Shown piece after piece: positions 1 to 64,000 of a stretch of 64,000 nucleotides of DNA (within the stretch, counting starts at the first letter, position 1; every line of letters starts with the position of its first letter). This DNA is from Halobaculum saliterrae (GTDB lineage: Archaea > Halobacteriota > Halobacteria > Halobacteriales > Haloferacaceae): NCBI RefSeq assembly GCF_009831625.1, contig NZ_WUUS01000006.1, positions 186,001 to 250,000 on the forward strand. The letters are read 5' to 3'. Made by a program: the position numbers and the translations under genes. The notes below the pieces were generated by a model. That model did not search any database. It saw only the letters and a program-made list of their open reading frames with translations, and was not told where the DNA came from.

Positions 1-330
1 GTCTCCGCGGTCGGTGCTGATCGGGGAGTCGACCGACGCATCGACACCGAGAGTGAGCGTGATCGACCCGGGTCCGTCCCCGGACTGGCCGCCGTCCGCG
101 GACGCGGGCGGACCACCCTCACCAGCGTCGTTCGCCGACTCTCCTCCGGTGGTGTCGCTCGGCGGCTCGTCACCCGACTCGCTGTCTTCGGCTGTGGGCT
201 CGCTGTGTCCGGTCGGCGTCTCTACCGGCGTTGCTGTCGGTGTCTCCGGCGGCGTCTCAGTCGGCGTGTCGGTATCGGGCTCGTCGTCTGACTCATCGGT
301 CGTCCCGGAGTCCGAGTCCGGCGAATCGTT
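1..330 (-). pseudogene. Possible fragment of an Asp/Thr/Pro-rich secreted protein
   Basis: Read on the minus strand this stretch is an open frame with haloarchaeal-style GC-rich third positions. It encodes an acidic Thr/Pro/Glu linker (PTETPPETPTATPVETPT) followed by Gly/Asp/Ser-rich sequence, and runs off the left edge of the window. Such linkers are common in exported haloarchaeal proteins. The frame has no ATG, GTG or TTG start, and an in-frame TAG lies immediately upstream at 331-333, so what is visible is either a broken gene or part of a gene interrupted there. The opposite strand is also open over 14-334 but gives a Ser/Val/Gly-rich shadow. The function is unknown. Confidence 0.3.
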
Positions 331-394
331 CTAACTGCTGTCGTCGGCCTCTATGTGACTGCCGTCCGTCTCGGGCGTCCCGCCGACGGGGGTG

Positions 395-922
395 TCAGTG
401 CAGCGTCCCCTCACGATGCACGGCATCGTACGCGAACAGCGCGTACCCGACCTCCGCGGGGGTATACCCAGTCTCGGTGGCGATCTCCCGGATCGGATCG
501 ATCATCGCCACGTAGTCGGCGGCGTCGAACGATTCCTTGCGTCCCTCCAGATAGTCGAACCGCTCCAGCGTCGCCCACACCCTCGTGTCGACGACCGCGT
601 GCCGCTCCGGATCCAGCGCCGTAAGCACACACGACGTCGTCGGGGCTTGAAACCCGCTGAGTCCCGTCATCAGCCGGACCTTCGAGAAGTCGCCGTCGAC
701 GGTACGGACGTTACGCGTCACCTCGCGACAGCGTTCCTCCAGGTTGGATTCGACATGGTACGCGCTGCGCGTCGACGACAGGTACGCGATCTCGTAGAGC
801 TGATCTCGGGTGAGATAGCCTTGGTTCCGATACTGTTCGCCGAACGTCTCTAACTCACCCGGCAGGAGTCCCTGTGTCTCGTCGTAGCGGTCGAGATGCT
901 CGGCGATCGTCTCCCTGCGCAT
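395..922 (-). CDS. OGG-like HhH-GPD-type hypothetical protein
   Basis: This encodes 175 aa starting MRRETIAEHL. An ATG 78 bp further upstream (1000) would add a basic, non-conserved extension, so the inner ATG at 922 is preferred. The central segment LTGLSGFQAPTTSCVLTALDP followed by VVDTRVWATL resembles the helix-hairpin-helix and catalytic-Asp region of the 8-oxoguanine glycosylase-like family (PF21790 type), where a Gly-rich hairpin precedes xxDxRxW. I recognise this by pattern only. If it is a glycosylase, the Asp in VVDTRVW would be the candidate catalytic residue. It stands alone, transcribed away from the sugar-nucleotide block. It could instead be a non-enzymatic DNA-binding relative. 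Confidence 0.6.
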   Translation of the reverse strand: MRRETIAEHLDRYDETQGLLPGELETFGEQYRNQGYLTRDQLYEIAYLSSTRSAYHVESNLEERCREVTRNVRTVDGDFSKVRLMTGLSGFQAPTTSCVLTALDPERHAVVDTRVWATLERFDYLEGRKESFDAADYVAMIDPIREIATETGYTPAEVGYALFAYDAVHREGTLH

Positions 923-1511
923 AGAAGGTAGCCGAACCTGCTTGGAGTAAGTGACTGCGATCGGATCTGGATGAATCCTCCTCTGACGAGTTGAGAACAA
1001 ACATCACGATACGTCGTCTCAGCAATCTCGTTGACCGCGGTGTGTATCTCAAGAAGAACGGAAGCTCAGATGGCCACGGTGATCTCGAGCCGCCGTGGCT
1101 CACTCCGTGATGTCGCATCGAGCAACTCTGCGTCGAACCGATCGAAGACACGATGAATCTCGCCGGGACCACGATCGCGACGCGGCGTCGTCTCGACAGT
1201 CCGCCCGGCACGACTGCCTTCGCCTGGCGCGATCATGTACTACTCCGATGACGCACTCGCACGTGGTAAGTGTGCTCGCGCGATTGTGTGCTCGGACACG
1301 ATGTCGCGCGAGACAACTCACTGTCTCACCTCGATACGCTTGAAGCAGTTTACGCAGAGGCGAATCTCATCCCGTCCCCGGACCATCACACTGGGTGGGT
1401 AACGACGAACTCAATTCGGGACTAACCGACGCTGTTGATCCGTACCCGTTTTCCACACGTATCGAGGTTCTCCCGTCCGATACTCCGATAACAAGATTCA
1501 AGTGAACTCTT
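923..1511. other. Intergenic region without a recognised gene
   Basis: About 590 bp between two divergently transcribed genes. Short open frames on both strands are Arg-rich and show no haloarchaeal codon bias, and I see no tRNA, insertion sequence or repeat. The right end is AT-richer and includes GATAACAAG at about 1488-1496, a weak TATA candidate for the gene at 1536. Confidence 0.5.
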
Positions 1512-1534
1512 GGTTACTCACAAGCTGAGTAACC
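1512..1534. promoter_or_regulatory. TrmB-type operator upstream of the SQD1-like gene
   Basis: This is a perfect inverted repeat with 9-bp arms, GGTTACTCA and TGAGTAACC, separated by CAAGC. It contains TACT-N8-GAGTA at 1515-1531, matching the published Halobacterium TrmB motif (TACT-N7-8-GAGTA). It ends one base before the ATG at 1536, so a bound protein would cover the likely transcription start; this suggests repression, although that is inference. A near-identical site lies at 5762-5784, and a TrmB-family gene sits between the two. Confidence 0.8.
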
Positions 1535-1535
1535 G

Positions 1536-2750
1536 ATGACGATCCTCGTCACGGGCGCCGACGGCTACCTCGGTTGGCCCACGTCGCTACGTATCGCCTC
1601 CCGAACGGACGACCGCGTCGTGCTCGTCGACAACTTCGGCCGGCGCGAATGGGTCTCGGAGGTCGGCTCCGTCTCCGCGACGCCAGTCGCGGACATCGAG
1701 ACGCGCCTCGAAGCGGCGGAGGAAGTGCACGGACTCACAAATCTCTCGTTCGTCGAGGGCGACCTCACCGACCGCTCGTTCGTCGACGAACTCCTCCAGG
1801 TCCACGAGCCAGAGACAATCGTCCATACCGCTGCCCAACCCTCCGCCCCCTACTCGCAGATCAACGGCGAGCGCGCCAACTTCACACAACACAACAACAT
1901 GCAGTCCACGCGCAACCTCGCGTGGGGCTTCCACGAGAACGACCTCGCCGACACCCACCTCATCGAGACGACCACCACGGGCGTGTACGGCGCCCCTGAG
2001 TTCCCCATCCCCGAGGGCGGCGCGACGATGGAGAACCAAGGCGACCGCGACGACGTACCCTTCCCGGCGATGGCGGGCAGCTGGTACCACCTCACCAAGT
2101 CCCACGACGCGGCGAACCTCCGGCTCGCGAATAAGCAGTTCGGCATCCCCGTCTCGGACGTGCGCACCGCCATCACCTACGGTGCCGCCACGGAGGAAAC
2201 CGCAGCAGACGACCGCCTCGCGACGCGCTTCGACTTCGACTACTACTTCGGCGTCGTCGCCCACCGCTTCGCCGCGCAGGCGATCGCGGGCTACCCGATC
2301 ACCGTGTACGGCAAGGGCGAACAGCGCAAGCCGTTCGTCTCCCTCGAGGACGCCGTCGAGGGGCTCGCGCGACTCGCGCTGAACGACCCCGACGACCGCC
2401 CGGACGACCACGTCGTCTACAATCAGGTTACGCGCCCGATCTCCATCGTTGAGATGGGGACGACCATCGCCGAGGTCGCCACCAAGTTCGGCTTCGACAC
2501 GGAGGTCGAGCACTTCGAGAACCCGCGCGACGAGGACGAGACCCACCAGATGGAGATCGACAACGACCGCTACATGGACCTCATCGGCGACCAGCAGGTG
2601 ACCTTCGAGGAGGGGATCCGCGGCGTCTTCGAGCGACTGGCCGACCGCGCCGACCGCATCGGCGCCTACGAGGACCGCTTCCTCCCGGGCGTCCTCGAGG
2701 ACCGCCTCGACGACGACTCCGCGGAGGCGCCCCCGGCGGCGGACGACTGA
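1536..2750 (+). CDS. sqdB: UDP-sulfoquinovose synthase (SQD1/SqdB/Agl3-like)
   Basis: A 404-aa extended SDR enzyme predicted to convert UDP-glucose plus sulfite into UDP-sulfoquinovose. It begins with the NAD-binding motif TGADGYLGW; SQD1 has GGDGYCGW. It keeps features specific to the SQD1 group: AAQPSAPYSQI followed by FTQHNN near residue 110, the TTTTGVYG segment with the catalytic Thr, SWYHLTKSHD (YxxxK), and VYGKGEQRKPFVSLED. In plants and cyanobacteria the product heads sulfolipid synthesis; in Sulfolobus, Agl3 supplies sulfoquinovose for N-glycans. Its place beside glycan and S-layer genes favours surface glycan here, but a sulfolipid role is not excluded. It is first in a three-SDR run (29-bp gap to the next gene) behind a TrmB-type operator. 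Confidence 0.85.
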   Translation: MTILVTGADGYLGWPTSLRIASRTDDRVVLVDNFGRREWVSEVGSVSATPVADIETRLEAAEEVHGLTNLSFVEGDLTDRSFVDELLQVHEPETIVHTAAQPSAPYSQINGERANFTQHNNMQSTRNLAWGFHENDLADTHLIETTTTGVYGAPEFPIPEGGATMENQGDRDDVPFPAMAGSWYHLTKSHDAANLRLANKQFGIPVSDVRTAITYGAATEETAADDRLATRFDFDYYFGVVAHRFAAQAIAGYPITVYGKGEQRKPFVSLEDAVEGLARLALNDPDDRPDDHVVYNQVTRPISIVEMGTTIAEVATKFGFDTEVEHFENPRDEDETHQMEIDNDRYMDLIGDQQVTFEEGIRGVFERLADRADRIGAYEDRFLPGVLEDRLDDDSAEAPPAADD

Positions 2751-2779
2751 CCGACCCGACACCCTCTCACATATCACGC

Positions 2780-3742
2780 ATGCACGTTCTCGTCACCGGC
2801 GGCTGTGGGTACATCGGCAGCGCGCTCGTCCCGATCCTTCGCGACGACGACCGCGTCGACCGCGTCACCGTCCTCGACGACCTCTCGATGTCGTCGCCAC
2901 GCAACCTCATGGGGAGCGGACTCGGGAGCGACGACAGCCTGCGCTTCCGGCGCGGCGACGTCACCGAGTACGGCGACGTCGAGTCGGCGATGCGCGGCTG
3001 TGACACCGTCATCCACCTCGCGGCGATCACCGGCGCGGACAGCACGCACGACCGCCGCGAGGAAACGTTCCACGTCAACTACGACGCGACGCGGAACGTC
3101 CTCCGGGCGGCGGGGAAGCTCGACGTCGACAACGTCGTGTTCGCCTCCTCGTGCAACATCTACGGCCGGGCGGCCGCCCGCGACATCGACGAGACCGTCG
3201 AGCCGGACCCGCTAAACCCCTACGCCGAATCGAAGTACGAGGCCGAGGACCTCCTCGCGAACGCGATCGACGAGTACGGCTACGACGGCACCGCGCTCCG
3301 CATGAGCACGAACTACGGCTACTCCCCGGGAATGCGGTTCAACCTCGTCGTCAATCACTTCGTGTTCCGCGCGATCACCGACCGGCCGCTCACGGTGTAC
3401 GGCGACGGCTCGAACTGGCGGCCGTTCATCCATGTGACCGACGCCGCCCGCGCGTACGCGCAGGCCGCACTCGACCCGGAGGACTGGTCCGAGTTCGTCT
3501 ACAACGTCGGCGCCAACGGGGGGAACTACCGCGTCGAGGAGATCGCCGAGACCGTCCGGGACGTCCTCGATCGCGACCTCGACATCACCTATCTCGAGGA
3601 CGAGCACCCCGGTCCGTCGTATCACGTGAACTTCGACCGCGTCGCCGAGACCGGCTTCGAACCCGAACACGACCTCCGTGCAGGGATCGCGGACTTGGCC
3701 GACCGGTTCCGGAACGGTACTGTCGGAAGAGGTCGCCGATGA
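2780..3742 (+). CDS. NAD-dependent nucleotide-sugar epimerase/dehydratase
   Basis: A 320-aa extended SDR protein. It has an N-terminal Rossmann motif TGGCGYIGS, a conserved LAAITGAD stretch after strand 4, the active-site SSCNIYG and YAESK (YxxxK), and the LTVYGDGSNWRPFIHV block typical of UDP-glucose 4-epimerase-like enzymes that bind nucleotide sugars. Exact substrate cannot be read from the sequence; a UDP-hexose or UDP-hexuronate epimerase is likely. It follows the SQD1-like gene by 29 bp and is probably co-transcribed from the operator-bearing promoter at about 1512. Confidence 0.85.
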   Translation: MHVLVTGGCGYIGSALVPILRDDDRVDRVTVLDDLSMSSPRNLMGSGLGSDDSLRFRRGDVTEYGDVESAMRGCDTVIHLAAITGADSTHDRREETFHVNYDATRNVLRAAGKLDVDNVVFASSCNIYGRAAARDIDETVEPDPLNPYAESKYEAEDLLANAIDEYGYDGTALRMSTNYGYSPGMRFNLVVNHFVFRAITDRPLTVYGDGSNWRPFIHVTDAARAYAQAALDPEDWSEFVYNVGANGGNYRVEEIAETVRDVLDRDLDITYLEDEHPGPSYHVNFDRVAETGFEPEHDLRAGIADLADRFRNGTVGRGRR

Positions 3743-3803
3743 TCGCGGACGGTCGCTCCCTCGAACGGGAATCGCGAGGTATTTGCACCGACGCGGACGG
3801 TGG

Positions 3804-4799
3804 ATGCGCATGAGCACGACGGACGAGTTCCACGTCGCGGTCACCGGTGCGGCCGGCTTCATCGGCAGCCGCGTCGTCAAGATCCTCCAGCGCGACCACC
3901 CCGAGTGGGCGATCACCGCGCTCGACAACTTCTATCTCGGAACGGTCAGACAGATCGACGACGTCGATGTCGAGCACGTCGACATCCGTGACCGCGACTA
4001 CCTCGAAGACGCGCTCGCGGGCGCCGACATCGTCCTCCACCTCGCGGCGGTCAGCGGCGTCGACGACTGCGACACCAACCCCGACCTCGCGTACGACGTG
4101 AACGTCACCGGGACGAACAACGTCGCCTGGTTCTGTCGCAAGACCGGTGCCGGACTGGTCTTCCCGTTCAGCATGGCCGTCATCGGCGACCCCGACTCGT
4201 TCCCGATCTCCGTCGATGACGACCGCGACCCGCTGAACTGGTACGGCCGGACGAAGGTCCTGAACGAGCGTGCCATCGAGACGTTCGCGGACGGCGCGTT
4301 CCCCGCGCACCTGTACCTCAAGTCCAACCTCTACGGCGAGCACATCGTTGGCGACACGCGCGTCTCGAAGGGGACCGTGATCAACTTCTTCGCGAACCGC
4401 GCTGCGGCTGGGGAGCCGCTCACCGTCTACGAGCCGGGGACGCAAGCGCGCAACTTCATCCACGTCAAGGACGTGGCCCGCGCGTACGCGCGGAGTGCCG
4501 AACGACTCCGCGACCAGCTCGACCGCGGCGAAACCGGCGTCGAGAAGTACGAGATCGCCTCCCGCGAGGACCCCGGTGTGATGGAAGTTGCCGAACTCGT
4601 CCGGCGACACGCCGCCGAGATACTCGACGAGGACATCGACATCGAACTGGTCGAGAACCCTCGCAGCGGCGAGACGATGGTCGAGTCCTTCGAGGTGGAC
4701 ATCTCCGCAGCGGAAGAGACACTGGGATGGTCGCCCCGAGAGACCGTCGACGGATCGATACGGGAGCTCCTCGAGGCGAAAGCCGAGACCGACTCCTGA
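3804..4799 (+). CDS. NAD-dependent epimerase/dehydratase, third SDR of the cluster
   Basis: A 331-aa extended SDR protein with Rossmann motif TGAAGFIGS, LAAVSGVDD, the catalytic YGRTK (YxxxK) and a C-terminal RNFIHVKDVARAY segment. Ser replaces the usual Thr/Ser-Tyr context (FSMAVIG), as in several nucleotide-sugar 4,6-dehydratases and epimerases. The start at 3804 (MRMSTTDEF) is chosen because a TATA-like TATTTGC lies 24 bp upstream; ATG 3810 is an alternative. The gene ends 3 bp before the converging TrmB-like gene. With its two upstream neighbours it would supply modified nucleotide sugars for surface glycans; the exact reaction is not determinable here. Confidence 0.8.
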   Translation: MRMSTTDEFHVAVTGAAGFIGSRVVKILQRDHPEWAITALDNFYLGTVRQIDDVDVEHVDIRDRDYLEDALAGADIVLHLAAVSGVDDCDTNPDLAYDVNVTGTNNVAWFCRKTGAGLVFPFSMAVIGDPDSFPISVDDDRDPLNWYGRTKVLNERAIETFADGAFPAHLYLKSNLYGEHIVGDTRVSKGTVINFFANRAAAGEPLTVYEPGTQARNFIHVKDVARAYARSAERLRDQLDRGETGVEKYEIASREDPGVMEVAELVRRHAAEILDEDIDIELVENPRSGETMVESFEVDISAAEETLGWSPRETVDGSIRELLEAKAETDS

Positions 4800-4802
4800 G
4801 GC

Positions 4803-5663
4803 TCAGCCGCTATCGTACGGATCGGTGTCCAGCGTGTCGTGGTTCCACGTGAGATCGAAGTAGCGGCCCAGCCCCGCGACGAACGAGTGGTTCTCCGTGA
4901 CCGCCGCCTGTCGTTTGTGTAGCGGAACATCCTCCTCTTCGACGAGGAGGACGGCGTCGCCGGAGTCGTACTCGAGACTCGGGTCGATGAGCGTCCCGCG
5001 CCACGGGAGTCGCGTCGCGCTGAAGCGGTACTTGACGGCCGGATACGTCGAGCGGAGGTACTCCACGATTTCACGTTGGACCGACCGGTTGGCGGGTTCC
5101 AACAACTCGGGATCGAGGAACAGCACCCGAAGCGTCCGATCCCGGTCGTACGCGTCGGCGAAGGCGGGCTCGATCGCGTCGAAGTACTCGAAGCTCTTCG
5201 TGATGACCCGTACCTCCTGTTGTGCCTCCGCATACAGCGTCCGCGTCTCGCGCTCGCTCGGGTCGCCGACGTCGACCACGTGAAACAGTTCCTCCGTTGG
5301 CGAGATGTCCTCGCTGGCCTGTTCGTACAGCGGCCCGAACGCCGCGACGAACTCCTCGCGGGCGTCCTCGATCCGCGCCCGGTCGGTCTCGTACGCCTGC
5401 CGTCGGTTCTCGACGGCGCGGTCGAGGATCTCCTCGGGGGGCTTCGGCTGGTACTGCTTCGGCCGGCCGGGAATGACCTTGAGGTACCCCGAGTCAGCCA
5501 ACTCGTCGAGCACACCGTATATCCGAGCTTTCGGGATCCCGGTCGCCTCGGAGAGGTCGGGGGCGGTCGTCCGCCCCAACTCGAGCAGGTGTTCGAGCGC
5601 CCGCTCCTCGTACTCGGTCAGATCGAGCGGGTCGAGAAGCGCCTCCGCGTCGTGACTGCTCAT
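4803..5663 (-). CDS. TrmB-family transcriptional regulator
   Basis: A 286-aa protein with the TrmB winged-helix DNA-binding domain at about residues 10-75: LTEYEERALEHLLELGR, then APDLSEATGIPKARIYGVL as the recognition region, then GRPKQYQPKPPEEIL. A coiled linker (EIL to about residue 105) leads into a C-terminal effector domain of PLD-like or sugar-binding type. The start at 5663 is preferred over the in-frame ATG at 5696 because CTTATGA, a TATA candidate, overlaps the latter and would give a leaderless transcript from 5663. TrmB proteins sense sugars and control carbohydrate genes. The paired TACT-N8-GAGTA palindromes at 1512 and 5762 flank this gene, so local control and possible autoregulation are inferred. 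Confidence 0.85.
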   Translation of the reverse strand: MSSHDAEALLDPLDLTEYEERALEHLLELGRTTAPDLSEATGIPKARIYGVLDELADSGYLKVIPGRPKQYQPKPPEEILDRAVENRRQAYETDRARIEDAREEFVAAFGPLYEQASEDISPTEELFHVVDVGDPSERETRTLYAEAQQEVRVITKSFEYFDAIEPAFADAYDRDRTLRVLFLDPELLEPANRSVQREIVEYLRSTYPAVKYRFSATRLPWRGTLIDPSLEYDSGDAVLLVEEEDVPLHKRQAAVTENHSFVAGLGRYFDLTWNHDTLDTDPYDSG

Positions 5664-5761
5664 GCGGACCGTACGCACGTCTCGCTCATAAGCCACGGCG
5701 GTCGACGCCGATTCTCACGATCGGTTCGGTGTCCGATAGCTTCATGTCGATGGGGGGCTGC

Positions 5762-5784
5762 AGTTACTCACAAGATGAGTAACT
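5762..5784. promoter_or_regulatory. Second TrmB-type operator
   Basis: A perfect inverted repeat with arms AGTTACTCA and TGAGTAACT around CAAGA. It contains TACT-N8-GAGTA at 5765-5781 and is nearly identical to the site at 1512, including most of the spacer. It lies about 100 bp upstream of the TrmB-like gene and overlaps the ATG (5775) of the small forward gene, so it could control both directions and the downstream glmU-like/glmS operon. Confidence 0.8.
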
Positions 5785-5909
5785 CAGCGCGGGATGACGA
5801 TCACCTCCACGACCTCGAGGACGGCGCGGGCTGCACCGAGATCTGGGAGAAGCTCAGCGAACAACGGGAGGAACCGGAGTCGACCACGGACAGTGACGCC
5901 GACCGCTAG
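5775..5909 (+). CDS. 44-aa acidic small protein
   Basis: A short gene encoding MSNSARDDDHLHDLEDGAGC followed by TEIWEKLSEQREE and an acidic Ser/Thr/Asp tail. The GAGCTEIWEKLSE core with a single Cys looks like a small haloarchaeal protein family I have seen before; I know no function. Codon use is strongly GC3 and acidic, supporting expression. The ATG lies inside the right half of the TrmB-type palindrome, implying a leaderless or very short-leader message whose start is occluded when the operator is bound. It is 52 bp upstream of the nucleotidyltransferase gene and probably heads that operon. Confidence 0.6.
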   Translation: MSNSARDDDHLHDLEDGAGCTEIWEKLSEQREEPESTTDSDADR

Positions 5910-5961
5910 ACCGGTCGCCCGGGGACGAAAGACACAGTAGCCTGCCTCCTCGCTCACGAGT

Positions 5962-7155
5962 ATGTCAATCAACTCCGCAGTCGTCCTCGCGGCCGGCGAG
6001 GGCCAACGACTCAGACCGCTCACCAAGTACCGTCCGAAGCCGATGCTTCCGGCCGCGAACAGACCGATCCTGGAGTACGTCCTCGATGCTCTCATCGACG
6101 CCGGGATCGACGACCTCCACATCGTCGTCGGCTACGAGGCCGACCGCGTTCAGAACCACTTCGGGCCGACCTACCGGAACCGGACGATCACCTACCACAC
6201 ACAGGAGAAGCAACTCGGCAGCGGACACGCCCTCCTCCAGGCACGCGACGGCCTCGACGGCGACTTCCTCGTCGTCAACGGCGACGAGGTCGTCGATACC
6301 GAGACCGTCGCGGCCGTCGTCGACGCTCACTCCGCGGCGGATGTCTGCACGCTTGCCGTCGTCGAATCCGCGGAGGCGCCGCTGTACGGCGCCGTCACGC
6401 TCGAGGGGTCGACCGTCTCGGAACTCATCGAGAAACCCGGGACCGGTGCCTACCGGCTGCTCAACGCCGGCGTGTACGCCTTCGGCCCGTCGTTCCTCTC
6501 GACGGTCGAGGCCGTCGACCGCGCGGACGGCGAGCTCGCGCTCACCGACGGGATCGCCGACCTGATCGACCGCGGCGGGCACGTGCGGGGTGTCAGGGCC
6601 GACGGCCTCCACTCCGAGGTGACGTATCCGTGGGACCTCACGGCCCTCGCGAGCACGCTGCTCGCGGACGGCCGCGTGAACGAACCGGAAGCAGAACCCG
6701 GAGTGTACGTCGCCGACTCCGCGTCGATCGCGGAGGACGCCGTTCTGTACGGCCCCATCGTGGTGGGTCCGGACGCGGTCGTCGAACCCGGCGCCGTCGT
6801 CGGTCCCGACGCCGCAGTCGGGCCGAACGTCACGGTCGAATCGGGCGCGGTCGTCCGGCGGTCAGTTGTTGACACGGACACGCGCGTGGGCGCGAACGCG
6901 ACGCTCGTCGACTCGATCACGGGCCAGGGGGTCGAGATCGGCGCCGGGGCGACCGCGCCCGGCGGCCCGGCCGACGTGCGCGTCGGCGACCGCGTCCACG
7001 AGGACGAACGACTCGGGTGCGTGCTCGCCGACCGCGCCCGACTCGGCGGGGGCGCGACGGTTCGGCCGGGACTGCTCGTCGGCCCCGGCGCCGACATCGC
7101 GGCCGGCGTCACGCTCCACCGCAGCGTCGACGAGGACACGGAGGTGCAGGGCTGA
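5962..7155 (+). CDS. GlmU-like sugar-1-phosphate nucleotidyltransferase
   Basis: A 397-aa protein. The N-terminal nucleotidyltransferase domain (about 1-235) carries VVLAAGEGQRLRPLT, KPMLPAANRPI and the metal-binding VVNGDEV (residue about 110). The C-terminal half is a left-handed beta-helix of hexapeptide repeats (VVGPDAVVEPGAVVGP and similar), as in archaeal GlmU-type bifunctional enzymes. It should make UDP-GlcNAc or a similar UDP/dTDP-sugar; acetyltransferase activity is less certain because the helix is Val/Gly/Pro-simplified and lacks an obvious extended acetyl-CoA region. It overlaps glmS by one base (TGATG), so the pair is one operon from fructose-6-P towards amino-sugar nucleotides. 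A second, canonical-looking copy at 18570 is a pseudogene, so this copy may have taken over. Confidence 0.8.
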   Translation: MSINSAVVLAAGEGQRLRPLTKYRPKPMLPAANRPILEYVLDALIDAGIDDLHIVVGYEADRVQNHFGPTYRNRTITYHTQEKQLGSGHALLQARDGLDGDFLVVNGDEVVDTETVAAVVDAHSAADVCTLAVVESAEAPLYGAVTLEGSTVSELIEKPGTGAYRLLNAGVYAFGPSFLSTVEAVDRADGELALTDGIADLIDRGGHVRGVRADGLHSEVTYPWDLTALASTLLADGRVNEPEAEPGVYVADSASIAEDAVLYGPIVVGPDAVVEPGAVVGPDAAVGPNVTVESGAVVRRSVVDTDTRVGANATLVDSITGQGVEIGAGATAPGGPADVRVGDRVHEDERLGCVLADRARLGGGATVRPGLLVGPGADIAAGVTLHRSVDEDTEVQG

Positions 7156-8960
7156 TGTGCGGGATCATCGGCTGCGTCGGACACGGCGACGACACGCTCG
7201 ACGTGATCCTCGACGGACTGGAGACCCTGGAGTACCGCGGCTACGACTCCGCGGGCGTCGCCCTCGCCGACGAGGCCATCGACGTGGAGAAGAAGGAGGG
7301 CCGCCTGGAGATGCTCCGCGAGCTGATCGCCGGCCGCGACGTCCCGCCGGCCGGTCCCGTCGGCATCGGCCACACGCGCTGGAGTACGCACGGGCCGCCG
7401 ACGGACGCGAACGCCCACCCCCACACCGACGAATCGGGACGGGTCGCGGTCGTCCACAACGGGATCATCGAGAACTACCAGGCGCTGCGCGACGAGCTCG
7501 AAGCCGAGGGCGTCACCTTCACCAGCGACACCGACACCGAGGTGATCCCGCATCTGTTCGCGGCGTACCTCGACGCAGAGCTGGACCCTGAGGCGGCGTT
7601 CCGTCGCACGCTCGAGCGCATCGAGGGCAGCTACGCGATCGCGGCGGTGGTCGCGGGCGACGACCGGATCTTCGCGACCCGCAACGACTCCCCGCTCGTG
7701 CTCGGCGTCGGCGACGGCCGGTACTACCTCGCCAGCGACGTGCCCGCCTTCCTCGAGCACACGCGCGACGTCGTGTATCTCGACGACGGCGAGGTCGCGA
7801 TCGTCGACAGCGACGGGTGGGCGGTCACCGACCGCGACGGCGACCGCGTCGAGAAGGACGTCTCCACGGTCACGTGGAGCGCCGAACAGACCGGCAAGAG
7901 CGGCTACGACCACTACATGCTCAAGGAGATCCACGAGCAGCCCACCGCGCTCCGACAGGGGCTCAGCGGCCGTCTCGACGAGCTCTCGGGGACGGTCACT
8001 GTCGAGGAACTCGACGACGTGGGGACACCCGAGACGGTCCACTTCGTCGCCTGCGGGACCTCCTATCACGCGGCGCTGTACGGCGTCGAGCTGTTCCGCG
8101 AGGCTGGTATCCCGGCGCAGGCGTTCCTCGCCAGCGAGTACGCGACCGGCCCCGCGCCCATCCCTGAGTCCGGGCTCGTCGTCGGCGTCACGCAAAGCGG
8201 CGAGACGGCGGACACCCTTTCCGCCCTCCGCGAGGCGCAGGGACGGGGCGCCGAGACGCTCGCGCTCACGAACGTGGTGGGCAGCACCGCGGCCCGCGAG
8301 TGCGACCACGCGCTGTACATCCGCTCGGGCCCGGAGATCGGCGTCGCCGCGACGAAGACGTTCTCCTCGCAGCTGACCGCGTTGAACCTCTTGGCAGAGA
8401 CGCTTACGAACGGTGGGGTCAAGTCACGTGATCTCGTCGCCGGGTTGCGGGACGTTCCTGGTGACATTCAACAAGTACTTGACCAGACAAATGCCGAAGA
8501 AATCGTCGACAAGTACCTGAGCCACGAATCATTCTTTTTCATTGGTCGTGGGCAGAACTTCCCGGTCGCTCTTGAAGGCGCACTGAAATTCAAGGAGATC
8601 ACCTACGAGCATGCAGAGGGTTTCGCTGCCGGTGAATTGAAACATGGTCCACTCGCGTTGGTCACACAAAACACACCGGTGTTTGCGATCGTGACCGGCG
8701 ACGACGAACGCGCACGCAAGACCATCGGCAACGTCAAAGAAGTCGAGGCACGCGACGCCCCAGTGATCGCCGTAACTGACGGGAAATCCGATGTCGAACG
8801 GTATGCAGATCACGTATTGATGATTCCTGAGACTCACCCGCGGACTGCTCCGATGCTCGCAAACGTACAGTTGCAACTTGTTGCCTATCACATGGCTAAT
8901 CGACTCGGGCGCGCAATCGACAAGCCGCGTAACCTCGCAAAAAGCGTCACCGTCGAGTGA
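7155..8960 (+). CDS. glmS: Glutamine-fructose-6-phosphate aminotransferase (mosaic gene)
   Basis: 601 aa, the usual GlmS length. It begins MCGIIGCVGH with the N-terminal nucleophile Cys2, and has HTRWSTHGPP and HNGIIENY of the glutaminase domain (1-240), then two SIS isomerase domains (CGTSYHAALYG, TQSGETADT, ATKTFSSQ) ending in the conserved RNLAKSVTVE. The start overlaps the upstream stop by one base. It makes glucosamine-6-phosphate for amino-sugar nucleotides. The base composition changes abruptly at about 8380-8400 (residue about 410): line 8281-8340 is 45/60 GC, 8461-8520 only 26/60, without any break in the frame. The last third matches the low-GC cassette that follows, so this looks like a recombinant gene. 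Confidence 0.95.
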   Translation: MCGIIGCVGHGDDTLDVILDGLETLEYRGYDSAGVALADEAIDVEKKEGRLEMLRELIAGRDVPPAGPVGIGHTRWSTHGPPTDANAHPHTDESGRVAVVHNGIIENYQALRDELEAEGVTFTSDTDTEVIPHLFAAYLDAELDPEAAFRRTLERIEGSYAIAAVVAGDDRIFATRNDSPLVLGVGDGRYYLASDVPAFLEHTRDVVYLDDGEVAIVDSDGWAVTDRDGDRVEKDVSTVTWSAEQTGKSGYDHYMLKEIHEQPTALRQGLSGRLDELSGTVTVEELDDVGTPETVHFVACGTSYHAALYGVELFREAGIPAQAFLASEYATGPAPIPESGLVVGVTQSGETADTLSALREAQGRGAETLALTNVVGSTAARECDHALYIRSGPEIGVAATKTFSSQLTALNLLAETLTNGGVKSRDLVAGLRDVPGDIQQVLDQTNAEEIVDKYLSHESFFFIGRGQNFPVALEGALKFKEITYEHAEGFAAGELKHGPLALVTQNTPVFAIVTGDDERARKTIGNVKEVEARDAPVIAVTDGKSDVERYADHVLMIPETHPRTAPMLANVQLQLVAYHMANRLGRAIDKPRNLAKSVTVE

Positions 8961-9065
8961 ACAGTATCCACTATACGGACATAATCACAACATCAGGAAA
9001 CCGCGCTCTCGAAGAGCCGAAGCCTACTCTGTGAATTCAGAAAGACAGCAGGCCCGGAATATCGG

Positions 9066-9668
9066 TCACAGTTCTTTGACTACCTTAGCTGGATTTCCAG
9101 CGACGACAGTATTAGGAGGAACATCGTCAGTGACGATCGAACCGGCACCAACGACTGCGTTGTCGCCGATAGTCACGCCTTTCAGAATGATACTTCGCGT
9201 ACCCAGCCATGCGCTTTCACCGACCGTGACTGGACGCTTCTCGACGGCACCGTCGCCCACAGCGTGGACATCAGAATCACGGATCACGACACCAGGAGCA
9301 AGCGTGGCATCCTCTTTGAGGACGACCTCGGTCGCTGCGTAGATCTCACAGCCCCGATTGATGAATACGTCGTCGTGGACAGTGAGGCGGCCGGCCACTT
9401 TGAAAAACGTCGGCTGTCCCAGATTCCCGACGAGCTCTACCCTGTTGCCGAATACGACTTGTTCAGCCCCACTGTCAAGAAGCCGAACGTCGCCCCGGAT
9501 CTTAAGCCCCTCTCGGGAACCCGTGATTGTCTTCTTGTGTTTCCACAGAAAACGAGCCCCTGCAAGTCTCCATAGTACGTACCGTCCGCTCATCCGAACA
9601 GTCGCGCTAAAACCGTTTTCACGGTAGTACGTACGTGCCTTTGAGATGAGCGGATGCGACAACAACAT
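9066..9668 (-). CDS. Hexapeptide-repeat acyltransferase (WbbJ/LbH type)
   Basis: 200 aa. After an N-terminal amphipathic region come imperfect hexapeptide repeats (VVFGNRVELVG, LTVHDDVFINRG, ATLAPGVVIRDSD) and the classical C-terminal part with SAWLGTRSIILKGVTIGDNA, VVGAGSIVTDDVPPNTV and VAGNPAKVV, as in maltose/galactoside O-acetyltransferases and capsule acetyltransferases. The catalytic His usually found before the WxG segment corresponds to DSDVHAVG here. Likely role: O-acetylation of a surface-glycan sugar in the cytoplasm. First gene of the low-GC cassette; divergent from the flippase (97 bp between starts). The acceptor sugar is unknown. Confidence 0.8.
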   Translation of the reverse strand: MLLSHPLISKARTYYRENGFSATVRMSGRYVLWRLAGARFLWKHKKTITGSREGLKIRGDVRLLDSGAEQVVFGNRVELVGNLGQPTFFKVAGRLTVHDDVFINRGCEIYAATEVVLKEDATLAPGVVIRDSDVHAVGDGAVEKRPVTVGESAWLGTRSIILKGVTIGDNAVVGAGSIVTDDVPPNTVVAGNPAKVVKEL

Positions 9669-9734
9669 CTGTGTTCGCTCTATCGGCTCACTTGTTAAGT
9701 TCCTCGGGTGGTGTCAACACCTATTCTTCGGGGA

Positions 9735-9741
9735 GTATATA
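9735..9741 (+). promoter_or_regulatory. TATA box of the flippase gene
   Basis: GAGTATATACC lies about 28-31 bp upstream of ATG 9766, the standard spacing for a leaderless haloarchaeal transcript. This supports 9766 rather than the upstream in-frame ATG at 9646 as the start. Confidence 0.6.
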
Positions 9742-9765
9742 CCGCGAACACTAATACATCGCCAC

Positions 9766-11289
9766 ATGAGCGACGAAGGCCTTGGATCGATCTCCCGGAT
9801 CGTCTCCGGGTCTGCCATCATTTTCGCCGGCTCGATACTTCACAAGCTCATCGCTTTCGGCGGGAGCATCTTCATAGCTAGGGCACTTGGGGATACCGGC
9901 TATGGGATTGTGGTTGTCGCATTATCGATGCTGTTCGTCTTCGGGGAATTGCTGAATCTCGGAATGGGACAGGGTGTTTCACGAAATTATCCCCGTGCAG
10001 AAACGGATCAAGAACGACGAGGGATTCTCCTGTCGGCGCTTCAGTTGTCCATTATTCTGTCAGTTTTTGGTGGGGTCGGCGTGTTTCTCGCCGCCGAACC
10101 GCTGGCAGTTCGTGTGTTTAACGATCCATCGTTGATTCCTGTACTCGAGGTGGTTGCTGTGGTCGTCCCTCTCTACAGTCTTCGAAAAGTCTCGAATGGG
10201 GGGCTTCAGGCGGTGAAAAAACCGGCGGCAAAAGCCCTCATATCCAGTATATTCCAACCAATTGTCAGAATCGTGTTCATCGTCGTATTGGTAACTGCTG
10301 GCTTTGAGGCCGTAGGTGTCGCAAGTGCATACGTTGTCGCAACGGGGACTGCGGCCTTTCTCGCTCTCTATGTCGTCCACCGTGAGACAGATCTGTTCGC
10401 GATCGGCACTCCGGCGGCCCGTTCGTACCGTTCACTGTTGGCGTTCTCACTGCCGCTAGTTGGGTCTGCAGTCATTATGCGATTAATGAACAACGTCGAC
10501 ACGCTTCTTATCGGTACACTGCAAGCTTCGGCCGATGTCGGGCAGTATAATGTTGCGTTTGTGCTCGGACAGACAACACTTCTGTTTTACCAGACACTCG
10601 GGTTCATGTACGTCCCAGAACTATCTGAGTTGCACAAGGAGGGAGCAATAGACCAAGCGTCGATGATCTACCAAGCAGTTACAAAGTGGGTCGTTCTGGC
10701 TTCTGTGCCGTTTATCCTGACTGCTGTGGTGTTCCCGGAGACGGTCATTTCCCTCTTGTATTCAGAGATATATCTTCAAGCAACACTCCCGTTTCTGATT
10801 CTTATTGGCGGATTCTTGACCCACATCCTTGTTGGGCCGAACATCAACACGCTCACCAGTTTCGGGGATACTCGAGAGATCTTCATCTTCGATGCCGGAA
10901 CGGTCGGACTGAACATCGTCCTGAACCTCGTTCTGATTCCTCGATTTGGTATTGCCGGTGCTGCAACCGCGACTAGCGCATCGTACGTCGTTCGAAATGG
11001 TGTGATGACATGGTTCCTCCATCGGACATACGGCATCATGCCCTTCTCACGGCAGATGCTCTTGCCGCTCATCCCGACAGTACTGGTAGCCGGACTGTTG
11101 TGGTTCGTTGTTGAAGACAACTCAGTGCTACTGGTCATTGTCTCCGCGTTCGCTCTTGTTGCAACGACCACGCTCGGGTATCTCAGTAGCGGCATTGAGA
11201 AATCGGACATGATGCTCGCCGAGACAATCGAATCGCAAACAGGTATTGACCTCCACTACATCAGGCAGCTACACGATCGAATACGGTGA
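9766..11289 (+). CDS. Oligosaccharide flippase (Wzx/AglR-like, MATE_Wzx)
   Basis: 507 aa, a polytopic membrane protein with roughly 12-14 hydrophobic segments. It starts MSDEGLGSISRIVSGSAIIF, an amphipathic N-terminus leading into the first helix as in polysaccharide-transport proteins. Family features are the early FIARALGDTGYGIVVVALS and the mid-protein RLMNNVDTLLIGTL segment (Wzx helix 7 with Asn/Asp). It is predicted to move a dolichol- or polyprenol-linked glycan across the membrane. It is the only forward-strand transport gene of the cassette and has its own TATA box. Codon use is visibly less GC-rich than in the flanks, supporting shared recent history with its neighbours. Confidence 0.9.
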   Translation: MSDEGLGSISRIVSGSAIIFAGSILHKLIAFGGSIFIARALGDTGYGIVVVALSMLFVFGELLNLGMGQGVSRNYPRAETDQERRGILLSALQLSIILSVFGGVGVFLAAEPLAVRVFNDPSLIPVLEVVAVVVPLYSLRKVSNGGLQAVKKPAAKALISSIFQPIVRIVFIVVLVTAGFEAVGVASAYVVATGTAAFLALYVVHRETDLFAIGTPAARSYRSLLAFSLPLVGSAVIMRLMNNVDTLLIGTLQASADVGQYNVAFVLGQTTLLFYQTLGFMYVPELSELHKEGAIDQASMIYQAVTKWVVLASVPFILTAVVFPETVISLLYSEIYLQATLPFLILIGGFLTHILVGPNINTLTSFGDTREIFIFDAGTVGLNIVLNLVLIPRFGIAGAATATSASYVVRNGVMTWFLHRTYGIMPFSRQMLLPLIPTVLVAGLLWFVVEDNSVLLVIVSAFALVATTTLGYLSSGIEKSDMMLAETIESQTGIDLHYIRQLHDRIR

Positions 11290-11326
11290 ACTGACCCGAG
11301 TCGATCTCCAGAACATCTCTGTGAGG

Positions 11327-12229
11327 TTACTCCATATATCCGAGTTCGCGAAGGCGCTCTTCTGCAGTGTCCATTGTGACTGTCTGATCTACCCCCCGTT
11401 CCCGGTCGTCAGTATTCAGTTCCAACCACTTTCGAACATCGAAGACAGACTCCGGCAGGTCACCTTTGACGCCTTCTGTGGCTGCAACCATCGCTCGGTT
11501 ACTGTGGACACCGCTCTCTCCATCGTCGATCCAAGAAACCCGGATACCGTGGTCTGAGAGGACGACCAACTCATCGGTTCGTTCCCGGACCCAGCCAAGC
11601 ATACTGTCGACGCGCTCGTAATACTCTCGCAACTTGGCCTCCCGCGTTGCGAAGGCGTGACCTGTCACATCAAGAACGTGGGAATGAACGCCTGCGATCG
11701 GTGTGTCGATATCCGTAATACCCACAATCCAGCCGAATTCTTTCCCCGTATTTCCCATCGTCCGCTGCCGAAGTTCCCGTTCGGTCATCTCACCATGGCT
11801 GACCTTTGACGCCCAACTCCAGGCCTCTGAGAGGTGAGTCGCATCAGCAATACCTGGCCAACCGAATACTTGACCAGTTTCGAACGCATGAGGAAGGTGA
11901 GTTCGGTGGATCTCCTGCCTGTGGCCTCGTTCTCGAAATGGTTTCCCGAGTGTGTTTCTCACCTTGTGTGGGAAGAACTGAGTAGCTTGGCTTGCGACCC
12001 GAAGAGCAAGCGAATCCCAGTCTGCGGCGTCACCAGTCACCTCATGTTCAGAGGGGTGGACGCCGGTTGCGACAGATGTCCAAACTTCAGGTGTGTACGG
12101 GTGGTCGGCCGAATAGGTGAATGTCTCCAGTGGCCCGCTATTTTCGAGCAGAATGTTTTCGCAGTCCCACCGACGCGCGAGAGCATAATCAGCCGCGTCA
12201 AGAGCAATGACGGCCAGTGTGTCAGTCAT
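11327..12229 (-). CDS. Alkaline phosphatase superfamily protein (PDE/NPP-like)
   Basis: 300 aa. The beginning VIALDAADYALARRW has the metal-binding Asp of the alkaline phosphatase fold, followed by TPEVWTSVATGVHPSEHEV, where the Thr after VW is the position of the nucleophile in nucleotide pyrophosphatase/phosphodiesterases. Later come GVHSHVLDVTG and VVLSDHGIRVS, with metal-binding Asp and His residues. No signal peptide is visible, so it is probably cytoplasmic. Members often sit in archaeal glycan clusters, where they may cleave a phosphodiester or phosphate/sulfate ester. Converges with the flippase (37-bp gap) and diverges from the HprK-like gene. The substrate is unknown. Confidence 0.75.
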   Translation of the reverse strand: MTDTLAVIALDAADYALARRWDCENILLENSGPLETFTYSADHPYTPEVWTSVATGVHPSEHEVTGDAADWDSLALRVASQATQFFPHKVRNTLGKPFRERGHRQEIHRTHLPHAFETGQVFGWPGIADATHLSEAWSWASKVSHGEMTERELRQRTMGNTGKEFGWIVGITDIDTPIAGVHSHVLDVTGHAFATREAKLREYYERVDSMLGWVRERTDELVVLSDHGIRVSWIDDGESGVHSNRAMVAATEGVKGDLPESVFDVRKWLELNTDDRERGVDQTVTMDTAEERLRELGYME

Positions 12230-12357
12230 GTGGAGGAGTGTCCCCGCGGGATACTTACGCTATTCGGTGTCTACGGGGCCGGTGAGACTGGGACTCAGAA
12301 CAGACCAGAATGCATATGTCCAGTGGAAAACGTTACTTGATAACAGAACTCTCTCGT

Positions 12358-13452
12358 ATGAACGTCTTCGACATATACGGGTATCAGCTCGGCATTGACG
12401 GGAGTACAGATGCATTAGATAAGCTCTCAAACGCGTATGGGTCTTTTTCCTCAACAGGAACCGATGTCGATATAAATTTACAAATATCCCAACTCACGCA
12501 ATCGTTGAGACACGAGCACAAGCTTGGCGGGGCAAAGCGGTTCTATGGGCGGTCCGAGGATCGGTTTACCCTCCGTGATCACGCCAGTACAATCGCCGTT
12601 GATGAGGATTGGACTGAAGTTGCGTGTTCGTCCAAGGCTTCAACGTCAACGTTGACGACACTCCTCGAGGGGCAGCTCAGGCAACAACTTGCGCCGGAGG
12701 GAAAGGCGATGATTCACGGCTCAGGTGTCCGGTATGAGGGAGAGACGCTTCTCTTTCCCGCGTGGCGTCATACCGGGAAGACCAATACGATGCTGAGTTT
12801 CGCCGTCCGAGGCGGTGACTTCCTGTCTGATGACCGTCTGTTCGTGGACGAACGTGGGATGGCCCACAGCTATCCGATGCCGATTAATCTCCTTCAGTAT
12901 AACCTCCGTGCGTTCCCAGAGCTGCTTGCCCGGAGTAACTTCGAACGGTTCAAAGATAGGCTGAGTATGGCCCTCGCTAGTCAAACTGAGGGGATGCCGG
13001 AGCACAGCTTTGTGCGAGGTGTCCTCGATTACCTCAATAACCATGTTATCAAAGACTCATATAAGTACCACCCGTCAGATCTCTTCGAAGATATTGTGAC
13101 GATCCCGCAAGAGACCCCGATAGACAAGCTCGTTTTGTTGGAAACAACGGAGTCTGATATCGATCACTGCCGTATCGAACCAATCGAGGCGAAAACAATG
13201 GCCCGCATACTGGGTTCAATCACTGACTTCGAATGGAATACGACACTCCATGACACGTATAGCGCGTACGACATGCTGTTCCCAGAACGGGACGGGCTAA
13301 CGGACCAGCTCATGCAACTGCGTTCTCGTGAACGCGAAGTGTACGAAGCCGTGGCCGAAACCGCAGACGTGTATCGGCTTCAGGTTCCCGAAGAAGAAGA
13401 GTGGAGCAGAGAAACCCAACAGCGAGTCGTCGAAACGACGATCGGCGTTTAA
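12358..13452 (+). CDS. HprK-like/PEPCK-fold ATPase of the glycan cassette
   Basis: 364 aa from ATG 12358 (MNVFDIYGYQLGI); ATG 12310 would extend it by 16 residues. The middle holds GSGVRYEGETLLFPAWRHTG, then KTNTML, then DFLSDDRLFVDERG, the layout of HPr-kinase/PEPCK-like P-loop domains: Walker A, a Walker B-like SDD, and YPMPINLL. The P-loop is AWRHTGKT, so the first Gly of the canonical GxxxxGK(S/T) is Ala, a deviation worth checking. Proteins like this recur in haloarchaeal surface-polysaccharide clusters with unknown substrates; phosphorylation of a sugar or protein is inference. It ends 5 bp from the converging fusion gene. Confidence 0.65.
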   Translation: MNVFDIYGYQLGIDGSTDALDKLSNAYGSFSSTGTDVDINLQISQLTQSLRHEHKLGGAKRFYGRSEDRFTLRDHASTIAVDEDWTEVACSSKASTSTLTTLLEGQLRQQLAPEGKAMIHGSGVRYEGETLLFPAWRHTGKTNTMLSFAVRGGDFLSDDRLFVDERGMAHSYPMPINLLQYNLRAFPELLARSNFERFKDRLSMALASQTEGMPEHSFVRGVLDYLNNHVIKDSYKYHPSDLFEDIVTIPQETPIDKLVLLETTESDIDHCRIEPIEAKTMARILGSITDFEWNTTLHDTYSAYDMLFPERDGLTDQLMQLRSREREVYEAVAETADVYRLQVPEEEEWSRETQQRVVETTIGV

Positions 13453-13457
13453 GCCTC

Positions 13458-15302
13458 TCAATCGGGCGACACTGCCCCTGCTCTGTGGGAAACTGCCTGC
13501 ACAATCGCAGGCAACTCGCCTGCAATCTTTCGTCCCCAAACCGCAAACGTCTCAGGGATCGTGATAAGCGAAAGGCTCGTGGGATATGAATAATTCACAC
13601 TGATTCTGTGTTGCAAACCAGCTGGCAAGTGGCGAACGATAGTCACCGGGTCCATCCCAACCTGTTCGCCGTATCGTGTGAGTTCCTCAGTCGTGATTCG
13701 CGCGAACGGGGAGTCCTGTAGAAACAGTCGGTCTACGGCAGTGTCAATGTCGCCGAACGTGCGCACGCCGAGGGTCAGAAGAAAGTTCGTCGGATCAATA
13801 AACGGTGAGCCTGCTGTCGCCGCGTACTCCCAGTCGATTACACCAGTAATTCCCGTATCATCGACAAACACGTTCACCTGATTGAAGTCCCCGTGTACGA
13901 CCGTTTCGAAGCTCGATATCGGTTCCGGGGGCGCAGGAACCTCGATACCGACGGTGCTGTTAGAGAGGAATTCTTGTACCTCTGTTGGTGTCCGCTCGAT
14001 CTTGTGCTCACAATACGGTTGTTGGAGACGAGCGATCCAGTTGAGACCCGTCCGTAACACCCACTGGAATGACCCAGGGGACCGTTTGACTCTATTACGA
14101 AGTTGTGTTCCTTGGACCTGTTGTTCAGATCGGGTATTACCAAACTGTGTCTCTATCCGCGTTCCTGTTGGAAGAGTCCCAGTAATCTCGTCATTTGTTG
14201 AGCGAACGTACTCCAAGGTCTCCTGTTCGCGGTTGTTGAACTGCTCATACGTCGTGACGTTGGGAACCTTATATATCCGGTCAGCCCCGTCGGTAGAGCT
14301 ATCGAACAGCGTGGAACGGTATCGCCCTCGGAGAATCAGGCCACCCGACAAGTCTGTCGTTGTTGGTTCTCTCTGACGGGAGAAGACAAGTAGGTATCCG
14401 GGTAGGGCGTATTGAAGCAGTCCCAGACGGCGAAGTAGTGTCAATATCTGTTTGCCTGCCCGTTCTGTGATAGTCCGGGCAGTCAACTCCAGCGTCTGGA
14501 ACCGTCGCATCTCGTCTCGTTTTGTCGGGTCGAGCGCGTAGTCCGGACAACTTGGACTCGGGTACAGGCCATATGCTTTGGCGATCTGGAGGGTTTTAAT
14601 TGGCCCTCCGTTCCCATGGAGCGCTCGCTGAACAGACCGAAGACGACGGACGCTGTCAGCGACCCCGTCTGCCTGGATCACACCTTCTGTAAGGACGAAC
14701 GCCGTTCCTCGTTTTGAGAGGAGTGTATCGATCGTCGAGAACAAACTGAGGCGATCGACGTCATCCCGAAGGCTCGCTAAATCAGCCACAATCGTATCAA
14801 ATGTTCCAGGAGCGAGTGGGACCTCTGACAGCGATCCATGGATGGGAACGACGGAATCTGTCGGCAGATCAGTTCGGTTCGAAAGAATCCGAAGTCGGTC
14901 CACCGACTGTCCAAGAGCCACGACAGACTCACACTGCTCCGCTAGCAAGCCTGTCCGACGACCGGTTCCGGCAGTGATGTCCAAGCATCGTCCGGTGAGA
15001 AACGGACCAACGAACAAGCGCCAACAGTCGCGACCATATTCGAATAGTTCGGCGACCACTGAGTCAAATTCTTCACCCCCCAGGCTACTGGTCTCGACTG
15101 CGTTGCGAAGCGATGTGCGCTCTGTTTCTTCAGCGAGATCTCGGTACAAGGGACACGTCTCATCCTGCTGTCGAAACGATAAGATTCCACTCCGTCGCGT
15201 CGGGGCCCAACCGCACTCACAGCCCGTAGTTGCGTCTCGAATCAGCCCGCAACACTGTGGGCAAGTGAGCAATGGCACTTCCTGAGAGGAATATCGTGTC
15301 AT
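13458..15302 (-). CDS. Zinc ribbon-SAM methyltransferase-APH-like kinase fusion
   Basis: 614 aa with three parts. Residues 14-31 have CPQC and CEC of a treble-clef or zinc-ribbon motif. Residues about 80-300 form a class I methyltransferase (LDITAGTGRRTGLL at 107-120 as SAM motif I; IVADLASL as motif II-IV). Residues about 320-600 are an aminoglycoside-phosphotransferase/choline-kinase-like domain: IYKVPN (beta-3 Lys), a following Glu-rich helix, HGDFNQVNVF (catalytic loop, HGDxxxxN) and VIDWEYA (metal-binding Asp). The architecture parallels WbdD, the methyltransferase-kinase that caps E. coli O-polysaccharide; that parallel is by domain order, not proven homology. Its place in a glycan cassette suggests phosphorylation and methylation of a sugar chain. 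It lies 3 bp upstream of no gene on its strand; the GT2 ends at 15306. Confidence 0.75.
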   Translation of the reverse strand: MTRYSSQEVPLLTCPQCCGLIRDATTGCECGWAPTRRSGILSFRQQDETCPLYRDLAEETERTSLRNAVETSSLGGEEFDSVVAELFEYGRDCWRLFVGPFLTGRCLDITAGTGRRTGLLAEQCESVVALGQSVDRLRILSNRTDLPTDSVVPIHGSLSEVPLAPGTFDTIVADLASLRDDVDRLSLFSTIDTLLSKRGTAFVLTEGVIQADGVADSVRRLRSVQRALHGNGGPIKTLQIAKAYGLYPSPSCPDYALDPTKRDEMRRFQTLELTARTITERAGKQILTLLRRLGLLQYALPGYLLVFSRQREPTTTDLSGGLILRGRYRSTLFDSSTDGADRIYKVPNVTTYEQFNNREQETLEYVRSTNDEITGTLPTGTRIETQFGNTRSEQQVQGTQLRNRVKRSPGSFQWVLRTGLNWIARLQQPYCEHKIERTPTEVQEFLSNSTVGIEVPAPPEPISSFETVVHGDFNQVNVFVDDTGITGVIDWEYAATAGSPFIDPTNFLLTLGVRTFGDIDTAVDRLFLQDSPFARITTEELTRYGEQVGMDPVTIVRHLPAGLQHRISVNYSYPTSLSLITIPETFAVWGRKIAGELPAIVQAVSHRAGAVSPD

Positions 15303-15305
15303 TAA

Positions 15306-15863
15306 TTAAAAATTGAGAACGCCTTTGAGAAGACTTGGGGCATACTGCGGATATCTGACACAGAGATATGCAGTTGCCTGTAGTGTTTGAAGTGTTCCCT
15401 GCCCAACCGACTCGTGCTCTTCGTGATGAATACTGTCTCTGGGAAGCCCGCGGAGTTCTAGGCCCTTATTGAGTGCGTGAAGACAGAACTCGGTGTCCTC
15501 CATGTGATTCAACCGTTCGTCAAACCCGCCAAGTGATTCGAAGACTTGCCGTGACAGGACGAAAAACCGAGTCAGCAACAGCCCAAAGTCGAAGTCCTCT
15601 AAGCCGATGACCAGGCCTTGGCGGGCCTCACGAACGTGTTGCCAGAAGAACGATTCTTCGAATGTGATATCATCATCACAGAAGACGAGAATCTTACCGT
15701 CGGTTTGCGCCGCCCCGAGATTCCGTGCTTCCGCCCGATTCCCTTCGGACACAACTGCTGTTTCAACGGTGTCTGGAACAGACTCGAGTGTAATTGGGTC
15801 CGGGTCAAGCGTCGGAATCACCACCGAAACCTCCTCTGGAGAGATCACGCGTTCATTCGACAT
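15306..15863 (-). CDS. Short glycosyltransferase family 2 protein
   Basis: 185 aa from ATG 15863 (MSNERVISPEEVSVVIPTLD); a TTG at 15875 is less likely. The GT-A fold is recognisable: VVIPTLDPDPITL, then GNRAEARNLGAAQTDG, then ILVFCDDDITFEE with the DxD metal-binding motif, and GGFDERLNHMEDTEFCLHA (the ED acid/base region). It is shorter than most GT2 enzymes (about 230-320) but contains the whole catalytic core. It probably adds one nucleotide-sugar residue on the cytoplasmic face. It overlaps the GT4 gene upstream by 11 bp, so translation is coupled. Donor and acceptor are unknown. Confidence 0.8.
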   Translation of the reverse strand: MSNERVISPEEVSVVIPTLDPDPITLESVPDTVETAVVSEGNRAEARNLGAAQTDGKILVFCDDDITFEESFFWQHVREARQGLVIGLEDFDFGLLLTRFFVLSRQVFESLGGFDERLNHMEDTEFCLHALNKGLELRGLPRDSIHHEEHESVGQGTLQTLQATAYLCVRYPQYAPSLLKGVLNF

Positions 15864-16977
15864 TGTCGTTGACAATTCGCTGGAGGTGCATCTCCAAGAT
15901 TTCTGCCTGTCGGTCCCAAGTGAATTTCTCAGACACCTCCCTGCTCACTCGGCCGAACCGCTCCCGGCGAGGCCCGTCACCAAGCAGGCGATCCAATGCC
16001 TCAGTAAGCCCATTGACGTCGCCTGGGGAGACGAGATACCCGTTCTTTCCCTCAGTAACCTGCTCTGCGATCGCGTTGATATCGGTGCTGACGATTGGCT
16101 TACCGGAAGCTAGCGCTTCGAGGTTAACGACCGGGAATCCTTCATGATACGATGGTAGACAGAACACATCGCACGCCGCGAAGTACTGGTGGATCGCTTC
16201 ATGTTCGACAGCACCGGTAAACCGGACACAATCCGCAATCCCGATGTCGTGTGCGCGCTGTTCGAGTTCAGCTCTTAATGGACCATCGCCAACGATATAC
16301 AAGACAGCCGGGCTCACAAGCTGCGCATATGCGTCGAGGAGATCGGGTACCCCTTTCCCATCCTGCAAACGACCAACGAACATCACGATGGGATCGTCCT
16401 CCGTCACTGCAGGCTTCACATCGGGGTTGAACTGGTCCCTGTCTACAGATGGGTAAACAATTCCATCGACGGAGACACCAAGCCAGTCCTCGGCACGTTG
16501 TTTTGTGTCCTTGCTAGTAGCGAGATATGAGTCAGGCTGAGCAAATCGGCCCATCAGCTTCCACCGGATCGACGAGTGCCTGATTCCCGGAATGTGAAAC
16601 ACGTTCGGCACAGAGAGCGTTCGGGAGAGAAGGAGATTATCCAGGTAGTAATGTGTTGAAACGATATCTTCTCTGTTGAGAGCATCACGTACATCACTCC
16701 GCAGTACGTTCCAAAACATCGACAGCGATTCAACTTCGGCCGACATGAGGGGCGTGTAACTACACACTCGCTCGTTCAATCGACTTTCTTTGGGGATCAA
16801 GTCGACTTGGACGATGTCAGCATCCATCCGCTCGACTTCCGGGAGGATATTCCCAGTCCCTGTGTACAGGGTGATATCGTGACGACCGGTGAGTTGTTTT
16901 GTCAGCTCCCGAACGACGGTCTCGGTACCGCCGCTGTTTGCGAACCCGACTCTCGGGGAGTAGATCCCGATGTTCAT
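15853..16977 (-). CDS. Glycosyltransferase family 4
   Basis: 374 aa, starting MNIGIYSPRVGFANSGGTET. The start is supported by a 4-bp ATGA overlap with the upstream gene's stop. GT-B fold: N-terminal Gly-rich loop SGGTETVVREL, and a C-terminal donor domain with FVGRLQDGKGVPDLLDAY, YIVGDGPLRAEL, and EGFPVVNLEALASGKPIV carrying the EX7E motif. A retaining transferase using a nucleotide sugar; substrate not predictable. Middle of the three-gene reverse operon GT4-GT4-GT2. Confidence 0.9.
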   Translation of the reverse strand: MNIGIYSPRVGFANSGGTETVVRELTKQLTGRHDITLYTGTGNILPEVERMDADIVQVDLIPKESRLNERVCSYTPLMSAEVESLSMFWNVLRSDVRDALNREDIVSTHYYLDNLLLSRTLSVPNVFHIPGIRHSSIRWKLMGRFAQPDSYLATSKDTKQRAEDWLGVSVDGIVYPSVDRDQFNPDVKPAVTEDDPIVMFVGRLQDGKGVPDLLDAYAQLVSPAVLYIVGDGPLRAELEQRAHDIGIADCVRFTGAVEHEAIHQYFAACDVFCLPSYHEGFPVVNLEALASGKPIVSTDINAIAEQVTEGKNGYLVSPGDVNGLTEALDRLLGDGPRRERFGRVSREVSEKFTWDRQAEILEMHLQRIVNDNVE

Positions 16978-18128
16978 ACTTCTTCCTCTGCAGGGTCGGA
17001 TCCCAGCTGGTGATTCCGATGCCACTCCGTGATCAAACTGTGCAAGCGAGTGTCGAACGTCGTCAAAGAGAACGGCTCCACCCGTGATTTTGAAATTGTA
17101 AGTGGTGCTCGTTTGTGTCTGTGTATCGCGTCTACGATGCCGTCAGCACTGCCATCATGAAGATAACCATTGACCCCCTCTTCGACGAACACGCCTTGAA
17201 ACCCCTCGTTACGTGTTAGTACGGCTTTTCCACTCGCGTTAGCCTCAATCGGTACAATACCGAAATCCTCGTTGCGACCGTTAAACACGACTGCAGTACA
17301 CGTTGCGAGCAATTCCAACTTCCGTTCTTCGGAGACAAACCCTTCATAATACATGTTTCTTGACCCTTCTATCTGATCGACTACTGATTGATCCACGTCA
17401 CCACGGCCACCGACAAATCGAATCTCTTCGTTCGACTGTTCAAAGGCTTTCACAATAGCCAAAACCCCCTTTTCATTGTCCAACCTTCCAAGATGCAGGT
17501 AGAACCCCTCATCCCCCTCATTACGGTACTTTTCTAGCGGAACCGGTGGATACAGAATGTGTGCTTCTCGATCGTAGTATTTGCGCAGTCGTCGAGCAAT
17601 AATCGGACTGTTGGCAAAGTAGTAGTCGACACGGGGATCTACCGTTACGTCTCGTGTTCGGAGGTGTCTGATGAGTGGCCGCGACAGCAATCCGAGTAAA
17701 GAATCTTTCCGGTCGTGGTACAGGTCATAGAACCACCGCGGAGGGGAGTGGCAGTAGTTGATGTGCAACACGTCATCAGGTGTGATCACAGCGCGAGTAG
17801 TCGCTCCCGATGTAATGAGTACGTCCGGATGGCCATACTCGCGCCAGTCGACATCCTCCCACAGAGAATACTCGAATACACGGTCGATCCGCGACTGGAA
17901 TCGCCGTATGCTAGGGAATGACAGATCTACAGTCACGTCATAAAACGAAACATCACCGTAAGGATTGGGGCCCTCCGGAGAGGGGACTCCGACGGTATAG
18001 ATCTGATCGACACCTAGTGTCTCTGCCATTTTGGTCACAAGGTATTCCGCCCCACCCCAAGCGTTGACGTGCCAGTGGGCAAGTGCCACGTCAAGTTCAT
18101 CATAGCCCACAGCCGGCCCGTCTTCCAT
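16974..18128 (-). CDS. Glycosyltransferase family 4 (second)
   Basis: 384 aa from ATG 18128 (MEDGPAVGYDELDVALAHWH); an upstream in-frame ATG at 18215 would add 29 hydrophobic and basic residues and cannot be excluded. The N-terminal domain has NAWGGAEYLVTKM, and HINYCHSPPRWFYDLY resembles ALG11/mannosyltransferase-like GT4 members. The donor domain has LHLGRLDNEKGVLAIVKAF, VGGRGDVD, and EDFGIVPIEANASGKAVL (the EX7E motif). First gene of the reverse operon and the last gene of the low-GC cassette. It probably builds the surface glycan together with the two transferases downstream. Confidence 0.88.
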   Translation of the reverse strand: MEDGPAVGYDELDVALAHWHVNAWGGAEYLVTKMAETLGVDQIYTVGVPSPEGPNPYGDVSFYDVTVDLSFPSIRRFQSRIDRVFEYSLWEDVDWREYGHPDVLITSGATTRAVITPDDVLHINYCHSPPRWFYDLYHDRKDSLLGLLSRPLIRHLRTRDVTVDPRVDYYFANSPIIARRLRKYYDREAHILYPPVPLEKYRNEGDEGFYLHLGRLDNEKGVLAIVKAFEQSNEEIRFVGGRGDVDQSVVDQIEGSRNMYYEGFVSEERKLELLATCTAVVFNGRNEDFGIVPIEANASGKAVLTRNEGFQGVFVEEGVNGYLHDGSADGIVDAIHRHKRAPLTISKSRVEPFSLTTFDTRLHSLITEWHRNHQLGSDPAEEEV

Positions 18129-18569
18129 ACGCGACACGTTTCGTAGGAGTGAGAAAAGTACCATGGTTAACCGCCCCGTTGTCATTGGTCCGACATGAAT
18201 CGCTTGCATAAGCACCTCCGGTGAAGTACCCTCAATGGTTCGGCGTAGAAACAGATCGTACTGGACGTTGTGCGGTTTGAGCTATACAACTAATTGCACT
18301 TCTACTATTAATTGGCGAGTTGCTTTATTCTTGTATACGACCGGGGTGAACCTGGCCGGTTGTGAGCGCTACTAAGTTTCAACCGTCCAATAACACAGCT
18401 GATTACGTCCGGTGTTGTCCATAAGTTCGGATCGTACTCCCGCTATATCGGTATCTCAATAGTATCTATTTCACTACTACTATACGTTATTCCGATATCC
18501 TCCACCAAGCCAGATCCGTGTCGTCCCGCAGCCACAACCGATTTGCATCGGCCGGCGATGGCACTATCC
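18129..18569. other. AT-rich right border of the low-GC cassette
   Basis: This noncoding stretch contains runs such as ACTATTAATTGG and ATACGTTATTCCG and is the most AT-rich part of the window; composition returns to high GC at about 18510. It must hold the promoter of the reverse glycosyltransferase operon (TATA candidate TGTATAGC on the minus strand near 18285). CGGTTG and CAACCG (about 18357 and 18381) form a weak stem. No attachment site, tRNA or transposase remnant is visible. Confidence 0.55.
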
Positions 18570-19781
18570 ATGCAGACCGTCATCCTCGCCGCCGGCTAGG
18601 GAACGCGGATGCGTCCGCTCACCGACCGCCGCCCGAAGCCGATGCTGCCCGTCGCCGGCAAGCCCCTCTCGGCCCACACCGCGGAGGCCGCGGTCGCGGC
18701 CGGCGCCTCCCGGCTCGTGATCGTCGTCGGCTATGAGGCCGACGCGGTCCGCTCGTACTTCGGCGACGAGTTCGACGGCGTCCCGTGGCGTTCGCCGAAC
18801 AGTCCGAGCAGCGCGGCACCGCCGACGCCGTCCGCGCGGGGGCGGCCCGGCTCGACGACGGCCCGTTCGCCGTGCTCAACGGCGACGCGCTGTACGATAC
18901 CGAGTCGCTGGCGACGCTGTACGAGTCGGCGCCCGCCGTCGGCTCCTACCGGGTCAACAATCCGAGCGCCTACGGCGTGCTGCACGCCGAGGGGACCGGC
19001 GACGACGTCCGTGTGACGGGCGTGACCGAGAAGCCCGCCGACCCCCCGTCGGATCTGATCAACGCCGGCGCGTACGTCTTCCCCGCCGAAGCCCAGGGAT
19101 GGCTCGACGTGGGCGAGAGCGAGCGCGGCGAGCTCGAACTCACGGACGTCCTCGAACGTGCCTGCGCGGAGATGGATGTGCGTGCGGTCCCGTTCGACCG
19201 CTGGCTCGACGTGGGCCGACCGTGGGAGCTGCTGGCGGCCAACGAGTGGAAGCTCGACGAGCTGGAGCGCCGGATCGACGGCGAGGTCCACGCGGACGCC
19301 GATCTCCGCGGCGACGTCGTCGTCGAGGCGGGCACCGAGGTCGACGCCGGCGTCGTGATCGAGGGACCCGCGCTGATCCGGTCGGGCGCCAGCGTCGGGC
19401 CGAACGCGTACGTGCGCGGGCGAACACTCTGAATCGAACGCGTCGGTGGGCCACAGCGTCGAGGTGAAAAACAGCGTACTCATGCAAGGGGCGACGGTCG
19501 GGCACCTCTCCTATGTCGGCGACAGCCTCCTCGGACGGGACGTGAACTTCGGCGCGGGGACCACGGTCGCGAACCTTCGGCACGACGACGCGGACGTGCG
19601 GGCGCTGGTGAAAGGGGAACTCGTGTCCACCGGTCGTCGCAAGTTCGGCGTCGTCTGCGGTGACGGGGTGAAGACGGGCATCCAGACGAGCCTCAATGCG
19701 GGCGTGAAGCTGGGGACGGACACACGGACCGGTCCGGCCGAGCGCGTGTTGCGCGATCGAACCGAGGGCGCCGATAACTGA
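18570..19781 (+). pseudogene. glmU: glmU-type nucleotidyltransferase pseudogene
   Basis: Read across three frames this is a complete bifunctional sugar-1-P nucleotidyltransferase/acetyltransferase of archaeal GlmU type: MQTVILAAG, then RPLTDRRPKPMLPVAGKPL, NGDALYDTE, and a hexapeptide-repeat C-terminus with VKNSVLMQGATVGHLSYVGD, FGAGTTVANLRHDD and GVKTGIQTSLNAGVKLG. There are three lesions. The signature GAGEGTRMRP has TAG for GAG at 18597-18599. A 1-nt deletion near 18785 shifts GVPVAFAEQ out of frame. A second frameshift near 19430 follows VRGRTL, before ESNASVGHSVEV. High GC, like the backbone and unlike the cassette. The intact but more divergent paralogue at 5962 may provide the activity. 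Three independent lesions make sequencing error unlikely. Confidence 0.85.
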
Positions 19782-20117
19782 GGCCGCACGGAGGCCCGAG
19801 CTCGTCGGTGGGATTGGAACGTACAGACTGGGCATGGAAACCGCTGGTACTGCCCGAGCCAGTTCGGTGACAGGTGTGAGTTCGTTCGTGTTCGGAGACA
19901 CGTCCGAGAAATCCTCGGGGAGTACGTGCGTGGAAGGCTGGTCACAGTCGCGGCGGCCGCGCGCGAGGGATCAGCCCCCTGTTCTGGCGACTACGACCGT
20001 GGTATTGTAACACATATACCCCACAAAGTACTTACCCCAGGTTCGACCGAGAACGGCCGACACCCCCGAAAACGGGTGTGTGAAGCGTTGACGCGCCGTC
20101 CGAATTACCACAAGAGA
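19782..20117. other. Intergenic region upstream of the S-layer promoter
   Basis: About 340 bp without a gene. It becomes AT-richer towards the S-layer promoter (CACATATACCCCACAAAGTAC near 20010). Short open frames have no codon bias. It may hold upstream promoter elements for the highly expressed S-layer gene; no clear palindrome was found. Confidence 0.4.
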
Positions 20118-20263
20118 TTTATAAGGTCCGATGTTGGTTATGTGCGTACCCCTACCCATGGTGACAGCACATAGTCCCCCCCGCCAAGTCCGCTTCGCGG
20201 GCGTTCTGGAGCAGGCTTGGGAGATCGGTGTTGTCGCCGCTTGCAGTGCGACTCAGACAAACC
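20118..20263 (+). promoter_or_regulatory. S-layer gene promoter and long 5' leader
   Basis: TTTATAAG at 20118-20125 is a near-consensus archaeal TATA box. With the usual spacing of about 26 bp, transcription should start near 20145, leaving a leader of about 115-120 nt before ATG 20264. Long leaders are known for the S-layer mRNAs of Halobacterium and Haloferax, whereas most haloarchaeal messages are leaderless. The leader contains CCGC-TTC-GCGG, a short perfect hairpin, at about 20190. Confidence 0.65.
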
Positions 20264-22897
20264 ATGACAGAAACTAACGACAAGATCCGCGCGCTGTTCC
20301 TGACAGCGCTGATGGTGTTCAGCGTCTTCGCTGGCACTGTCGCGTTCGCAGGGACGGCCGCTGCGGCGAACTCCGTCAGTGGAGCGACGTACTCCACTGA
20401 CCCGGTCAACGAGAGTTCGTCGTTCAACGGCGAAACGGTATCGGTCACGTTTGACGACGTGACAACGGACGATGGTGACACGGACACGTTCCACGTCAAC
20501 ATCCCGAACAGTATTGCTCAGGCTGGCTCGCTCAGCGTGAGCTCGGCCACTGTCAACGGTGACAACGGCGACTACTCCGCCAGCGTCTCCAGTAACCCGG
20601 TCGACGGGCAGGACGGTGACGGTGTCGCCGACACACTCCGCGTCACGACTGGCACCGACAGCGGTGTCCAGAACGACACGGTGACCGTTACGTTCACCTA
20701 CTCGTTCAGCACGCCTGCTGTCACCACTGCCACGGATTACAACTACCGCGGTACTGTCCTCGACAGTGGCGGCAGCGACATCGTGCTGGCGGACGCAGGT
20801 CCGGACCTGACGGTCTCCAACACTGGTCAGGACAGGTCGGCTGCCGACACAGTTGTCAACTCGAGCAACAACAACACGCTCGTCTGGGCAGGCCAGGTTG
20901 TCGGTACTGACGAGCACAGTGCCAACACCCAGGTTTCGCTCCGCCGTGTGACCGACTCCGGTTCCACGCTCGTCTCACAGAAGACCGTCAACAGTGACGG
21001 CTTCGTGACGTTCAGCACGGACGGTCGTCAGACTGGTGACTACTTCATCACTGGCGATAACAACCGGGTTTCCTTCGAGCTGACGCAGCAGGAGATCTCG
21101 GTCGACTTCAGCGCCGACTCGGTCGACAACTCCGGTCCGAGCGACTCGGTCGAGGTCGACTTCGAGGCTGACTCCAACCGTGCGCAGTACACCCACGTGC
21201 TCGAGGCCGAGTACCAGGGTGACGCCGTCGACGCGTCGACGCTGCAGGACATTCTCGGCGGTGCCGGTACCGTTGAGGACGTCGACAGCGACGACGCCGA
21301 CGAGCTGACCGTCGCCGGCTCCGCGGAGGACGCCTTCACGGCGAACTTCTCGGGCGTCGACGCGGGCAACTACACGATCACCTCGACCGTCGAGGACACC
21401 GGCGTCTCCGACTCCGCCAACATCACGGTGAACGATGTCGGCGACGGTGAGGCTGAATTCGAGCAGGGTAACATCGAGGTCGCGCAGGGTGACGTCGCGG
21501 AGATCAACGTCTCCCTCAGCGGCAACGCTGACACCGCGACGGTCGTCATCGGCAGTCTCGAGGACGACGGCTACCAGGCCAACGTCTCCGTGACTGACGA
21601 GGACGACGACGACGAGGTCACCATCGAGTTCAACACCTTCTCGGCTGGCAGCAGCAGTCTGGGTACTGTCGTCTCCGCCACGGGTGACGACACGGTTGAA
21701 TTCGACAGCAGCTCTGACCAGGAGACGATCTCCGCGATCCTCTCGACTGGTGAGTACACGATTGCGACGAGCACGGCGTCCGACGCGCAGACGACGCTTG
21801 ACTCGCCGCAGGACATCGGCACGATGTTCATCGCCGAGCGCTCCACCGACAGCATGCAGCTGTGGACGGCGCCCAGCGCTGCCGACCTCGACGCTGACGG
21901 CGAAGACGGCGTCGAGGAATCCGACATCGCGTCGCTCATCGAGGACGGTGCCGTCACGCAGGACGACACCATCACGGCCGGCGACTACGTCGTCCACCAG
22001 GTCACCGCGAGTGGCCTGGAGGGCGCTATCGCCGCAAACGGTAACCTCAGCGCCGCTCTCGGTAACGGCGTCAACGTGACCGTTGAGCAGACGAACCCGA
22101 TCCAGAACCGCGACCCGAAGGTCATCAACCTGACCGACTCGGGTGACGCCGTCACGCTCGTCGAGGGCGACGGTGCCTACTACATCGCGGTCAACACCGG
22201 CGACAGCGACCTCAACGTCTCCCGCAGCGGGAACGACGTTTCGCTGAGCGACGGTGACGAGTTCGAGGCTACCTTCACGGTCGACAGCGCACGCCTGCTC
22301 GGCTCCTCCGACGAGGAGGACCAGGAGTCGGTCAACGCGACCTTCGAGGTCGAGTCGGCCGACACCTCGCTCGACAGTGACCCCGTGAACGTCACGGCCG
22401 CTGACGAGCAGCAGATCACCGGCACGACCAACTACGCGCCGGGGACCGAGCTGACCATCCGCGTCCGCTCCACGGACAACACGCAGCCGCGGTTCTTCAA
22501 CACGGAGACCGTGACTGTTCAGGCTGATGGCAGCTTCAACGCCTCGTTCAACTTCGCGGACCAGTCCGCGGGTGACACGTTCACCGTGACCGTCCGCCAG
22601 GGCGGCACGTCCGTTGTGAGCGCCGACGGCAACGTTGTCGAGAGCGTGGCCACGCCGACGGCCACCGCCACGGAAGGCACGGAGACGGCAACCGCGACGG
22701 CAACGGCCACGGCGACCGCGACGGCCACGGCCACGGAGACGGCGACGGCCACCGCGACGGCCACCGAGGCTGACGAAGGCGGCATGACGACGACGGAGTC
22801 GACCGAGACTTCGACGTCGACGCCCGGCTTCGGCGCCGTGCTGGCAGTCATCGCCCTCATCGGCGCTGCGCTGCTGGCAGTCCGCCGCGACAACTAA
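20264..22897 (+). CDS. csg: S-layer glycoprotein with PGF-CTERM anchor
   Basis: 877 aa. ATG 20264 gives MTETNDKIRALFLTALMVFS, an n-region and hydrophobic core ending at AFAGTAAAA, a Sec signal peptide. The mature part is acidic, rich in Asp/Ser/Thr/Val with few Lys, and I count about sixteen N-X-S/T sequons (for example NES, NDT, NSS, NNT, NFS, NYT), consistent with heavy N-glycosylation. A Thr/Ala-rich linker (TATATATA) suited to O-glycosylation precedes STPGFGAVLAVIALIGAALL and RR, the PGF-CTERM tripartite signal processed by archaeosortase A. The artA gene is the next gene. Length and layout fit haloarchaeal S-layer glycoproteins (about 800-900 aa). It is the probable acceptor for glycans made by the genes at 1.5-18 kb. 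Confidence 0.95.
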   Translation: MTETNDKIRALFLTALMVFSVFAGTVAFAGTAAAANSVSGATYSTDPVNESSSFNGETVSVTFDDVTTDDGDTDTFHVNIPNSIAQAGSLSVSSATVNGDNGDYSASVSSNPVDGQDGDGVADTLRVTTGTDSGVQNDTVTVTFTYSFSTPAVTTATDYNYRGTVLDSGGSDIVLADAGPDLTVSNTGQDRSAADTVVNSSNNNTLVWAGQVVGTDEHSANTQVSLRRVTDSGSTLVSQKTVNSDGFVTFSTDGRQTGDYFITGDNNRVSFELTQQEISVDFSADSVDNSGPSDSVEVDFEADSNRAQYTHVLEAEYQGDAVDASTLQDILGGAGTVEDVDSDDADELTVAGSAEDAFTANFSGVDAGNYTITSTVEDTGVSDSANITVNDVGDGEAEFEQGNIEVAQGDVAEINVSLSGNADTATVVIGSLEDDGYQANVSVTDEDDDDEVTIEFNTFSAGSSSLGTVVSATGDDTVEFDSSSDQETISAILSTGEYTIATSTASDAQTTLDSPQDIGTMFIAERSTDSMQLWTAPSAADLDADGEDGVEESDIASLIEDGAVTQDDTITAGDYVVHQVTASGLEGAIAANGNLSAALGNGVNVTVEQTNPIQNRDPKVINLTDSGDAVTLVEGDGAYYIAVNTGDSDLNVSRSGNDVSLSDGDEFEATFTVDSARLLGSSDEEDQESVNATFEVESADTSLDSDPVNVTAADEQQITGTTNYAPGTELTIRVRSTDNTQPRFFNTETVTVQADGSFNASFNFADQSAGDTFTVTVRQGGTSVVSADGNVVESVATPTATATEGTETATATATATATATATATETATATATATEADEGGMTTTESTETSTSTPGFGAVLAVIALIGAALLAVRRDN

Positions 22898-22907
22898 CGA
22901 CCACGAC

Positions 22908-22956
22908 TGACCGGCCGTAACCCGGTCACGTCCGCTTCCGCGGACCCATTCTTTCG
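22908..22956 (+). terminator. Double-hairpin terminator after the S-layer gene
   Basis: Eleven bases after the TAA come TGACCGG and CCGGTCA around a 7-nt loop (22908-22928), then GTCCGC and GCGGAC around TTCC (22930-22945), followed by CCATTCTTT. Two stems plus a T-containing tail behind a very highly expressed gene fit a terminator or 3'-end stabiliser. Confidence 0.55.
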
Positions 22957-23064
22957 ACGCGCTCACACCGGCCAGCGACGGCGCCGTCCATCGCGTCGCC
23001 TCGGTGCTCGACACACACGAGACGACAAGGGCTTTACCCGACACCGCCGATTCACGAACAACGA

Positions 23065-24060
23065 ATGGCGAGTATCTACACCGACCTGCTGGGGTGGGTG
23101 GTGATCGCGACGTTCCTCGCCGGCGCGGGCGTCGAGTACGTTCGCCGCCGTCGCGTCGGCGGCGACGCGGGCACGCTCGCGACCCTCCGAGGGCGGCTCG
23201 ACGCGTTCGAGACGCCCCCCGAGCGGACGCTCGCGACCGCCGGCTGGGTGCTGTTCGCCGGCTTCTGGCTGGCGCTGTTCCCGCACTTCGCGTTCACCCA
23301 GAAGAGCTACGTCGAGGGCGTGCTCTCCCTGCTCGCCGTCCCGGCGTGTCTGTACGCCGGGTGGCTGCTGTGGAACGGTCGCGACTCGCTGTTGGTGCTC
23401 TCGCGGGCGGTCGCCGCGATGGGGATCGTCTACTTCCCGTTCGAGTCGATCGAGCCGCTCAAGCGCGGGCTGATCCTCGTGGTCACCGGACAGACCGGCT
23501 GGGCGATGGCGCAGTTCGGCTACGAGCCCGCGCTGGTCGAGGGGCCGATCCTCGGCTACCGGAACGCCTACCGGTTCGTCACGGCCGACGGCCACGGGCT
23601 GCTGTTCGAGATCGTCCTCGCGTGCACCGGACTGGGGAGCATGGCCATCTTCGCGGGACTCATCGCCGCGGTGCATGCTCCTCTCGGCCGGAAGCTCCGC
23701 GCGCTGGCCGTCTCGATCCCGATCATCTGGGGACTGAACATCGCCCGAACCACGTTCATCGGGATCGCCTTCGGCAACCAGTACCTCCAGCTGTTCGTCG
23801 ACGAGGTGCTGTTCCTGTTCGGCTCCTCCGACCCGTACATGGTGTCCTTCTTCCTCTCGGACCGGGTCATCTCGCAGGTGCTCGCGGTCGTCGCGCTCGT
23901 GGGCGTCACCTACCTCGTCGTCCGCGAGCTACCGGAGCTCGTCACCGTGATCGAGGACGTGCTGTACATGGTCACCAAGGAGGAGTACGACCTGCTGGAG
24001 TCGCTGGACCTGCCGAGGGAACCGGTGCGGACCGACGGCGGCCGGACCGGTCGGGAGTAG
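23065..24060 (+). CDS. artA: Archaeosortase A
   Basis: 331 aa, polytopic (about 8 membrane helices). It removes the PGF-CTERM tail of exported proteins and links them to an archaeal lipid. The catalytic triad is visible as Cys187 (LACTGLGS), Arg228 (NIARTTFIG) and Arg267 (LSDRVISQ). The spacings of 41 and 39 residues equal those of the Haloferax triad C173/R214/R253. A hydrophilic C-terminal tail follows the last helix. Direct adjacency to a PGF-CTERM S-layer gene (167 bp) pairs enzyme and main substrate; in Haloferax volcanii the two are far apart. A second likely substrate is BtuF at 38862. Confidence 0.95.
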   Translation: MASIYTDLLGWVVIATFLAGAGVEYVRRRRVGGDAGTLATLRGRLDAFETPPERTLATAGWVLFAGFWLALFPHFAFTQKSYVEGVLSLLAVPACLYAGWLLWNGRDSLLVLSRAVAAMGIVYFPFESIEPLKRGLILVVTGQTGWAMAQFGYEPALVEGPILGYRNAYRFVTADGHGLLFEIVLACTGLGSMAIFAGLIAAVHAPLGRKLRALAVSIPIIWGLNIARTTFIGIAFGNQYLQLFVDEVLFLFGSSDPYMVSFFLSDRVISQVLAVVALVGVTYLVVRELPELVTVIEDVLYMVTKEEYDLLESLDLPREPVRTDGGRTGRE

Positions 24061-24082
24061 TCCGACTCGCCCCGATCGCGTC

Positions 24083-24895
24083 TCACTCGACCGCCGGCAA
24101 CGCGTCCCGCGGACACCCGGCCAACGCCGCGAGCGCCTCGACCTCCAGGTGGTGCAACTCGCCCGGAACCACGAGCATGTGCAGCGGGTCGCCGAAGTCG
24201 CGCTCGGCGAGCGCCGCGAGCGTGTCGGCGGCGACGACCGGCTCGGGGCTCCCGGCTCGCGCGACCGCCACCCCGACGGCGTCCTCGTCCCAGTCGCGCG
24301 CCAGCGCCGCGGCGGCGTGGTCGGCGGTCATGAACTCGTCGGCCTCGCCCTCCGCGGGCCCGGCAGGAGAGGAGCCGGCGACCTTGATGTCCAGATACAC
24401 CAGCGTGTGAAGGCCGCGCTCGCGGTTCGCCTCGATCCCGTCGATCACGCTCTGTGGGGTTCCCTCCGCCCCGTGGGCGTACTCGAACGGCAGGGTCACG
24501 GCCTTCCCGAAGCGGTAGTTCTGCAACCCCGTCAGCGACGAGGCGGCCGACTGGGCGGTGATCCCGTGGATCACGCGGGTGTCGATGCCGCGTTCGGCCG
24601 CCCGAACGCGGAGGTCGACGTGGGTCGTCGAGATCATCGTATCGCCGGCGGTGCAGAAGGCGACCTCTCCGTCGGCGGCCGCATCGAGGATCGGCTCCGG
24701 GTCCCGCTCGACGCCCGCGCGGTCACGGACCTCGATGTCGATCCCGTGGTGGGTTTCGAGTTCCTCGACGGTGGTGCCCGCGAGGCGGCTGGTGTAGAAC
24801 TCCGCGAAGACACGGTCGGCCGACCGGAGAGCCTCTCGACCCTCCACGGTGACCGAGCGCTCGTCCCAGAGGCCGAGGCCGATGAAGGTGAGCAT
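24083..24895 (-). CDS. dph5: Diphthine synthase
   Basis: 270 aa starting MLTFIGLGLWDERSVTVEGR; the in-frame start at 24940 is rejected because the family begins exactly here. SAM-dependent tetrapyrrole-methylase fold: GLGLWDERS, then CTAGDTMISTTHVDLRVRA, then HGITAQSAASSLTGLQNYRF, then KAVTLPFEY. It methylates the modified histidine of elongation factor 2 to make diphthine. It converges with artA (22-bp gap). Confidence 0.93.
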   Translation of the reverse strand: MLTFIGLGLWDERSVTVEGREALRSADRVFAEFYTSRLAGTTVEELETHHGIDIEVRDRAGVERDPEPILDAAADGEVAFCTAGDTMISTTHVDLRVRAAERGIDTRVIHGITAQSAASSLTGLQNYRFGKAVTLPFEYAHGAEGTPQSVIDGIEANRERGLHTLVYLDIKVAGSSPAGPAEGEADEFMTADHAAAALARDWDEDAVGVAVARAGSPEPVVAADTLAALAERDFGDPLHMLVVPGELHHLEVEALAALAGCPRDALPAVE

Positions 24896-25078
24896 GCCCG
24901 AAGAACGCCCGCCCGGCGCTTCCCGGTTTCGCTCCGGCACGGCGTCGCCTCAGAACCACGGGTCGAAGTGAAGGGAGTAGCTCGGTTCGTTGCCCACGGA
25001 GTATGCGGACAGTACGGGACCTGATTTATCGGGAATTGCCCTGTTTTTTAACCCCCGAACGTGGAACTATTATGTGAG

Positions 25079-25399
25079 ATGAAGATCACGTTGGATAGCC
25101 GATCCTCGGCCGATGCAGTGTTCGAGGCGTTAGCCGACCGACACCGGCGGCACGTGTTGTGTCTCCTTGCCCGCTCGGAGGGAGAGACGATGTCCCTCAA
25201 CGAGGTCTCCGAGCACATCGGGGCGACGCTCGACTCGTCCGTGGAGGCCGTTGAGACGAACCTGTATCACACGGACCTGCCGAAACTGGAGCGGGCGGGG
25301 TTCGTCGAGTACGACGAGCGAAGCGGAGTGATCCGGTCGCGGAACTGCGAGTTGATCTCGAAACTCCAGCAACTCGGGTTCCTCGACTGTACGACGTAG
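25079..25399 (+). CDS. Small winged-helix regulator (DUF7344-like)
   Basis: 106 aa from ATG 25079 (MKITLDSRSSADAVFEALAD). The segment RHRRHVLCLLARSEGETMSL, then NEVSEHI, LYHTDLPKLERAGFVEYDER and SGVIR form the helix-turn-helix and wing typical of the short haloarchaeal DUF7344 family. A T-rich TATA-like GTTTTTTAACC about 30 bp upstream supports leaderless initiation; the earlier in-frame ATG at 25061 lies too close to it. These proteins are thought to be DNA-binding regulators; target unknown. It stands alone. Confidence 0.75.
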   Translation: MKITLDSRSSADAVFEALADRHRRHVLCLLARSEGETMSLNEVSEHIGATLDSSVEAVETNLYHTDLPKLERAGFVEYDERSGVIRSRNCELISKLQQLGFLDCTT

Positions 25400-25864
25400 T
25401 CTACCCCTTCCGGCGTCTCCCTCGATCCGGCTTGCCGTCCTCCGGACAGTTCCCTGTGCTGAATTCGCAACCTCCCTCCCGGCCGATTCACAGCCGCCGG
25501 CTCCAGATCGGGGTGTGGGTCGACTCCGATCACACGAAGTCGCGGGAGGACCGATCGACACCCGAGGCGTTCCCCCGCTACTCGGCGTCCTTGGACCGGG
25601 CTATCGCCCGCCCACGGCCCTGTGACCGAGCCGAACGTCGGCGGCGACCCCGGCCGAAACGCCGAGTCAAACGTGGTGCGACGAGAGTGGAGGAACCCCG
25701 AAAATGCCAGTTCCACACCCGCTATTGGTCATTTGTACACCTTCCAAAAGACGCCGGAACGGAAAGCCGGTGGAGGGGATTGTGAACCACGGTCGGAGCT
25801 CGCTCCGACCTACCCCAAATCCCTCCACGCGAGGCTCTCCAGCCTCACTTCGTTCGGCAGAAGA
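25400..25864. other. Intergenic region with hairpins and tRNA-derived fragments
   Basis: No coding frame with credible bias. The first 350 bp show nothing recognised. The last 100 bp hold a degenerate direct copy of the tRNA-Thr 3' end (25765-25788), a perfect 2-nt-loop hairpin with 9-bp arms GGTCGGAGC and GCTCCGACC (25791-25810), an inverted 12-bp copy of the T-arm (25817-25828), and a small stem GAGGCT/AGCCTC (about 25832-25847). Confidence 0.55.
25765..25788 (-). repeat. Degenerate direct copy of the tRNA-Thr 3' end
   Basis: AGCCGGTGGAGGG is identical to the first 13 bases of the tRNA gene on the plus strand (25865-25877), and the following ATT..TGAACC matches with two insertions. The copies are 100 bp apart. 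Duplicated tRNA 3' ends are the usual mark of integrase attachment sites; no integrase is present here. Confidence 0.5.
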
Positions 25865-25937
25865 AGCCGGTGGAGGGATTTGAACCCTCGGCCTATTCCT
25901 TACGAAGGAATCGCTCTGCCAGCTGAGCTACACCGGC
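25865..25937 (-). tRNA. tRNA-Thr (anticodon CGT)
   Basis: A complete 73-nt cloverleaf on the minus strand. Acceptor arms GCCGGTG and CACCGGC pair perfectly, with T as discriminator as usual for archaeal tRNA-Thr. The D arm is GCTCAGCTGGCAGAGC. The anticodon stem ATTCC/GGAAT holds the loop TTCGTAA, giving anticodon CGT (reads ACG). The T arm is GAGGGTTCAAATCCCTC. CCA is not encoded and there is no intron. CTTATTCC about 27-33 bp upstream is the TATA candidate. Confidence 0.95.
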
Positions 25938-26014
25938 GCGTGCGATCAGTCGTACTGCCATGACGGGAATAAGGGTTGCGAATGTGCGTCGCCGTGACCC
26001 GGACTCACACGCCG

Positions 26015-27004
26015 TTACGACCGGCGGATCCGCACGTCCAGACAGACGTTCTCCTCGTGGGGCGCGTACGACCGGACCGCCCGACGCGTCAGCACCTCGA
26101 CCTCGTAGCCCGCGGGCTCGGCGGCCGCTCGGATCGCCCGCTCACCGGGACCGAAGGGGTCGTCCTCGTGGGCGATGTCGTAGAGGTGGAGCACGCAGTC
26201 ATCGTCGGCGAGTCGCACCGCGGTGTCGAGGAACTCGTTCGCGGTGTGGGGGAGGTTCATCACGACCCGGTCGGCCCAGCCGTCGTAGTCGGCGGTCGTC
26301 CCGCGCACGTCGCCCTCCAGTGCGGTGACGCGGTCGGCGACGCCGTTGCGCTCGGCGTTCTCGCGGAGGTACTCGATGGCGGCGGGGTTCACGTCGCAGG
26401 CGACCACCTCGGCGCCGCGGGCGGCCATCGGCACCGCGAACGGGCCCACGCCCGCGAACATGTCGACGACGCGCTCGCCGCCCCCGACCTGCTCGGCGAC
26501 GCGGTGGCGCTCGGTGGCGAGGCGCGGCGAGAAGTACACCTCGGCGACGTCGAGCGCGAACTCGTGGCCGTACTCCCGGTGGACCGTCTCCGTACTGTCG
26601 CCGTGGAGCACGTCCCACTCGCGGACGCGGTACTCGCCGGCGACCTTCGAGGCGCGGTTGAGAACCGCCTCGCAGGGCACGTCCGACTCGACGATCGCGT
26701 CGGCGATCCGGCGTGCGCGCTCGGGGTCGTCCTCGTCGAGGATCACGATGTCGCCGAGGCGTTCGTAGGAGGGCTCGAACCCGAGGACCTCCGCGGGCGG
26801 CGTCGGTCCGTCGCGCTCGTCGGTCTCGCGGTCGACGACCTCGTAGCCGGCGTCGCGCGCGGCGGCGGCGTCGACGACGGGAACGAAGATATCGCCGTCC
26901 TCGACCTCGATCTCGCGGTCGCCGTCGAGCAGGTCGCGCTCGGCGAGCGCGGCTCTCGTCGCCTCGCCCTCGCGGACGGGGGCGCGGACGCACGGCGTGG
27001 TCAT
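26015..27004 (-). CDS. trm5: tRNA (guanine-37-N1)-methyltransferase
   Basis: 329 aa. An N-terminal D1-type region leads into the Trm5 class I methyltransferase: Lys/Arg-rich docking EAVLNRASKVAGEYRVREWD, HEFALDVAEVYFSPRLATER, SAM motif VVDMFAGVGPFAVPMA, NPAAIEYLRENAERNGV, and catalytic VVMNLPHTANEFL (the NLPH form of the N-x-P motif IV). It methylates G37 of tRNAs to prevent frameshifting, the first step towards wyosine derivatives in archaea. It ends upstream of the tRNA gene and begins 30 bp from the end of cbiP on the same strand, so it may be at the tail of the cobalamin transcript. Confidence 0.92.
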   Translation of the reverse strand: MTTPCVRAPVREGEATRAALAERDLLDGDREIEVEDGDIFVPVVDAAAARDAGYEVVDRETDERDGPTPPAEVLGFEPSYERLGDIVILDEDDPERARRIADAIVESDVPCEAVLNRASKVAGEYRVREWDVLHGDSTETVHREYGHEFALDVAEVYFSPRLATERHRVAEQVGGGERVVDMFAGVGPFAVPMAARGAEVVACDVNPAAIEYLRENAERNGVADRVTALEGDVRGTTADYDGWADRVVMNLPHTANEFLDTAVRLADDDCVLHLYDIAHEDDPFGPGERAIRAAAEPAGYEVEVLTRRAVRSYAPHEENVCLDVRIRRS

Positions 27005-27034
27005 ACCCGGCCTCGGCCGGCCGCGCGAAAAGGG

Positions 27035-28591
27035 CTACCGGTCCGCGTTCGGCTCCGACGCCGCGTGCGCGTCGTCGCCGAGCAGGGCCGACACGTCGAG
27101 GTCGGCGACGAGCGCCGCGGCCGCCTCGTACGGGTCACGCTCCGGGCCGTGTTCCGTGGGCCGCTCGCGCCCCGTGTGCGAGAACAGGGCGTCGACGAAC
27201 GCCTCCCGAACGCTCTCGGTCGCGAACACGTCGTGGAGGTACGTGCCGAGCACGTCGCCGACGGCCGCGCTCCCCGGCTCCAGCGGCGTCTCGACGGCTC
27301 CCCCGTCCACGGGCTCCGTCCGTCCCATGTGGATCTCGTACCCCGACACCGTCCCTGACACCCCCGCGAGCGGGCCGGCGCCGTCGACCGAGACGACTGT
27401 CTCCCGGACGCGCTTGTCCTCGCGAAAGCGCGTCTCGACCGGAAGCAGGCCCACCCCGGCGACCTCGTCGGCGTCGCCGGTTCCCTCCACGGCCGCGTTC
27501 GTGATCCGCTCGCCGAGCATCTGGTAGCCGCCGCAGACCCCGACGACCGGCCCGTCGAACGCCTGGAGTCGCTCGTCGAAGCCCGCATCCCGCAGCGCCA
27601 GCAGGTCGTCGACGGTGTTCTTCGTCCCCGGGAGCACCACCGCGTCGGCGTCCGCGAGGTCCGCGTCGAGGGGGACGTACGCGACCCGGACGCCGGGCGT
27701 GCGCGTGAGGGGGTCGAGATCGGAGAAGTTCGACACCCGCGGGAGCCGCGGCACCGCGACCGTCACCGCGGCCGCGTCGGCGACGCCGTCGTCGTCCCCG
27801 ACGACCGTCCGGGTGTCCCCGTCCGGGAGGGCGACGCTGTCCTCCTCGGGGAGCCCGGGGTCGTCGTACGGGAGCACCGCCGCGACGGGCACGCCCGTCC
27901 GCGCCTCCAGCTCCTCGATCCCCGGGTCGAGGAGGGAGGCGTCGCCGCGGAACTTCGTGATCGCCGTCGCCGCGACGCGCTCGCGGAGGTCGTCGGGCAT
28001 CAGTTCGAGCGTGCCGTAGAGGCTGGCGAACACGCCGCCGCGCTCGATGTCGCCAAGCAGGAGGATCGACGCGTCCCCGAACCGGGCGGTCTCGACGTTC
28101 GCGAGGTCGCGGTCGTGGAGGTTGATCTCCGCGATGGAGCCGGCGCCCTCGGCGACGACCACGTCGTGCTCGGCCGCGAGTCGATCGTACGCCTCGCGGG
28201 CGGCCGTCCGCGCCGTCCCCCAGTGCTCGTCGTAGTAGGTGCCGGCCTCGTAGTGGCCGACCGCCTCGCCGTCGATCACGAGCTGACTCTCGCCCCCGCC
28301 GCGGGGCTTGAGCAGGACGGGATTCGTGTCCGTCGTCGGGGTGATCCCCGCCGCACGCGCCTGCACGAACTGCGAGACGCCGATCTCCCCCCAGTCGCCG
28401 TCGGGCCTGAGCGCGGCGCGGGCGTTGTTGCTCATGTTCTGCGCCTTGAACGGCGCGACCGACACGCCGGCGTCGGCGAGGCGACGGCACAGCCCCGCCA
28501 CGACGGTGCTCTTGCCGACGTGGCTCGCCGTGCCGGCGACGAGGAGGGTCGCGGCGGCGTCTACGTCGCTCCCGCGGTCTCCTTCGCGCAT
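27035..28591 (-). CDS. cbiP: Cobyric acid synthase
   Basis: 518 aa. Amidates the b, d, e and g side chains of adenosylcobyrinic acid a,c-diamide, using glutamine and ATP. N-terminal P-loop domain: [19 protein letters not shown] and [11 protein letters not shown]; the segment [15 protein letters not shown] follows. C-terminal glutaminase: [13 protein letters not shown] with the catalytic Cys and YLHDVF with the His. Start 28591 ([10 protein letters not shown]) overlaps the cobO stop by TGATG. Other name cobQ. Last gene of the ten-gene reverse operon starting at 36619. Confidence 0.93.
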
Positions 28592-29325
28592 CAGTACTCG
28601 GTGCCCTTGCGGGCGCGGTGGCCCTCGTCGAAGGGGTGTTTCACCTTGCGGACGTTCGTGATCAGGTCCGAGGCCTCGGCGAGGTACTCGGGCTCCTCGT
28701 GACCCCCGGTGAGGACGAGTTCGAGGGCGTCGGGCTTCGACTCGATCAGATCGAGCAGGTCGTCCGGGTCGACCAGCCCGCGATTGGCGGCGTACACCAC
28801 CTCGTCGAGGACGAGCATGTGCGCGCCGTCCTCGGGTGCGCCGTCGAGCCCCAACGGCTCCGTCAGGTCTTCGTCGGCCCACCCGTCGACCAGCTCGCGG
28901 GCGCGCTCGAACCCCGCCGCCGCGCGGGCGGCGTGGTCGTCCTCGTCGGTGCCGTCGGCCATCGCGTGCCAGCCGTAGTGGCCGGAGTTCTCGTAGCTGA
29001 TCCCGGGGATCGCGGCGATAGCGTTGTACTCGCCGCGGACGTCCTCGACGCTGTCGGCGCCGCCCTTCATGAACTGGAGGAGGTGCACGCGGTAGCCGTG
29101 GCCGGCGGCCCGGAACGTCATCCCCAGCGCTGCCGTCGTCTTCCCCTTCCCGTCGCCCCACCACGTCTGCACCAGCCCGAACTCCTCGGGCGCGCTCGGT
29201 TCGATGTCGCGTGCGGCGGGGGTGACTCCCTTCCCGGGCGTCCGTGCGCGGGGGTCCTCGTCTCGTTCCTCGGCTCGGTCGGCGGCGCGGTCCTCGTCGT
29301 CGGGGGCGGCGTTCGTGTCTGGCAT
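28591..29325 (-). CDS. cobO: Cob(I)yrinic acid a,c-diamide adenosyltransferase
   Basis: 244 aa of the CobA/CobO/BtuR type. An acidic, disordered N-terminus of about 45 residues precedes [20 protein letters not shown], the unusual P-loop of this family, followed by [24 protein letters not shown] and [13 protein letters not shown]. It attaches the 5'-deoxyadenosyl group of ATP to the cobalt. The acidic tail extends the usual 190-200 aa, a haloarchaeal adaptation. It is coupled to cbiP by a 1-base overlap, with a 70-bp gap on the cbiZ side. Confidence 0.93.
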
Positions 29326-29395
29326 GGGTGTCTCCTACGGCGTGGATCGGCAAACAGTTCCGGATCGGCTCGGCGGGGGACAGTCCTCCGCCGGC

Positions 29396-30139
29396 TCACG
29401 GGCGCGTCACCTCCGTCTCACGGTCGGTGACGACGCCGTGTTCTGCGTCGGCGACGGAATCCGGGACGGTCGCGTCGCCGGCGGCGTACCGCGAGTTCAG
29501 GCTCGCCCGGACGGCGTCGCGGACGCACGCCCGGCTGGCGCCTCCGACCGTCGTCGCGCTCCCCGAGAACGCCGCGGGGTCGCCGTCGCGCGCGCTGCCG
29601 GCGACGACCGCGTCGGTCGTCGTCCCCGGGAACCCCGTCGTCGCGAGCAGGGTCGCGGCCTTCGCCTCCGCGGCGACCGCGACGAGGTTCGCGAGCGCGC
29701 CGTCGTCGAGCCGCCGGGTCGTCGCGACGAGGACGTTCACCGTCCCGCGCCCGGGACGCTCGGGTCCCTCACCGGCGACTGACTCGCCCGTCGGTTCCTC
29801 GCGTCCCTCGGCGTCCATCGGCAGCGCCGCGGGGTTCGACACCCCTGCGGTCGCGACCGCGACGACCGGACCCGAGCGCGCGACTCGCGCGTGGCGCATG
29901 TCGACGCCCGTAAGGAGCGCCGGGGCCGTGGGGTCGCCTCCCGGCCCAGCGAACCCGGCGTCAGCGAGCCTGTCCGCGACGTACGCGTCGAGGTCGGTCC
30001 GCTCCCACCCCTCGGGGACGGAGACGTTGTACGCCGCCGGGGCGTCCGCGAAGCCGCCGTCCCAGCCGGTCGAGAGCCAGCGCGTGTCGGGGCGGCGCAG
30101 CCGTAGAACGCCCCCGGCCACCGCGGTCTCAAAGCCCAC
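29396..30139 (-). CDS. cbiZ: Adenosylcobinamide amidohydrolase
   Basis: 247 aa. CbiZ cleaves the aminopropanol arm of adenosylcobinamide to adenosylcobyric acid, an archaeal route for salvaging incomplete corrinoids. Family pattern: RWLSTGWDGGFADAPAAYNV, then LLTGVDMRHARVA, VAVATAGVSNPAAL, GTVNVLVATTRRLDDGALAN and ATTGFPGTTTDAVV. About 25 extra Pro/Glu-rich residues interrupt the middle. It overlaps cobD by 11 bp. Together with the BtuFCD importer in the window, this argues for import and remodelling of external corrinoids. Confidence 0.92.
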   Translation of the reverse strand: MGFETAVAGGVLRLRRPDTRWLSTGWDGGFADAPAAYNVSVPEGWERTDLDAYVADRLADAGFAGPGGDPTAPALLTGVDMRHARVARSGPVVAVATAGVSNPAALPMDAEGREEPTGESVAGEGPERPGRGTVNVLVATTRRLDDGALANLVAVAAEAKAATLLATTGFPGTTTDAVVAGSARDGDPAAFSGSATTVGGASRACVRDAVRASLNSRYAAGDATVPDSVADAEHGVVTDRETEVTRP

Positions 30140-31142
30140 GGAGCACCTCCAACAGGCGGTCGTTCTCGGTGGGCGTCCGGACCGCCACTCGGACGTGGCT
30201 TTCGAGGCCCCGGAACGTCGTCGCGTCGCGGACGGCGATCCCGGCCTCGGCGGCGCCGTCGACGACCGAACCCGCCGTGCGGTCGCCGACGTCGAGCAGG
30301 AGGTATGGCGCGTCCGAGGGGTGGACGCCGTATCTCGCGTCGGAAAGCGCCGCGCGCATGCGCTCGCGCTCGGCGGCGACGCGCTCGCGGGTGCGCTCGA
30401 CGAACTCCCGTCGACGCATGCAGTGGGCGCCGGTCGCGAGCGCGGGCGCCCCGAGGTTCCAGGTGCGGCGGGCGTTCGCCAGCGCCTCCCTCCAGTCGCC
30501 GGTCGCGACGGCGAACCCCGCGCGGATCCCCGGCAGCCCGAACAGCTTCGTCAGCGAGCGGGCGACGATCGCGCCGTCCGCGCCCGCCAGCGACGGCCGG
30601 TCGGTGAACCCGAGGAACGCCTCGTCGACCAACAGCGGCGTCCCCGCCTTCCGGCACCGCGCGGCGAACGACCGCAGGTCGTCGTCCCCGTAGGCGTTCC
30701 CGGTCGGGTTGTTCGGGTTGCAGACGATCGCGAGGGCGTGCTCGGCGGGGTCGACCTCCAGTATCTCGTCGTGCGGAACGAACGAGGGCTCGCCGCCCTG
30801 CAGGCGCACCTCGCGGGCGTATTCCCCGAAGCTCGGGTACGGTACCGCGACCGAGTCGCCCGGGTCCACGGCGAGATCGATCGTCAGCCGGATCGCCGCC
30901 AGCCCGCCGGGCGTGGGGACCACCTCCTCCGGGTCGCAGCCGACGTACTCGGCGGCCGTGCGGCGGTACTCCGCGGGCGGCTCCTCCGGGTACGTCCGCG
31001 CCGACTCGAAGGCGTCGCGGTAGGCCGCCGCCGCGCCGTCGGGGACGTGGGGGTTGGTGTTCGCGCTGAAGTCGAGCACGTCGGGGTCGTCGCTGCTGCC
31101 GTGCGGGGTGCGAGGCGTGTCGCGTGCGGTGTCGAAGTTCAT
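30129..31142 (-). CDS. cobD: Threonine-phosphate decarboxylase (CobD/CobC type)
   Basis: 337 aa, fold-type I PLP enzyme of the histidinol-phosphate aminotransferase family. It forms (R)-1-aminopropan-2-ol phosphate from threonine phosphate for the nucleotide loop of B12. Visible: LDFSANTNPHVPDGAAAAY at the N-terminus (typical of CobD, distinguishing it from HisC), CNPNNPTGNAY, LLVDEAFLGFTDR, and ARSLTKLFGLPGIRAGF with the PLP-binding Lys. The start overlaps the cobY stop by ATGA. A hisC role is less likely given the location. Confidence 0.88.
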   Translation of the reverse strand: MNFDTARDTPRTPHGSSDDPDVLDFSANTNPHVPDGAAAAYRDAFESARTYPEEPPAEYRRTAAEYVGCDPEEVVPTPGGLAAIRLTIDLAVDPGDSVAVPYPSFGEYAREVRLQGGEPSFVPHDEILEVDPAEHALAIVCNPNNPTGNAYGDDDLRSFAARCRKAGTPLLVDEAFLGFTDRPSLAGADGAIVARSLTKLFGLPGIRAGFAVATGDWREALANARRTWNLGAPALATGAHCMRRREFVERTRERVAAERERMRAALSDARYGVHPSDAPYLLLDVGDRTAGSVVDGAAEAGIAVRDATTFRGLESHVRVAVRTPTENDRLLEVLRGL

Positions 31143-31837
31143 GGGTGGTCTCCGTGATCGGGAGATATCTCGGTTCCCTCGCGCTGTCGATGCAGCAGCG
31201 CCTCGGCGACGCGCAGGTCGCGCGGGCGGTTCGCGTTCACCGCGAGGCCCTCGCCGGCGACGACGAGCGCGCTCTCGTCGACAGGCTCTCCGTCCTCGTC
31301 GCCGACGACGTTCAGCCCGGTGGGCACGACCTCGCGGCCGTCGACCGTCGTCGTCCGCTCGTCGACGCTCGCGCCCACCTCGCGCTTGCGGTCGACTGGG
31401 ACGTACACGGCGAGCGATGCGGCGGCGCCGTCGGCGGTGCCAACGCCGGCGCCGTCAGCGGCGACGGCGTCGCCAGTATCGCCGGTGGCGGCGTCGAGGG
31501 CGCGATCGACCACCTCGGCCGTCAGGAGCGGAAGATCGCTCGCGACGGTGAGCACGGGTCGGTCGATCCGCTCCAGCGCGTAGCCGAGGTCGGAAACGTA
31601 GCCGTTGCCGGGCGCCTCGATGACAGTCAGGTCATCGCGCCCGATGAGGTGCCTCGCGGTCGCGGGCGTGTGCGGCGAGACGACGGCGTGGACGCCCTCG
31701 ACCCGGCTCCCGGCGAGCGCGTCGAGCACGCGGTCGACCATCGGGATGTCGCCCACCTCGACCAGCGGCTTCTCGCTCCCGTCGCCGACCGCCCCGAGCC
31801 GAGTGCCCCGGCCGCCGCACATCACGAGAGCGTCCAC
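31139..31837 (-). CDS. cobY: GTP:adenosylcobinamide-phosphate guanylyltransferase (CobY)
   Basis: 232 aa from GTG 31837 (MDALVMCGGRGTRLGAVGDG); ATG 31822 is possible, but would cut into the first strand. Archaeal-type, non-orthologous to bacterial CobU: LVMCGGRGTRLG is the nucleotide-binding loop, then EKPLVEVGDIPMVDRVLDAL, and VASDLPLLTAEVVDRAL with the metal-binding Asp. It transfers GMP to adenosylcobinamide phosphate. It overlaps cobS by 16 bp and cobD by 4 bp. Confidence 0.9.
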   Translation of the reverse strand: MDALVMCGGRGTRLGAVGDGSEKPLVEVGDIPMVDRVLDALAGSRVEGVHAVVSPHTPATARHLIGRDDLTVIEAPGNGYVSDLGYALERIDRPVLTVASDLPLLTAEVVDRALDAATGDTGDAVAADGAGVGTADGAAASLAVYVPVDRKREVGASVDERTTTVDGREVVPTGLNVVGDEDGEPVDESALVVAGEGLAVNANRPRDLRVAEALLHRQREGTEISPDHGDHP

Positions 31838-32619
31838 GCGATCACCCCCACGTGGAGCCCGACGACGCGGGCGATCTCGTTCGTCGCGCCGAGCACGTCG
31901 CCGCTGACGCCGCCGAGTCGGCTCCTCGCCCACCACAGCGCCGCGGCGGCGACGAGGGCGGCGGCGACGAGGACGGCGATCCCGGGCGCAAGCGCGGGCC
32001 ACCCCACGAGCGCGACGGGCGCGGCGACGATGCCGACCCCGAGCAGCGAGCGCGGACCTGACTCGGCCGTCAGCGCCGACCCGAGGCCCTCGTGGGGCGC
32101 CTCTCCGACGCAGACGAGCGTCGCCGTCGCCGCCTTCGCGGCGACCTCCGTCCCGATCACGAGCGCGACGGCGGCGATCGGGGCGAACCGCGCGAGGTCG
32201 GCGACGAGCGCGGCCGCGGCCGCGAGTCCGAGGACGACCAGCGCGAGCGCGAGCGCGCCGCCGACGCCGAGGGAGCTGTCCTTCAGCACCTCGCGGCGGC
32301 GGTCGGCGTCGCCGTGGACGACCGCCGCGTCGCCCAGGTCCGCGACGCCGTCGAGGTGGGTGATGCCGGTGAGCGCGTACAGCCACGCGACGAACACCAC
32401 CGCGACCGTCTCGGTCGGGACGGCGGCGCCGATCCCGCCGGGCGCCAGCGCGACCGCCGCGATGGGGAGCGCGAGCAGCGCGCCGATCGGGTAGCCGGCG
32501 GTCGGGATCGCCGCCGGCGTGCGCCGGAACGCGTCCCAGCGCGCGTCGCTGTGGGCGACGGGGACGCGGGAGAGAAAGCCGAGCGCGCCGGCGACGGCGG
32601 CGACGGGGCTCCGGGTCAC
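31822..32619 (-). CDS. cobS: Adenosylcobinamide-GDP ribazoletransferase
   Basis: 265 aa, integral membrane enzyme that joins alpha-ribazole (phosphate) to adenosylcobinamide-GDP. Start is GTG 32619, fixed by a GTGA overlap with the cbiB stop. Visible: GALGFLSRVPVA at the N-terminus, YALTGITHLDGVADLGDA (the acidic motif of the family), RRREVLKDSSLGVGG, and several Ala/Val-rich membrane helices. The C-terminal GDVLGATNEIARVV is also typical. Confidence 0.93.
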   Translation of the reverse strand: MTRSPVAAVAGALGFLSRVPVAHSDARWDAFRRTPAAIPTAGYPIGALLALPIAAVALAPGGIGAAVPTETVAVVFVAWLYALTGITHLDGVADLGDAAVVHGDADRRREVLKDSSLGVGGALALALVVLGLAAAAALVADLARFAPIAAVALVIGTEVAAKAATATLVCVGEAPHEGLGSALTAESGPRSLLGVGIVAAPVALVGWPALAPGIAVLVAAALVAAAALWWARSRLGGVSGDVLGATNEIARVVGLHVGVIAWTLS

Positions 32620-33587
32620 GACCCCACCCCCGCAACCGCCGCGGCCGCTCCGGCGAGCAGGAACGCCAGCGCCCCCGCGACGGCGACCACGCGGACTCCT
32701 CGCCGCGCCTCGGCGAGCGAGGGGAGCGCGGCGCCGGGGTTCAGCGCGTACGCGCCGGACTTCTCCAGTCGGACGCCGAGGGCGGCGGCCGCGGTCGCCA
32801 TCGGCCACCCGGAGTTGGGCGAGGCGGGGACGCGCGCCCACCGTCGGGCGTCGACGAGCGACCGTGGCGACCCGGCGGCGACGGCGAGCAACACGGCGGA
32901 CACGCGGGCGGGAACCCACATAACCGCGTCGTCGAGGCGGGCGCTCGCGGTGCCGACCGGTTTGTCCGGGTAGCCGAGCATCGAGTCGAGCGTGTTCACT
33001 CCCTTCACCCAGGCGGCGGCCGCGACGCCGACGGCGACCGAGGCCTGCGCGCCAAGCGCGAACGCCAGCAGGGGTGCGACGAGTCCGTCCGCGAGGTTCT
33101 CGGCGGCGCTCTCGACGGCGGCGCTGCGGATCCAGGCGGCCGACAGCGACGACGTGTCCCGACCGACGAGCGCGATCGCCGACTCGCGGGCGGCGTCGGC
33201 GTCGCGCTCGGCCGCCTCGACCACCTCGCTCGCGACGGCGACGAGCATCCGCAGGCTCGTGAGCGAGAACAGCGCGAGCCCCGCGACGACCGCGGTGGCG
33301 ACGGTGGCGACGGGGGCGACGAGCGCGACGGCGGTGCCGGTCCACGCGACGCTCGCGGCGACGACGCGTCCGGCGCCCGCGACGACGCCCCACGCGACCG
33401 CCGCGAACGCCAGCGGGAGGACGACCGCGGCGGCGACGCCGACGGATCGCGGGCGAGCCCACTCGCGGTCGACCGTGGTGACGACCCGCCCGAACAGCGC
33501 GATCGGGTGCACGCGACTTGGCGGCTCCGCGATCGCCGCGTCGAGCGCCGCCGCCAGCCCGACGGCCGCGAGGGCGGTCAGCCCCAT
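32616..33587 (-). CDS. cbiB: Adenosylcobinamide-phosphate synthase
   Basis: 323 aa, membrane protein, condensing adenosylcobyric acid with aminopropanol phosphate. Start 33587 (MGLTALAAVGLAAALDAAIA), then EPPSRVHPIALFGRVV (typical PxxxHPV/IxxxG), SAAVESAAENLADGLVAPLL, WVKGVNTLDSMLGYPDK and ASPNSGWPMATAAAALGV. It overlaps the upstream HAD gene by 10 bp and cobS by 4 bp. Upstream in-frame sequence is Arg-rich shadow and excluded. Confidence 0.93.
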   Translation of the reverse strand: MGLTALAAVGLAAALDAAIAEPPSRVHPIALFGRVVTTVDREWARPRSVGVAAAVVLPLAFAAVAWGVVAGAGRVVAASVAWTGTAVALVAPVATVATAVVAGLALFSLTSLRMLVAVASEVVEAAERDADAARESAIALVGRDTSSLSAAWIRSAAVESAAENLADGLVAPLLAFALGAQASVAVGVAAAAWVKGVNTLDSMLGYPDKPVGTASARLDDAVMWVPARVSAVLLAVAAGSPRSLVDARRWARVPASPNSGWPMATAAAALGVRLEKSGAYALNPGAALPSLAEARRGVRVVAVAGALAFLLAGAAAAVAGVGS

Positions 33588-34264
33588 CGCTCCGCGACGA
33601 CCGACGGCAGTTCCGGGAGCGACACCTCCCCGATCAGGACGAACCGCGCGCCCGCGCCGACGGCCCCGCCGTCGGTCTCCGGGTCGTCGCCGACGTGGAG
33701 TAACCCACCGGCCGGAACGCCGAGGTCGGCGGCGACCGCCTCGAACGCCCGCGCGTCGGGCTTGCGCCACCCGCACTCGACGCTGGCGACCACGGCGTCG
33801 AGGTCCCCGGCGTCGACGGTCGACCGCTCCAGCGTCCGCGCGACGAGGCCGGGAACGCTGCAGTTCGACAGGACGCCGACGGGGTACTCCCCGGCCAGCG
33901 CCGCGACCGCCTCGGCGGCGCCGGGTCTGGTCTCGACCGGCCGATCGAACGACGCGCGGACGGCCGCCGCGGCGTCGTCGACGAACGCGCGCGGCTCGCG
34001 CTCCGGGTCGCGGCTCGCCAGCGCGGCCGAGACGTGGTCGTGCAGGGGGCGCTCGACGCCCTCCGCGTACTCCAGGTGTGGCTCGGCGTACGCGTCCGCC
34101 CAGTCGTTGGGGACGACGACGCCCCGTTCGCGGAGCTCGGCGGCGACGGCCGCGGCCGGATCGTCGGGCGCATCGACGTCGACGAGGGTGCCGAACAGGT
34201 CGAACGAGACGGCGGCGACGCCGCCGTCGTTCTCGACGGCGCCGCCCGACCCGCCGGCCCCCAC
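33578..34264 (-). CDS. HAD-superfamily hydrolase within the cob operon
   Basis: 228 aa. HAD motif I is VSFDLFGTLVDVD, motif II VGVLSNCS, motif III WRKPDARAF and motif IV LLHVGDDPETDGGAV, with an alpha-helical cap between I and II; all catalytic residues are present. It is translated within the cob operon, overlapping cbiB by 10 bp and 2 bp from cbiA. No bacterial-type CobC or methanogen-type CobZ is visible in the window, so this enzyme is a candidate for alpha-ribazole-5'-phosphate or adenosylcobalamin-5'-phosphate phosphatase. That role is inference; a generic house-cleaning phosphatase is the alternative. Confidence 0.8.
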   Translation of the reverse strand: MGAGGSGGAVENDGGVAAVSFDLFGTLVDVDAPDDPAAAVAAELRERGVVVPNDWADAYAEPHLEYAEGVERPLHDHVSAALASRDPEREPRAFVDDAAAAVRASFDRPVETRPGAAEAVAALAGEYPVGVLSNCSVPGLVARTLERSTVDAGDLDAVVASVECGWRKPDARAFEAVAADLGVPAGGLLHVGDDPETDGGAVGAGARFVLIGEVSLPELPSVVAERWG

Positions 34265-34265
34265 C

Positions 34266-35564
34266 TCAGATCGCCTCCAGGAACGAGTCGAACGCGCCGC
34301 TCTCGGGGTGGACGTGCGCGTACGTGCCGAGCGTTCGGTGTTCGGTCAGCCCGTCCATCCCCTCCGCGATCCCGTCGCCGCGGACGACCTCGAACGCGAA
34401 GCGGGCGTCGTCGGCCACCTCTGCCGAGGAGTAGTGGAACTCGTGGCCCCGACGGGTCTCGCCCGCCCGGGCGGTGAGCGTGTCGCCGCGGGCGCGGAGC
34501 TCGACGTGATCGAGCGCCTGATACCGGTCGTGCATCCGCACGTCCGCCGGGAGGACGCCGGCCATCCCGTGGGTGTCGCCGTCGGCGGTCGTCAACGTCT
34601 CCGCGAGCGCCATGAGCCCGCCGCACTCCCCGAGCACGGGGAGGCCATCGGCCGCCCGGTCCGCGAGGTCGTCGAGGGCGTCGCCGTCGGCGAGGTCGGG
34701 CGCGTGGAGCTCGGGGTAGCCCCCGGGCAGGTAGACGGCGTCGCAGTCGGGCAGCGCGTCGCCGCGGGTCGGCGCGAAGGTCGCGACCTCGGCGCGCTCC
34801 CGGAGGCGTTCGAGCGTCGCCGGGTAGCGGAACGCGAAGGCGGCGTCGTCGGCGACGGCGACCCGCTTCTCGGTCGACGGTCGCGGGTCGCGCCCGGGCG
34901 GTCGAGGCGGCGAGCGCGCGAGGTCGGCCAGCGCCTCGGCGTCGAGGTGCTCGGCGGCCGCATCGAGCGCCTCGGTGGGAAGCGGCGACTCCTCGCCCAT
35001 GTGGAGCCCGAGGTGGCGGTCGGGGATCTCCAGGTCCGGGTTCGGGGGGATCCGTCCGAGATAGGCCATCCCCTCGGGCAGCGCGTCGCGGATCCCCTGC
35101 TCGTGGCGGCCGCCGTGGGCGCGCTGGGCGATCACGCCCGCGACCTCGATGTCCCGACCGGCATGGGCGGCGTACTCGCGGAAGCCCAGCGCCGTCGCGG
35201 CGACGCTCTCCATCCCCGCCTTCGCGTCGACGACGAGCACGACCGGGAGGTCGAGCGCCTCGGCGACCCGGGCCGTGCTGGAGCCGTCGCCGTCGTACAG
35301 ACCCATCACGCCCTCGACGATACACAGGTCGCCCTCGCCGCGATGGTAGTTCCGTCGGAGCCCCTCCTCGCCCTGCAGCCAGACGTCGAGCGTCCGCGAG
35401 GGGACGCCGGCCACGCGCTCGTGGTGGCTCGGGTCGATGAAGTCCGGGCCGGCCTTCGCCGGCTGGACCGCGTGGCCGGCGGCGTCGAGCGCCCGGATCG
35501 TCGCCAGCGTCGCGACGGTCTTGCCCACGCCGGAGGCGGTGCCGCCGAGGACGAACCCCCTCAC
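34266..35564 (-). CDS. cbiA: Cobyrinic acid a,c-diamide synthase
   Basis: 432 aa from GTG 35564, fixed by a GTGA overlap with the cobT-like stop. It amidates the a and c side chains of cobyrinic acid. N-terminal ATPase: [44 protein letters not shown]-terminal glutaminase: [26 protein letters not shown] with the nucleophilic Cys, and RGHEFHYS with the His. Standard length for the family. Confidence 0.93.
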
Positions 35565-36619
35565 GGCTCCCCCTCCGGCGCCGTCCCCGCCCCCCCGGGC
35601 GGCTCCTCCGGCGTCCCCTCCGACGACTCGGTCCCCGCGAGCAGGCGGTCGTACACGTCGACGATCCGCTCGCGGAGGTCGGCCATCGACGCGGCCGACT
35701 CCCCGACGAGGCGGAGCGCCCCGCCCATGCCGACGCCCTCCTTCGCCTCGCCGGCGACGTACGCCGCCATCGCGGGATGGTCGACCCCGTCGAAGCCGGG
35801 GTCCGTGACGGTCAGGTCGACGCCAAGCGAGTCGGTCAGGCCGGCGATTCCGGCGGAGTCGTCCTCGGCGACGAACGACGTGGTCGCGAGCGTCAGCGGC
35901 GCGTCCACGCCGGCGTGGCGGACCAGCGCCGCGGCGGCCGCGAGCTGCGTTCCGCCGGCGAGCGTCACCGCCGTGCCCGACTCCACGGCGCCCGTCGTCA
36001 CCCCCGCGACCGCCGCGAGCACGGGGTCGCCGACGGCCGCGACCGCCCGGAGCGGGTCGCCGGCGGCGTCGCCGGCGGCGAACCCGCTGGCGTCCAGCCC
36101 CTCGGCGACGACCCGCCGCTTCAGGTCGAGGGGGTTCTCCGGCAGCGACGACGACACCGCCGGCTCCTCGTCCAGCGCGGTCAACACCCCGAGCGCGGTG
36201 GTCGTGCCGCCGGGGATCGTCTCCCCGATCACGATCCGGTCGTCCGGGAGCGCTCCCCCGAGTTCGCGCGCCCGCTCGTACGTCTCCCCGGCGCCGGGAA
36301 CCGCCGTCGGCTCCCGCACGTCCGCGCCGGGACCGTCGCCCACGTCGACAGTCGGCGCTCCCGTCCGGCCGGCGATGCCGGCGTCGACCGCGAGCACGTC
36401 GAAGCCGAGCAGTTCCCGCGCGGCGCGGGTCATCACGGCGGGCGTCGGACAGCCCGTCGGGCTCACGGGGACGACCGGCGCGAGCGTCGGCTCGCCGTGG
36501 GCCACGATGTCCAGGTCCGCCCCGGGCGTGTGTCGCATCAGCTCCGGGTCGGCGCCGGCCGCGCTGATCCCCGGCTCCGCCGCGGTCTCGGTCGTCCCGG
36601 CGACGAGGACGAGCCTCAC
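35561..36619 (-). CDS. cobT: CobT-family nicotinate-nucleotide phosphoribosyltransferase, archaeal type
   Basis: 352 aa, GTG start at 36619 ([20 protein letters not shown]). Related to bacterial CobT but of the archaeal subfamily: [69 protein letters not shown]. It would activate the lower-ligand base as alpha-ribazole phosphate; the real base in haloarchaea is not shown by the sequence. First gene of the operon, with a TATA candidate at about 36703-36710. Confidence 0.85.
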
Positions 36620-36699
36620 GTCCGGGCCTCCGGCGGTCCGGGGGAGCCCGTCCCGCGTTCGATCGCCGATGACTGGTGCATGTCAGTAGGAGACGCGGC

Positions 36700-36715
36700 G
36701 CCCAGTATAACAATT
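36700..36715 (-). promoter_or_regulatory. Promoter of the cob operon
   Basis: On the minus strand, TTATACTG (36703-36710) is the only TATA-like element upstream of cobT. Transcription would start near 36678, giving a leader of about 60 nt. No cobalamin riboswitch-like structure is visible in that leader. Confidence 0.5.
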
Positions 36716-36746
36716 GTGAGTGCGTTAGAACAACTCCGATTGACCC

Positions 36747-36785
36747 CCGTCGCGACGGGTCGCGAGCCGCCCTGTCGCGGCTCGC
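36747..36785 (-). terminator. Hairpins directly after btuD
   Basis: GCGAGCCGC and GCGGCTCGC pair around CCTGTC (36762-36785), touching the btuD stop, preceded on the plus strand by the perfect palindrome CCCGTCGCGACGGG (36747-36760). Position and symmetry suggest a 3'-end structure of the btuCD message. Confidence 0.45.
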
Positions 36786-37663
<878 letters not shown>

Positions 37664-37667
<4 letters not shown>

Positions 37668-38803
37668 AGGTCGTACACCTCCCGCGTCCGCAGCAGGTAC
37701 AGGAAGAAGGGCGCGCCGGCGGCGGCGGTGACGATGCCGACGGGAAGCTCCGCGACGCCCGAGCGCGCGAACGTGTCGGCGGCGACGAGGAAGCTCCCGC
37801 CCGCGAGCGCGCTGGTGGGCAGGAGCACGCGGTGGTCCGGGCCGACGAGCAGGCGGACGCCGTGGGGAACGATGAGGCCGACGAAGCCGATGACGCCCGA
37901 GACGGCGACGGCCGCGCCGGTCAACACCGACGAGACGGCCAGCAGGACGCGCTTGCTCCGCTCGGCGTCGACGCCGAGCGCGACGGCGTCCGTCTCCCCG
38001 AGCAGGAGCACGTTCAGGTCGCGGGCGTACGCGAACAACACGAGCGTCAGCGCGGGGACGACCACGGCGACGGCGGCCACCTCCGACCAGCTCGCGCCGC
38101 TGAGGTGGCCCATCAGCCAGTACGTCACCCGGCGGATCGACTCCCCCGAGTGGAGCAGGAGGTACGACACCACCGCCCCCAGAAACGTCTGCACGGCAAC
38201 GCCCGCCAGCAGCAGCGTCGCCACGGGCGTGCGGCCGTCGCGGCTGGCGATCAGGTACACGCCGAAGCCCGCGACGAGCGCGCCACAGAAGGCGGCGATC
38301 TGGAGCCCGGCGCCGCCGGCCAGGAGCGGCCGGAGCGGCCCGAGCAGCGCCAGCACTCCCGCGGGCGCGACGATCCACGAGACGGCGCCGACCGCCGCGC
38401 CCGAGGAGACGCCGATGATCCCCGGGTCAGCCATCGGGTTGCGGAAGAAGCCCTGCATCACCGTGCCGGCGGACGCGAGGCCGACCCCGACGAACGCCGC
38501 CAGCAGGATCCGGGGGAGCCGAACCCGCATGACGATCGCCTCCTGTGTGCTCGACACCGGGAACGCGAACGGGTGCGCGAACTCGACGCGGAGGGGGAGG
38601 CCGGCGGTCAACGGCCCGCCGTCGACGGCGGTGGCGGTCCACTCGACGCCCACCGGGACCGCGACGGCGTTGGCGACGACGGCCACCACGGTCCCGGCGG
38701 GGATCGACACCGGTCCGATGCCGGCGCTCACCGTTACGACCCCGAGGAGGAGCGCGAACAGGGCGGCGGAGTAGCCGGCGGTGCGGCGCCAGACGCGTGT
38801 CAC
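37664..38803 (-). CDS. btuC: Cobalamin ABC transporter permease
   Basis: 379 aa from GTG 38803 (MTRVWRRTAGYSAALFALLL). About ten membrane helices of the FecCD/BtuC family: RLPRILLAAFVGVGLASAGT, VMQGFFRNPMADPGIIGVSS (the RNPLAxPxxLGxxxGA motif), and GFVGLIVPHGVRLLVGPDHR. A further ATG-initiated frame to 39034 overlaps btuF on the other strand and is rejected. The GTG is 28-36 bp from the shared TATA element, so a leaderless transcript is likely. Confidence 0.92.
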
Positions 38804-38830
38804 GAACGCAACCGCGCTTTTGGTAGGTAA

Positions 38831-38840
38831 GTATTTATTG
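38831..38840. promoter_or_regulatory. Shared TATA element of btuC and btuF
   Basis: GTATTTATTG is TATA-like on both strands (TATTTATT forward, AATAAATAC reverse). It lies about 23-30 bp from GTG 38862 (btuF) and about 28-36 bp from GTG 38803 (btuC), so a single element can place both leaderless starts. The 58-bp divergent region leaves no room for separate promoters. Confidence 0.6.
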
Positions 38841-38861
38841 TCCTGTCGGCTTCCTCGCGGT

Positions 38862-40079
38862 GTGAACGGACGACGGACACGGACACTTGTGATAGCACTG
38901 CTCGTCGTGCTCGCGGGCGCCGTCCCGGCGGTCGGCGCCGCCGCGGCGACCGCGGGCCCGGCACACGCGGGAGCGACGGGAGCCGACGCGGCCGCCACCG
39001 CTGGCGACGACGCCGTCGCGGCCTCGCGGACCACGCAGGCGGACTGCGGGTTCCCCTACTCAGCCACGGACGCGACGGGGACCGACGTGACGATCGAGGA
39101 GCGTCCCGAGCGGATCACGACGCTGAATCCCAGCGCGGCCCAGACGATGTGGGAGATCGGCGGCGAGGACCAGGTGGTCGGCGTGAGCCAGTTCGCGCTG
39201 TACCTCGAGGGCGCCGACTCGCGCACGAACGTCTCCGCGTCGGGCTTCGGCGTGAGCGTGGAGAAGGTCGTGGGCACGAACCCCGACCTCGTGCTCGCGC
39301 CGAACGCCAGTTCCCGCGAGACCGTCCAGGCGCTTCGCGACGCCGGGGTGACGGTGTTCCACTTCTCCGGAGCGACGACGATCGAGGACGTCCGCGAGAA
39401 GACGACGCTCATCGGTCGGCTCACCGGCAACTGTGAGGGCGCCGCCGAGGCGAACGCGTGGATGGACGCGAACGTCGAGACCGCCCGCGAGGCGACCGCG
39501 GACGCCGAGGACAGGCGGGTGCTGTACCCGCTCGGCGGCGGCTACATCGCCGGCAGCGAGACGTTCATCTCGGCGATGATCGACACCGCCGGCGGCGCGA
39601 ACGTCGCCGCCGAGCGCGACCTGACCGGCTACCCGCAGATCAACGACGAGGTCGTCCTCGAACTGGCGCCCGACTACCTCGTCGTCACCGGCTACTCGTC
39701 GTACCTCCTCGGGGAGGAGCCGTACGCGAGCACGCCGGCGGTGCAGAACAACAACACGGTTCGGGTGAACCGCAACTGGATGAACCAGCCCGCCCCCCGC
39801 TCGGTCGTCATGGGCGTGCGGACGCTGACCGAGGGCTTCCACCCCGAGGCGGCCGCCGAGGCCGACTTCCAGACGCGCGAGGAGGCGGTCGCCGCGATGG
39901 GGACCGAGACGCCGACCGCGACCGAGAGCCAGCCGATCACCGACACGGCGACCGAGACGACGCCGGAGACGCGGACGACCAGCGCCGGGGCGACCGCCGC
40001 CTCCGGGCCGGGATTCGGCGTCGCGCTCGCGGTGCTGGCGGTGCTGGGATCGGCGCTGTTGGCGCGTCGCGAGCGGTAA
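38862..40079 (+). CDS. btuF: Cobalamin-binding protein with PGF-CTERM anchor
   Basis: 405 aa from GTG 38862. Signal peptide TRTLVIALLVVLAGAVPAVG, then a low-complexity Ala/Thr stretch, then a class III binding-protein domain (about 85-345): RITTLNPSAAQTMWEIGGED, VVGVSQFALYL, NPDLVLAPNASS, ELAPDYLVVTGYSS. A Thr/Glu-rich linker leads to SGPGFGVALAVLAVLGSALL and ARR, a PGF-CTERM signal. It captures corrinoids outside the cell and delivers them to BtuCD. It is anchored through ArtA rather than by a lipobox, unlike the ZnuA-like protein in the same window. Three or more N-X-S/T sequons are present. Confidence 0.9.
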   Translation: MNGRRTRTLVIALLVVLAGAVPAVGAAAATAGPAHAGATGADAAATAGDDAVAASRTTQADCGFPYSATDATGTDVTIEERPERITTLNPSAAQTMWEIGGEDQVVGVSQFALYLEGADSRTNVSASGFGVSVEKVVGTNPDLVLAPNASSRETVQALRDAGVTVFHFSGATTIEDVREKTTLIGRLTGNCEGAAEANAWMDANVETAREATADAEDRRVLYPLGGGYIAGSETFISAMIDTAGGANVAAERDLTGYPQINDEVVLELAPDYLVVTGYSSYLLGEEPYASTPAVQNNNTVRVNRNWMNQPAPRSVVMGVRTLTEGFHPEAAAEADFQTREEAVAAMGTETPTATESQPITDTATETTPETRTTSAGATAASGPGFGVALAVLAVLGSALLARRER

Positions 40080-40121
40080 CTCTCCACGAGTTTTATCTTC
40101 CCCTGCCGGGACCGCTCTCCC

Positions 40122-40571
40122 ATGAGCGCGAGCCCCGCTGAACGCCTCCGAGAGAACGCCACCGGCATCGTGAGCACGGCCGTCACCGGGATCTGGCTCG
40201 CGGCCCTGTTCACCGGGCAGAGCTGGTGGCTCGCGGCGCTGCTGTTCGGCTACATCGTCGTCGTCCCGATAACCGCGATGCTGTTCGGCGACGAGGACGA
40301 CATCGAGGAGTGGTGGGACGAGGAGGCGAAGGGCGTCGAGGGACTCGACGACGCCGACCGGGGGACCGATGCCCGCCCCGAGGACCCGCCGGCCGACCCC
40401 GACACGCGCGACGCCCTCGAGACCCTCCGCGACCGCTACGCCCGCGGCGAGCTCACCGACGAGCAGTTCGAGCGCAAGCTCGACCGGCTGCTGGAGACGG
40501 AGTCGCTGGAGGACGTGGAGGACCGGTCCGAGCGCGCCGACCGGGAACGGCCGGAGACCGAGCGGGAGTAG
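40122..40571 (+). CDS. SHOCT-domain membrane protein
   Basis: 149 aa. Two hydrophobic segments (about residues 15-55: VSTAVTGIWLAALF and WWLAALLFGYIVVVPITAML), an acidic linker, then a SHOCT domain at about 97-126: ALETLRDRYARGELTDEQFE, RKLDRLLETE. A charged coiled tail follows. GTTTTATC lies 27 bp upstream as TATA box. The family is common in haloarchaea; SHOCT is a short oligomerisation motif and the function is unknown. Confidence 0.85.
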   Translation: MSASPAERLRENATGIVSTAVTGIWLAALFTGQSWWLAALLFGYIVVVPITAMLFGDEDDIEEWWDEEAKGVEGLDDADRGTDARPEDPPADPDTRDALETLRDRYARGELTDEQFERKLDRLLETESLEDVEDRSERADRERPETERE

Positions 40572-40661
40572 CGCGCCGGTCGCGGCCGCGGCCGTGGTTC
40601 CCGGCCGGGGGTCTCGGCCGCCGATAGCACCCTTTTTCCGCGCGGACGCCGGCCCTCCGGT

Positions 40662-40943
40662 ATGGTCGAGAACGTCCTCTACCCCGCGTACTTCGACGCC
40701 GCCGTCTCCCGCGCCGAGGGGCGCCGCGTCCCCGAGGACCTCGCGGTGGCGGAGCCGACGGTCGACGAGATCGCGCAGGCCGTCCAGCAGGTCGGCTACG
40801 ACGCGAGGATCGAACGGGACACGACGTACAGCCGGGAGTACGAGCCCCGCGGACGCGTCGTCGTCACGGGAACCGACGAGACGGCTAAGAACGACCTCGT
40901 GCAGGCGGTGGGCGCCTACCTCGGCGTCATCCGCGGGGACTGA
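40662..40943 (+). CDS. srp19: Signal recognition particle protein SRP19
   Basis: 93 aa. Archaeal SRP19: [40 protein letters not shown], then a basic loop and RGRVVVTG. It binds the tips of 7S RNA helices 6 and 8 and promotes SRP54 binding. Length is typical. It is followed 20 bp later by gar1, a common pairing in haloarchaea. Confidence 0.93.
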
Positions 40944-40963
40944 CGCGTCGCCGTGGTGGCCAG

Positions 40964-41194
40964 ATGAAGCGCGTCGGCGAGGTCGTTCGAACCGCACAGG
41001 GGCTCGCGGTCGTGCGCGTCCCCGAGGACGCCGAGCCCGCGCACGTCGGCAGCGAGGTCGTCGACGAGTCGCTCTCGACGGTCGGGCGCGTCGTCGACGT
41101 GTTCGGCCCGGTCGAGCGCCCCTACGTCGCTGTGTCGCCGACCGACCGCTCGCGGTTGACGGGGCTCCTCGGCACGAAGCTGTACGCGCGGTAG
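40964..41194 (+). CDS. gar1: H/ACA RNP component Gar1
   Basis: 76 aa beta-barrel protein: KRVGEVVRTAQGLAVVRVPE, then VGSEVVDESLSTVGRVVDVF, then GPVERPYVAVSP. It is part of the guide-RNA pseudouridylation complex with Cbf5, Nop10 and L7Ae. It lies 20 bp downstream of srp19, probably in the same message. Confidence 0.92.
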   Translation: MKRVGEVVRTAQGLAVVRVPEDAEPAHVGSEVVDESLSTVGRVVDVFGPVERPYVAVSPTDRSRLTGLLGTKLYAR

Positions 41195-41285
41195 GCGGCG
41201 CCGGTCGAGGACCGCCTCTCCCCGTCACCGCCCCGCCGTCGTCCCGTCAGGCTTTACCTGCGGCGTCGCGAACCTCGCTTCAACG

Positions 41286-42803
41286 ATGGCACGAGCAGCC
41301 GAACGGGCCGAGTTGGTGCCCGTCATCGGGCTGGAGGTCCACGTCCAGCTCGAGACGGACACCAAGATCTTCTGCGGGTGTTCCACCGACCCCGTCGAGG
41401 AGGAGGAGCCCAACACGCGCGTCTGTCCCACCTGTCTCGGGCTCCCCGGAGCCCTCCCCGTGCTCAACGAGGCGGCCGTCGAGGCCGCCGTCAAGGTGGG
41501 GAAGGCGCTCGACGCCGACATCCCCGAGGAGACCCGGTTTCACCGGAAGAACTACTACTACCCCGACCTCCCGAAGAACTTCCAGATCACCCAGTACGAC
41601 GCGCCGCTGTGTGCCGACGGGGAGCTGGAGTTCTCCCACGAGGGCGAGCGCCGCACCGTCAGCGTCCGCCGCGCCCACCTCGAGGAGGACCCCGGGAGCC
41701 TGCGCCACGTCCGCGAGGGGCCGGCCGATCTCGACGTGCGCACCACCTCCGTCGACCGCGCGGACTACTCGCTGGTCGACTACAACCGCGCGGGCACGCC
41801 GCTGATGGAGGTCGTCACCGAGCCCGACTTCCGCGACCCGAAGGAGGTGCGAGCCTTCCTGGAGAAGCTCGAGGAGGTGCTGGAGTACCTCGGCGTGTTC
41901 GACGCCGGCCGCGACGGCAGCCTCCGCATCGACGCGAACCTCTCGATGATCGAGGCGAGCGAGGTCGGCGACGACGGCGACATCGACGACGGCGTCCTCG
42001 AGTCCGCGAACCGGACGGAGGTCAAGAACATCTCCAGCCACAAGGGCGCCGAACAGGCGCTCAGCTACGAGCGGAACCGGCAGGAGAACCTCATCAAGCG
42101 CGACAAGGCCGTCGAACAGGAGACGCGCCACTTCAACGAGACGCACGGCAACACCGTCTCGATGCGCTCGAAGGAGGAGGAGAAGGACTACCGCTACTTC
42201 GGGGAGGCCGACCTGCCCGCGCTGCAGGTGTCCGACTGGAAGGAGCGCATCGCCATCCCGGAGCTGCCGGACGCGCGCCGCGAGCGCTTCCGCGGGGAGT
42301 ACGGCCTCGACGCGGAGGCGGCCTCGAAGCTCACCTCCCGCAAGGCCGTCGCCGACTTCTACGAGGACGTCGCCGAACAGTTCGACCCGGACCTCGCCGC
42401 CGCGTGGGTCGCAGACACCCTGCTCGGGGAGCTGAACTACCGCGACATGGCGATCGAGGACGTGACCGACCGGCTCGACGAGTTCACCCGGCTGATCGAG
42501 CTCGTCGACGCCGAGGAGGTCACCACGAAGAACGCCGAGGAGGTCGTCCTCCGCACGATGCTCGACGAGGGACTGGGTCCCGACGAGGTCATCGAGCGCG
42601 AGGGACTGGGAACCGCCGACGACGACGAGGTCGCGACGGCGGTCGCGGAGGCGATCGAGGAGAACCCCGACGCGGTCGACGACTACCACGCCGGCGAGGG
42701 CGGCGCGATCAACTTCCTCGTCGGGCAGGTGATGCAGAAGACGGGGGGCTCGGCCGACCCCGGCGACGTGAACGGGATGTTGCGCGAGCGGCTGGACGAG
42801 TAG
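41286..42803 (+). CDS. gatB: Asp/Glu-tRNA(Asn/Gln) amidotransferase subunit B
   Basis: 505 aa. LVPVIGLEVHVQLETDTKIF, then C-x-C...C-x-x-C (FCGCSTD, VCPTCLGLPGALPVLNEAAV) for zinc, KNYYYPDLPKNFQITQYDAP, and HLEEDPGS; C-terminal YqeY-like tail with INFLVGQVMQKTGG. GatB carries the kinase step of GatCAB, converting Asp-tRNA(Asn) and possibly Glu-tRNA(Gln). A non-discriminating AspRS is encoded at 61095. Single gene with a weak TATA-like GGCTTTACC about 35 bp upstream. Confidence 0.95.
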   Translation: MARAAERAELVPVIGLEVHVQLETDTKIFCGCSTDPVEEEEPNTRVCPTCLGLPGALPVLNEAAVEAAVKVGKALDADIPEETRFHRKNYYYPDLPKNFQITQYDAPLCADGELEFSHEGERRTVSVRRAHLEEDPGSLRHVREGPADLDVRTTSVDRADYSLVDYNRAGTPLMEVVTEPDFRDPKEVRAFLEKLEEVLEYLGVFDAGRDGSLRIDANLSMIEASEVGDDGDIDDGVLESANRTEVKNISSHKGAEQALSYERNRQENLIKRDKAVEQETRHFNETHGNTVSMRSKEEEKDYRYFGEADLPALQVSDWKERIAIPELPDARRERFRGEYGLDAEAASKLTSRKAVADFYEDVAEQFDPDLAAAWVADTLLGELNYRDMAIEDVTDRLDEFTRLIELVDAEEVTTKNAEEVVLRTMLDEGLGPDEVIEREGLGTADDDEVATAVAEAIEENPDAVDDYHAGEGGAINFLVGQVMQKTGGSADPGDVNGMLRERLDE

Positions 42804-42892
42804 CCGTCGCCGCCGCCGACGCGACGGCGCGCGTTCCTGCGGTCCTCCCATCCGACCCCACACTCAAGCCGCCGGCCCGCGACGGTCGTCCC

Positions 42893-43501
42893 ATGTCCGA
42901 ACGCACGGTGTTCTCGATGGACGAACGGATGGACAGAGCGACCGCCGCGGCGCTCCTGCGGGGGATCGCCGCCGACCTCGCCGCCGGCGACGACCTCCGC
43001 CTCGGCGAGGGGGACGACGCCACGAGCGTCCCGCTCCCCGACGCGATGGACGTCGAGGTCGACCTGGAGACGGACGGGGAGGACGACGAGACGGAGCTGG
43101 AGGTCGAGTTCGAGTGGTCTGGAAGCGACGTGACCGACGGCGAGACGACCGCCACGAGCGAGCGCGACGAGGGGGCCGTGGCCGGCGAGAGCGACGAGGC
43201 CGACCCCGTGGACGCATCCGGGTCGACCGACGACGGGGAGGCGCCCGGGATCGCGGCGACGGACCCGGAGGACCTCCCGGCGGAGGCCGTCCCGGCGCCC
43301 GACGCCGCGCCCCCCGTCTCGCTCGCGCGCTTCGAACTGTACCGCGACCGGGCCGACGAGTGGCGCTGGCGGCTCGTCCACCGCAACGGCAACATCGTCG
43401 CCACGAGCGGCGAGGGCTACAGCTCCGACCGCGCCGCCCGGCGGGGGATGCAGAGCGTGGTGCGCAACGCGCCCGACGCGGCGGTCCTCCGCGAGGAGTA
43501 G
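42893..43501 (+). CDS. Amphi-Trp plus YegP/HVO_2922-like fusion protein
   Basis: 202 aa. Residues 1-80 resemble the amphi-Trp domain (ERMDRATAAALLRGIAADLA, DDATSVPLPDAMDVEVDLET, ELEVEFEWSG). A very acidic linker of about 55 residues follows. Residues about 140-200 match the DUF1508/YegP-like HVO_2922 family: FELYRDRADEWRWRLVHRNG, NIVATSGEGYSSDRAARRGM. Both domains normally occur as separate small proteins in haloarchaea; functions are unknown. Start 42893 is the first ATG in frame after gatB. Confidence 0.8.
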   Translation: MSERTVFSMDERMDRATAAALLRGIAADLAAGDDLRLGEGDDATSVPLPDAMDVEVDLETDGEDDETELEVEFEWSGSDVTDGETTATSERDEGAVAGESDEADPVDASGSTDDGEAPGIAATDPEDLPAEAVPAPDAAPPVSLARFELYRDRADEWRWRLVHRNGNIVATSGEGYSSDRAARRGMQSVVRNAPDAAVLREE

Positions 43502-43507
43502 CCCGGA

Positions 43508-43993
43508 CTACATCCCGCCGTCGTCGGCGTCTCGGGTCGTCATGACGATCCCGCTGAACAGCATCAACACCGCGAGCGCGACCATGCCGAGGTCCCAGCC
43601 CATCCCGGCGGTCGCGGTCGAGCCCATGTCGCCCATGGACCCCATTCCGCCTTCCATGCCGCCTGCCATCCCCATTCCACCCACCGTTCCGGTCCCCCCG
43701 AGCGCTTGAAGCAGCAGCATCACGAGCGAGTACGCGATCATCAGCGGCCCGCTGGCGCTCCCGAGCCGCTCGGCCGCCGGCGTCAACAGGACCACGCCGT
43801 GCACCACGACGACGACGCCGATCGCGATCATCACCCAGCCCGCGATCCCGAGCCCGGTCGTTCCCATCGTTCCGCCGGACCCCATCATCGCATCCGACCC
43901 CATCGTCCCGCCGGCGGTCGCGGACACCAGCGAGTACACGCCGGAGGTGATCGCGATCGCTGCGCCGTACAGCCGGGTCGTCGATCCGTTCAT
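43508..43993 (-). CDS. Met/Gly-rich small membrane protein
   Basis: 161 aa from ATG 43993 (MNGSTTRLYGAAIAITSGVY). Four hydrophobic helices are interrupted by two Met/Gly-rich loops (TMGSDAMMGSGGTMGTTG and GMGMAGGMEGGMGSMGDMG). Met-rich loops can bind copper(I), but no Cys or His cluster supports a metal role strongly. It converges with the fusion gene at 43501 (6-bp gap). I do not recognise a characterised family. Confidence 0.7.
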   Translation of the reverse strand: MNGSTTRLYGAAIAITSGVYSLVSATAGGTMGSDAMMGSGGTMGTTGLGIAGWVMIAIGVVVVVHGVVLLTPAAERLGSASGPLMIAYSLVMLLLQALGGTGTVGGMGMAGGMEGGMGSMGDMGSTATAGMGWDLGMVALAVLMLFSGIVMTTRDADDGGM

Positions 43994-44053
43994 GTCCTCC
44001 AGTTCAGGTGCCACCCGCTTGGATACACCGGCCGCAGCGACGGGAATCTCGGA

Positions 44054-45568
44054 TCAGTCGTCGGTCGCGGGATCGCCCTCGCCGTCGTCGCCGAGCGCCG
44101 CGGGCGTCGACTCCGCGTCGCGGTCAGGATCCGTCGCCGCGTCGCGGTCGGGGTCCGGCTCCCTCCCGTTCTCGACCACGCCCTCGGTCCACGTCCCGCG
44201 GAGGAACCACAGCGCCCCCACGATCAGCGACCCGACCGCGCCGAACGTCCACGCCCACCAGAGGCCGTCCGGGCCGAGTCCGAGCCCCGACACCGGACCG
44301 ACCCCCGGGACGACGACGGTGAACGAGTACGCCAGCACGACGGCCGCGGGGATGCGCAGCCCCCACCGAGAGAGCAGCGACAGCCCCATCGCGGTGCGGG
44401 TGTCGCCGGCGCCGCGGAACGCTCCCTGCAACACCATCAGCCCGCCGAAGGCGGCCCACGCGGGCGCGGTGATCCGGAGGAACGAGACGCCCTCCTCGAC
44501 GACGGCGGCGTCGTTCACGAACACGCGGATCGCGAGGGCGGGGAGGAACCAGACGACGGCGCCCGCGAGCGCGAGGACGGCCATCGTTCCGCCGGTGCCG
44601 GTCCACGCCACCCGGCTCGCGCGGTCGGGCGTGTCGGCGCCGAGGTTCTGCCCGACGCCCGTCGCCGTCGCCTGCCCGACCGCGCCGGCGACGGTCCAGG
44701 AGACGGACATCAGGCGGACGCCGACGCCGTAGGCGGCGGTCGCGGCCGGGCCGAACCGCGCGACCAGCGCCGCCATCGCCACCGCGGCGAACGACCGGGC
44801 CCAGCCGTCCAGCGTTCCCGGATACCCGACGTCGACGAGCTTGCGCAACACCGCCGGGTTCGGCCGGAGGTCGCCGAGGTGGAGTTGGATCCCCCAGTCC
44901 CCCCTCACGAGGACGTAGATCCCGGCCGCGGCGGCGAGCGCGCGGGAAATGAACGTCGCGACGGCGGCGCCGCGGGTCCCCATCGCGGGTATCGGTCCGA
45001 ACCCGAGGATGAACACGGGGTCGATGACGATGTTGACGCCGGCGGAGGCGGCCACGAGCCACATCGCGGGCTTGGTGTCCCCGGCGCCCTGTAAGGAGGC
45101 GCGAAAGGCGAAGAACAGGAACGTGAGCGGGAGGGTGAGGAAGATGACCTCGATGTACGCCAGCGCCTCCGTGAACACGACTCCCTCCGCCCCGATCCAG
45201 TTCAATAGCGGGCGGCGTGCGAGCAGCCCGACGGCCGCCAGCACGACCGAGACGCCGATCGCCAGCAGCGTCGTCTGGCCGACCACCTCGTCGGCCCGGC
45301 GGTCGTCGCCGGCGCCGACGTGCTGGGAGACGAGCGCGATGGTCGCGGCGGTCAGCCCCATCGCGGTCGAGACGAACATCCACGACAGCGGAAACATGAG
45401 CGACACAGCCGCGACGGCCTCGGGGCTGACGCGACCGACCCAGAACACGTCCGCGAGGTTGTAGAGCGTCTGGAGGAGGTTGCCGAGCACGAGCGGCCAC
45501 GCGAGGCTGAACAACCGGGGCGCCACCGCTCCCTCGGTCATGTCGACGCGCGCGTCGGTGTTCGCCAT
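44054..45568 (-). CDS. MATE-family multidrug/Na+ antiporter
   Basis: 504 aa with about 12 membrane helices. The N-terminus APRLFSLAWPLVLGNLLQTL, then YNLADVFWVGR and FRASLQGAGDTKPAM, is typical of MATE (NorM/DinF) exporters; the second half repeats the pattern (FRGAGDTRTAMGLSLLSRWG). An acidic hydrophilic tail of about 35 residues follows the last helix. It probably exports cationic compounds against Na+ or H+. It lies 81 bp downstream of znuB on the same strand. An internal ATG at 45541 is an alternative start. Confidence 0.9.
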   Translation of the reverse strand: MANTDARVDMTEGAVAPRLFSLAWPLVLGNLLQTLYNLADVFWVGRVSPEAVAAVSLMFPLSWMFVSTAMGLTAATIALVSQHVGAGDDRRADEVVGQTTLLAIGVSVVLAAVGLLARRPLLNWIGAEGVVFTEALAYIEVIFLTLPLTFLFFAFRASLQGAGDTKPAMWLVAASAGVNIVIDPVFILGFGPIPAMGTRGAAVATFISRALAAAAGIYVLVRGDWGIQLHLGDLRPNPAVLRKLVDVGYPGTLDGWARSFAAVAMAALVARFGPAATAAYGVGVRLMSVSWTVAGAVGQATATGVGQNLGADTPDRASRVAWTGTGGTMAVLALAGAVVWFLPALAIRVFVNDAAVVEEGVSFLRITAPAWAAFGGLMVLQGAFRGAGDTRTAMGLSLLSRWGLRIPAAVVLAYSFTVVVPGVGPVSGLGLGPDGLWWAWTFGAVGSLIVGALWFLRGTWTEGVVENGREPDPDRDAATDPDRDAESTPAALGDDGEGDPATDD

Positions 45569-45649
45569 GGAGGGGTCTACCGTCCGGGCGTGGCGTCACG
45601 GCCTAAGGATTGTGGAGGCGGTCGCCCCGCCCGGGATCCCGTTCCGTCG

Positions 45650-46666
45650 CTACTCCGCTCGGTCCCCGTGGCCGCCGCCGTCGGCGAGCGTCTCAGTCGC
45701 CGTTGCGTCGACGTTCCGACGGGCCGTGAGGTCCGCCCGAACACGCGATCCCAGACTGACCGTGGCGTACACCGCGATCGCGGTGATCACGATCGTTCCG
45801 CCGGCGGCGACGTCGTACCAGTACGACAGCGTGACGCCCGCGACGGTGGCGAGCAGGCCGGCGGCGACGCTCGCGGCGATCGACCGCCTGAAGCCGGTCA
45901 CGGGCGACGCGGCGGCGACGGGGATCACGAGCATCGCGGCGACGAGGATGACGCCCATGATCTGCATCGCGCCGACGACGACGACCGCGGTGAGCACCGC
46001 CAGCAAGCGATTGTACCGCGTCACGTCGATACCGGCGGCGCGGGCGCCGACCTCGTCGAAGGTGACGTACACCAGCGGGCGATAGGCGGCGCCGACCGCG
46101 AGGCCGACGAGGGTCGTCATCGCCAGCAGGATCCCGGCGTTCGCGCGCGAGACGGTCGCCAGCGATCCGAACAGGTAGGCGTTGATCCCGACGGCGATGC
46201 CGCCGTCGGCCGCGGTGATCAGCACGCTGCCGACCGCGAACGAGCCGGTGAGCACGATCGCCAGCGACGTGTCGCGGTAGGCGCCGGCGTAGTCGACGAG
46301 CGTCTGCACGACCAGCGCGGCGAGGGCGGCGACGACCAGCGCGGTCGCCAGCGGCGGCACCGCGACCGCGAAGACCGCGTTGACGAACAGCCCGGCGGCG
46401 ACGCCCGCGAAGGCGGCGTGCGCCAGCGTGTCGCCGATCATCGCCATCTCGCGGTGGACGAGAAAGCTCCCCACCAGCGGGCCGACGAGCGCGACGCACA
46501 CCGCCGCGAGGTACGCCCGCTGCATGAACGGGGAGGCGAGGATCTCGACGCCCGTCGCGCCGGCGAGGACGTCGAGAAGGCCGCCCCACAGGTCGTCAAG
46601 CAGGGTCGCGAGCACGCGGTCGATGACGCCTCCGTCGACGGTCGTGAGGGGTATGGTCGCCGTCAT
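45650..46666 (-). CDS. znuB: Zinc/manganese ABC transporter permease
   Basis: 338 aa, ABC-3 family with about 8 helices: PFMQRAYLAAVCVALVGPLV, GSFLVHREMAMIGDTLAHAA (the family signature around MIGD-LAHA), VTFDEVGARAAGIDVTRYN, and IMGVILVAAMLVIPVAAASP. An N-terminal extension of about 45 residues is unusual. A charged C-terminal tail follows. It overlaps znuC by one base (TGATG). Confidence 0.9.
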   Translation of the reverse strand: MTATIPLTTVDGGVIDRVLATLLDDLWGGLLDVLAGATGVEILASPFMQRAYLAAVCVALVGPLVGSFLVHREMAMIGDTLAHAAFAGVAAGLFVNAVFAVAVPPLATALVVAALAALVVQTLVDYAGAYRDTSLAIVLTGSFAVGSVLITAADGGIAVGINAYLFGSLATVSRANAGILLAMTTLVGLAVGAAYRPLVYVTFDEVGARAAGIDVTRYNRLLAVLTAVVVVGAMQIMGVILVAAMLVIPVAAASPVTGFRRSIAASVAAGLLATVAGVTLSYWYDVAAGGTIVITAIAVYATVSLGSRVRADLTARRNVDATATETLADGGGHGDRAE

Positions 46667-47406
46667 CAGTGGTCGTGGGCCACGACGTGCTGTGCGTTCC
46701 CGTACGCCGCCGCGAGCGCGTCCGTCTCGACGAACGCCTCGGGGTCGCCGTGGAAGAACAGCGCCCGGTTGAGACAGGCGATCTCGGAGGCGTGGGTCGT
46801 GACGACGCCGATGTCGTGCTCGATGAGCACGATCGTCATCCCCTCGTCGTTCAGTTCGTGCAGGAGGTCGTAGAACGCCTCCCGCGACTCGGCGTCGACC
46901 CCGACGGTCGGCTCGTCGAGCGCGAGGAGGTCCGCCTCGGCCGCCAGCGCCCGCGCGATGAACGCCCGCTGGCGCTGTCCGCCCGACAGGCGCCCGATCC
47001 GCCGGTCGGCGATGTCGGCGATCCCGACGCGTTCCAGCGCGGCCGCGACCGCCCGGCGGTCCTCCCCGCGGAACCGACGGAAGAGCCTGTGCGGGTACCG
47101 TCCCATCCGGACCACCTCCTCGACGGTGACGGGCATCCCGCCGGCGGCCTCGCCCACGTCCTGCGGGACGTAGCCGACGCGCTCGCCGGCGGCGAGGTCG
47201 GCGGCTGGCTCGCCGAACAGCGAGACCGTCCCGCTGTCGGGACGACGCAGGCCGATCACCAGCTCCAGCAGCGTCGTCTTCCCCGAGCCGTTCGGGCCGA
47301 CGAGCCCGAGGAACTCGCCGGTCTCGACCGTGAGCGACACGTCCTCGATCACCGGTCGGTCGCCGTAGGAGAACGTCGCCTCGCGCACGTCGACGGCCGC
47401 CGTCAT
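46666..47406 (-). CDS. znuC: Zinc/manganese ABC transporter ATP-binding protein
   Basis: 246 aa from ATG 47406, which overlaps the upstream stop by ATGA. Walker A GPNGSGKTT, Q-loop YVPQDV, signature LSGGQRQ, Walker B LLALDEPTVGVD, H-loop LIEHDIG. The terminal EAFVETDALAAAYGNAQHVV resembles ZnuC/MntB ATPases. An upstream in-frame ATG (47484) is rejected because it overlaps the znuA coding end without similarity. Confidence 0.92.
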   Translation of the reverse strand: MTAAVDVREATFSYGDRPVIEDVSLTVETGEFLGLVGPNGSGKTTLLELVIGLRRPDSGTVSLFGEPAADLAAGERVGYVPQDVGEAAGGMPVTVEEVVRMGRYPHRLFRRFRGEDRRAVAAALERVGIADIADRRIGRLSGGQRQRAFIARALAAEADLLALDEPTVGVDAESREAFYDLLHELNDEGMTIVLIEHDIGVVTTHASEIACLNRALFFHGDPEAFVETDALAAAYGNAQHVVAHDH

Positions 47407-48470
47407 CGGGTCAGCGCCCGCTCCAGCGTCGGGACGTTCACCTCCCGCATCACGTCGAGGTAGCCCCAGTCGTTCTCGGCCCACTCGTCGGTCAGGCCGG
47501 GCATCGCCGTCAACGGGAGCACCGCCTCGGCGTCCGTCTCCTCGACGAGCTGGTCGGCCGCACGCTGTGACTCGATCGGGTCCGCACAGACGTGCCGGAG
47601 GTCGTGCTCGGCGATGACCTCCTGCGCGCGCTCGATGTCGCGGGTCGTCGGCCGATCGTCCGGCGCCAGCCCGGTCAGCGTCTCGACGTGGAGGCCGTAT
47701 CGCTCGCCCAGATAGCGGACGGAGTTGTGGCCCGCGACGAGGAGCACGTCGCGGTCGGCCTCGGCGATCGTCGAGTCGAGACGCTCGTGGAGCGCGTCGA
47801 GTTCCTCTCGGAACGTCGCGGCGTTCGCCTCGTGGGCGTCGGCCCCGTCGGGGTCGACCGACGAGAGCGCCTCTCGGACGGTTCCGACCGCGGTGCGGAC
47901 GCGCAGCGGATCCATCCAGAAGTGGGGGTCCGCTCCGGTTCCGTGGTCGCGGTCGTCGGTGTGGGTCTCGTTCTCCTCGTGGTGGTCGCCGGTCTCGGTT
48001 TCGTGTTCGCCGTGGTGGTCGTCCCCGCTGCCGTGGTCGTGGTCGTGGTCGTGGTCACCCTCCTCGCCGGGCGCCAGCAGGTCCACCTCGGCGCTGACGT
48101 CGACCGCGGCGACGGCCTCGCCGTCGGCGTCGAGATCGGTCAGGACGTCGTCGACCCACGGCTGGAATCCGTCCATTCCGTGGACGAGGAGGTCGGCGGC
48201 CCGGATCGATTCCCTGACGCGCGGCCCCGGCTCCCAGCCGTGGCCGTGCTGGCCGACCGGAACCAACAGGTCGGTGCTCGTCGCGTCGCCGGCGACCGCC
48301 CTCGCGAGGTCGCCGAAGACGAAGAACGTCGCCTGCGCCGCGGCATCGCCCGATGCCGCGTCACCGCCGCTCGATCCGCTCGCGTCCGCCCGCGAACCCA
48401 GACAGCCGGCCAATGCGCCCACGCCGACCGCACCCACGGATCCGAGGACGGTTCGTCGCGTGTGTTCCAT
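47403..48470 (-). CDS. znuA: Zinc-binding lipoprotein of the metal ABC transporter
   Basis: 355 aa. The N-terminus HTRRTVLGSVGAVGVGALAG, then CLGS, is a twin-arginine signal with lipobox (LAGC). Cluster A-I metal-binding fold: GHGWEPGPRVRESIRAADLL, then a His/Asp/Glu loop at about 137-175 (runs of HDHDHDH and HHGEHE), ADPHFWMDPLRVRTAVGTVR, and LLVAGHNSVRYLGERYGLHV. The His-rich loop is characteristic of zinc-specific ZnuA. First gene of znuABC; an operator-like palindrome overlaps the probable transcription start. Confidence 0.92.
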   Translation of the reverse strand: MEHTRRTVLGSVGAVGVGALAGCLGSRADASGSSGGDAASGDAAAQATFFVFGDLARAVAGDATSTDLLVPVGQHGHGWEPGPRVRESIRAADLLVHGMDGFQPWVDDVLTDLDADGEAVAAVDVSAEVDLLAPGEEGDHDHDHDHGSGDDHHGEHETETGDHHEENETHTDDRDHGTGADPHFWMDPLRVRTAVGTVREALSSVDPDGADAHEANAATFREELDALHERLDSTIAEADRDVLLVAGHNSVRYLGERYGLHVETLTGLAPDDRPTTRDIERAQEVIAEHDLRHVCADPIESQRAADQLVEETDAEAVLPLTAMPGLTDEWAENDWGYLDVMREVNVPTLERALTR

Positions 48471-48473
48471 CTC

Positions 48474-48503
48474 TGGTTGTTAACCAAGTATACCAGAATA
48501 TTA
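48474..48503 (-). promoter_or_regulatory. znu promoter with palindrome
   Basis: TGGTTGTTAACCA (48474-48486) has 5-bp arms TGGTT and AACCA around GTT and lies just upstream of ATG 48470. TTAATATT on the minus strand (about 48496-48503) is the TATA box, placing transcription start at or beside the palindrome. The arrangement fits a metal-dependent repressor site; the regulator is not in the window. Confidence 0.5.
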
Positions 48504-48613
48504 ACTTTGCCATTGGATTGTAGAGAGGGTTAGCAAAACCTCCCCCGGTTCAGGGTACCGGCACGCTGCGCCGGCGGGCAAAGGGCGAAGGCTCCGGTCG
48601 CACAGTAGCGGGT

Positions 48614-50071
48614 ATGTCCGACGCATCCACGCCCGCGACCGCCGCCGATCCGGCGATCGCCGAGCGCCTCGACGTCTACCGGGAGTCGCTGTTCGACCTC
48701 CTGCGCCTGCCGACGGTGAGCGCCACGGGCGAGGGGATGGACGCCGGCGCCGACGCCGTCCGGGATCTGCTCGCCGACCACGGGCTCGACGCTCGTCGTA
48801 TCGAGACGGACCGCTATCCGTTGGTGTACGGCGAGCGCGTCGCCGACGACCCGGACGCGCCGACGGTCCTGTTCTACGGCCACTACGACGTCCAGCCGGC
48901 CGAACACCCCGAGCAGTGGGAGTCGCCGCCGTTCGAGCCGACGGTTCGCGACGGGAGCGTCTACTGCCGGGGCGCCGGCGACAACAAGGGGCAGTTCACG
49001 ACCCACGCGTTCGCGCTCGACGCGCTCGCGGCCGCCGATGCGGTGCCGGAGGTGACGGTGAAGCTGCTCGTCGAGGGCGGCGAGGAGAGCGGCAGTCTCG
49101 GACTGAAGGCGTATCTGGATGGGGAAGCCGGTGTCGACGACCCCGGCGCCGACTCGGACGCTCCCGCGGCCGCCGTCCGCGACGCGGACCTCATATACGT
49201 CGCCGACGGGCCCCAGCACCGCTCGGGGCGACCGACGCTGATCTACGGGAACCGAGGGATCCTCACGTTCCAGTTGGACCTCGAGACCGCGAACGCGGAC
49301 CTCCACTCGGGCAACTTCGGCGGCCCCGTCCCGAACGCCGCCACCGAGCTCGCGGAGGTGGTCGCGTCCTTCACGGAGTACGGCCCCGGAACCGAACCCG
49401 ACCGCGGGTACCCCAGCGGTGGCGACCGCGTCGCCGTCGACGGCTTCCACGACGGCATCGAGGTGACGGAGGCGGACCGCGAACTGGTCGACCGACTCCC
49501 GGACGACGCCGACGAGGTGCGCGAGGAGTTGGACCTCACCCACTTCACGACCGAGCGCGACTACTACGAGCGCCTGCTGCTGGAGCCGACGATCACCGTG
49601 AACGGCCTCGATGCGGGGTATCAGGGCGAGGGAAGCAAGACCGTCATCCCGCGGACCGCGACCGCGAAGCTCGACTCGCGACTCGTTCCCGGGCAGGACC
49701 CCGACACGGCCTTCGAGCGGATCCGCGAGCACGTCGCCGATGTCCACCCGGACGTGGAGGTGAGCAAGGGCACCGGCTTCCCGCCGATGAAGACGCCCGT
49801 GGACTCGCCGGCCACGACGCCCGTGCTGGAGGCGCTGTCGGCGGTGTGGGGCGAGGACCCGGTGGAGCTTCCGGTGCTCGGCGGGTCGCTCCCGGCGGCG
49901 TTCTTCCGCCGCGTCGACGCGCTGGCCGACGTGCCCGTGCTCGTGGTGCCGTACGCCAACCCCGACCAGGGGAACCACTCACCGAACGAGCATCTCGACT
50001 TGGACTGCTTCGAGAACGGCATCCGGACGACCGCAGCGTTCCTGGAGCGAGTCGCCGAGGCGGACCCGTAG
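48614..50071 (+). CDS. M20-family metallopeptidase (dipeptidase)
   Basis: 485 aa. Di-zinc M20 motifs: FYGHYDVQPAEHPEQWESPP (His and Asp), CRGAGDNKGQ (bridging Asp), LVEGGEESGSLGL (catalytic Glu pair), and a C-terminal NPDQGNHSPNEHLDLD with the last metal His. The dimerisation lid lies between about 215 and 370. It resembles CNDP/ArgE-like dipeptidases acting on small peptides in the cytoplasm. Two peptidase genes in tandem (this and the S9 enzyme at 50136) suggest peptide catabolism. Confidence 0.92.
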   Translation: MSDASTPATAADPAIAERLDVYRESLFDLLRLPTVSATGEGMDAGADAVRDLLADHGLDARRIETDRYPLVYGERVADDPDAPTVLFYGHYDVQPAEHPEQWESPPFEPTVRDGSVYCRGAGDNKGQFTTHAFALDALAAADAVPEVTVKLLVEGGEESGSLGLKAYLDGEAGVDDPGADSDAPAAAVRDADLIYVADGPQHRSGRPTLIYGNRGILTFQLDLETANADLHSGNFGGPVPNAATELAEVVASFTEYGPGTEPDRGYPSGGDRVAVDGFHDGIEVTEADRELVDRLPDDADEVREELDLTHFTTERDYYERLLLEPTITVNGLDAGYQGEGSKTVIPRTATAKLDSRLVPGQDPDTAFERIREHVADVHPDVEVSKGTGFPPMKTPVDSPATTPVLEALSAVWGEDPVELPVLGGSLPAAFFRRVDALADVPVLVVPYANPDQGNHSPNEHLDLDCFENGIRTTAAFLERVAEADP

Positions 50072-50135
50072 CGGGACCGCCGCCTCCCTCGCCGCCTGCC
50101 GAACGCTTTAGCCGCGAGCCGCACGGCGTGGGAGT

Positions 50136-52034
50136 ATGCCGGACACAGCCGACGCCGACTACGGCGTCGCCCGCTTCCTCGCGATCGAACACGTCGACTC
50201 GCCCACGCTCACCCCGGAGGGGCGCCTCCTCTTCCTCGCGGACACCTCGGGCACCCCGCAGGTGTGGACCGCGGACGAGCCCGGCGCGTGGCCGACGCGG
50301 CTCACCCCCCACGAGGAGCGCGTCTCCGCGCTCGCGGCCTCGCCCGCCGACGAGTCGTTCGTCTACGCCATGGACCGCGGGAGCGACGAGCGCGACCAGC
50401 TGATCCGATACGACCTCGCCACCGGGATTGAGCGTCCCCTCACGGACGACCCCGAGTCGAAGCACGCGTGGGGCGCGTGGGGCCCCGACGGCGATCGGAT
50501 CGCCTACACGGCCAACCGCGAGGCGGACGGCCGCTTCGACGTGTTCGTGCAGGAGGTCGGGGGCCCAGACGCGCGGGCGGGCGACCCCGAGCGCGTGTTC
50601 GAGGGGCCCGGCGGCTGGCTGAACGTCGCCGCGTTCGGGCCGGAGGGTCGCCGGCTCGTGCTCACGAAGGCGCACTCGAGCTACGACGAGGACCTGTCCG
50701 TGCTCGACCTCGACTCCGGGGACACGCGGACGCTCTCGGACGACTCGGAGGCGACGTACTCGCACCTCCACTTCGACGGCGAGGGCGGTCTGATCTGTGT
50801 GACGAACCGCGACAGCGACACGGCCTACGTCGGCCGGGTCTCGCTCGATTCGGGCGCCGTGACGCCCGTCGCCGGGGACGACGAGGGATCGGGAGAGCCC
50901 GGTACCGAGGCGTGGGACGTGGACGCGCTCGCGTTCGACCGGGACGCCGGCCGCCTCGCGTACGCGGTCAACGAGGGCGGCTACTCGTCGCTGCACGCGG
51001 GCACGCTCGCCGGCGACGCGGACGGTCCGGAGCTCCGGCCGGTCGAGACGCCCGCGGTCGACGGCATCGTGCAGGGGCTCACGTTCGGCCCCGACGCGGA
51101 ACGGCTCGCGTACACGCACACGTCGCCGACGGAACCGTACGGCGTCCGGACGGTCGCGTTCGGCGGCGGCGACGGCGGTGTCGCCGCCGACGGGACCGGC
51201 GGCGAGACGAACTGGACGCCGGTCGGCCGCAACGGACTCCCGGACACGGCGTTTCACGCGCCGAAGACGGTCCACTACGAGACGTTCGATGACCGCGAGA
51301 TCCCGGCGTACTGGACGCTTCCGCCGGGCGTGGACCCGGCGGATCCGGACGAGCAGGTGCCGGCCATCGTCGACATCCACGGCGGCCCCGAGCACCAGCG
51401 CCGACCGTGGTTCTACCCGACGAAGCAGTACTTCCTGAACCGGGGATACGCGGTGCTGGAGCCGAACGTCCGCGGCTCGTCGGGGTACGGGAAGGCGTAC
51501 TCGCACCTCGACGACGTGGAGAACCGGATGGACTCGGTGGCGGACGTCGCCGCCGGCGTCGAGTGGCTCCACGGCCACCCCGCGGTCGACGACGACCGGA
51601 TCGTCGCGTACGGACGCTCCTACGGCGGCTTCATGGTGCTGGCGGCGATCACCGAGTATCCAGATCTCTGGGCAGCCGCCGTCGACTTCGTCGGCATCGC
51701 GGACTTCACCACCTTCCTCGAGAACACCGGCGAGTGGCGACGGAGCCACCGCGAGGCCGAGTACGGGTCCCTGAGCGACGACTACGAGTTCCTGCAGTCG
51801 ATCTCGCCGCTCTCGCACATCGACGAGGTCCGGTGTCCGCTGTTCGTCCAGCACGGCGCCAACGACCCGCGCGTGCCCGTCGGCGAGGCCAAACAGGTCG
51901 CGGACGCGGTACGCGAGCGGGGCGTCCCCGTCGAGACGCTGATCTTCGAGGACGAGGGACACCACACGACGAGCCGCGAGAACCTGATCGAGGAGTTCGA
52001 GGCGATCGCCGACTTCCTCGACGAACACGTCTGA
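50136..52034 (+). CDS. S9-family serine peptidase (acylaminoacyl-peptidase-like)
   Basis: 632 aa. The first about 390 residues form a beta-propeller with WD-like repeats (WGAWGPDGDRIAYTANREAD and similar). The alpha/beta-hydrolase domain has AIVDIHGGPEHQRRPWFYPT, NVRGSSGYGKAY, AYGRSYGGFMVLAAI (nucleophile Ser), HGANDPRVPVGEAKQ (Asp) and FEDEGHHTT (His). No signal peptide is seen, so it is cytoplasmic. It probably removes residues or acyl-residues from short peptides. It lies 64 bp after the M20 gene. Confidence 0.92.
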   Translation: MPDTADADYGVARFLAIEHVDSPTLTPEGRLLFLADTSGTPQVWTADEPGAWPTRLTPHEERVSALAASPADESFVYAMDRGSDERDQLIRYDLATGIERPLTDDPESKHAWGAWGPDGDRIAYTANREADGRFDVFVQEVGGPDARAGDPERVFEGPGGWLNVAAFGPEGRRLVLTKAHSSYDEDLSVLDLDSGDTRTLSDDSEATYSHLHFDGEGGLICVTNRDSDTAYVGRVSLDSGAVTPVAGDDEGSGEPGTEAWDVDALAFDRDAGRLAYAVNEGGYSSLHAGTLAGDADGPELRPVETPAVDGIVQGLTFGPDAERLAYTHTSPTEPYGVRTVAFGGGDGGVAADGTGGETNWTPVGRNGLPDTAFHAPKTVHYETFDDREIPAYWTLPPGVDPADPDEQVPAIVDIHGGPEHQRRPWFYPTKQYFLNRGYAVLEPNVRGSSGYGKAYSHLDDVENRMDSVADVAAGVEWLHGHPAVDDDRIVAYGRSYGGFMVLAAITEYPDLWAAAVDFVGIADFTTFLENTGEWRRSHREAEYGSLSDDYEFLQSISPLSHIDEVRCPLFVQHGANDPRVPVGEAKQVADAVRERGVPVETLIFEDEGHHTTSRENLIEEFEAIADFLDEHV

Positions 52035-52079
52035 ATCGGCCGCCATCGACCGGCGCCGTTGGTCCGTCCGGTCGTCTCC

Positions 52080-52823
52080 TCACCACCCGTTCTCGATGTC
52101 CTCCGCCAACGCCTCGAGGATCCGATCGGTCGTGTTCTCCACGACCTCGGCCATGAACTCCGGGTCCGAGTTCGTCGGATCGCCCAGCCCGCCCAACTCC
52201 GTCACGTCCGAGAAGTAGGTCCACGAGCGGGTTTCCGGCAGCTCGTCGGCCTCCTGCGGCTCCTTGCGGTCCGACTTCACGAGGTCCTCGCGGATCAGTT
52301 CGACGAAGCTCGTCTCGTGGTCGCCCGCGTGACCCCACCCCTCGCCGAAGTGCTCCTCAAGCTCGTCGCGTCCGAAGTCCGTCCAGTGGACGAAGTGGGC
52401 CCCGATGTCGTGGTCGCGGTTCAGTCGGTCCGTCGCCAGCGACAGCGCCTCCTTGTTGCCGCCGTGGCAGTTGAGGAACAACACTCGCTCGGCGCCGTGC
52501 TCCGCGAGGGAGGCGCCGATGTCGATGAGCGCTTGCTTGTAGGTGTCCTGCGAGAGCGTGACCGTCCCCGGGAACGGCATGTGGTGCTCGCTGTACCCGT
52601 ACGGGAGCGTCGGCGCGCGAAGCAGGTCGAGGTCGTGGTCGGGCGCCGCCTCGACGAGTTCCGCCGAGAGGTGCTCGGCGCGGAGGCTGTCGGTCGACAG
52701 CGGGAGGTGGACGGAGTGCTGCTCGGTGCTCCCGGTGGGGACGACGACCGCATCGGCGCCCAGGAAGGCGTCGCCGGCGTCCTCCCACGTCATCGTCGCG
52801 AGGTCGTGTTCGGTCTCGGGCAT
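52080..52823 (-). CDS. Creatininase-family amidohydrolase
   Basis: 247 aa from ATG 52823 (MPETEHDLATMTWEDAGDAF). Creatininase fold metal motifs: VVPTGSTEQHSVHLPLSTDS (Glu and His), LPYGYSEHHMPFPGTVTLSQ, FLNCHGGN, and GHAGDHETSFV. Haloarchaea and methanogens use a member (ArfB) as formamide hydrolase early in riboflavin and F420 synthesis; this could be that enzyme or a paralogue. No riboflavin genes are adjacent. The start at 52850 would add only a short basic leader. Confidence 0.82.
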   Translation of the reverse strand: MPETEHDLATMTWEDAGDAFLGADAVVVPTGSTEQHSVHLPLSTDSLRAEHLSAELVEAAPDHDLDLLRAPTLPYGYSEHHMPFPGTVTLSQDTYKQALIDIGASLAEHGAERVLFLNCHGGNKEALSLATDRLNRDHDIGAHFVHWTDFGRDELEEHFGEGWGHAGDHETSFVELIREDLVKSDRKEPQEADELPETRSWTYFSDVTELGGLGDPTNSDPEFMAEVVENTTDRILEALAEDIENGW

Positions 52824-52955
52824 ACGTCCGTGCCGGTCGCCCCGGGGCATACCCCTTCGGGAAGCGGCACGTCGGGGCCGCGCCGGGACGCGGAGGACCG
52901 GCGACGGCGCGCGACGGCCCCGCGGCTTGAAGTCTCATCGACCCGATCCACGAGC

Positions 52956-54467
52956 ATGAACGATGAGGCACGCGCCGCGGCGGCCGACCTGATCCGGCGG
53001 ACGATGCGGTGCGACCGGCTCCCCGGCGTCAGCGTCGCCGTCGTCGACCCCGACGGCGTCCGCTACGCCGAGGGCTTCGGCGCCCGCGATCTGGCCGGGA
53101 ACCGACCGGCGACGCCCGAGACGCTGTACGGCGTCGGATCGGTCACCAAGTCGGTGACGGCGCTGGCGCTCGCGCAACTGTCCGAGGCGGGGATGCTCGA
53201 CTTCGACGACCCCGTCTCCGAGCATCTCGACGTGGACCTGGGGAGCGACCCCGACGACCCGATCCGGCTGCGACACCTGCTGTCGCACGCGTCCGGCCTC
53301 CCGTCGCTGGGGACGAGCGAGGCGCTCATCGGCCGGCGGCTCCGCCGCGATACCGACACGCTCCCGCTGTCGACGGAGGGGGACTTCCGCGCGCACGTCG
53401 AGGGCGCGGTCGGGACGGGGGGCGGCACGACGGGGGACCGCACGGCGGACGGATCGACGGCCGGCGGCGATGAACGCGTCGGCGCCCCGGGCGAGCGGTT
53501 CGCCTACAGCAACGAGGGGTACGTCCTCCTCGGCGACGTGATCGAGACGTGCACCGGTCGACCGTACGACCGATACGTCGCCGAACACGTGCTCGACCCG
53601 CTGGGACTGGACCGCGCCACCTTCGACGACGCGACGTTCGCGATGGACGACGACCACGCCACCATGTACCTGCGCGAGGACCGGGGGGCCGGTCCGCGGC
53701 CCGCCCGCGACGGCGGCGACACCGCGGGTCGAGACGACCTCGTCGCGGCGTCGGTTCCCGTCCGCGAGCTGTCGCGGCCGGCGGGGGGGCTGTTCGCCTC
53801 GGTCACGGGGCTCGCGCGGTACGCCCGCCTGCTGTTGAACGACGGGAGCCTCGACGGCCGCGAGGTCGTCTCCTCTGAGTCGGTCGCGGCGCTCACCGAG
53901 GAACGCGTCGACACCCCGGGCGGCCCGTACGGCTTCGGCTGGCGTACTCGGGAGTCGTGCGGCCGAACGCTCGTCGGCCACTCGGGCTCCATCGCCGTCT
54001 CGACGGCGTACGTGGGCTTCAGCCCGGAGGCGGAACTCGGGGTCGCGGTGGCCGCGAACGCCACGCCCGGATACCCGCTGGTCCGGCTCGGCGAGGGCGT
54101 GTTCGCGTGTGCGCTGGGGGAGGAGCCGTCCGAGGCGGTGCCGTTCTTCGAACGTCGCCGCCGCTTCGACCGCCTGACCGGCGAGTACGCCTCGTATCGC
54201 GGGGTGAAGCGCGCGGTCGTCGCCCGCGACGGCGGCGGCCTGCGGCTCGAACTGTCCGGGCCGCTCGGCGGCGAGCCGCTTCCGCTGACGGCCGCCGACG
54301 GCGACGACCCCCACGCGTTCTTCACGCCCAACGAGGCCGGCGAGCGGGTGCCCGTCGAGTTCCGTGTCGACGACGGTGCCGCGTCGGGGGGTGACCGGGG
54401 CGTCGACCTGCTGTACGACCGCTGGCACTTCCACAAGGTCGGTGACGGTCCCACGGCGTCGATGTAA
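52956..54467 (+). CDS. Serine hydrolase of the class C beta-lactamase family
   Basis: 503 aa from ATG 52956. SxxK motif is GSVTKSVTALALAQLSEAGM, YxN motif is FAYSNEGYVLLGDVIETCTG, and the third box is GHSGSIAVSTAYVGF (HSG). A Gly/Thr/Asp-rich insertion at about residues 150-172 (GTGGGTTGDRTADGSTAGGD) and a C-terminal beta-rich domain (about 390-503) are extra to the catalytic core. No signal peptide. The family includes D-aminopeptidases and esterases, so an antibiotic role should not be assumed. Confidence 0.88.
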   Translation: MNDEARAAAADLIRRTMRCDRLPGVSVAVVDPDGVRYAEGFGARDLAGNRPATPETLYGVGSVTKSVTALALAQLSEAGMLDFDDPVSEHLDVDLGSDPDDPIRLRHLLSHASGLPSLGTSEALIGRRLRRDTDTLPLSTEGDFRAHVEGAVGTGGGTTGDRTADGSTAGGDERVGAPGERFAYSNEGYVLLGDVIETCTGRPYDRYVAEHVLDPLGLDRATFDDATFAMDDDHATMYLREDRGAGPRPARDGGDTAGRDDLVAASVPVRELSRPAGGLFASVTGLARYARLLLNDGSLDGREVVSSESVAALTEERVDTPGGPYGFGWRTRESCGRTLVGHSGSIAVSTAYVGFSPEAELGVAVAANATPGYPLVRLGEGVFACALGEEPSEAVPFFERRRRFDRLTGEYASYRGVKRAVVARDGGGLRLELSGPLGGEPLPLTAADGDDPHAFFTPNEAGERVPVEFRVDDGAASGGDRGVDLLYDRWHFHKVGDGPTASM

Positions 54468-54565
54468 CCGGCCTTCCCGGCCAGTCTGCATGCTCTCCGA
54501 TCGAACCGTGTGACCGCGACCCGCGAAAGGGTTACAAGGGGATTCGGCATACTCCCCGGCAACTG

Positions 54566-57103
54566 ATGGAACTGATCGTCACCGAGAAGGACAACGCCGC
54601 GCGGCGCCTCTCGGAGATCCTCTCGAACGGGGACTTCGACACCGAGCGACGCGCCGGCGTCAACGTCTACCGCTGGGGCGGCACCCGCTGTATCGGCCTG
54701 TCCGGCCACGTCGTCGCGGTGGACTTCCCCCCGGAGTACGACGACTGGCGGGACGTCGAGCCGGTGGAACTCATCGACGCGCCCGTCCGCAAGCGCCCGA
54801 CGAAGGAGGGGATCGTCCGCGCGCTGCGGCTGTTGTCGCGGGACGCCGATCGGGTCGTCATCGCGACCGACTACGACCGCGAGGGGGAGCTGATCGGCAA
54901 GGAGGCGTACGAGCTCGTCCGCGAGGTCAACGAGGACGTGCCCGTCGACCGCGTGCGCTTCTCGTCGATCACCGAACGCGAGGTGACCGAGGCGTTCGAC
55001 GACCGCGACGAGATCGACTTCGATCTGGCGGCCGCAGGGGAGGCGCGGCAGATCATCGACCTCATCTGGGGGGCGTCGCTGACGCGGTTCCTCTCGCTGT
55101 CCGCCCGACAGCTCGGCGACGACTTCATCTCGGTCGGCCGGGTGCAGGGGCCGACGCTGAAGCTCATCGTCGACCGCGAGCGGGAGATCGAGGCGTTCGA
55201 CCCCGAGGACTACTGGGAGCTGTTCGCGGACCTGCTGAAGCGCGAGGGCGAGGAGACGGACTCCGAGGACGCGTTCGACGCGCAGTACTTCTACGAGGAC
55301 GACGACGGCACCGAGGCCGAGCGCATCTGGGACGAGGCGACCGCCGACGCCGTCTACGACCGCCTGCGCGGGGCGGGGACGGCGACCGTCTCCTCCGTGC
55401 GCCGTCGCCGGCGGGCCGACGAGCCGCCCGCGCCGTTCAACACGACCCAGTTCATCCGCGCGGCCTCCTCGATCGGCTACTCGGCCCAGCGCGCGATGAG
55501 CATGGCCGAGGACCTGTACACGGCCGGGTTCATCACCTACCCGCGCACGGACAACACCGTCTATCCCGAGGACCTCGACGAGCGCGAGCTGCTGGAGGAC
55601 CTCTCGATGGGTCGGGGGTTCGGAGACGACGCCGAGTCCGTACTGGAGCTGGACGACATCGAGCCGACCGAGGGCGACGAGGAGACCACCGACCACCCGC
55701 CGATCCACCCGACCGGCGAGCTCCCGGCGCCCTCCGAGCTGTCGGACGACGAGTGGGAGGTGTACGAGCTGGTCGTTCGCCGGTTCCTCGCGACGTGTGC
55801 GCCCGACGCCGAGTGGGAGCACCTCCGCGTCGTCACGGAGGTCGAGGAGGGCGACGACGCCGTCGGGGTCGACGACGGCCCCCTGCGGCTGAAGTCCAAC
55901 GGCAAGCGCCTCACCGAGGAGGGGTACCACGCGGTGTACCCGTACCTCTCGACCAACGAGAGCTACGTCCCCGACGTGTCCGAGGGCGAGGCGCTCGCGG
56001 TCGTGGACACCGCGCTGGAGGCCAAACAGACCCAGCCGCCCCGCCGCTACGGCCAGTCGCGGCTCATCGAGACGATGGAGGACATGGGCATCGGGACGAA
56101 GGCGACGCGCCACGACGTGATCCAGAAGCTGTACGACCGCGGCTACATCGAGAGCGACCCGCCGCGCCCGACCGGCCTCGCGGAGGCGGTCGTCGAGGCG
56201 TCCGAGGAGTTCGCCGACCGCATCGTGAGCGACGAGATGACCGCCCAACTGGAGGCGGACATGCAGGCCATCGCCGCGGGCGAGAAGGAGTTCGACGAGG
56301 TCGCAGACGAGTCCCGGGAGATGCTCTCGCGGGTGTTCGAGGAACTGGTCGAGTCGCGCGAGGAGGTCGGCGACCACCTCCAGACGTCGCTGAAGGCGGA
56401 CAAACAGCTCGGGCCCTGTCCCGAGTGCGGCGACACCCTGCTCGTCCGGAAGTCCCGCGCCGGCTCCTACTTCGTGGGCTGCGACGGCTACCCGGACTGC
56501 GAGTACACCCTGCCCCTGCCGTCGACGGGGAAACCGCTCATCCTCGACGAGGTGTGCGACGACCACGGCCTGAGCCACGTGAAGATGCTCGCCGGGCGCA
56601 AGACGTTCGTCCACGGCTGTCCGCAGTGTCAGGCCGACGAGGCCGACGAGCAGGAGGACGAGGTGATCGGGGTGTGTCCCGAGTGTGGCGAGGAGCACGA
56701 CGGGGACCTCGCGATCAAGCGCCTCCGCTCGGGGTCGCGGCTCGTCGGCTGCACCCGATATCCCGACTGCGACTACTCGCTGCCCCTGCCGCGCAGGGGG
56801 GAGATCGAGGTGACCGACGAACGCTGCGAGGAGCACGACCTCCCGCATCTGGTGGTCCACTCGGGCGACGAGCCGTGGGAGCTGGGCTGTCCGATCTGCA
56901 ACTACCGGGAGTACCAGTCCCAGCAGGGGGGATCGGAACTGGAGACGATCGACGGGATCGGCGAGAAGACCGCGGAGAAGCTGAAGGACGCCGGCGTCGA
57001 CGACGTGTCCTCGCTCAAGGAGATGGAGCCGGACGCGCTCGCGGAGAAGGTCAACGGCGTCGGAGCGGACACGGTGCGGGACTGGCAAGCGAAGGCGAAC
57101 TGA
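54566..57103 (+). CDS. topA: DNA topoisomerase I (type IA)
   Basis: 845 aa. TOPRIM domain at the N-terminus: LIVTEKDNAARRLSEILSNG, and ATDYDREGELIGKEAY (DxDxE metal site). Active-site Tyr is in AGFITYPRTDNTVY. LSLSARQLGDDFISVGRVQG precedes domain III. Past residue 600 are three CxxC-type zinc-ribbon units (CPECGDTLLV...CDGYPDCEYT; CPQC; CPECGEEHDG...CTRYPDCDY), and a C-terminal helix-hairpin-helix TIDGIGEKTAEKLKDAG. It relaxes negative supercoils. No reverse-gyrase helicase domain is present. Confidence 0.95.
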   Translation: MELIVTEKDNAARRLSEILSNGDFDTERRAGVNVYRWGGTRCIGLSGHVVAVDFPPEYDDWRDVEPVELIDAPVRKRPTKEGIVRALRLLSRDADRVVIATDYDREGELIGKEAYELVREVNEDVPVDRVRFSSITEREVTEAFDDRDEIDFDLAAAGEARQIIDLIWGASLTRFLSLSARQLGDDFISVGRVQGPTLKLIVDREREIEAFDPEDYWELFADLLKREGEETDSEDAFDAQYFYEDDDGTEAERIWDEATADAVYDRLRGAGTATVSSVRRRRRADEPPAPFNTTQFIRAASSIGYSAQRAMSMAEDLYTAGFITYPRTDNTVYPEDLDERELLEDLSMGRGFGDDAESVLELDDIEPTEGDEETTDHPPIHPTGELPAPSELSDDEWEVYELVVRRFLATCAPDAEWEHLRVVTEVEEGDDAVGVDDGPLRLKSNGKRLTEEGYHAVYPYLSTNESYVPDVSEGEALAVVDTALEAKQTQPPRRYGQSRLIETMEDMGIGTKATRHDVIQKLYDRGYIESDPPRPTGLAEAVVEASEEFADRIVSDEMTAQLEADMQAIAAGEKEFDEVADESREMLSRVFEELVESREEVGDHLQTSLKADKQLGPCPECGDTLLVRKSRAGSYFVGCDGYPDCEYTLPLPSTGKPLILDEVCDDHGLSHVKMLAGRKTFVHGCPQCQADEADEQEDEVIGVCPECGEEHDGDLAIKRLRSGSRLVGCTRYPDCDYSLPLPRRGEIEVTDERCEEHDLPHLVVHSGDEPWELGCPICNYREYQSQQGGSELETIDGIGEKTAEKLKDAGVDDVSSLKEMEPDALAEKVNGVGADTVRDWQAKAN

Positions 57104-57122
57104 ACGCCCACCTTTTGTCGTT

Positions 57123-57442
57123 CGAGAGAGCGAAGCTCTCTCGTGATGAGCGAGACGGCTTCGCCGTCTCGAACCACACTGCGCTCCCTCGCGGTGCTCG
57201 GTCGCTCGGCAAAGTGTGGATCGAAAGCACTCCTCCCTCATGGTTCGAGAGACGGCTTTGCCGTCTCTCGTCAGTACCAGACGCCTCCGGCGTCTGGTCA
57301 GCAGTCAGGTCCGTCGGACCTGACAGCATCACGAAAGGCGCTGTGCGCCTTTCGAACGTTCGAAAATCGCGTTGCGATTTTCGAGCCAATCAGAACGCTT
57401 CGCGTTCTGATGACGACTTCGCTTCGCTCCGTTCGGTCGTCG
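57123..57442. repeat. Tandem array of perfect 3-nt-loop hairpins
   Basis: Between topA and the next gene at least eight perfect hairpins follow each other, each with 9-11 bp arms and a 3-nt loop: 57123-57143 (loop GAA), 57151-57171 (TTC), 57246-57270 (TTT), 57276-57298 (TCC), 57304-57324 (GTC), 57332-57354 (TGT), 57361-57383 (GTT) and 57390-57410 (TTC). Arms differ between units except for the related pair CGAGACGGC and CGAGAGACGGC. A long-range CCACACT/AGTGTGG pair (57173, 57212), a TTCGAACGTTCGAA palindrome (57351-57364) and a loose GACGAC/GTCGTC stem (57412-57442) fill the gaps. No open frame with codon bias crosses the region. Confidence 0.9.
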
Positions 57443-57527
57443 GCCCGCTCGTTCGCTCCGCTCACTCGCGGAGGGGAACGCCAATGACGGACCGCCACAG
57501 TCGACCAGTCAATACTTTTATCAATAG

Positions 57528-57543
57528 CTGAACGAGTGTTCAG
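57528..57543. promoter_or_regulatory. TGAAC-type palindrome at a leaderless start
   Basis: CTGAAC and GTTCAG flank GAGT, a perfect palindrome ending 2 bp before GTG 57546. ACTTTTATC (about 57513-57521) is the TATA box, so the palindrome covers the transcription start. TetR/AcrR-type repressors commonly bind TGAAC-N4-GTTCA sites in haloarchaea; the regulator is not in the window. Confidence 0.6.
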
Positions 57544-57545
57544 TC

Positions 57546-58355
57546 GTGGCCCTCCAGACTGCTCTCCGACGGACGCCGTCGACGCTGGCGTCCAACCCAG
57601 TCCTGTTCGTGCCCGTGTTCGTGTTGGCGCTGCTGCAGGTACCCCAGTTGCTCCTCCAGTCGAGCGCGCCGATCCTCGCGAGTCTCGTCTCGCTGGCGCT
57701 GTCGGCGCTGTACGTCGTCCTCGTCCCGTTCGTTCAGGCGGGACTCATCGGCATGGCCGACGAGGCGCTCGACGGCCGCACGTCCCTCGCGACGTTCGTC
57801 GCCGCCGGGAAGGAGCACTTCGTGTCCGTGTTCGTGGTGTACCTGATCCTCTTCGGCGTGAACGTCGCGCTCGGCGCGATCGCGTTCGTCGCGGGCATCG
57901 TCGGCGTCGTGAGCTTCTACCCCGGCGGCGCGGCCGGCGGTGGCGGGCCGAACGTCGCGCTGCTCGCGGTCGTCGCGGTTGTCGTGCTCGCGGCCGTGCT
58001 CGCGTACCTCGTGGTCGCGTTCCTCATCCAGTTCTACGCGCAGGCGATCGTTATCGACGGCCACGACGCGATCGAGTCGATCAAACACAGCGTGCGCCTC
58101 GTCCGCCGCAACGTCGTGAGCGTGCTCGGGTACACTGTCCTCGTGGGAGTGCTCGCGGGCGCGTTCGGACTGGTCGTCGGCCTCGGGTCCGCGCTCGCGG
58201 CGCCGTCGATGCAGGGCGCGGTCGAGCCGTTCGCCGTCTCGTTGCCGTCGCTGGGGGCGGTCGGCGCGTCGGCGCTGATCGTGGTGCTCGGGACGCTGTT
58301 CGGCGGCTTCTTCGGCGTCCTCTCGGTGTCGTACTATCGCACGCTGGACGGGTGA
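57546..58355 (+). CDS. Polytopic membrane protein (DUF7847-like)
   Basis: 269 aa from GTG 57546. Five to six hydrophobic helices: PVLFVPVFVLALLQVPQLLL, ASLVSLALSALYVVLVPFVQ, FVSVFVVYLILFGVNVALGA, LLAVVAVVVLAAVLAYLVVA, SVLGYTVLVGVLAGAFGLVV and a last Gly-rich helix. Loops contain GMADEALDGRTSLATFVAAG and IVIDGHDAIESIKHSVRLVR, the pattern of DUF7847-type haloarchaeal proteins. It may be controlled through the palindrome at 57528. Function unknown. Confidence 0.8.
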   Translation: MALQTALRRTPSTLASNPVLFVPVFVLALLQVPQLLLQSSAPILASLVSLALSALYVVLVPFVQAGLIGMADEALDGRTSLATFVAAGKEHFVSVFVVYLILFGVNVALGAIAFVAGIVGVVSFYPGGAAGGGGPNVALLAVVAVVVLAAVLAYLVVAFLIQFYAQAIVIDGHDAIESIKHSVRLVRRNVVSVLGYTVLVGVLAGAFGLVVGLGSALAAPSMQGAVEPFAVSLPSLGAVGASALIVVLGTLFGGFFGVLSVSYYRTLDG

Positions 58356-58371
58356 CCGCGGCGGGCCGTCG

Positions 58372-58608
58372 TTACTCCGTGATGCCGCTGAGCCCCGACA
58401 GCGGGGTCGCGCCGGCCACGATGGCGCCGGTCGCGAGGATCGCGGCCGACAGCACGATGAAGTCGCCGCTGGGCGAGTAGCCCGCGAGCCCGGCGCCGAC
58501 CTGCACGATGAACACCGTGATGAAGAAGCTCAGGATGGCGAACACGAGCAGGACGAGCGACGCGATCACACTACTGACTAACGCACCGAAGGAGTCTAAG
58601 AATCCCAT
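58372..58608 (-). CDS. Small two- to three-helix membrane protein
   Basis: 78 aa: MGFLDSFGALVSSVIASLVL, then LVFAILSFFITVFIVQVGAG, then DFIVLSAAILATGAIVAGAT. Good haloarchaeal third-position bias and an ATG with an AT-rich promoter region upstream (AGATAATACCC near 58650 on the minus strand). No recognised family. It converges with the DUF7847-like gene (16-bp gap). Confidence 0.65.
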   Translation of the reverse strand: MGFLDSFGALVSSVIASLVLLVFAILSFFITVFIVQVGAGLAGYSPSGDFIVLSAAILATGAIVAGATPLSGLSGITE

Positions 58609-58788
58609 GTCGTCTGCGACGAGACGCGGACGACGGTTACCATTTGGGTATTATCTGTGTCGGTGAACGAGTCGGGATGCCCGTGAACTTGCACGATCGC
58701 GGTACGGATGTCCGTGTGAGATCCGAGTCCTCACGGAACCACACGCATCCGCGCCCTTTTTAGCACTCTACACATCATTCCCACCAAC

Positions 58789-59511
58789 ATGAGCGCTCCC
58801 TGGGCGGAGTGGGACCACGTCCTGAAGATCGACCCGGACAAGGACCTGTACGGCGACGAGACGTTCGCGGACGCCTGCGAGACCGGCACGGACGCCATCG
58901 AGATCGGCGGCACGCTGGACGTGACCTCCGAGAAGGCCACCCGCGTCATCGAGGCGTGCAAGGCCCACAACGTGCCGCTGTATCAGGAGCCGTCGAACCC
59001 GGCGGTCGTCGTCGACGACGAGGCGCTCGAGGGCTACCTCATCCCGACGGTGTTCAACGCCGACGACCCGTTCTGGATCACCGGCGCCCACAAGGAGTGG
59101 GTGCGCATCGCCGACGACCTCGACTGGGACCGCACCCACACCGAGGCGTACATCGTGCTCAACCCCGACGCCTCCGCCGCGGAGCTCACCGGCGCCGACT
59201 GCGACCTCACGCCCGACGAGGTCGGCGCGTACGCCCGCGTCGCCGAGAAGATGTTCGGACAGGACATCGTCTACGTCGAGTACTCCGGCATGCTCGGCGA
59301 CCGCGAGACGGTGCGGGCCGCCCACGACGCGCTCGAGGACGCCACCCTCTTCTACGGCGGCGGCATCCACGACTACGACGACGCCCACGCGATGGGGAAG
59401 GTCGCCGACACCGTCGTCGTCGGCGACCTGCTCCACGACGAGGGCGCCGACGCCGTCCGCGAGACCGTCGAGGGCGTCAAGGACGCCCACGCCGAACTCG
59501 CCGACGCCTGA
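58789..59511 (+). CDS. Geranylgeranylglyceryl phosphate synthase
   Basis: 240 aa, PcrB/GGGPS TIM-barrel family. It makes the first ether bond of archaeal membrane lipids from sn-glycerol-1-phosphate and GGPP. Visible: [83 protein letters not shown] and [12 protein letters not shown] (phosphate-binding end of the barrel). CTTTTTAGC about 26 bp upstream is the TATA box, giving a leaderless message. Confidence 0.93.
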
Positions 59512-59548
59512 CGCCGAACTGACACGCGCGCCGTCCGGTCCCGCCGCT

Positions 59549-59636
59549 CGCCGTCCGACCTCTCTCCGTCCGCCGTCCGACCTCTCTCCGTCCGCCGTCC
59601 GACCTCTCTCCGTCCGCCGTCCGACCTCTCTCCGTC
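59549..59636. repeat. Four perfect 22-bp tandem repeats
   Basis: The 22-bp unit that begins CGCCGTCCGACC and ends TCTCTCCGTC occurs four times head-to-tail without a mismatch, followed by a decayed fragment (CGTCGTCC). It fills the gap between GGGP synthase and the converging histidine kinase gene. It is a recent slippage-type minisatellite; there are no spacers as in CRISPR. Confidence 0.9.
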
Positions 59637-59678
59637 CGTCGTCCCGTGAGCGTGCGCGCTCCCGCCCCGGTCGCCACC

Positions 59679-60965
59679 TCACTCGTCCCCGATGAGCGGG
59701 AATCGGAGGATGACGACGCTGCCGCCGCTATCGCGGTCCTCGACGGCCGTGACGCCGCCGACGGCGTCGACGATCCAGTGGACCACCCACAGCCCCATCC
59801 CCGAACTCGACTCCAGGGCGTCCTCGCCGCCCTCCTCCAGCACGGTCCGCTCGCGGTCCGGGAACCCCGGCCCGTCGTCGGCGACGACGACCTCGACGAC
59901 CGAGTCGGCCGCCGCGCCGCCCGGAACCCTCGGGCGCGCCCCGTCGCCGACGGCGTCGGCGGGACGTACGCGGACCGTCACGTCGACGGTCGGCGCCTCG
60001 TGGCCGGCGTGTTCGACGGCGTTCTCGACGACGTTGTGGAGTGCCGACTCCAGCAGGTCGTGGCCCGGGACGAGCGCCTCCGCGTCGTCGACCTCCGTGT
60101 GGACCGACACCGACGCCGCCGGGAAGTCGCGGGCGATGGTGCCGACGACGCGTTCGGCGACCAGCGTGAGGTCGGTGGTTCCCTCGACGGCGTCGTCGCC
60201 CAGCACCGCGTTCTCCGCGAGGCGCGCGTGGTCGCTCAGCCGTTCGATCCGGTCGGTGCGTGCCTCGATGCCGTCGAGGTACTCGGCGATGCCGTCGTCG
60301 CCCTCGCGGCGCGCGTGGTCGAGGTAGCCCGCGATCACCGTGAGGTCGTTGCGCACGTCGTGACGCAACACCCGGTTGAGGACGGTGAGGACCTCGACGA
60401 GCTGCTCGTAGCGGGCGGTCGCCTCCTCGGCCTCGGCGGTCCGCATCCGGACGCGCACGTCGCCGATGCCGACGGCGGCCCCGAACACGACGCCGCCGCA
60501 GGCCCAGCCGCCGGCGGCCGCCGGCGAGAACGTCTCGAGCGCCCCGACGGCGGCGCTGTACGCCTGCATCACCACCGCGCCCACGACCAGCGGGATCACC
60601 CCGACGACGAGCCAGCCGGCGAGGCGGGCGTGGTGCTCGCGCGGGAGGTCGGTCCGTGCGACCCACGCGAGGACGACCCCGTACGCCCACACCGCACACA
60701 GCGGTCCGACGAGGCCCAACACGACCGACCCCGGGCTCCGCCCGGCGGAGGTGAACACCAGGCCGGCGGTCCCGACGACGAGCGCGCCGGTGAACGCCCC
60801 GCTGGCGGCCAACGCCCGCGAGAACCACGGCGGCCCGCCGGTGTCGTCGTCCTCGATCGATCGGCCGTCTGCCGCCCCGGCGGTCGCGTCGCTGTCGCCG
60901 CGGCTGCGCTCCCCCCCGAGGCGGCCGGCGTCTGTCACTGCGCGTCGATTCGAGGCCGGAGCCAT
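59679..60965 (-). CDS. Membrane sensor histidine kinase
   Basis: 428 aa from ATG 60965. After an acidic, low-complexity N-terminus of about 45 residues there are about five membrane helices (VVGTAGLVFTSAGRSPGSVV to GWACGGVVFGAAVGIG). A short coiled segment leads to the H box NRVLRHDVRNDLTVIAGYLD and the HATPase domain: N box ESALHNVVENAVEHAG, VADDGPGFPD (G1) and SSSGMGLWVVHWIV (G2). No PAS or cytoplasmic sensor domain lies between membrane and kinase, so the signal is probably sensed in the membrane. No response regulator is adjacent. It ends the repeat-containing gap. Confidence 0.88.
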   Translation of the reverse strand: MAPASNRRAVTDAGRLGGERSRGDSDATAGAADGRSIEDDDTGGPPWFSRALAASGAFTGALVVGTAGLVFTSAGRSPGSVVLGLVGPLCAVWAYGVVLAWVARTDLPREHHARLAGWLVVGVIPLVVGAVVMQAYSAAVGALETFSPAAAGGWACGGVVFGAAVGIGDVRVRMRTAEAEEATARYEQLVEVLTVLNRVLRHDVRNDLTVIAGYLDHARREGDDGIAEYLDGIEARTDRIERLSDHARLAENAVLGDDAVEGTTDLTLVAERVVGTIARDFPAASVSVHTEVDDAEALVPGHDLLESALHNVVENAVEHAGHEAPTVDVTVRVRPADAVGDGARPRVPGGAAADSVVEVVVADDGPGFPDRERTVLEEGGEDALESSSGMGLWVVHWIVDAVGGVTAVEDRDSGGSVVILRFPLIGDE

Positions 60966-61094
60966 AAGCGTACCTTCCTCGATATCGTCTCGTGGAATCG
61001 AACTCCCGGCGATCGACTCCTCCGTGATAAGCCTTCGCGAGGGGTGACAGCGGGGATCGACCGAGTTTAAAGCCTCGCGCCGGAACCGATCCGT

Positions 61095-62399
61095 ATGCAC
61101 GGCCGAACCTACACGGCTGACGCGACCCCCGGCGAGGCGGTCACCGTCGCCGGCTGGGTCCACGAGACCCGAGACCTCGGCGGTATCGCGTTCCTGATCC
61201 TCCGCGACAAGTCGGGGCGGATCCAGGTCAAACTCGAGAAGGACGAGATGGACGAGGCGATGGTCGAGACCGGCCTCGACGCCCACCGCGAGTCCGTCCT
61301 CAAGGTCGAGGGCGACGTGAAGGAGGAGCCCCGCGCGCCGACCGGCGTCGAGGTCGTCCCGACCGACATCGAGGTCGTCGCGCCGGCCGACCCCGAGCTC
61401 CCGCTCGACCCCTCTGGGAAGGTCGACGCCGAGCTCCCGACCCGGCTGGACAACCGCACCCTCGACCTTCGCAAGGACGAGGTGCAGGCGGTCTTCGAGA
61501 TCCGCGCGGAGCTGCTGCGCGCGGTCCGCGACGCCTTCCGGAGCCACGACGCCACCGAGATCAACACGCCGAAGATCGTCGCCACCGGCACGGAGGGCGG
61601 CACGGAGCTGTTCCCCATCTCCTACTTCGGCGAGGAGGCGTTCATGAACCAGAGCCCGCAGCTGTTCAAGCAGCTGATGGCCGGCTCCAACCTCGAGCGC
61701 GTCTTCGAGATCGGTCCGATCTTCCGCGCCGAGGAGCACAACACGCCGCGGCACCTCAACGAGGCCCACTCGATCGACTTCGAGGGCGCCTTCTGCGACC
61801 ACACGGAGGCGATGGACGTCGCCGAGGCGGTCACGAAGGCGGGCTACGAGGCCGTGCAGGAGAACTGCGCCGAGGAGCTGGAGACGCTCGGCATCGCCGA
61901 CGAGTTCGAGGTCCCCTCGGGCGACTTCCCGCGGCTGAGCTATCAGGAGGCGCTCGATCGCGTCAACGCCACCGGCGAGCTCGACGAGCACCTCGGCTGG
62001 GGCGACGACCTCTCGACGGAGGCCGAGCACGTGCTCGGACAGGAGGTCGGCGAGCACTACTTCATCACCGACTGGCCCTCGGAGGTGAAGCCGTTCTACA
62101 TCAAGGACCACGACGACGACCCCGAGAAGTCGACCGGCTTCGACATGATGCACCCGCGCATGGAGCTGGTGTCGGGCGGCCAGCGTGAACACCGCCACGA
62201 CGAACTCATCGCCGGCTTCGAACAGCAGGGGCTCGACCCCGAGGAGTTCGAGTACTACACGAAGATGTTCCGCTACGGCATGCCGCCCCACGCCGGCTGG
62301 GGGATGGGCGCCGAGCGCCTCCTCATGACGATGCTCGATCTGGACAACATCCGCGAGGCCGTGCTCTTCCCGCGCGACCGCCAGCGCCTCTCGCCCTGA
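61095..62399 (+). CDS. aspS: Aspartyl-tRNA synthetase (archaeal)
   Basis: 434 aa. N-terminal OB-fold anticodon-binding domain ([20 protein letters not shown] and [11 protein letters not shown]). Class II core: RNRTLD-like [10 protein letters not shown], then motif 2 [20 protein letters not shown] and motif 3 [20 protein letters not shown]. Length and lack of the bacterial GAD insertion mark the archaeal type. With GatCAB (gatB at 41286) a non-discriminating enzyme feeding Asn-tRNA formation is plausible. TTTAAAG lies about 26 bp upstream as TATA box. Confidence 0.95.
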
Positions 62400-62444
62400 C
62401 CGGTCCCCGTCGCCGCCACCCCGCGTCCGGGTCGCCGCGTCGAC

Positions 62445-63005
62445 TCACCCGACGCGCTCGTTCTCGCCGTCGTCGCCGCGTCGCCAGCGGGCGACCTCGG
62501 CGCCGCAGTCCGCACAGACGGTGACCAACTGCGACTCGTCGTCGGGGGCGCGCTCGATGCTCACCGGCCGCTCCCGGCCGCACTCCGGACAGTCGTCGCG
62601 CTTCAACTGCTCGCCGTACGCCAGCGGAGCGCCCAGCGCGAGCGCGGTCACGCGCTCGCCGCCCTCCTCGGTGCGGTTCCACCCCCGCTGGAACTGTCCC
62701 GGGGGGATCCGGATCGCCTCCATCGGCCCGACCTCGATCTCCCGGCGTTCCGCGTGGTCGCCCGCGTCGACGAACTCGCCGTCCTCCGGCTCGGGACCGA
62801 CGACCCACGTCGCCGTCCCCGAGAGCACGACGAACACCTCCTCCTGGACCTCGTGGTTGTGGTACGCGAACGCGAACGAGTCGCCGGGCGCGAGCTCGTA
62901 GTAGTTGATCGCCACGTCCGCACAGCCGAGCGGGTCGGTGAGGTGGCGCATCACCGCCGCCGGCTGCAGCGAGTTGTCGAGGTCGTCGACGACGACGTGA
63001 TCCAT
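62445..63005 (-). CDS. Cupin-zinc ribbon protein
   Basis: 186 aa from ATG 63005 (MDHVVVDDLDNSLQPAAVMR). A single cupin barrel at about 30-125: FAFAYHNHEVQEEVFVVLSG, TATWVVGPE, then AIRIPPGQFQRGWNRTEEGG, with metal-binding His/Glu of the first cupin motif (HNHEVQEE). The C-terminus adds CPECGRERP ... VCADCGAEV, a two-CxxC zinc ribbon. Cupin alone is common in haloarchaea; the ribbon suggests protein or nucleic-acid contact. Ligand unknown. Confidence 0.8.
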   Translation of the reverse strand: MDHVVVDDLDNSLQPAAVMRHLTDPLGCADVAINYYELAPGDSFAFAYHNHEVQEEVFVVLSGTATWVVGPEPEDGEFVDAGDHAERREIEVGPMEAIRIPPGQFQRGWNRTEEGGERVTALALGAPLAYGEQLKRDDCPECGRERPVSIERAPDDESQLVTVCADCGAEVARWRRGDDGENERVG

Positions 63006-63133
63006 ACGGTGACGAGCCGCACGGACGGACAAAAGCGCGCGGGTCCCGGCCGCCGCCCGCCGCCGGCGACGCGGCCACCGAGGGGTTCGATCGGAACCGA
63101 AACCCATACTCGCGGTCCGACGCTCGGGCGCGT

Positions 63134-64000
63134 ATGGACGAGGCGACCGCGTTCGCGCCGGGACACGTCACCGCCTTCTTCGCGCCGTACCCCGACCGCG
63201 ACCCGGTCCGATCCGGCTCACGAGGTGCCGGCATCGCGCTCTCCGACGGCGTCGAGGTGACCGTCACCCCGGCCGCCGCAGGGGAGCCGGATCGACCGGA
63301 CGACGCCGGCCTCGCGTCGCTCGAACTCGACGGCGCCGCCGCCGAGATGGAGCCGGTGAGCCGCGTGCTCGCGGAACTGAACGTCGCCGCCGAGGTCGAG
63401 GTCGACAGCGACGTGCCCGTCGGCGCCGGGTTCGGGGTCTCCGGGGCGGCCGCGCTGGGGACCGCGCTGGCGGCGAACGCCGCCTTCGACCTGGACCGCT
63501 CGGAGAACGACCTCGTTCGGGTCGCCCACGCGGCCGAGGCCGCCGCGGGCACCGGCCTCGGCGACGTGGTCGGGCAGTTCCGCGGCGGCCTCCCGGTCCG
63601 GCTGGAGCCGGGCGCGCCGGGCTACGGCCGCATGGACGGCGTGCCGGCCCGCCCCCGGATCGAGTACGTCTCCTTCGGCGAGCTGTCGACCGAGCGGGTG
63701 CTCGGCGGCGACCTCGATCCCGTCCGCGAGGCGGGCGAGGCGGCCCTGACGCGACTGATGCGCGCGCCCGACGAGCTGGAACTGTTCGCGGCCGGTCGGG
63801 AGTTCGCCGGCGAGGCGGGCCTGCTGGTGCCCGAGGTCGCCGAGGCGGTCGAGGCGGTGGAAGCGGAGGGCGGGCTCGCGTCGATGGCGATGCTCGGGCG
63901 CACGGTGTACGCGCTCGGCACGGGGCTCTCGGACGCCGGCTACGACACCGAGGCGTGTCCGGTCCACCCGACCGGCGCGACGCTGCGGACCGAGGGGTAG
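63134..64000 (+). CDS. Pantoate kinase
   Basis: 288 aa, ending exactly at the window edge with its stop codon. GHMP-kinase fold of the archaeal PoK group: TAFAPGHVTAFFAPYPDRDP (N-terminal signature), DVPVGAGFGVSGAAALGTAL (phosphate loop), then GTGLGDVVGQFRGGLPVRLE (typical of PoK). It phosphorylates pantoate in the archaeal route to coenzyme A, with phosphopantothenate synthetase as partner (not in the window). Divergent from the cupin gene (128 bp between starts). Confidence 0.9.
   Translation: MDEATAFAPGHVTAFFAPYPDRDPVRSGSRGAGIALSDGVEVTVTPAAAGEPDRPDDAGLASLELDGAAAEMEPVSRVLAELNVAAEVEVDSDVPVGAGFGVSGAAALGTALAANAAFDLDRSENDLVRVAHAAEAAAGTGLGDVVGQFRGGLPVRLEPGAPGYGRMDGVPARPRIEYVSFGELSTERVLGGDLDPVREAGEAALTRLMRAPDELELFAAGREFAGEAGLLVPEVAEAVEAVEAEGGLASMAMLGRTVYALGTGLSDAGYDTEACPVHPTGATLRTEG

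Follow-up and report, generated by a model that had tools for sequence, protein, structure and literature searches.

Recombination inside the glmS gene of Halobaculum saliterrae, linked to a low-GC cassette of glycan genes, is well supported by a stretch of 64,000 nucleotides from this genome (assembly GCF_009831625.1, contig NZ_WUUS01000006.1, positions 186,001 to 250,000), hereafter called the window. Low-GC DNA very probably recombined into a high-GC block comprising glmU1, glmS, glmU2 and an S-layer-type gene, with the left crossover within glmS and the right one before glmU2. An initial annotation of the window had proposed that glmS is a mosaic marking the left edge of an exchanged cassette. 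Here we describe the composition step in the gene, the cassette behind it, the gene order and phylogeny of relatives, and the relation of the locus to known genomic islands.

The step inside the glmS reading frame

The glmS frame is uninterrupted over 601 codons (7155-8960, forward strand), and its product matches the protein family TIGR01135 over its full length (profile positions 1-607) with 731.8 bits, as compared to a cut-off of 418.05. Within this frame, two parts and a junction can be distinguished:

7155..8393, forward strand: glmS 5' part, codons 1-413, of host-like composition; GC3 about 0.94, codon-usage LLR +179 towards host genes
8394..8960, forward strand: glmS 3' part, codons 414-601 and stop, cassette-like; GC3 0.60, codon-usage LLR -75 towards cassette genes
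8382..8412, forward strand: putative recombination junction in glmS; GC3 changepoint at 8394, mismatch changepoints at 8391 and 8375, codon-usage switch at codons 406-413

GC3 remains at about 0.94 up to codon ~410 and then drops to 0.60; in windows of 30 codons it ranges from 0.87 to 1.00 up to codon ~420 and from 0.47 to 0.77 downstream. A binomial changepoint model of GC3, with 1000 permutations and 70 other glmS copies as null, places the best changepoint at codon 414, position 8394 (2-lnL support 8382-8412). The LLR of 50.9 at this site compares with maxima of 9.3 in the permutations and 9.2 in the other copies, none of which harbours a comparable internal step: the GC3 difference between the 5' and 3' parts is 0.34 in the window gene and at most 0.09 elsewhere. 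A classifier trained on the codon usage of the window's host genes versus its cassette genes switches from host-like to cassette-like at codons 406-413. The initial annotation had put the step at about 8380-8400 in an intact frame and named sliding-window GC and codon-use plots as the check; both turn within glmS as predicted, and a step shared by relatives, which would have spoken against a mosaic, is excluded by the other 70 copies.

The comparison set contains one genome per species, and congeners therefore are species other than that of the window; genomes are referred to by handles. Nucleotide mismatches of the window gene increase stepwise at 8391 in the comparisons with G003 and G002 and at 8375 in those with G008 and with a sister genus, while for G006 and G001 the best mismatch changepoint lies elsewhere. 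Control comparisons among the relatives yield smaller steps. Because the GC change itself accounts for part of the mismatch step, the latter supports the junction without being fully independent. The breaks in GC3, in codon usage and in nucleotide divergence all lie at ~8375-8412. At the protein level the evidence from sequence comparison is modest, and the composition evidence appears to bear the main weight: compared to G003, divergence is slightly raised in the 3' part (10%, and 7.8% in the 5' part), and window-specific residues are not significantly enriched in the 3' half (p 0.33).

The similar protein identity to relatives in both parts of glmS is what would be expected if no DNA had been transferred, and a local shift of mutation bias or codon selection had altered the last third of the gene. 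This explanation is hardly credible, however, given that the step is confined to about 30 bp, is unique among 71 copies and passes directly into about 9.6 kb of genes that relatives lack at this place. Gene conversion from a paralogue was a further candidate, as the genome does contain two other full-length glmS genes. Yet the 3' parts of these paralogues are only 52-53% identical to that of the window gene and have a GC3 of 0.89, which refutes them as a source and leaves gene conversion with next to no probability.

The low-GC cassette and its right edge

The low-GC segment consists of the last third of glmS and about 9.6 kb of glycan genes on its 3' side. The cassette is located between the conserved flanking genes glmS and glmU2 and comprises eight genes, most of which belong to glycan-type families. 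All eight have a GC3 of 0.54-0.60, whereas most flanking genes are at 0.85-0.95; the 3' part of glmS shares the codon usage of the cassette. Sugar epimerase genes, a TrmB regulator and glmU1 are located on the left of glmS and have host composition throughout, and to the right of the cassette follow glmU2, an S-layer-type glycoprotein gene and further host-like genes. The features of the locus outside glmS are:

5962..7155, forward strand: glmU1, archaeal GlmU-like sugar-1-phosphate nucleotidylyltransferase (Pfam NTP_transferase and hexapeptide; GC3 0.89)
9066..9668, reverse strand: hexapeptide O-acetyltransferase-like protein (Pfam Hexapep; NCBIfam acetyltransferases below cut-off; GC3 0.58)
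9646..11289, forward strand: polysaccharide flippase of the Wzx/MOP type (Pfam Polysacc_synt, 1.5e-24; longest ORF, the start may be later)
11327..12229, reverse strand: type I phosphodiesterase/nucleotide pyrophosphatase-like protein (Pfam Phosphodiest, 8.4e-09)
12310..13452, forward strand: 380-aa protein without Pfam or NCBIfam match
13458..15302, reverse strand: methyltransferase-phosphotransferase (APH-like) fusion (Pfam Methyltransf_25 and APH)
15306..15875, reverse strand: short GT2-like glycosyltransferase (weak Pfam GT2 matches, below cut-off)
15853..17025, reverse strand: GT4-type glycosyltransferase (Pfam Glycos_transf_1, 2e-43)
16974..18215, reverse strand: GT4-type glycosyltransferase (Pfam Glycos_transf_1, 3.4e-19)
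18491..18590, no strand: right edge of the low-GC segment (GC changepoint LLR 59.4; best estimate 18549, about 20 nt 5' of the glmU2 start)
18570..19781, forward strand: glmU2 pseudogene (TAG stop in frame at codon 10; deletions of 1 bp and 2 bp)
20228..22897, forward strand: S-layer-type glycoprotein gene with PGF-CTERM (Pfam DUF7827 and PGF-CTERM)

The end of glmU1, whose best NCBIfam match is Arch_glmU (below its cut-off), overlaps the start of glmS. The 380-aa protein, which may resemble HPr-kinase-like proteins, has patchily distributed relatives in haloarchaea: of 392 genomes of the order, 18 contain one, counting its own genome, and the best match elsewhere has 36% identity. For the fusion protein the count is 23 of 392, again with its own genome, and the best match elsewhere has 37%. 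Near the fusion gene in other genomes only a flippase recurs often, and a collinear module that travels as a whole was hence not supported in this sample.

The low-GC state runs through the entire cassette, and its right changepoint at 18549 lies slightly beyond the end at about 18510 given by the initial annotation. No evidence of homology was found at the right junction. The glmU2 lesions were called by aligning the sequence to the undamaged copies in G003, G006 and G002. The same genome has an intact homologue, with 81% identity to the G003 gene, on another contig (G000:C1:463842-465053) in a high-GC stretch without glmS, and therefore, the window copy is probably dispensable. Since glmU2 is also damaged in G008, which has no cassette, its decay need not stem from the insertion.

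In bacteria, the known target region of the transposon Tn7 is directly behind glmS, the very position of the cassette, and insertion of a mobile element that targets the 3' end of glmS might be invoked. Such an element would have inserted behind the stop codon, but the boundary is about 570 bp inside the gene; moreover, there is no transposase or integrase among the cassette proteins scanned with Pfam and NCBIfam, and no notable repeats pair the two edges of the segment. As the locus thus shows none of the hallmarks of a Tn7-like element, assignment to this group was rejected, and this origin is extremely improbable. Homologous recombination, on the other hand, fits the left side, given the open frame, the position of the junction just behind a conserved ATKTFSSQL stretch, the common codon usage and the absence of repeats at the edges and of genes for mobile elements. 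The identity between high-GC alleles and the low-GC allele of G001 is ~0.82 in 20-codon windows starting at codons 386-391 and ~0.57 in windows starting at codons 411-416, and thus, the junction coincides with the point at which homology is lost.

The two edges might also be artefacts of assembly, if sequences of two organisms had been joined inside glmS and again before glmU2. The genome is a draft (3.78 Mb, 21 contigs, 2.17% estimated contamination), which leaves some room for this explanation. Yet it requires two misjoins, of which the first would have kept the glmS frame intact, and the assembly contains neither a spare native 3' end of glmS nor another low-GC 5' fragment; we consider it very unlikely. 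The glmS genes of the genome amount to three full-length ones and one partial match to residues 1-198, and accordingly, no native 3' fragment has been left over.

Gene order, phylogeny and the probable history

This glmS is found in five of the ten other Halobaculum genomes, with 82-92% identity. In three of the five (G003, G006 and G008) glmU1, glmS and glmU2 are contiguous and no cassette is present; glmS and glmU2 are also adjacent at several sister-genus loci. In G002 about 1.5 kb of high-GC unassigned DNA separates the two genes, and in both G002 and G008 the N-terminus of the S-layer-type gene is kept behind glmU2. The initial annotation had suggested that the adjacent glycan genes were swapped. 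Relative to these cassette-free species, however, they are an addition, and acquisition fits better than a swap. Among 46 loci, seven (window included) have a GC content in the 4 kb behind glmS that is at least 8 points below that of glmS itself; a low-GC stretch at this place is thus not unique, while the step inside the gene is.

Further loci show other arrangements. In G002 (L036 1-4000) cassette-like DNA occurs on the left side of the glmU1-glmS block, where a stretch of 54-56% GC that includes a GT4-like gene reaches nearly to the start of glmU1. In G112 (L204 8957-13463) an intact glmS is followed by other DNA and then by an incomplete duplicate of its 3' end that begins at codon 430 (654-bp repeat, 94%) and may be left over from recombination in the corresponding part of the gene. 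In G113 (L212 6354-10787) some 2.7 kb of other DNA splits glmS between about codons 255 and 276.

The glmU1-glmS region of G001 has a low GC content over its whole length, as against 64-65% at three other loci of this genome. The low-GC region spans at least 35 kb (L037, L042, L286), and glmU2 is located about 23 kb upstream of glmS. G001 therefore lends some weight to the reverse direction, in which a low-GC glmU1-glmS-cassette locus was resident and DNA of a high-GC strain replaced everything to the left of codon ~413. This is improbable: the glmU2 and S-layer side is host-like as well, and together with the cassette-free order in three congeners this makes a high-GC resident block the simpler assumption.

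With a high-GC resident block, the locus would have evolved as follows. A Halobaculum ancestor would have carried glmU1, glmS, glmU2 and the S-layer gene as a high-GC block. Incoming DNA from a near, low-GC lineage, with a glmS allele followed by a surface-glycan cassette, would have recombined, presumably in a single event rather than several, by a left crossover at codons 406-420 (8382-8412) of glmS and a right exchange in the short spacer before glmU2. The outcome would be an intact chimaeric glmS and, close to the S-layer gene, a newly gained set of glycan genes of about 9.6 kb, which probably altered the cell-surface sugar.

Separate phylogenies of the two glmS halves, also proposed at the outset, bear out this history in part. 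When the tree of one half is imposed on the other, AU tests reject it (p 0.023 or less), yet the window allele does not move between clades: in both halves it clusters with G003, G006 and G001 in an intrageneric clade, and part of the conflict comes from G002 and G008. The window branch is longer in the 3' half (0.113 vs 0.053 in the 5' half, protein), and the branches of G003, G006 and G001 are not. Homologous recombination within glmS, as originally suggested, draws its support from the break in composition, codon usage and divergence inside the gene, and is qualified by an unsampled donor and a window allele that remains in its clade.

In G002 and G008 (L007, L009) the 3' halves of glmS are sisters (94-98% support) and differ in 11% of residues, while the 5' halves are not sisters and differ in 20%; this is perhaps another exchange inside the same gene. 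A search of 170 family genomes and plasmids at the DNA level found no donor of the cassette. Because the 3' half still falls among Halobaculum alleles and the window allele stays in its clade, the glmS sequences suggest that the donor was probably a near relative, congeneric or nearly so, with a low-GC locus. A common source with the low-GC G001 allele was considered and gained no support, as composition-neutral third-position differences to it are not lower in the 3' part (0.23 vs 0.19).

Relation to known islands and biological meaning

At bacterial O-antigen and capsule loci, flanking genes such as gnd are mosaic. The analogy drawn by the initial annotation is apt in the sense that the locus works like these: the crossover that moves the cassette lies in a flanking housekeeping gene. 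It extends no further; the H. saliterrae locus differs in its archaeal S-layer context, its anchor gene and its unsampled donor.

Homologous recombination at surface-glycan islands has been reported for aquatic bacteria and Haloquadratum (PMC4033161, PMC4535781). Replacement flexible genomic islands of this kind include fGI1 of Haloquadratum walsbyi (Lopez-Perez et al. 2014, PMC4033161), and they share with the present locus a surface-structure cluster between conserved genes and a recombination trace in a bordering gene, here a glycan cluster and glmS. In that study strains of one species carry different clusters at the same place; here other species are compared, three of which lack any cluster between glmS and glmU2. 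A haloarchaeal S-layer/glycan island with recombination breakpoints, determined by RDP4 from population-level data, is likewise similar (PMC4535781). In Haloferax, variable N-glycosylation clusters undergo within-gene recombination, mostly within a clade, which involves aglB, aglD, aglJ and S-layer genes (PMC5867893). None of these three reports mentions glmS as an anchor or otherwise, and literature searches for glmS with archaeal islands and for Halobaculum S-layer glycosylation returned nothing relevant. In its behaviour the locus resembles the flexible genomic islands transferred by homologous recombination that have already been reported in Haloquadratum, and the mosaic glmS with its cassette is a new, unusually clear case of this known island type.

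Recombination inside a gene is a known microbial route to surface change, which is seen here with unusual sharpness: within an archaeal housekeeping gene the crossover is narrowed down to about 30 bp, and it is linked to a cassette for surface glycans. Tentatively, the glmU1-glmS(-glmU2) block beside the S-layer gene might be a recurrent docking site for glycan cassettes in the Haloferacaceae, where glmS would provide the homology arm and low-GC glmS alleles would form a pool that moves together with the cassettes; if the block is such a general anchor, population genomics could test this directly. Haloarchaeal surface glycans have been proposed to affect virus sensitivity and mating (PMC5867893), and scars such as that in glmS would therefore allow asking how often, and via which anchor genes, archaea change their coat.

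What the first reader, a model, noticed from the sequence alone, without database searches (positions are those of the whole stretch)
13458..15302. Zinc ribbon-methyltransferase-kinase fusion: candidate archaeal WbdD-like glycan capping enzyme
One 614-aa protein combines a CxxC...CxC ribbon, a SAM-binding domain (LDITAGTGRR) and an APH-like kinase with HGDFNQVN and VIDWE motifs, and is encoded between glycosyltransferases and an HprK-like gene. E. coli WbdD also couples methyltransferase and kinase domains to cap and so set the length of O-polysaccharide. A phospho-methyl cap on archaeal surface glycan would be a new activity.
Basis: partly seen in the sequence, partly recalled or inferred. 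Interest (0 to 1): 0.75.

Follow-up and report, generated by a model that had tools for sequence, protein, structure and literature searches.

The report
Archaeal methyltransferase-kinase in glycan-export clusters
A salt-loving archaeon encodes one protein that joins a zinc ribbon, a methyltransferase domain and an antibiotic-kinase-like domain, and relatives across haloarchaea sit next to the membrane flippase that exports surface sugars, so it most likely phosphorylates (and in many members methylates) the sugar chain before export.

Summary
The three-domain protein is real (614 aa, MINUS strand, 13458-15302). It joins an RlmA(I)-like zinc-ribbon/methyltransferase half (residues 11-311) to an APH-fold kinase half (about 322-575). 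It belongs to an uncharacterised haloarchaeal family: 27 of 391 sampled Halobacteria genomes, none of the 10 same-genus genomes listed. In 31 members the kinase active site is invariant. The SAM site is complete in 16, partial in 8 (the window protein lacks the acidic strand-2 residue) and broken in 7, lost at least twice. New here: an oligosaccharide flippase lies in 22 of 30 loci and adjoins the fusion within 300 bp in 17, with 4-bp overlaps in 8. One genome carries the halves as separate overlapping genes, and a verrucomicrobial MAG has the fusion between glycosyltransferases. Best reading: a cytoplasmic kinase, often with a methyltransferase, that modifies lipid-linked glycan before flipping. 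It fails WbdD membership on kinase type, coiled coil and export system. The closest published precedent is the Klebsiella O7 terminator, a methyltransferase plus APH-like kinase making a methyl-phosphate cap (PMC11231755). Such a cap is possible in other members but doubtful for this one.

The parts
13458..15302 (-). zinc ribbon - methyltransferase - APH-fold kinase fusion, 614 aa
15168..15275 (-). four-cysteine zinc ribbon, residues 10-45 (C14, C17, C28, C30)
14370..15023 (-). class I SAM-methyltransferase domain, residues 94-311; motif I LDITAGTGRR at 14955-14984; Gly131 (usual Asp/Glu) at 14910-14912
13578..14339 (-). APH-fold kinase domain, residues 322-575; K345 at 14268-14270, HGDFNQVN at 13872-13895, VIDWE at 13827-13841
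9646..11289 (+). oligosaccharide flippase (Polysacc_synt); its family is the commonest neighbour of the fusion elsewhere
11327..12229 (-). type I phosphodiesterase / nucleotide pyrophosphatase family protein
12310..13452 (+). HprK-like ORF (sub-threshold matches only)
15306..15875 (-). GT2-like glycosyltransferase, short (189 aa)
15853..17025 (-). GT4-type glycosyltransferase
16974..18215 (-). GT4-type glycosyltransferase
9066..9668 (-). hexapeptide-repeat acyltransferase-like protein of the same cassette

Best explanation
A cytoplasmic glycan-modifying enzyme. The APH-fold kinase transfers the gamma-phosphate of ATP to a sugar hydroxyl of the lipid-linked glycan (or its last-added sugar), using Lys345 and Asp490 for nucleotide and metal and Asp472 as catalytic base. 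The ribbon-methyltransferase half, where its SAM site is intact, methylates the same glycan (the new phosphate, or a sugar hydroxyl or carboxylate). The modified lipid-linked glycan is then moved out by the co-encoded flippase. Shown here: architecture, invariant kinase residues, variable SAM site, flippase linkage, glycan-locus setting. Inferred: catalytic activity, residue roles (from APH-family knowledge), the glycan acceptor, the order before flipping, the methyl acceptor. In this particular protein the kinase is probably active and the methyltransferase uncertain.
For: Kinase Lys345, His470, Asp472, Asn477, Asp490 and Glu492 are invariant in 31 members. The kinase half matches small-molecule APH-fold kinases, among them choline kinase LicA and hexosamine kinase NahK (Z 13.1-14.7). 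A flippase lies in 22 of 30 loci, within 300 bp in 17, with 4-bp overlaps in 8; these genomes average about 6 such flippases each. The halves occur as separate overlapping genes in L062, the methyltransferase one with an N-terminal ribbon. A bacterial fusion lies between GT2 and GT4 genes. The window locus is a low-GC glycan cassette. Klebsiella O7 ORF6 is a proven methyltransferase plus APH-like kinase acting on a glycan (PMC11231755).
Against: No substrate has been shown, and APH-fold kinases act on many small molecules. In the window locus itself the flippase is not adjacent (2.2 kb away, other strand). Eight of 30 loci show no flippase within about 10 kb. No membrane anchor was seen that would bring the enzyme to a lipid-linked substrate. 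Gene linkage cannot separate a lipid-linked acceptor from a nucleotide-sugar or free-sugar acceptor.
Confidence: 0.5

Rival explanations
1. WbdD/O7-like terminator: the kinase phosphorylates the non-reducing end and the methyltransferase methylates that phosphate, stopping chain growth and licensing export.
For: Same two activities in the same order as WbdD and Klebsiella O7 ORF6; SAM site complete in 16 of 31 members; linkage to an export protein.
Against: SAM site broken in 7 of 31 and lost at least twice, partial in the window protein; no coiled coil; no Wzt_C export domain.
Confidence: 0.2
2. Precursor enzyme: the kinase makes a sugar phosphate for nucleotide-sugar synthesis (as NahK does) and the methyltransferase O-methylates a sugar; neither touches the assembled glycan.
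For: NahK is among the kinase fold matches (Z 13.3); the window cassette has nucleotidyltransferases and epimerases.
Against: Recurrent partner is the flippase (22 of 30 loci) and not nucleotidyltransferases (4 of 30).
Confidence: 0.2
3. Kinase-only enzyme in this organism: the methyltransferase half is a structural or acceptor-binding remnant, and the glycan is phosphorylated but not methylated.
For: Gly131 in place of the acidic SAM-ribose residue; relatives with fully broken SAM motifs keep an invariant kinase.
Against: Motif I glycines are intact in the window protein, and a few SAM-dependent enzymes lack the strand-2 acid (general knowledge, not tested).
Confidence: 0.3
4. The kinase acts on a non-sugar head group such as choline or ethanolamine (LicA-like) to decorate the glycan.
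For: LicA and ethanolamine/choline kinases are tied fold matches.
Against: No nucleotidyltransferase/transferase set of the Lic type was found recurring beside it; tied Z values carry no substrate information.
Confidence: 0.08

Closest known systems
Klebsiella pneumoniae O7 ORF6 N-terminal terminator (PMC11231755)
   Same: Methyltransferase followed by a kinase resembling amicoumacin kinase AmiN (a related amicoumacin kinase, 6sum, scores Z 13.3 against our kinase model), in a surface-glycan locus; proven phosphate and methyl-phosphate addition to rhamnose.
   Different: It has a CBM-like domain, a coiled coil and C-terminal GT2 modules and feeds an ABC exporter; ours has a zinc ribbon, none of those, and a flippase neighbour.
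WbdD of E. coli O9a (PMC3482155; 4azs, 4azt)
   Same: N-terminal methyltransferase (1-210) then kinase (211-459) acting on a surface glycan; aligned over both halves by Foldseek.
   Different: Eukaryotic-type kinase, C-terminal coiled coil 460-708, ABC export; no profile hit from our family; two-domain alignment has rmsd 16.5, so the arrangement does not superpose.
RlmA(I) 23S rRNA methyltransferase (1p91)
   Same: Zinc ribbon plus class I methyltransferase matched over residues 11-311, Z 15.2, rmsd 6.0, 207 residues.
   Different: rRNA substrate, no kinase; tied with many plain methyltransferases, so a fold match only.
APH, choline (LicA) and hexosamine (NahK) kinases
   Same: Fold (Z 13.1-14.7) and HGDxxxxN...D motifs; over the Pfam APH cut-off.
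   Different: Stand-alone enzymes with small-molecule substrates; no methyltransferase half.

Membership tests
WbdD-type O-antigen terminator | N-terminal methyltransferase followed by kinase in one chain | tested here: met
WbdD-type O-antigen terminator | Eukaryotic protein-kinase-like kinase (PMC3482155) | tested here: not met
   The kinase is PF01636 APH over its curated cut-off, 27 of 31 members match APH, and WbdD is absent from the complete E<=10 list of the kinase profile search. Both kinds belong to one wider fold superfamily.
WbdD-type O-antigen terminator | Long C-terminal coiled coil (WbdD residues 460-708) | tested here: not met
   The protein ends at 614, seven residues after the last helix (576-607) of the kinase domain
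WbdD-type O-antigen terminator | Export by an ABC transporter with Wzt carbohydrate-binding domain | tested here: not met
   No PF14524 match in the window's genome while two control genomes ring; flippase in the cluster instead
WbdD-type O-antigen terminator | Methyl-phosphate on the non-reducing end of the glycan | not testable with these tools
   needs biochemistry
Klebsiella O7 ORF6-type terminator | Methyltransferase plus APH-like kinase in a surface-glycan locus | tested here: met
   precedent read
Klebsiella O7 ORF6-type terminator | Coiled coil after the kinase, present in all its orthologues (PMC11231755) | tested here: not met
APH-family kinase (PF01636) | Pfam gathering score | tested here: met
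   34.5 bits against 23.2
APH-family kinase (PF01636) | Lysine, HGDxxxxN and Asp catalytic set | tested here: met
   K345, H470-G471-D472, N477, D490 invariant in 31
Class I SAM-methyltransferase | Glycine-rich motif I | tested here: met
   G112 and G114 present; Methyltransf_11 just over cut-off
Class I SAM-methyltransferase | Acidic residue at the end of strand 2 (ribose contact) | tested here: not met
   G131 in the window protein; D or E in most relatives. So the fold is a methyltransferase, the activity is not assured.
RlmA/Trm112-type zinc-ribbon methyltransferase | Four-cysteine ribbon before the methyltransferase | tested here: met
   C14, C17, C28, C30; 1p91 aligned from residue 11; CxC spacing of the second pair is unusual, close relatives have CxxC

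The most novel reading that the evidence does not exclude
Haloarchaea have a cap-then-flip checkpoint: a methyltransferase-kinase, often made from a gene overlapping the flippase gene, puts a phosphate or methyl-phosphate on the finished lipid-linked glycan, and the flippase accepts only capped glycan. This would be an archaeal glycan capping system tied to a flippase rather than to an ABC exporter.
Probability: 0.2. Interest if true: 0.75.

Novelty: new variant of a known kind. Interest (0 to 1): 0.5.

Why it matters
Methyltransferase-kinase terminators that decide when a surface glycan is finished are proven only for a few bacteria. A haloarchaeal family with the same parts, an invariant kinase site and overlap with a flippase gene points to glycan phosphorylation before export in archaea, where my searches of the held library found no report of such capping. 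It gives a concrete gene pair to test, and bears on how surface-glycan cassettes vary between close relatives.

Tried and rejected
Antibiotic resistance gene: rejected because of the fusion, the glycan-locus setting and the flippase linkage. Phage origin: no match in 50,697 phage records. Chance fusion or assembly error: rejected, 30 relatives share the architecture. HprK-like neighbour as an obligate partner: rejected, its relatives occur in 24 of 391 genomes but together with the fusion only in G000 and G043. WbdD homology by sequence: not detected in the PDB profile searches (one search showed only the best 60 of 90). WbdD does not appear among the 50 rows shown of either VIA-align list, which proves nothing by itself. 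A genome-contig scan with the whole-family alignment failed for lack of conserved stretches; a closer subset gave a few named relatives (Natronolimnohabitans, Natronobiforma, Natronosalvus) and the verrucomicrobial fusion. Plasmid search with the bacterial fusion found only part-length matches to methyltransferase or glycosyltransferase genes. Phylum-wide search found strong matches only within the window's own order. Literature searches for a phospho- or methyl-phospho-capped archaeal glycan found none in the held papers (titles and abstracts read, few papers opened).

Full report
OBSERVATION. The 614-aa frame is on the minus strand of 13458-15302. Pfam sees APH over its curated cut-off, Methyltransf_11 just over and Methyltransf_25 just under. 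AlphaFold on a 31-member alignment gave mean pLDDT 87.6 and pTM 0.88; the kinase half alone gave 92.2 and 0.91.

ANATOMY. Residues 11-311 match RlmA(I) 1p91, a zinc-ribbon methyltransferase, best (Z 15.2, rmsd 6.0, 207 residues), and many plain class I methyltransferases about equally well (Z 13-15). Residues from about 314 match APH(3')-Ia (Z 14.7, 212 residues), LicA (14.4), an amicoumacin kinase (13.3) and NahK (13.3); rows within 1 Z are tied and the spread is small, so no substrate can be read from this. In the listed Foldseek rows, WbdD (4azt) is the only protein aligned over both halves (528 columns, E 2.3e-07), but with rmsd 16.5 and TM 0.22, so the domain order agrees and the rigid arrangement does not.

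FAMILY. A search of 391 Halobacteria genomes found long relatives in 27 genomes including its own, 24-37% identical over the aligned part, and none in the ten same-genus genomes listed. Phylum-wide, matches at E<=1e-15 stayed within the same order. A tree of the kinase half has long branches and the window protein's place is unsure, next to L041 at 85/77. The patchy distribution and the low GC of the 9-18.3 kb island (0.535 against 0.72 to its right) fit a horizontally moved, serotype-like cassette (inference).

WHICH HALF MATTERS. Lys345, His470-Gly471-Asp472, Asn477, Asp490 and Glu492 are invariant in 31 members. Scoring Gly112, Gly114 and an acidic residue at 131, the SAM site is complete in 16, has two of three in 8 (the window protein among them: Gly131) and one or none in 7. 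On the kinase tree the broken state needs three changes, of which well-supported branches force two. So phosphorylation looks like the constant activity and methylation the optional one. This speaks against a strict phosphate-then-methyl cap as the defining chemistry of the whole family.

NEIGHBOURS. A flippase of the Polysacc_synt type lies in 22 of 30 loci. It is immediately upstream on the same strand within 300 bp in 15 and convergent within 12 bp in 2; two more lie within 640 bp. In eight loci (L033, L034, L036, L038, L039, L040, L049, L052) the two genes overlap by 4 bp; four of these (L033, L034, L038, L039) rest on starts that I chose from the alignment. These genomes hold about 6 such flippases each, so adjacency is far above chance. 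A rough binomial that assumes 18 genes per locus and independent loci gave 8e-16 for 19 of 22; it overstates the case because the loci are related. Right-handed beta-helix proteins (16 loci) and a polytopic membrane protein (11 loci) also recur; I call the latter DUF6541-like because a 598-aa gene so annotated lies in the same order in Halomontanus rarus, not because of a profile match (one search found none). The public annotation there names the relative 'phosphotransferase', directly after 'flippase'. In the window the flippase is 2.2 kb away on the other strand, with a phosphodiesterase and an HprK-like ORF between.

SPLIT AND BACTERIAL FORMS. In L062 a ribbon-methyltransferase gene and an APH gene overlap by 4 bp, and G019 and G022 show matches to both halves close together. 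A Verrucomicrobiia MAG contig (L071) encodes ribbon, methyltransferase and APH in one 674-aa frame overlapping a GT2 gene before it and a GT4 gene after it. Its kinase motif reads HGDxxxxH, so the usual Asn is His, and the binning of the MAG was not checked. The architecture is therefore probably not confined to archaea.

MECHANISM AND COMPARISON. The best-supported reading is a cytoplasmic kinase, often with a methyltransferase, that modifies the lipid-linked glycan before the flippase moves it. Activity, acceptor and order are inferred. The closest proven precedent is Klebsiella O7 ORF6, whose APH-like kinase and methyltransferase place methyl-phosphate on the terminal rhamnose (PMC11231755). 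WbdD (PMC3482155) works alike but has another kinase type, a coiled-coil tail and an ABC exporter. The window's genome has no Wzt_C match. It has an STT3 match on another contig, a weak STT3-like match about 20 kb upstream of the window and a second flippase about 10 kb upstream, so the glycan could be N-linked or another surface glycan; this is open.

VERDICT. New variant of a known kind, interest 0.5.

Noticed in passing
window 18609-19781 (+): A nucleotidyltransferase-like gene appears split over three frames (18609-19016, 18785-19432, 19446-19781): a decayed gene or sequencing errors at the edge of the low-GC island.
   Followed up: no
window 9000-18300: Low-GC island (0.535) beside high-GC sequence (0.72 to the right) and beside a large secreted protein with DUF7827 and PGF-CTERM at 20228-22897, probably an S-layer glycoprotein.
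   Followed up: partly
window 12310-13452 (+): HprK-like ORF with only sub-threshold family matches; relatives in 24 of 391 haloarchaeal genomes, the closest (G043) between two copies of the methyltransferase-kinase.
   Followed up: partly
L071 7986-10010 (+): Verrucomicrobiia MAG ribbon-methyltransferase-APH fusion overlapping glycosyltransferase genes on both sides; catalytic-loop Asn replaced by His.
   Followed up: partly
L060 9803-10291 (-): A 162-aa remnant of the fusion beside a flippase, in much the same gene order as the intact L035 locus: apparent decay.
   Followed up: no
L057 3016-4755 and 15676-17565 (-): Two diverged copies of the fusion in one glycan locus, both with broken SAM motifs; the same genome (G043) has a third copy elsewhere (L034) with an intact motif.
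   Followed up: partly
L031, L032, L033, L034 and others: Right-handed parallel beta-helix proteins recur near the fusion in 16 of 30 loci; possible polysaccharide epimerases or lyases.
   Followed up: no
L081 1291-3093 (+): Dehalococcoidia MAG protein with an APH domain at its C-terminus and an N-terminal half without a recognised family, perhaps a decayed methyltransferase.
   Followed up: no

Follow-up and report, generated by a model that had tools for sequence, protein, structure and literature searches.

The described system that comes closest to the hairpin chains reported here is the SMR-A group (HqIRS42, HqIRS43 and HqIRS55) of Haloquadratum walsbyi, small mobile repeats whose mobilisation is called enigmatic in the available text of the source (PMC3119063). 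They are given there as ~110 bp in length, present in many copies and non-coding, with prominent inverted ends and no target duplication (PMC3119063), and they are found inserted in near-terminal palindromes of IS605-type elements or of palindrome-associated transposable elements, PATEs (PMC3119063). The PATEs, like the family described below, are transposase-free and palindromic, occur in haloarchaea and make no target duplication, but in the accessible part of their description they are without the inverted terminal repeats that the family possesses, and the family inserts into such palindromes (PMC3119063). The REP, REPIN and RAYT systems likewise have short intergenic hairpins, often inversely paired, and spread with the help of a transposase supplied in trans (PMC3733652; see also PMC3116915); unlike REP and REPIN sequences as portrayed in the available sections of the former, the family has the feet TCGTT, TGATG, TGCTA, GATGA and AACCA with no GTAG or GGAG, and it chains up to six different hairpins. 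MITEs differ from the family, which is without target duplication. A likeness of another kind is offered by quasipalindrome template switching, i.e. homogenisation of arms and inversion of 2-5-nt spacers, although the accessible text presents this as mutation at resident repeats and not as upkeep of a mobile element (PMC8604942).

The locus lies in a 64-kb window (the whole stretch of DNA analysed) of a haloarchaeal genome of 3.78 Mb in 21 contigs, here G000. All eight of the perfect hairpins announced in the original prediction were located at 57123-57411, with arms of 9-11 bp and 3-nt loops within 289 bp; their succession is however broken by a gap of 74 nt between hairpins 2 and 3, and the claim that their arms are unrelated did not stand, since other copies show kinship. 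Comparison with shuffled sequence, which had been proposed as a check, was run on the window: hairpins with a loop of 3 and an arm of at least 9 number 10, versus a mean of 1.3 in 20 dinucleotide shuffles, and 8 of the 10 fall inside the 289-bp array. The excess of loop-3 hairpins is in non-coding DNA, as judged from an 850-kb sample of the 3.78 Mb divided by a home-made gene call, where those with arms of at least 10 number 12 in 166 kb of non-coding versus 6 in 684 kb of coding sequence; the array itself supplies 8 of the 18 non-coding loop-3 hairpins with arms of at least 9 in this sample. The features of the locus are as follows.

54566..57103, + strand: upstream topA-like gene, outside the element; ORF of 845 aa, presumably topA (DNA topoisomerase I); found in all 11 genomes of the genus
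57118..57176, + strand: short two-hairpin element, 59 bp; TCGTT-hp-TGATGAG-hp-AACCA, with linkers that match the family
57123..57143, no strand: hairpin 1, arm 9, loop GAA
57151..57171, no strand: hairpin 2, arm 9, loop TTC (GAA in G008)
57241..57416, - strand: six-hairpin element, 176 bp; R1 match, G008 alignment, DNA fold
57246..57270, no strand: hairpin 3, arm 11, loop TTT
57276..57298, no strand: hairpin 4, arm 10, loop TCC; arms recur with a different loop at G000:C7:140337
57304..57324, no strand: hairpin 5, arm 9, loop GTC; alternative reading arm 10, loop 1
57332..57354, no strand: hairpin 6, arm 10, loop TGT
57360..57384, no strand: hairpin 7, arm 11, loop GTT
57389..57411, no strand: hairpin 8, arm 10, loop TTC

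The short copy is bordered by the target bases G57117 and C57177 and is present at the same place after topA in the congener G008, there with identical arms, one altered loop (GAT for GAA) and one inverted loop (GAA for TTC). The long copy reads, on the - strand, TCGTC-hp-TGGC-hp-ACGTT-hp-TGATGCT-hp-TGCTG-hp-ACTGA-hp-AACCA; the covariance model R1 (see below) matches it at 57240-57360 (-) with 134 bits, folding of 57241-57416 under a DNA model gives six hairpins with a z-score of -13.3, and the base preceding it in the window is A instead of the usual G. This copy is absent from the topA gap of G008, and when 57241-57416 is left out the gap aligns to that of G008 over 287 positions with no internal gap; the six-hairpin block is therefore an exact insertion. 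A comparable six-hairpin form occurs elsewhere in G008, at C1:484191. Maintenance in relatives, a point raised by the original prediction, thus depends on the copy: the six-hairpin block is absent from G008, whereas the two-hairpin copy is kept. The segment between both elements (57178-57239) is common to G008, resembles flanks of copies in other genomes and seems to be part of an older repeat. The array consists of two insertions from a single dispersed, non-coding family and is not a series of unrelated scars; very probably this family is a mobile element of Halobacteria made of triloop-hairpin chains.

Two observations first led to the family: the arm word of hairpin 4 turns up again in G000 with a different loop, and contig C10 carries a two-hairpin unit whose linkers are identical to those of hairpins 1 and 2. 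A single-hairpin pattern has matches in 9 of the 11 genomes of the genus, many of them in surroundings that are longer chains with fixed linkers. Model R1, built from an alignment of five four-hairpin copies, has matches in 10 of the 11, and in G000 its 15 matches fall at 8 places, three being parts of the window array. At E ≤ 0.01 it has hits in 120 of the 148 taxonomic-family genomes, the R1 counts there being lower bounds (up to 24 candidates scored per genome); at E ≤ 1e-6, in a sample of the phylum, it finds 39 of 53 haloarchaeal genomes versus 0 of 241 others, a split counted by hand from the table. A 23-base pattern identifies 98 stretches in a named collection, with haloarchaea making up 76 of 80 among the matches listed, including Halorubrum, Haloarcula, Halococcus, Haladaptatus, Halonotius, Haloarchaeobius and other genera; the other 4 of the 80 are bacterial and were not parsed as elements. 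A half-element pattern search lists starts in 12 genomes, two Haloquadratum plasmid stretches contain one weak match (19.6 bits), and a search of phage sequences with two copies gave no match. The copies are dispersed, and their number differs between genomes.

Each copy is a chain of 3-nt-loop hairpins with conserved 4-7-nt linkers and the conserved ends TCGTT and AACCA, in the usual form TCGTT-hp1-TGATGNN-hp2-TGCTA-hp3-GATGA-hp4-AACCA. Parsing of all collected loci gave 71 elements, of which 67 are distinct; the procedure requires the 3-nt loop and anchored ends and leaves out copies of other form. Their cores of ~105-125 bp are, like SMR-A, too short for a transposase, although the window copies at 59 and 176 bp depart from the ~110 bp stated in the consulted part of the SMR-A description. 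Inverted end repeats (TCGTTCGA.. versus TGGTTCGA.. at opposite ends) are a further likeness to SMR-A as there described. In the parsed elements the linkers are more constant than the arms, of which 14, 20, 26 and 18 different ones occur at hp1, hp2, hp3 and hp4, respectively. Forms with 2, 4, 5 and 6 hairpins occur; those with two hairpins resemble the outcome of a deletion that joined TGATG to AATGA, and the shorter and longer forms would arise generally by deletions and fusions between linkers. In Halorubrum salipaludis (G140, L147-L155) a larger repeat of ~235 nt encloses the element in the layout AAAGCCCCAG - covarying 15-20-bp stem - element - stem - CCCCTTTGAGTCCCACCC; TTATAA-like boxes frequently lie upstream of it. 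Two-hairpin units of another type, with other linkers (GTT-CACAAATCGC-loop-..-CGC-TCACGAGACC-loop-..-ACGGCG), are found at G000:C1:298134-298182 and C1:274590 and are perhaps a sister family.

The insertion site was defined by joining the flanks of parsed copies and searching the joined sequence against all loci. The 19 resulting alignments, representing 14 query elements and about 10 unoccupied sites, show a 2-nt gap across the junction in 18 cases, nearly always GC, and a 3-nt gap in one; none has a duplicated target. The element is therefore TCGTT...AACCA, inserted between G and C without duplication of the target, and together with the gap-free G000/G008 alignment this agrees with SMR-A as far as its available description goes. 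The reverse comparison is provided by an element of G008 (C1:2008672) whose matching site in G000:C7 (L071) is unoccupied with GC at the junction, so that presence and absence are shown in both directions; a search for sites matching G005:563929 in six genomes gave mostly short pieces. The site consensus from 60 flank-distinct copies, YGNNG^CG, is biased because many of these sit in the same Halorubrum repeat. Several copies lie inside the palindrome CCTCGGGG-CTTGA-CCCCGAGG or its variants, i.e. in CCTCGGGG^CTTGACCCCGAGG-type sites, and two of these palindrome-sited copies (L320, L321) directly follow TnpB-like ORFs. Insertion into a palindrome beside an IS605-type tnpB again resembles SMR-A as outlined in the available text, at the level of the family only, the window copies being in no known IS605 palindrome. 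Flanking palindromes as a general target were rejected, since they are not clearly in excess: flank stems average 4.56 versus 4.38 ± 0.13 in permuted pairs, with 23% versus 15% reaching at least 6 bp, and a second measure showed no excess, so that palindrome insertion is true of some copies and is no rule. A dispersed haloarchaeal palindrome, GCCACGGGGCTTGACCCCGAGG (L265:1501-1522; 104 plasmid records), serves as an insertion site, and tnpB was absent beside the bare palindrome in all 8 of the 8 annotated plasmid places opened.

The stems are kept to a high standard while their sequences change. Watson-Crick pairing accounts for 2538 of 2578 stem pairs across the 67 distinct copies; of their 268 hairpins, 232 are perfect and 253 are closed by a C-G pair. 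The 40 mismatches on which a test of G-U preference rests comprise 16 GU, 12 AC and 12 others, and G-U is not clearly favoured. Loops frequently occur as reverse complements: 736 such pairs are counted versus 15 complement-only and 6 reverse-only pairs, and versus 257 ± 18 after shuffling of the loop columns. Most loop counts are balanced (TCC 38/GGA 37, GAA 37/TTC 30, TTT 21/AAA 14), and a few are uneven (GAC 14/GTC 3, TCT 14/AGA 3); between the matching copies G005:400677 and G007:380543 the sole difference is that loops 1 and 3 are inverted. In yeast, according to the accessible text, template switching at inverted repeats homogenises arms and inverts spacers, including those of 3 nt (PMC8604942), and acts at arms over 9 bp with spacers of 2-5 nt (PMC8604942). 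By analogy, maintenance of the arms and inversion of the loops by template switching is likely in haloarchaea as well: polymerase switching between the arms during replication would keep these perfect and turn the loops over. Template switching at the level of DNA fits better than an RNA fold because there is no clear G-U bias and the loops are reverse complements. It accounts for perfect arms and flipped loops, but not for the conserved linkers, which could also reflect an RNA or protein-binding role. Two expectations of the original prediction were borne out here, that the structure rather than the arm sequence is kept (pairs stay complementary as arms vary) and that a mechanism acts on short inverted repeats (arms are homogenised and loops inverted).

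The lack of target duplication, the hairpins and the palindromic targets suggest single-stranded movement as in IS200/IS605. The element may move as single-stranded DNA, with a protein supplied in trans that would recognise hairpins and single-stranded linkers, and hairpin-like targets may be preferred. A more complete proposal, put forward tentatively, is that of a selfish element whose heritable unit is the fold: replication would re-copy the arms so that arm words and loops drift, the linkers and ends would serve as recognition signals, and a protein of Halobacteria would move the folded single-stranded DNA into triloop-like sites (Y-G-N-N-G^C-G) that resemble the element's own hairpin apices, so that copies could nest. 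A contig of G046 (C36) with element pieces at both ends was considered as an autonomous form and rejected, because the two ends repeat each other in inverse orientation without a difference over 95 nt, as at an assembly break, and five long frames on it include no transposase family.

An unlikely special case of the mobile-element explanation is an element derived from IS200/IS605 and moved in trans by TnpA (Y1) in the manner of a PATE or REP. The absence of target duplication, the hairpins and the palindrome insertions next to tnpB fit such an origin, but the hairpins have no REP-type GTAG foot and Y1_Tnp is absent from the carriers G025 (which is copy-rich), G015 and G022. The window's genome has 0 matches to PF01797 as well, a difference from REP/REPIN systems, whose Y1 (RAYT-like) transposase figures in the available text on them. 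Across the taxonomic family PF01797 is present in 103 of 148 genomes, and in 28 of the 40 with at least 10 R1 matches (own count), which indicates no association with copy number.

That the hairpins constitute a structured non-coding RNA or an RNA 3' end, with stems kept by selection on the transcript, is an improbable reading. Constant linkers combined with changing stems are the usual mark of RNA structure, and TTATAA-like boxes stand upstream of Halorubrum copies; yet wobble pairing is scarce and shows no clear preference (16 of 2578 pairs are GU, beside 12 AC and 12 others), loops invert freely, and short and long forms coexist. An Rfam search gave no family at E ≤ 0.5 in four loci and no convincing match in the window, and on these null results together with the lack of a clear wobble excess a structured RNA, which the original prediction had entertained downstream of topA, was rejected. 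Formation of the hairpins singly and in place by fold-back replication errors, as immobile scars, is very improbable. Perfect short arms, 3-nt loops and the prevalent C-G closing pair might be products of snap-back synthesis, but the same linkers and hairpin order recur in other genera, and comparison of two genomes shows the block to be an exact insertion; scar origin of the array, likewise suggested at the outset as replication slippage, is contradicted by these recurrence and insertion data, the array being two insertions of a dispersed element, and template switching is likely for its upkeep. A host structural site for the nucleoid, a topoisomerase or a terminator is hardly credible: the hairpins do follow topA directly in G000, and G008 has the two-hairpin copy there, but in the other genomes of the genus that were examined this gap holds no intact unit (G001 shows an eroded trace, G009 one 8-bp hairpin), and other copies adjoin many different, unrelated genes, so the proposed topA linkage finds no support.

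The mobile family, in sum of its behaviour, appears to behave like SMR-A, a likeness drawn from behaviour and from the available description, not from sequence; the triloop chain, the linkers, loop inversion and the G^C site are absent from that description as accessible. In the open-access literature covered by the searches no description was found of the triloop chain, its linkers, exact site, class-wide range or loop inversion, and searches with element sequence words returned no haloarchaeal paper among the matches listed. The SMR-A category is defined, in the portion of the source available, from one species; the family described here spans Halobacteria. With ends, insertion site and inner anatomy fixed to the base, the mobilising enzyme becomes searchable and movement can be assayed. 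In its inverted loops and homogenised arms the family also preserves a natural archive, probably of template switching in archaea, and it cautions that compensatory changes alongside conserved linkers are not in themselves proof of an RNA.

Other hairpins of the window are of different form. The 2-nt-loop hairpin near a tRNA that had been pointed out at 25791 is real: it occupies 25791-25810, is perfect with a 9-bp arm, and lies 54 nt downstream of tRNA-Thr (25865-25937, -). It has no arm or linker in common with the triloop-chain family and is not a member. Two near-identical 5-nt-loop hairpins at 1512-1534 and 5762-5784 have the arms GGTTACTCA and AGTTACTCA and the loops CAAGC and CAAGA, and are possibly the ends or copies of another repeat.
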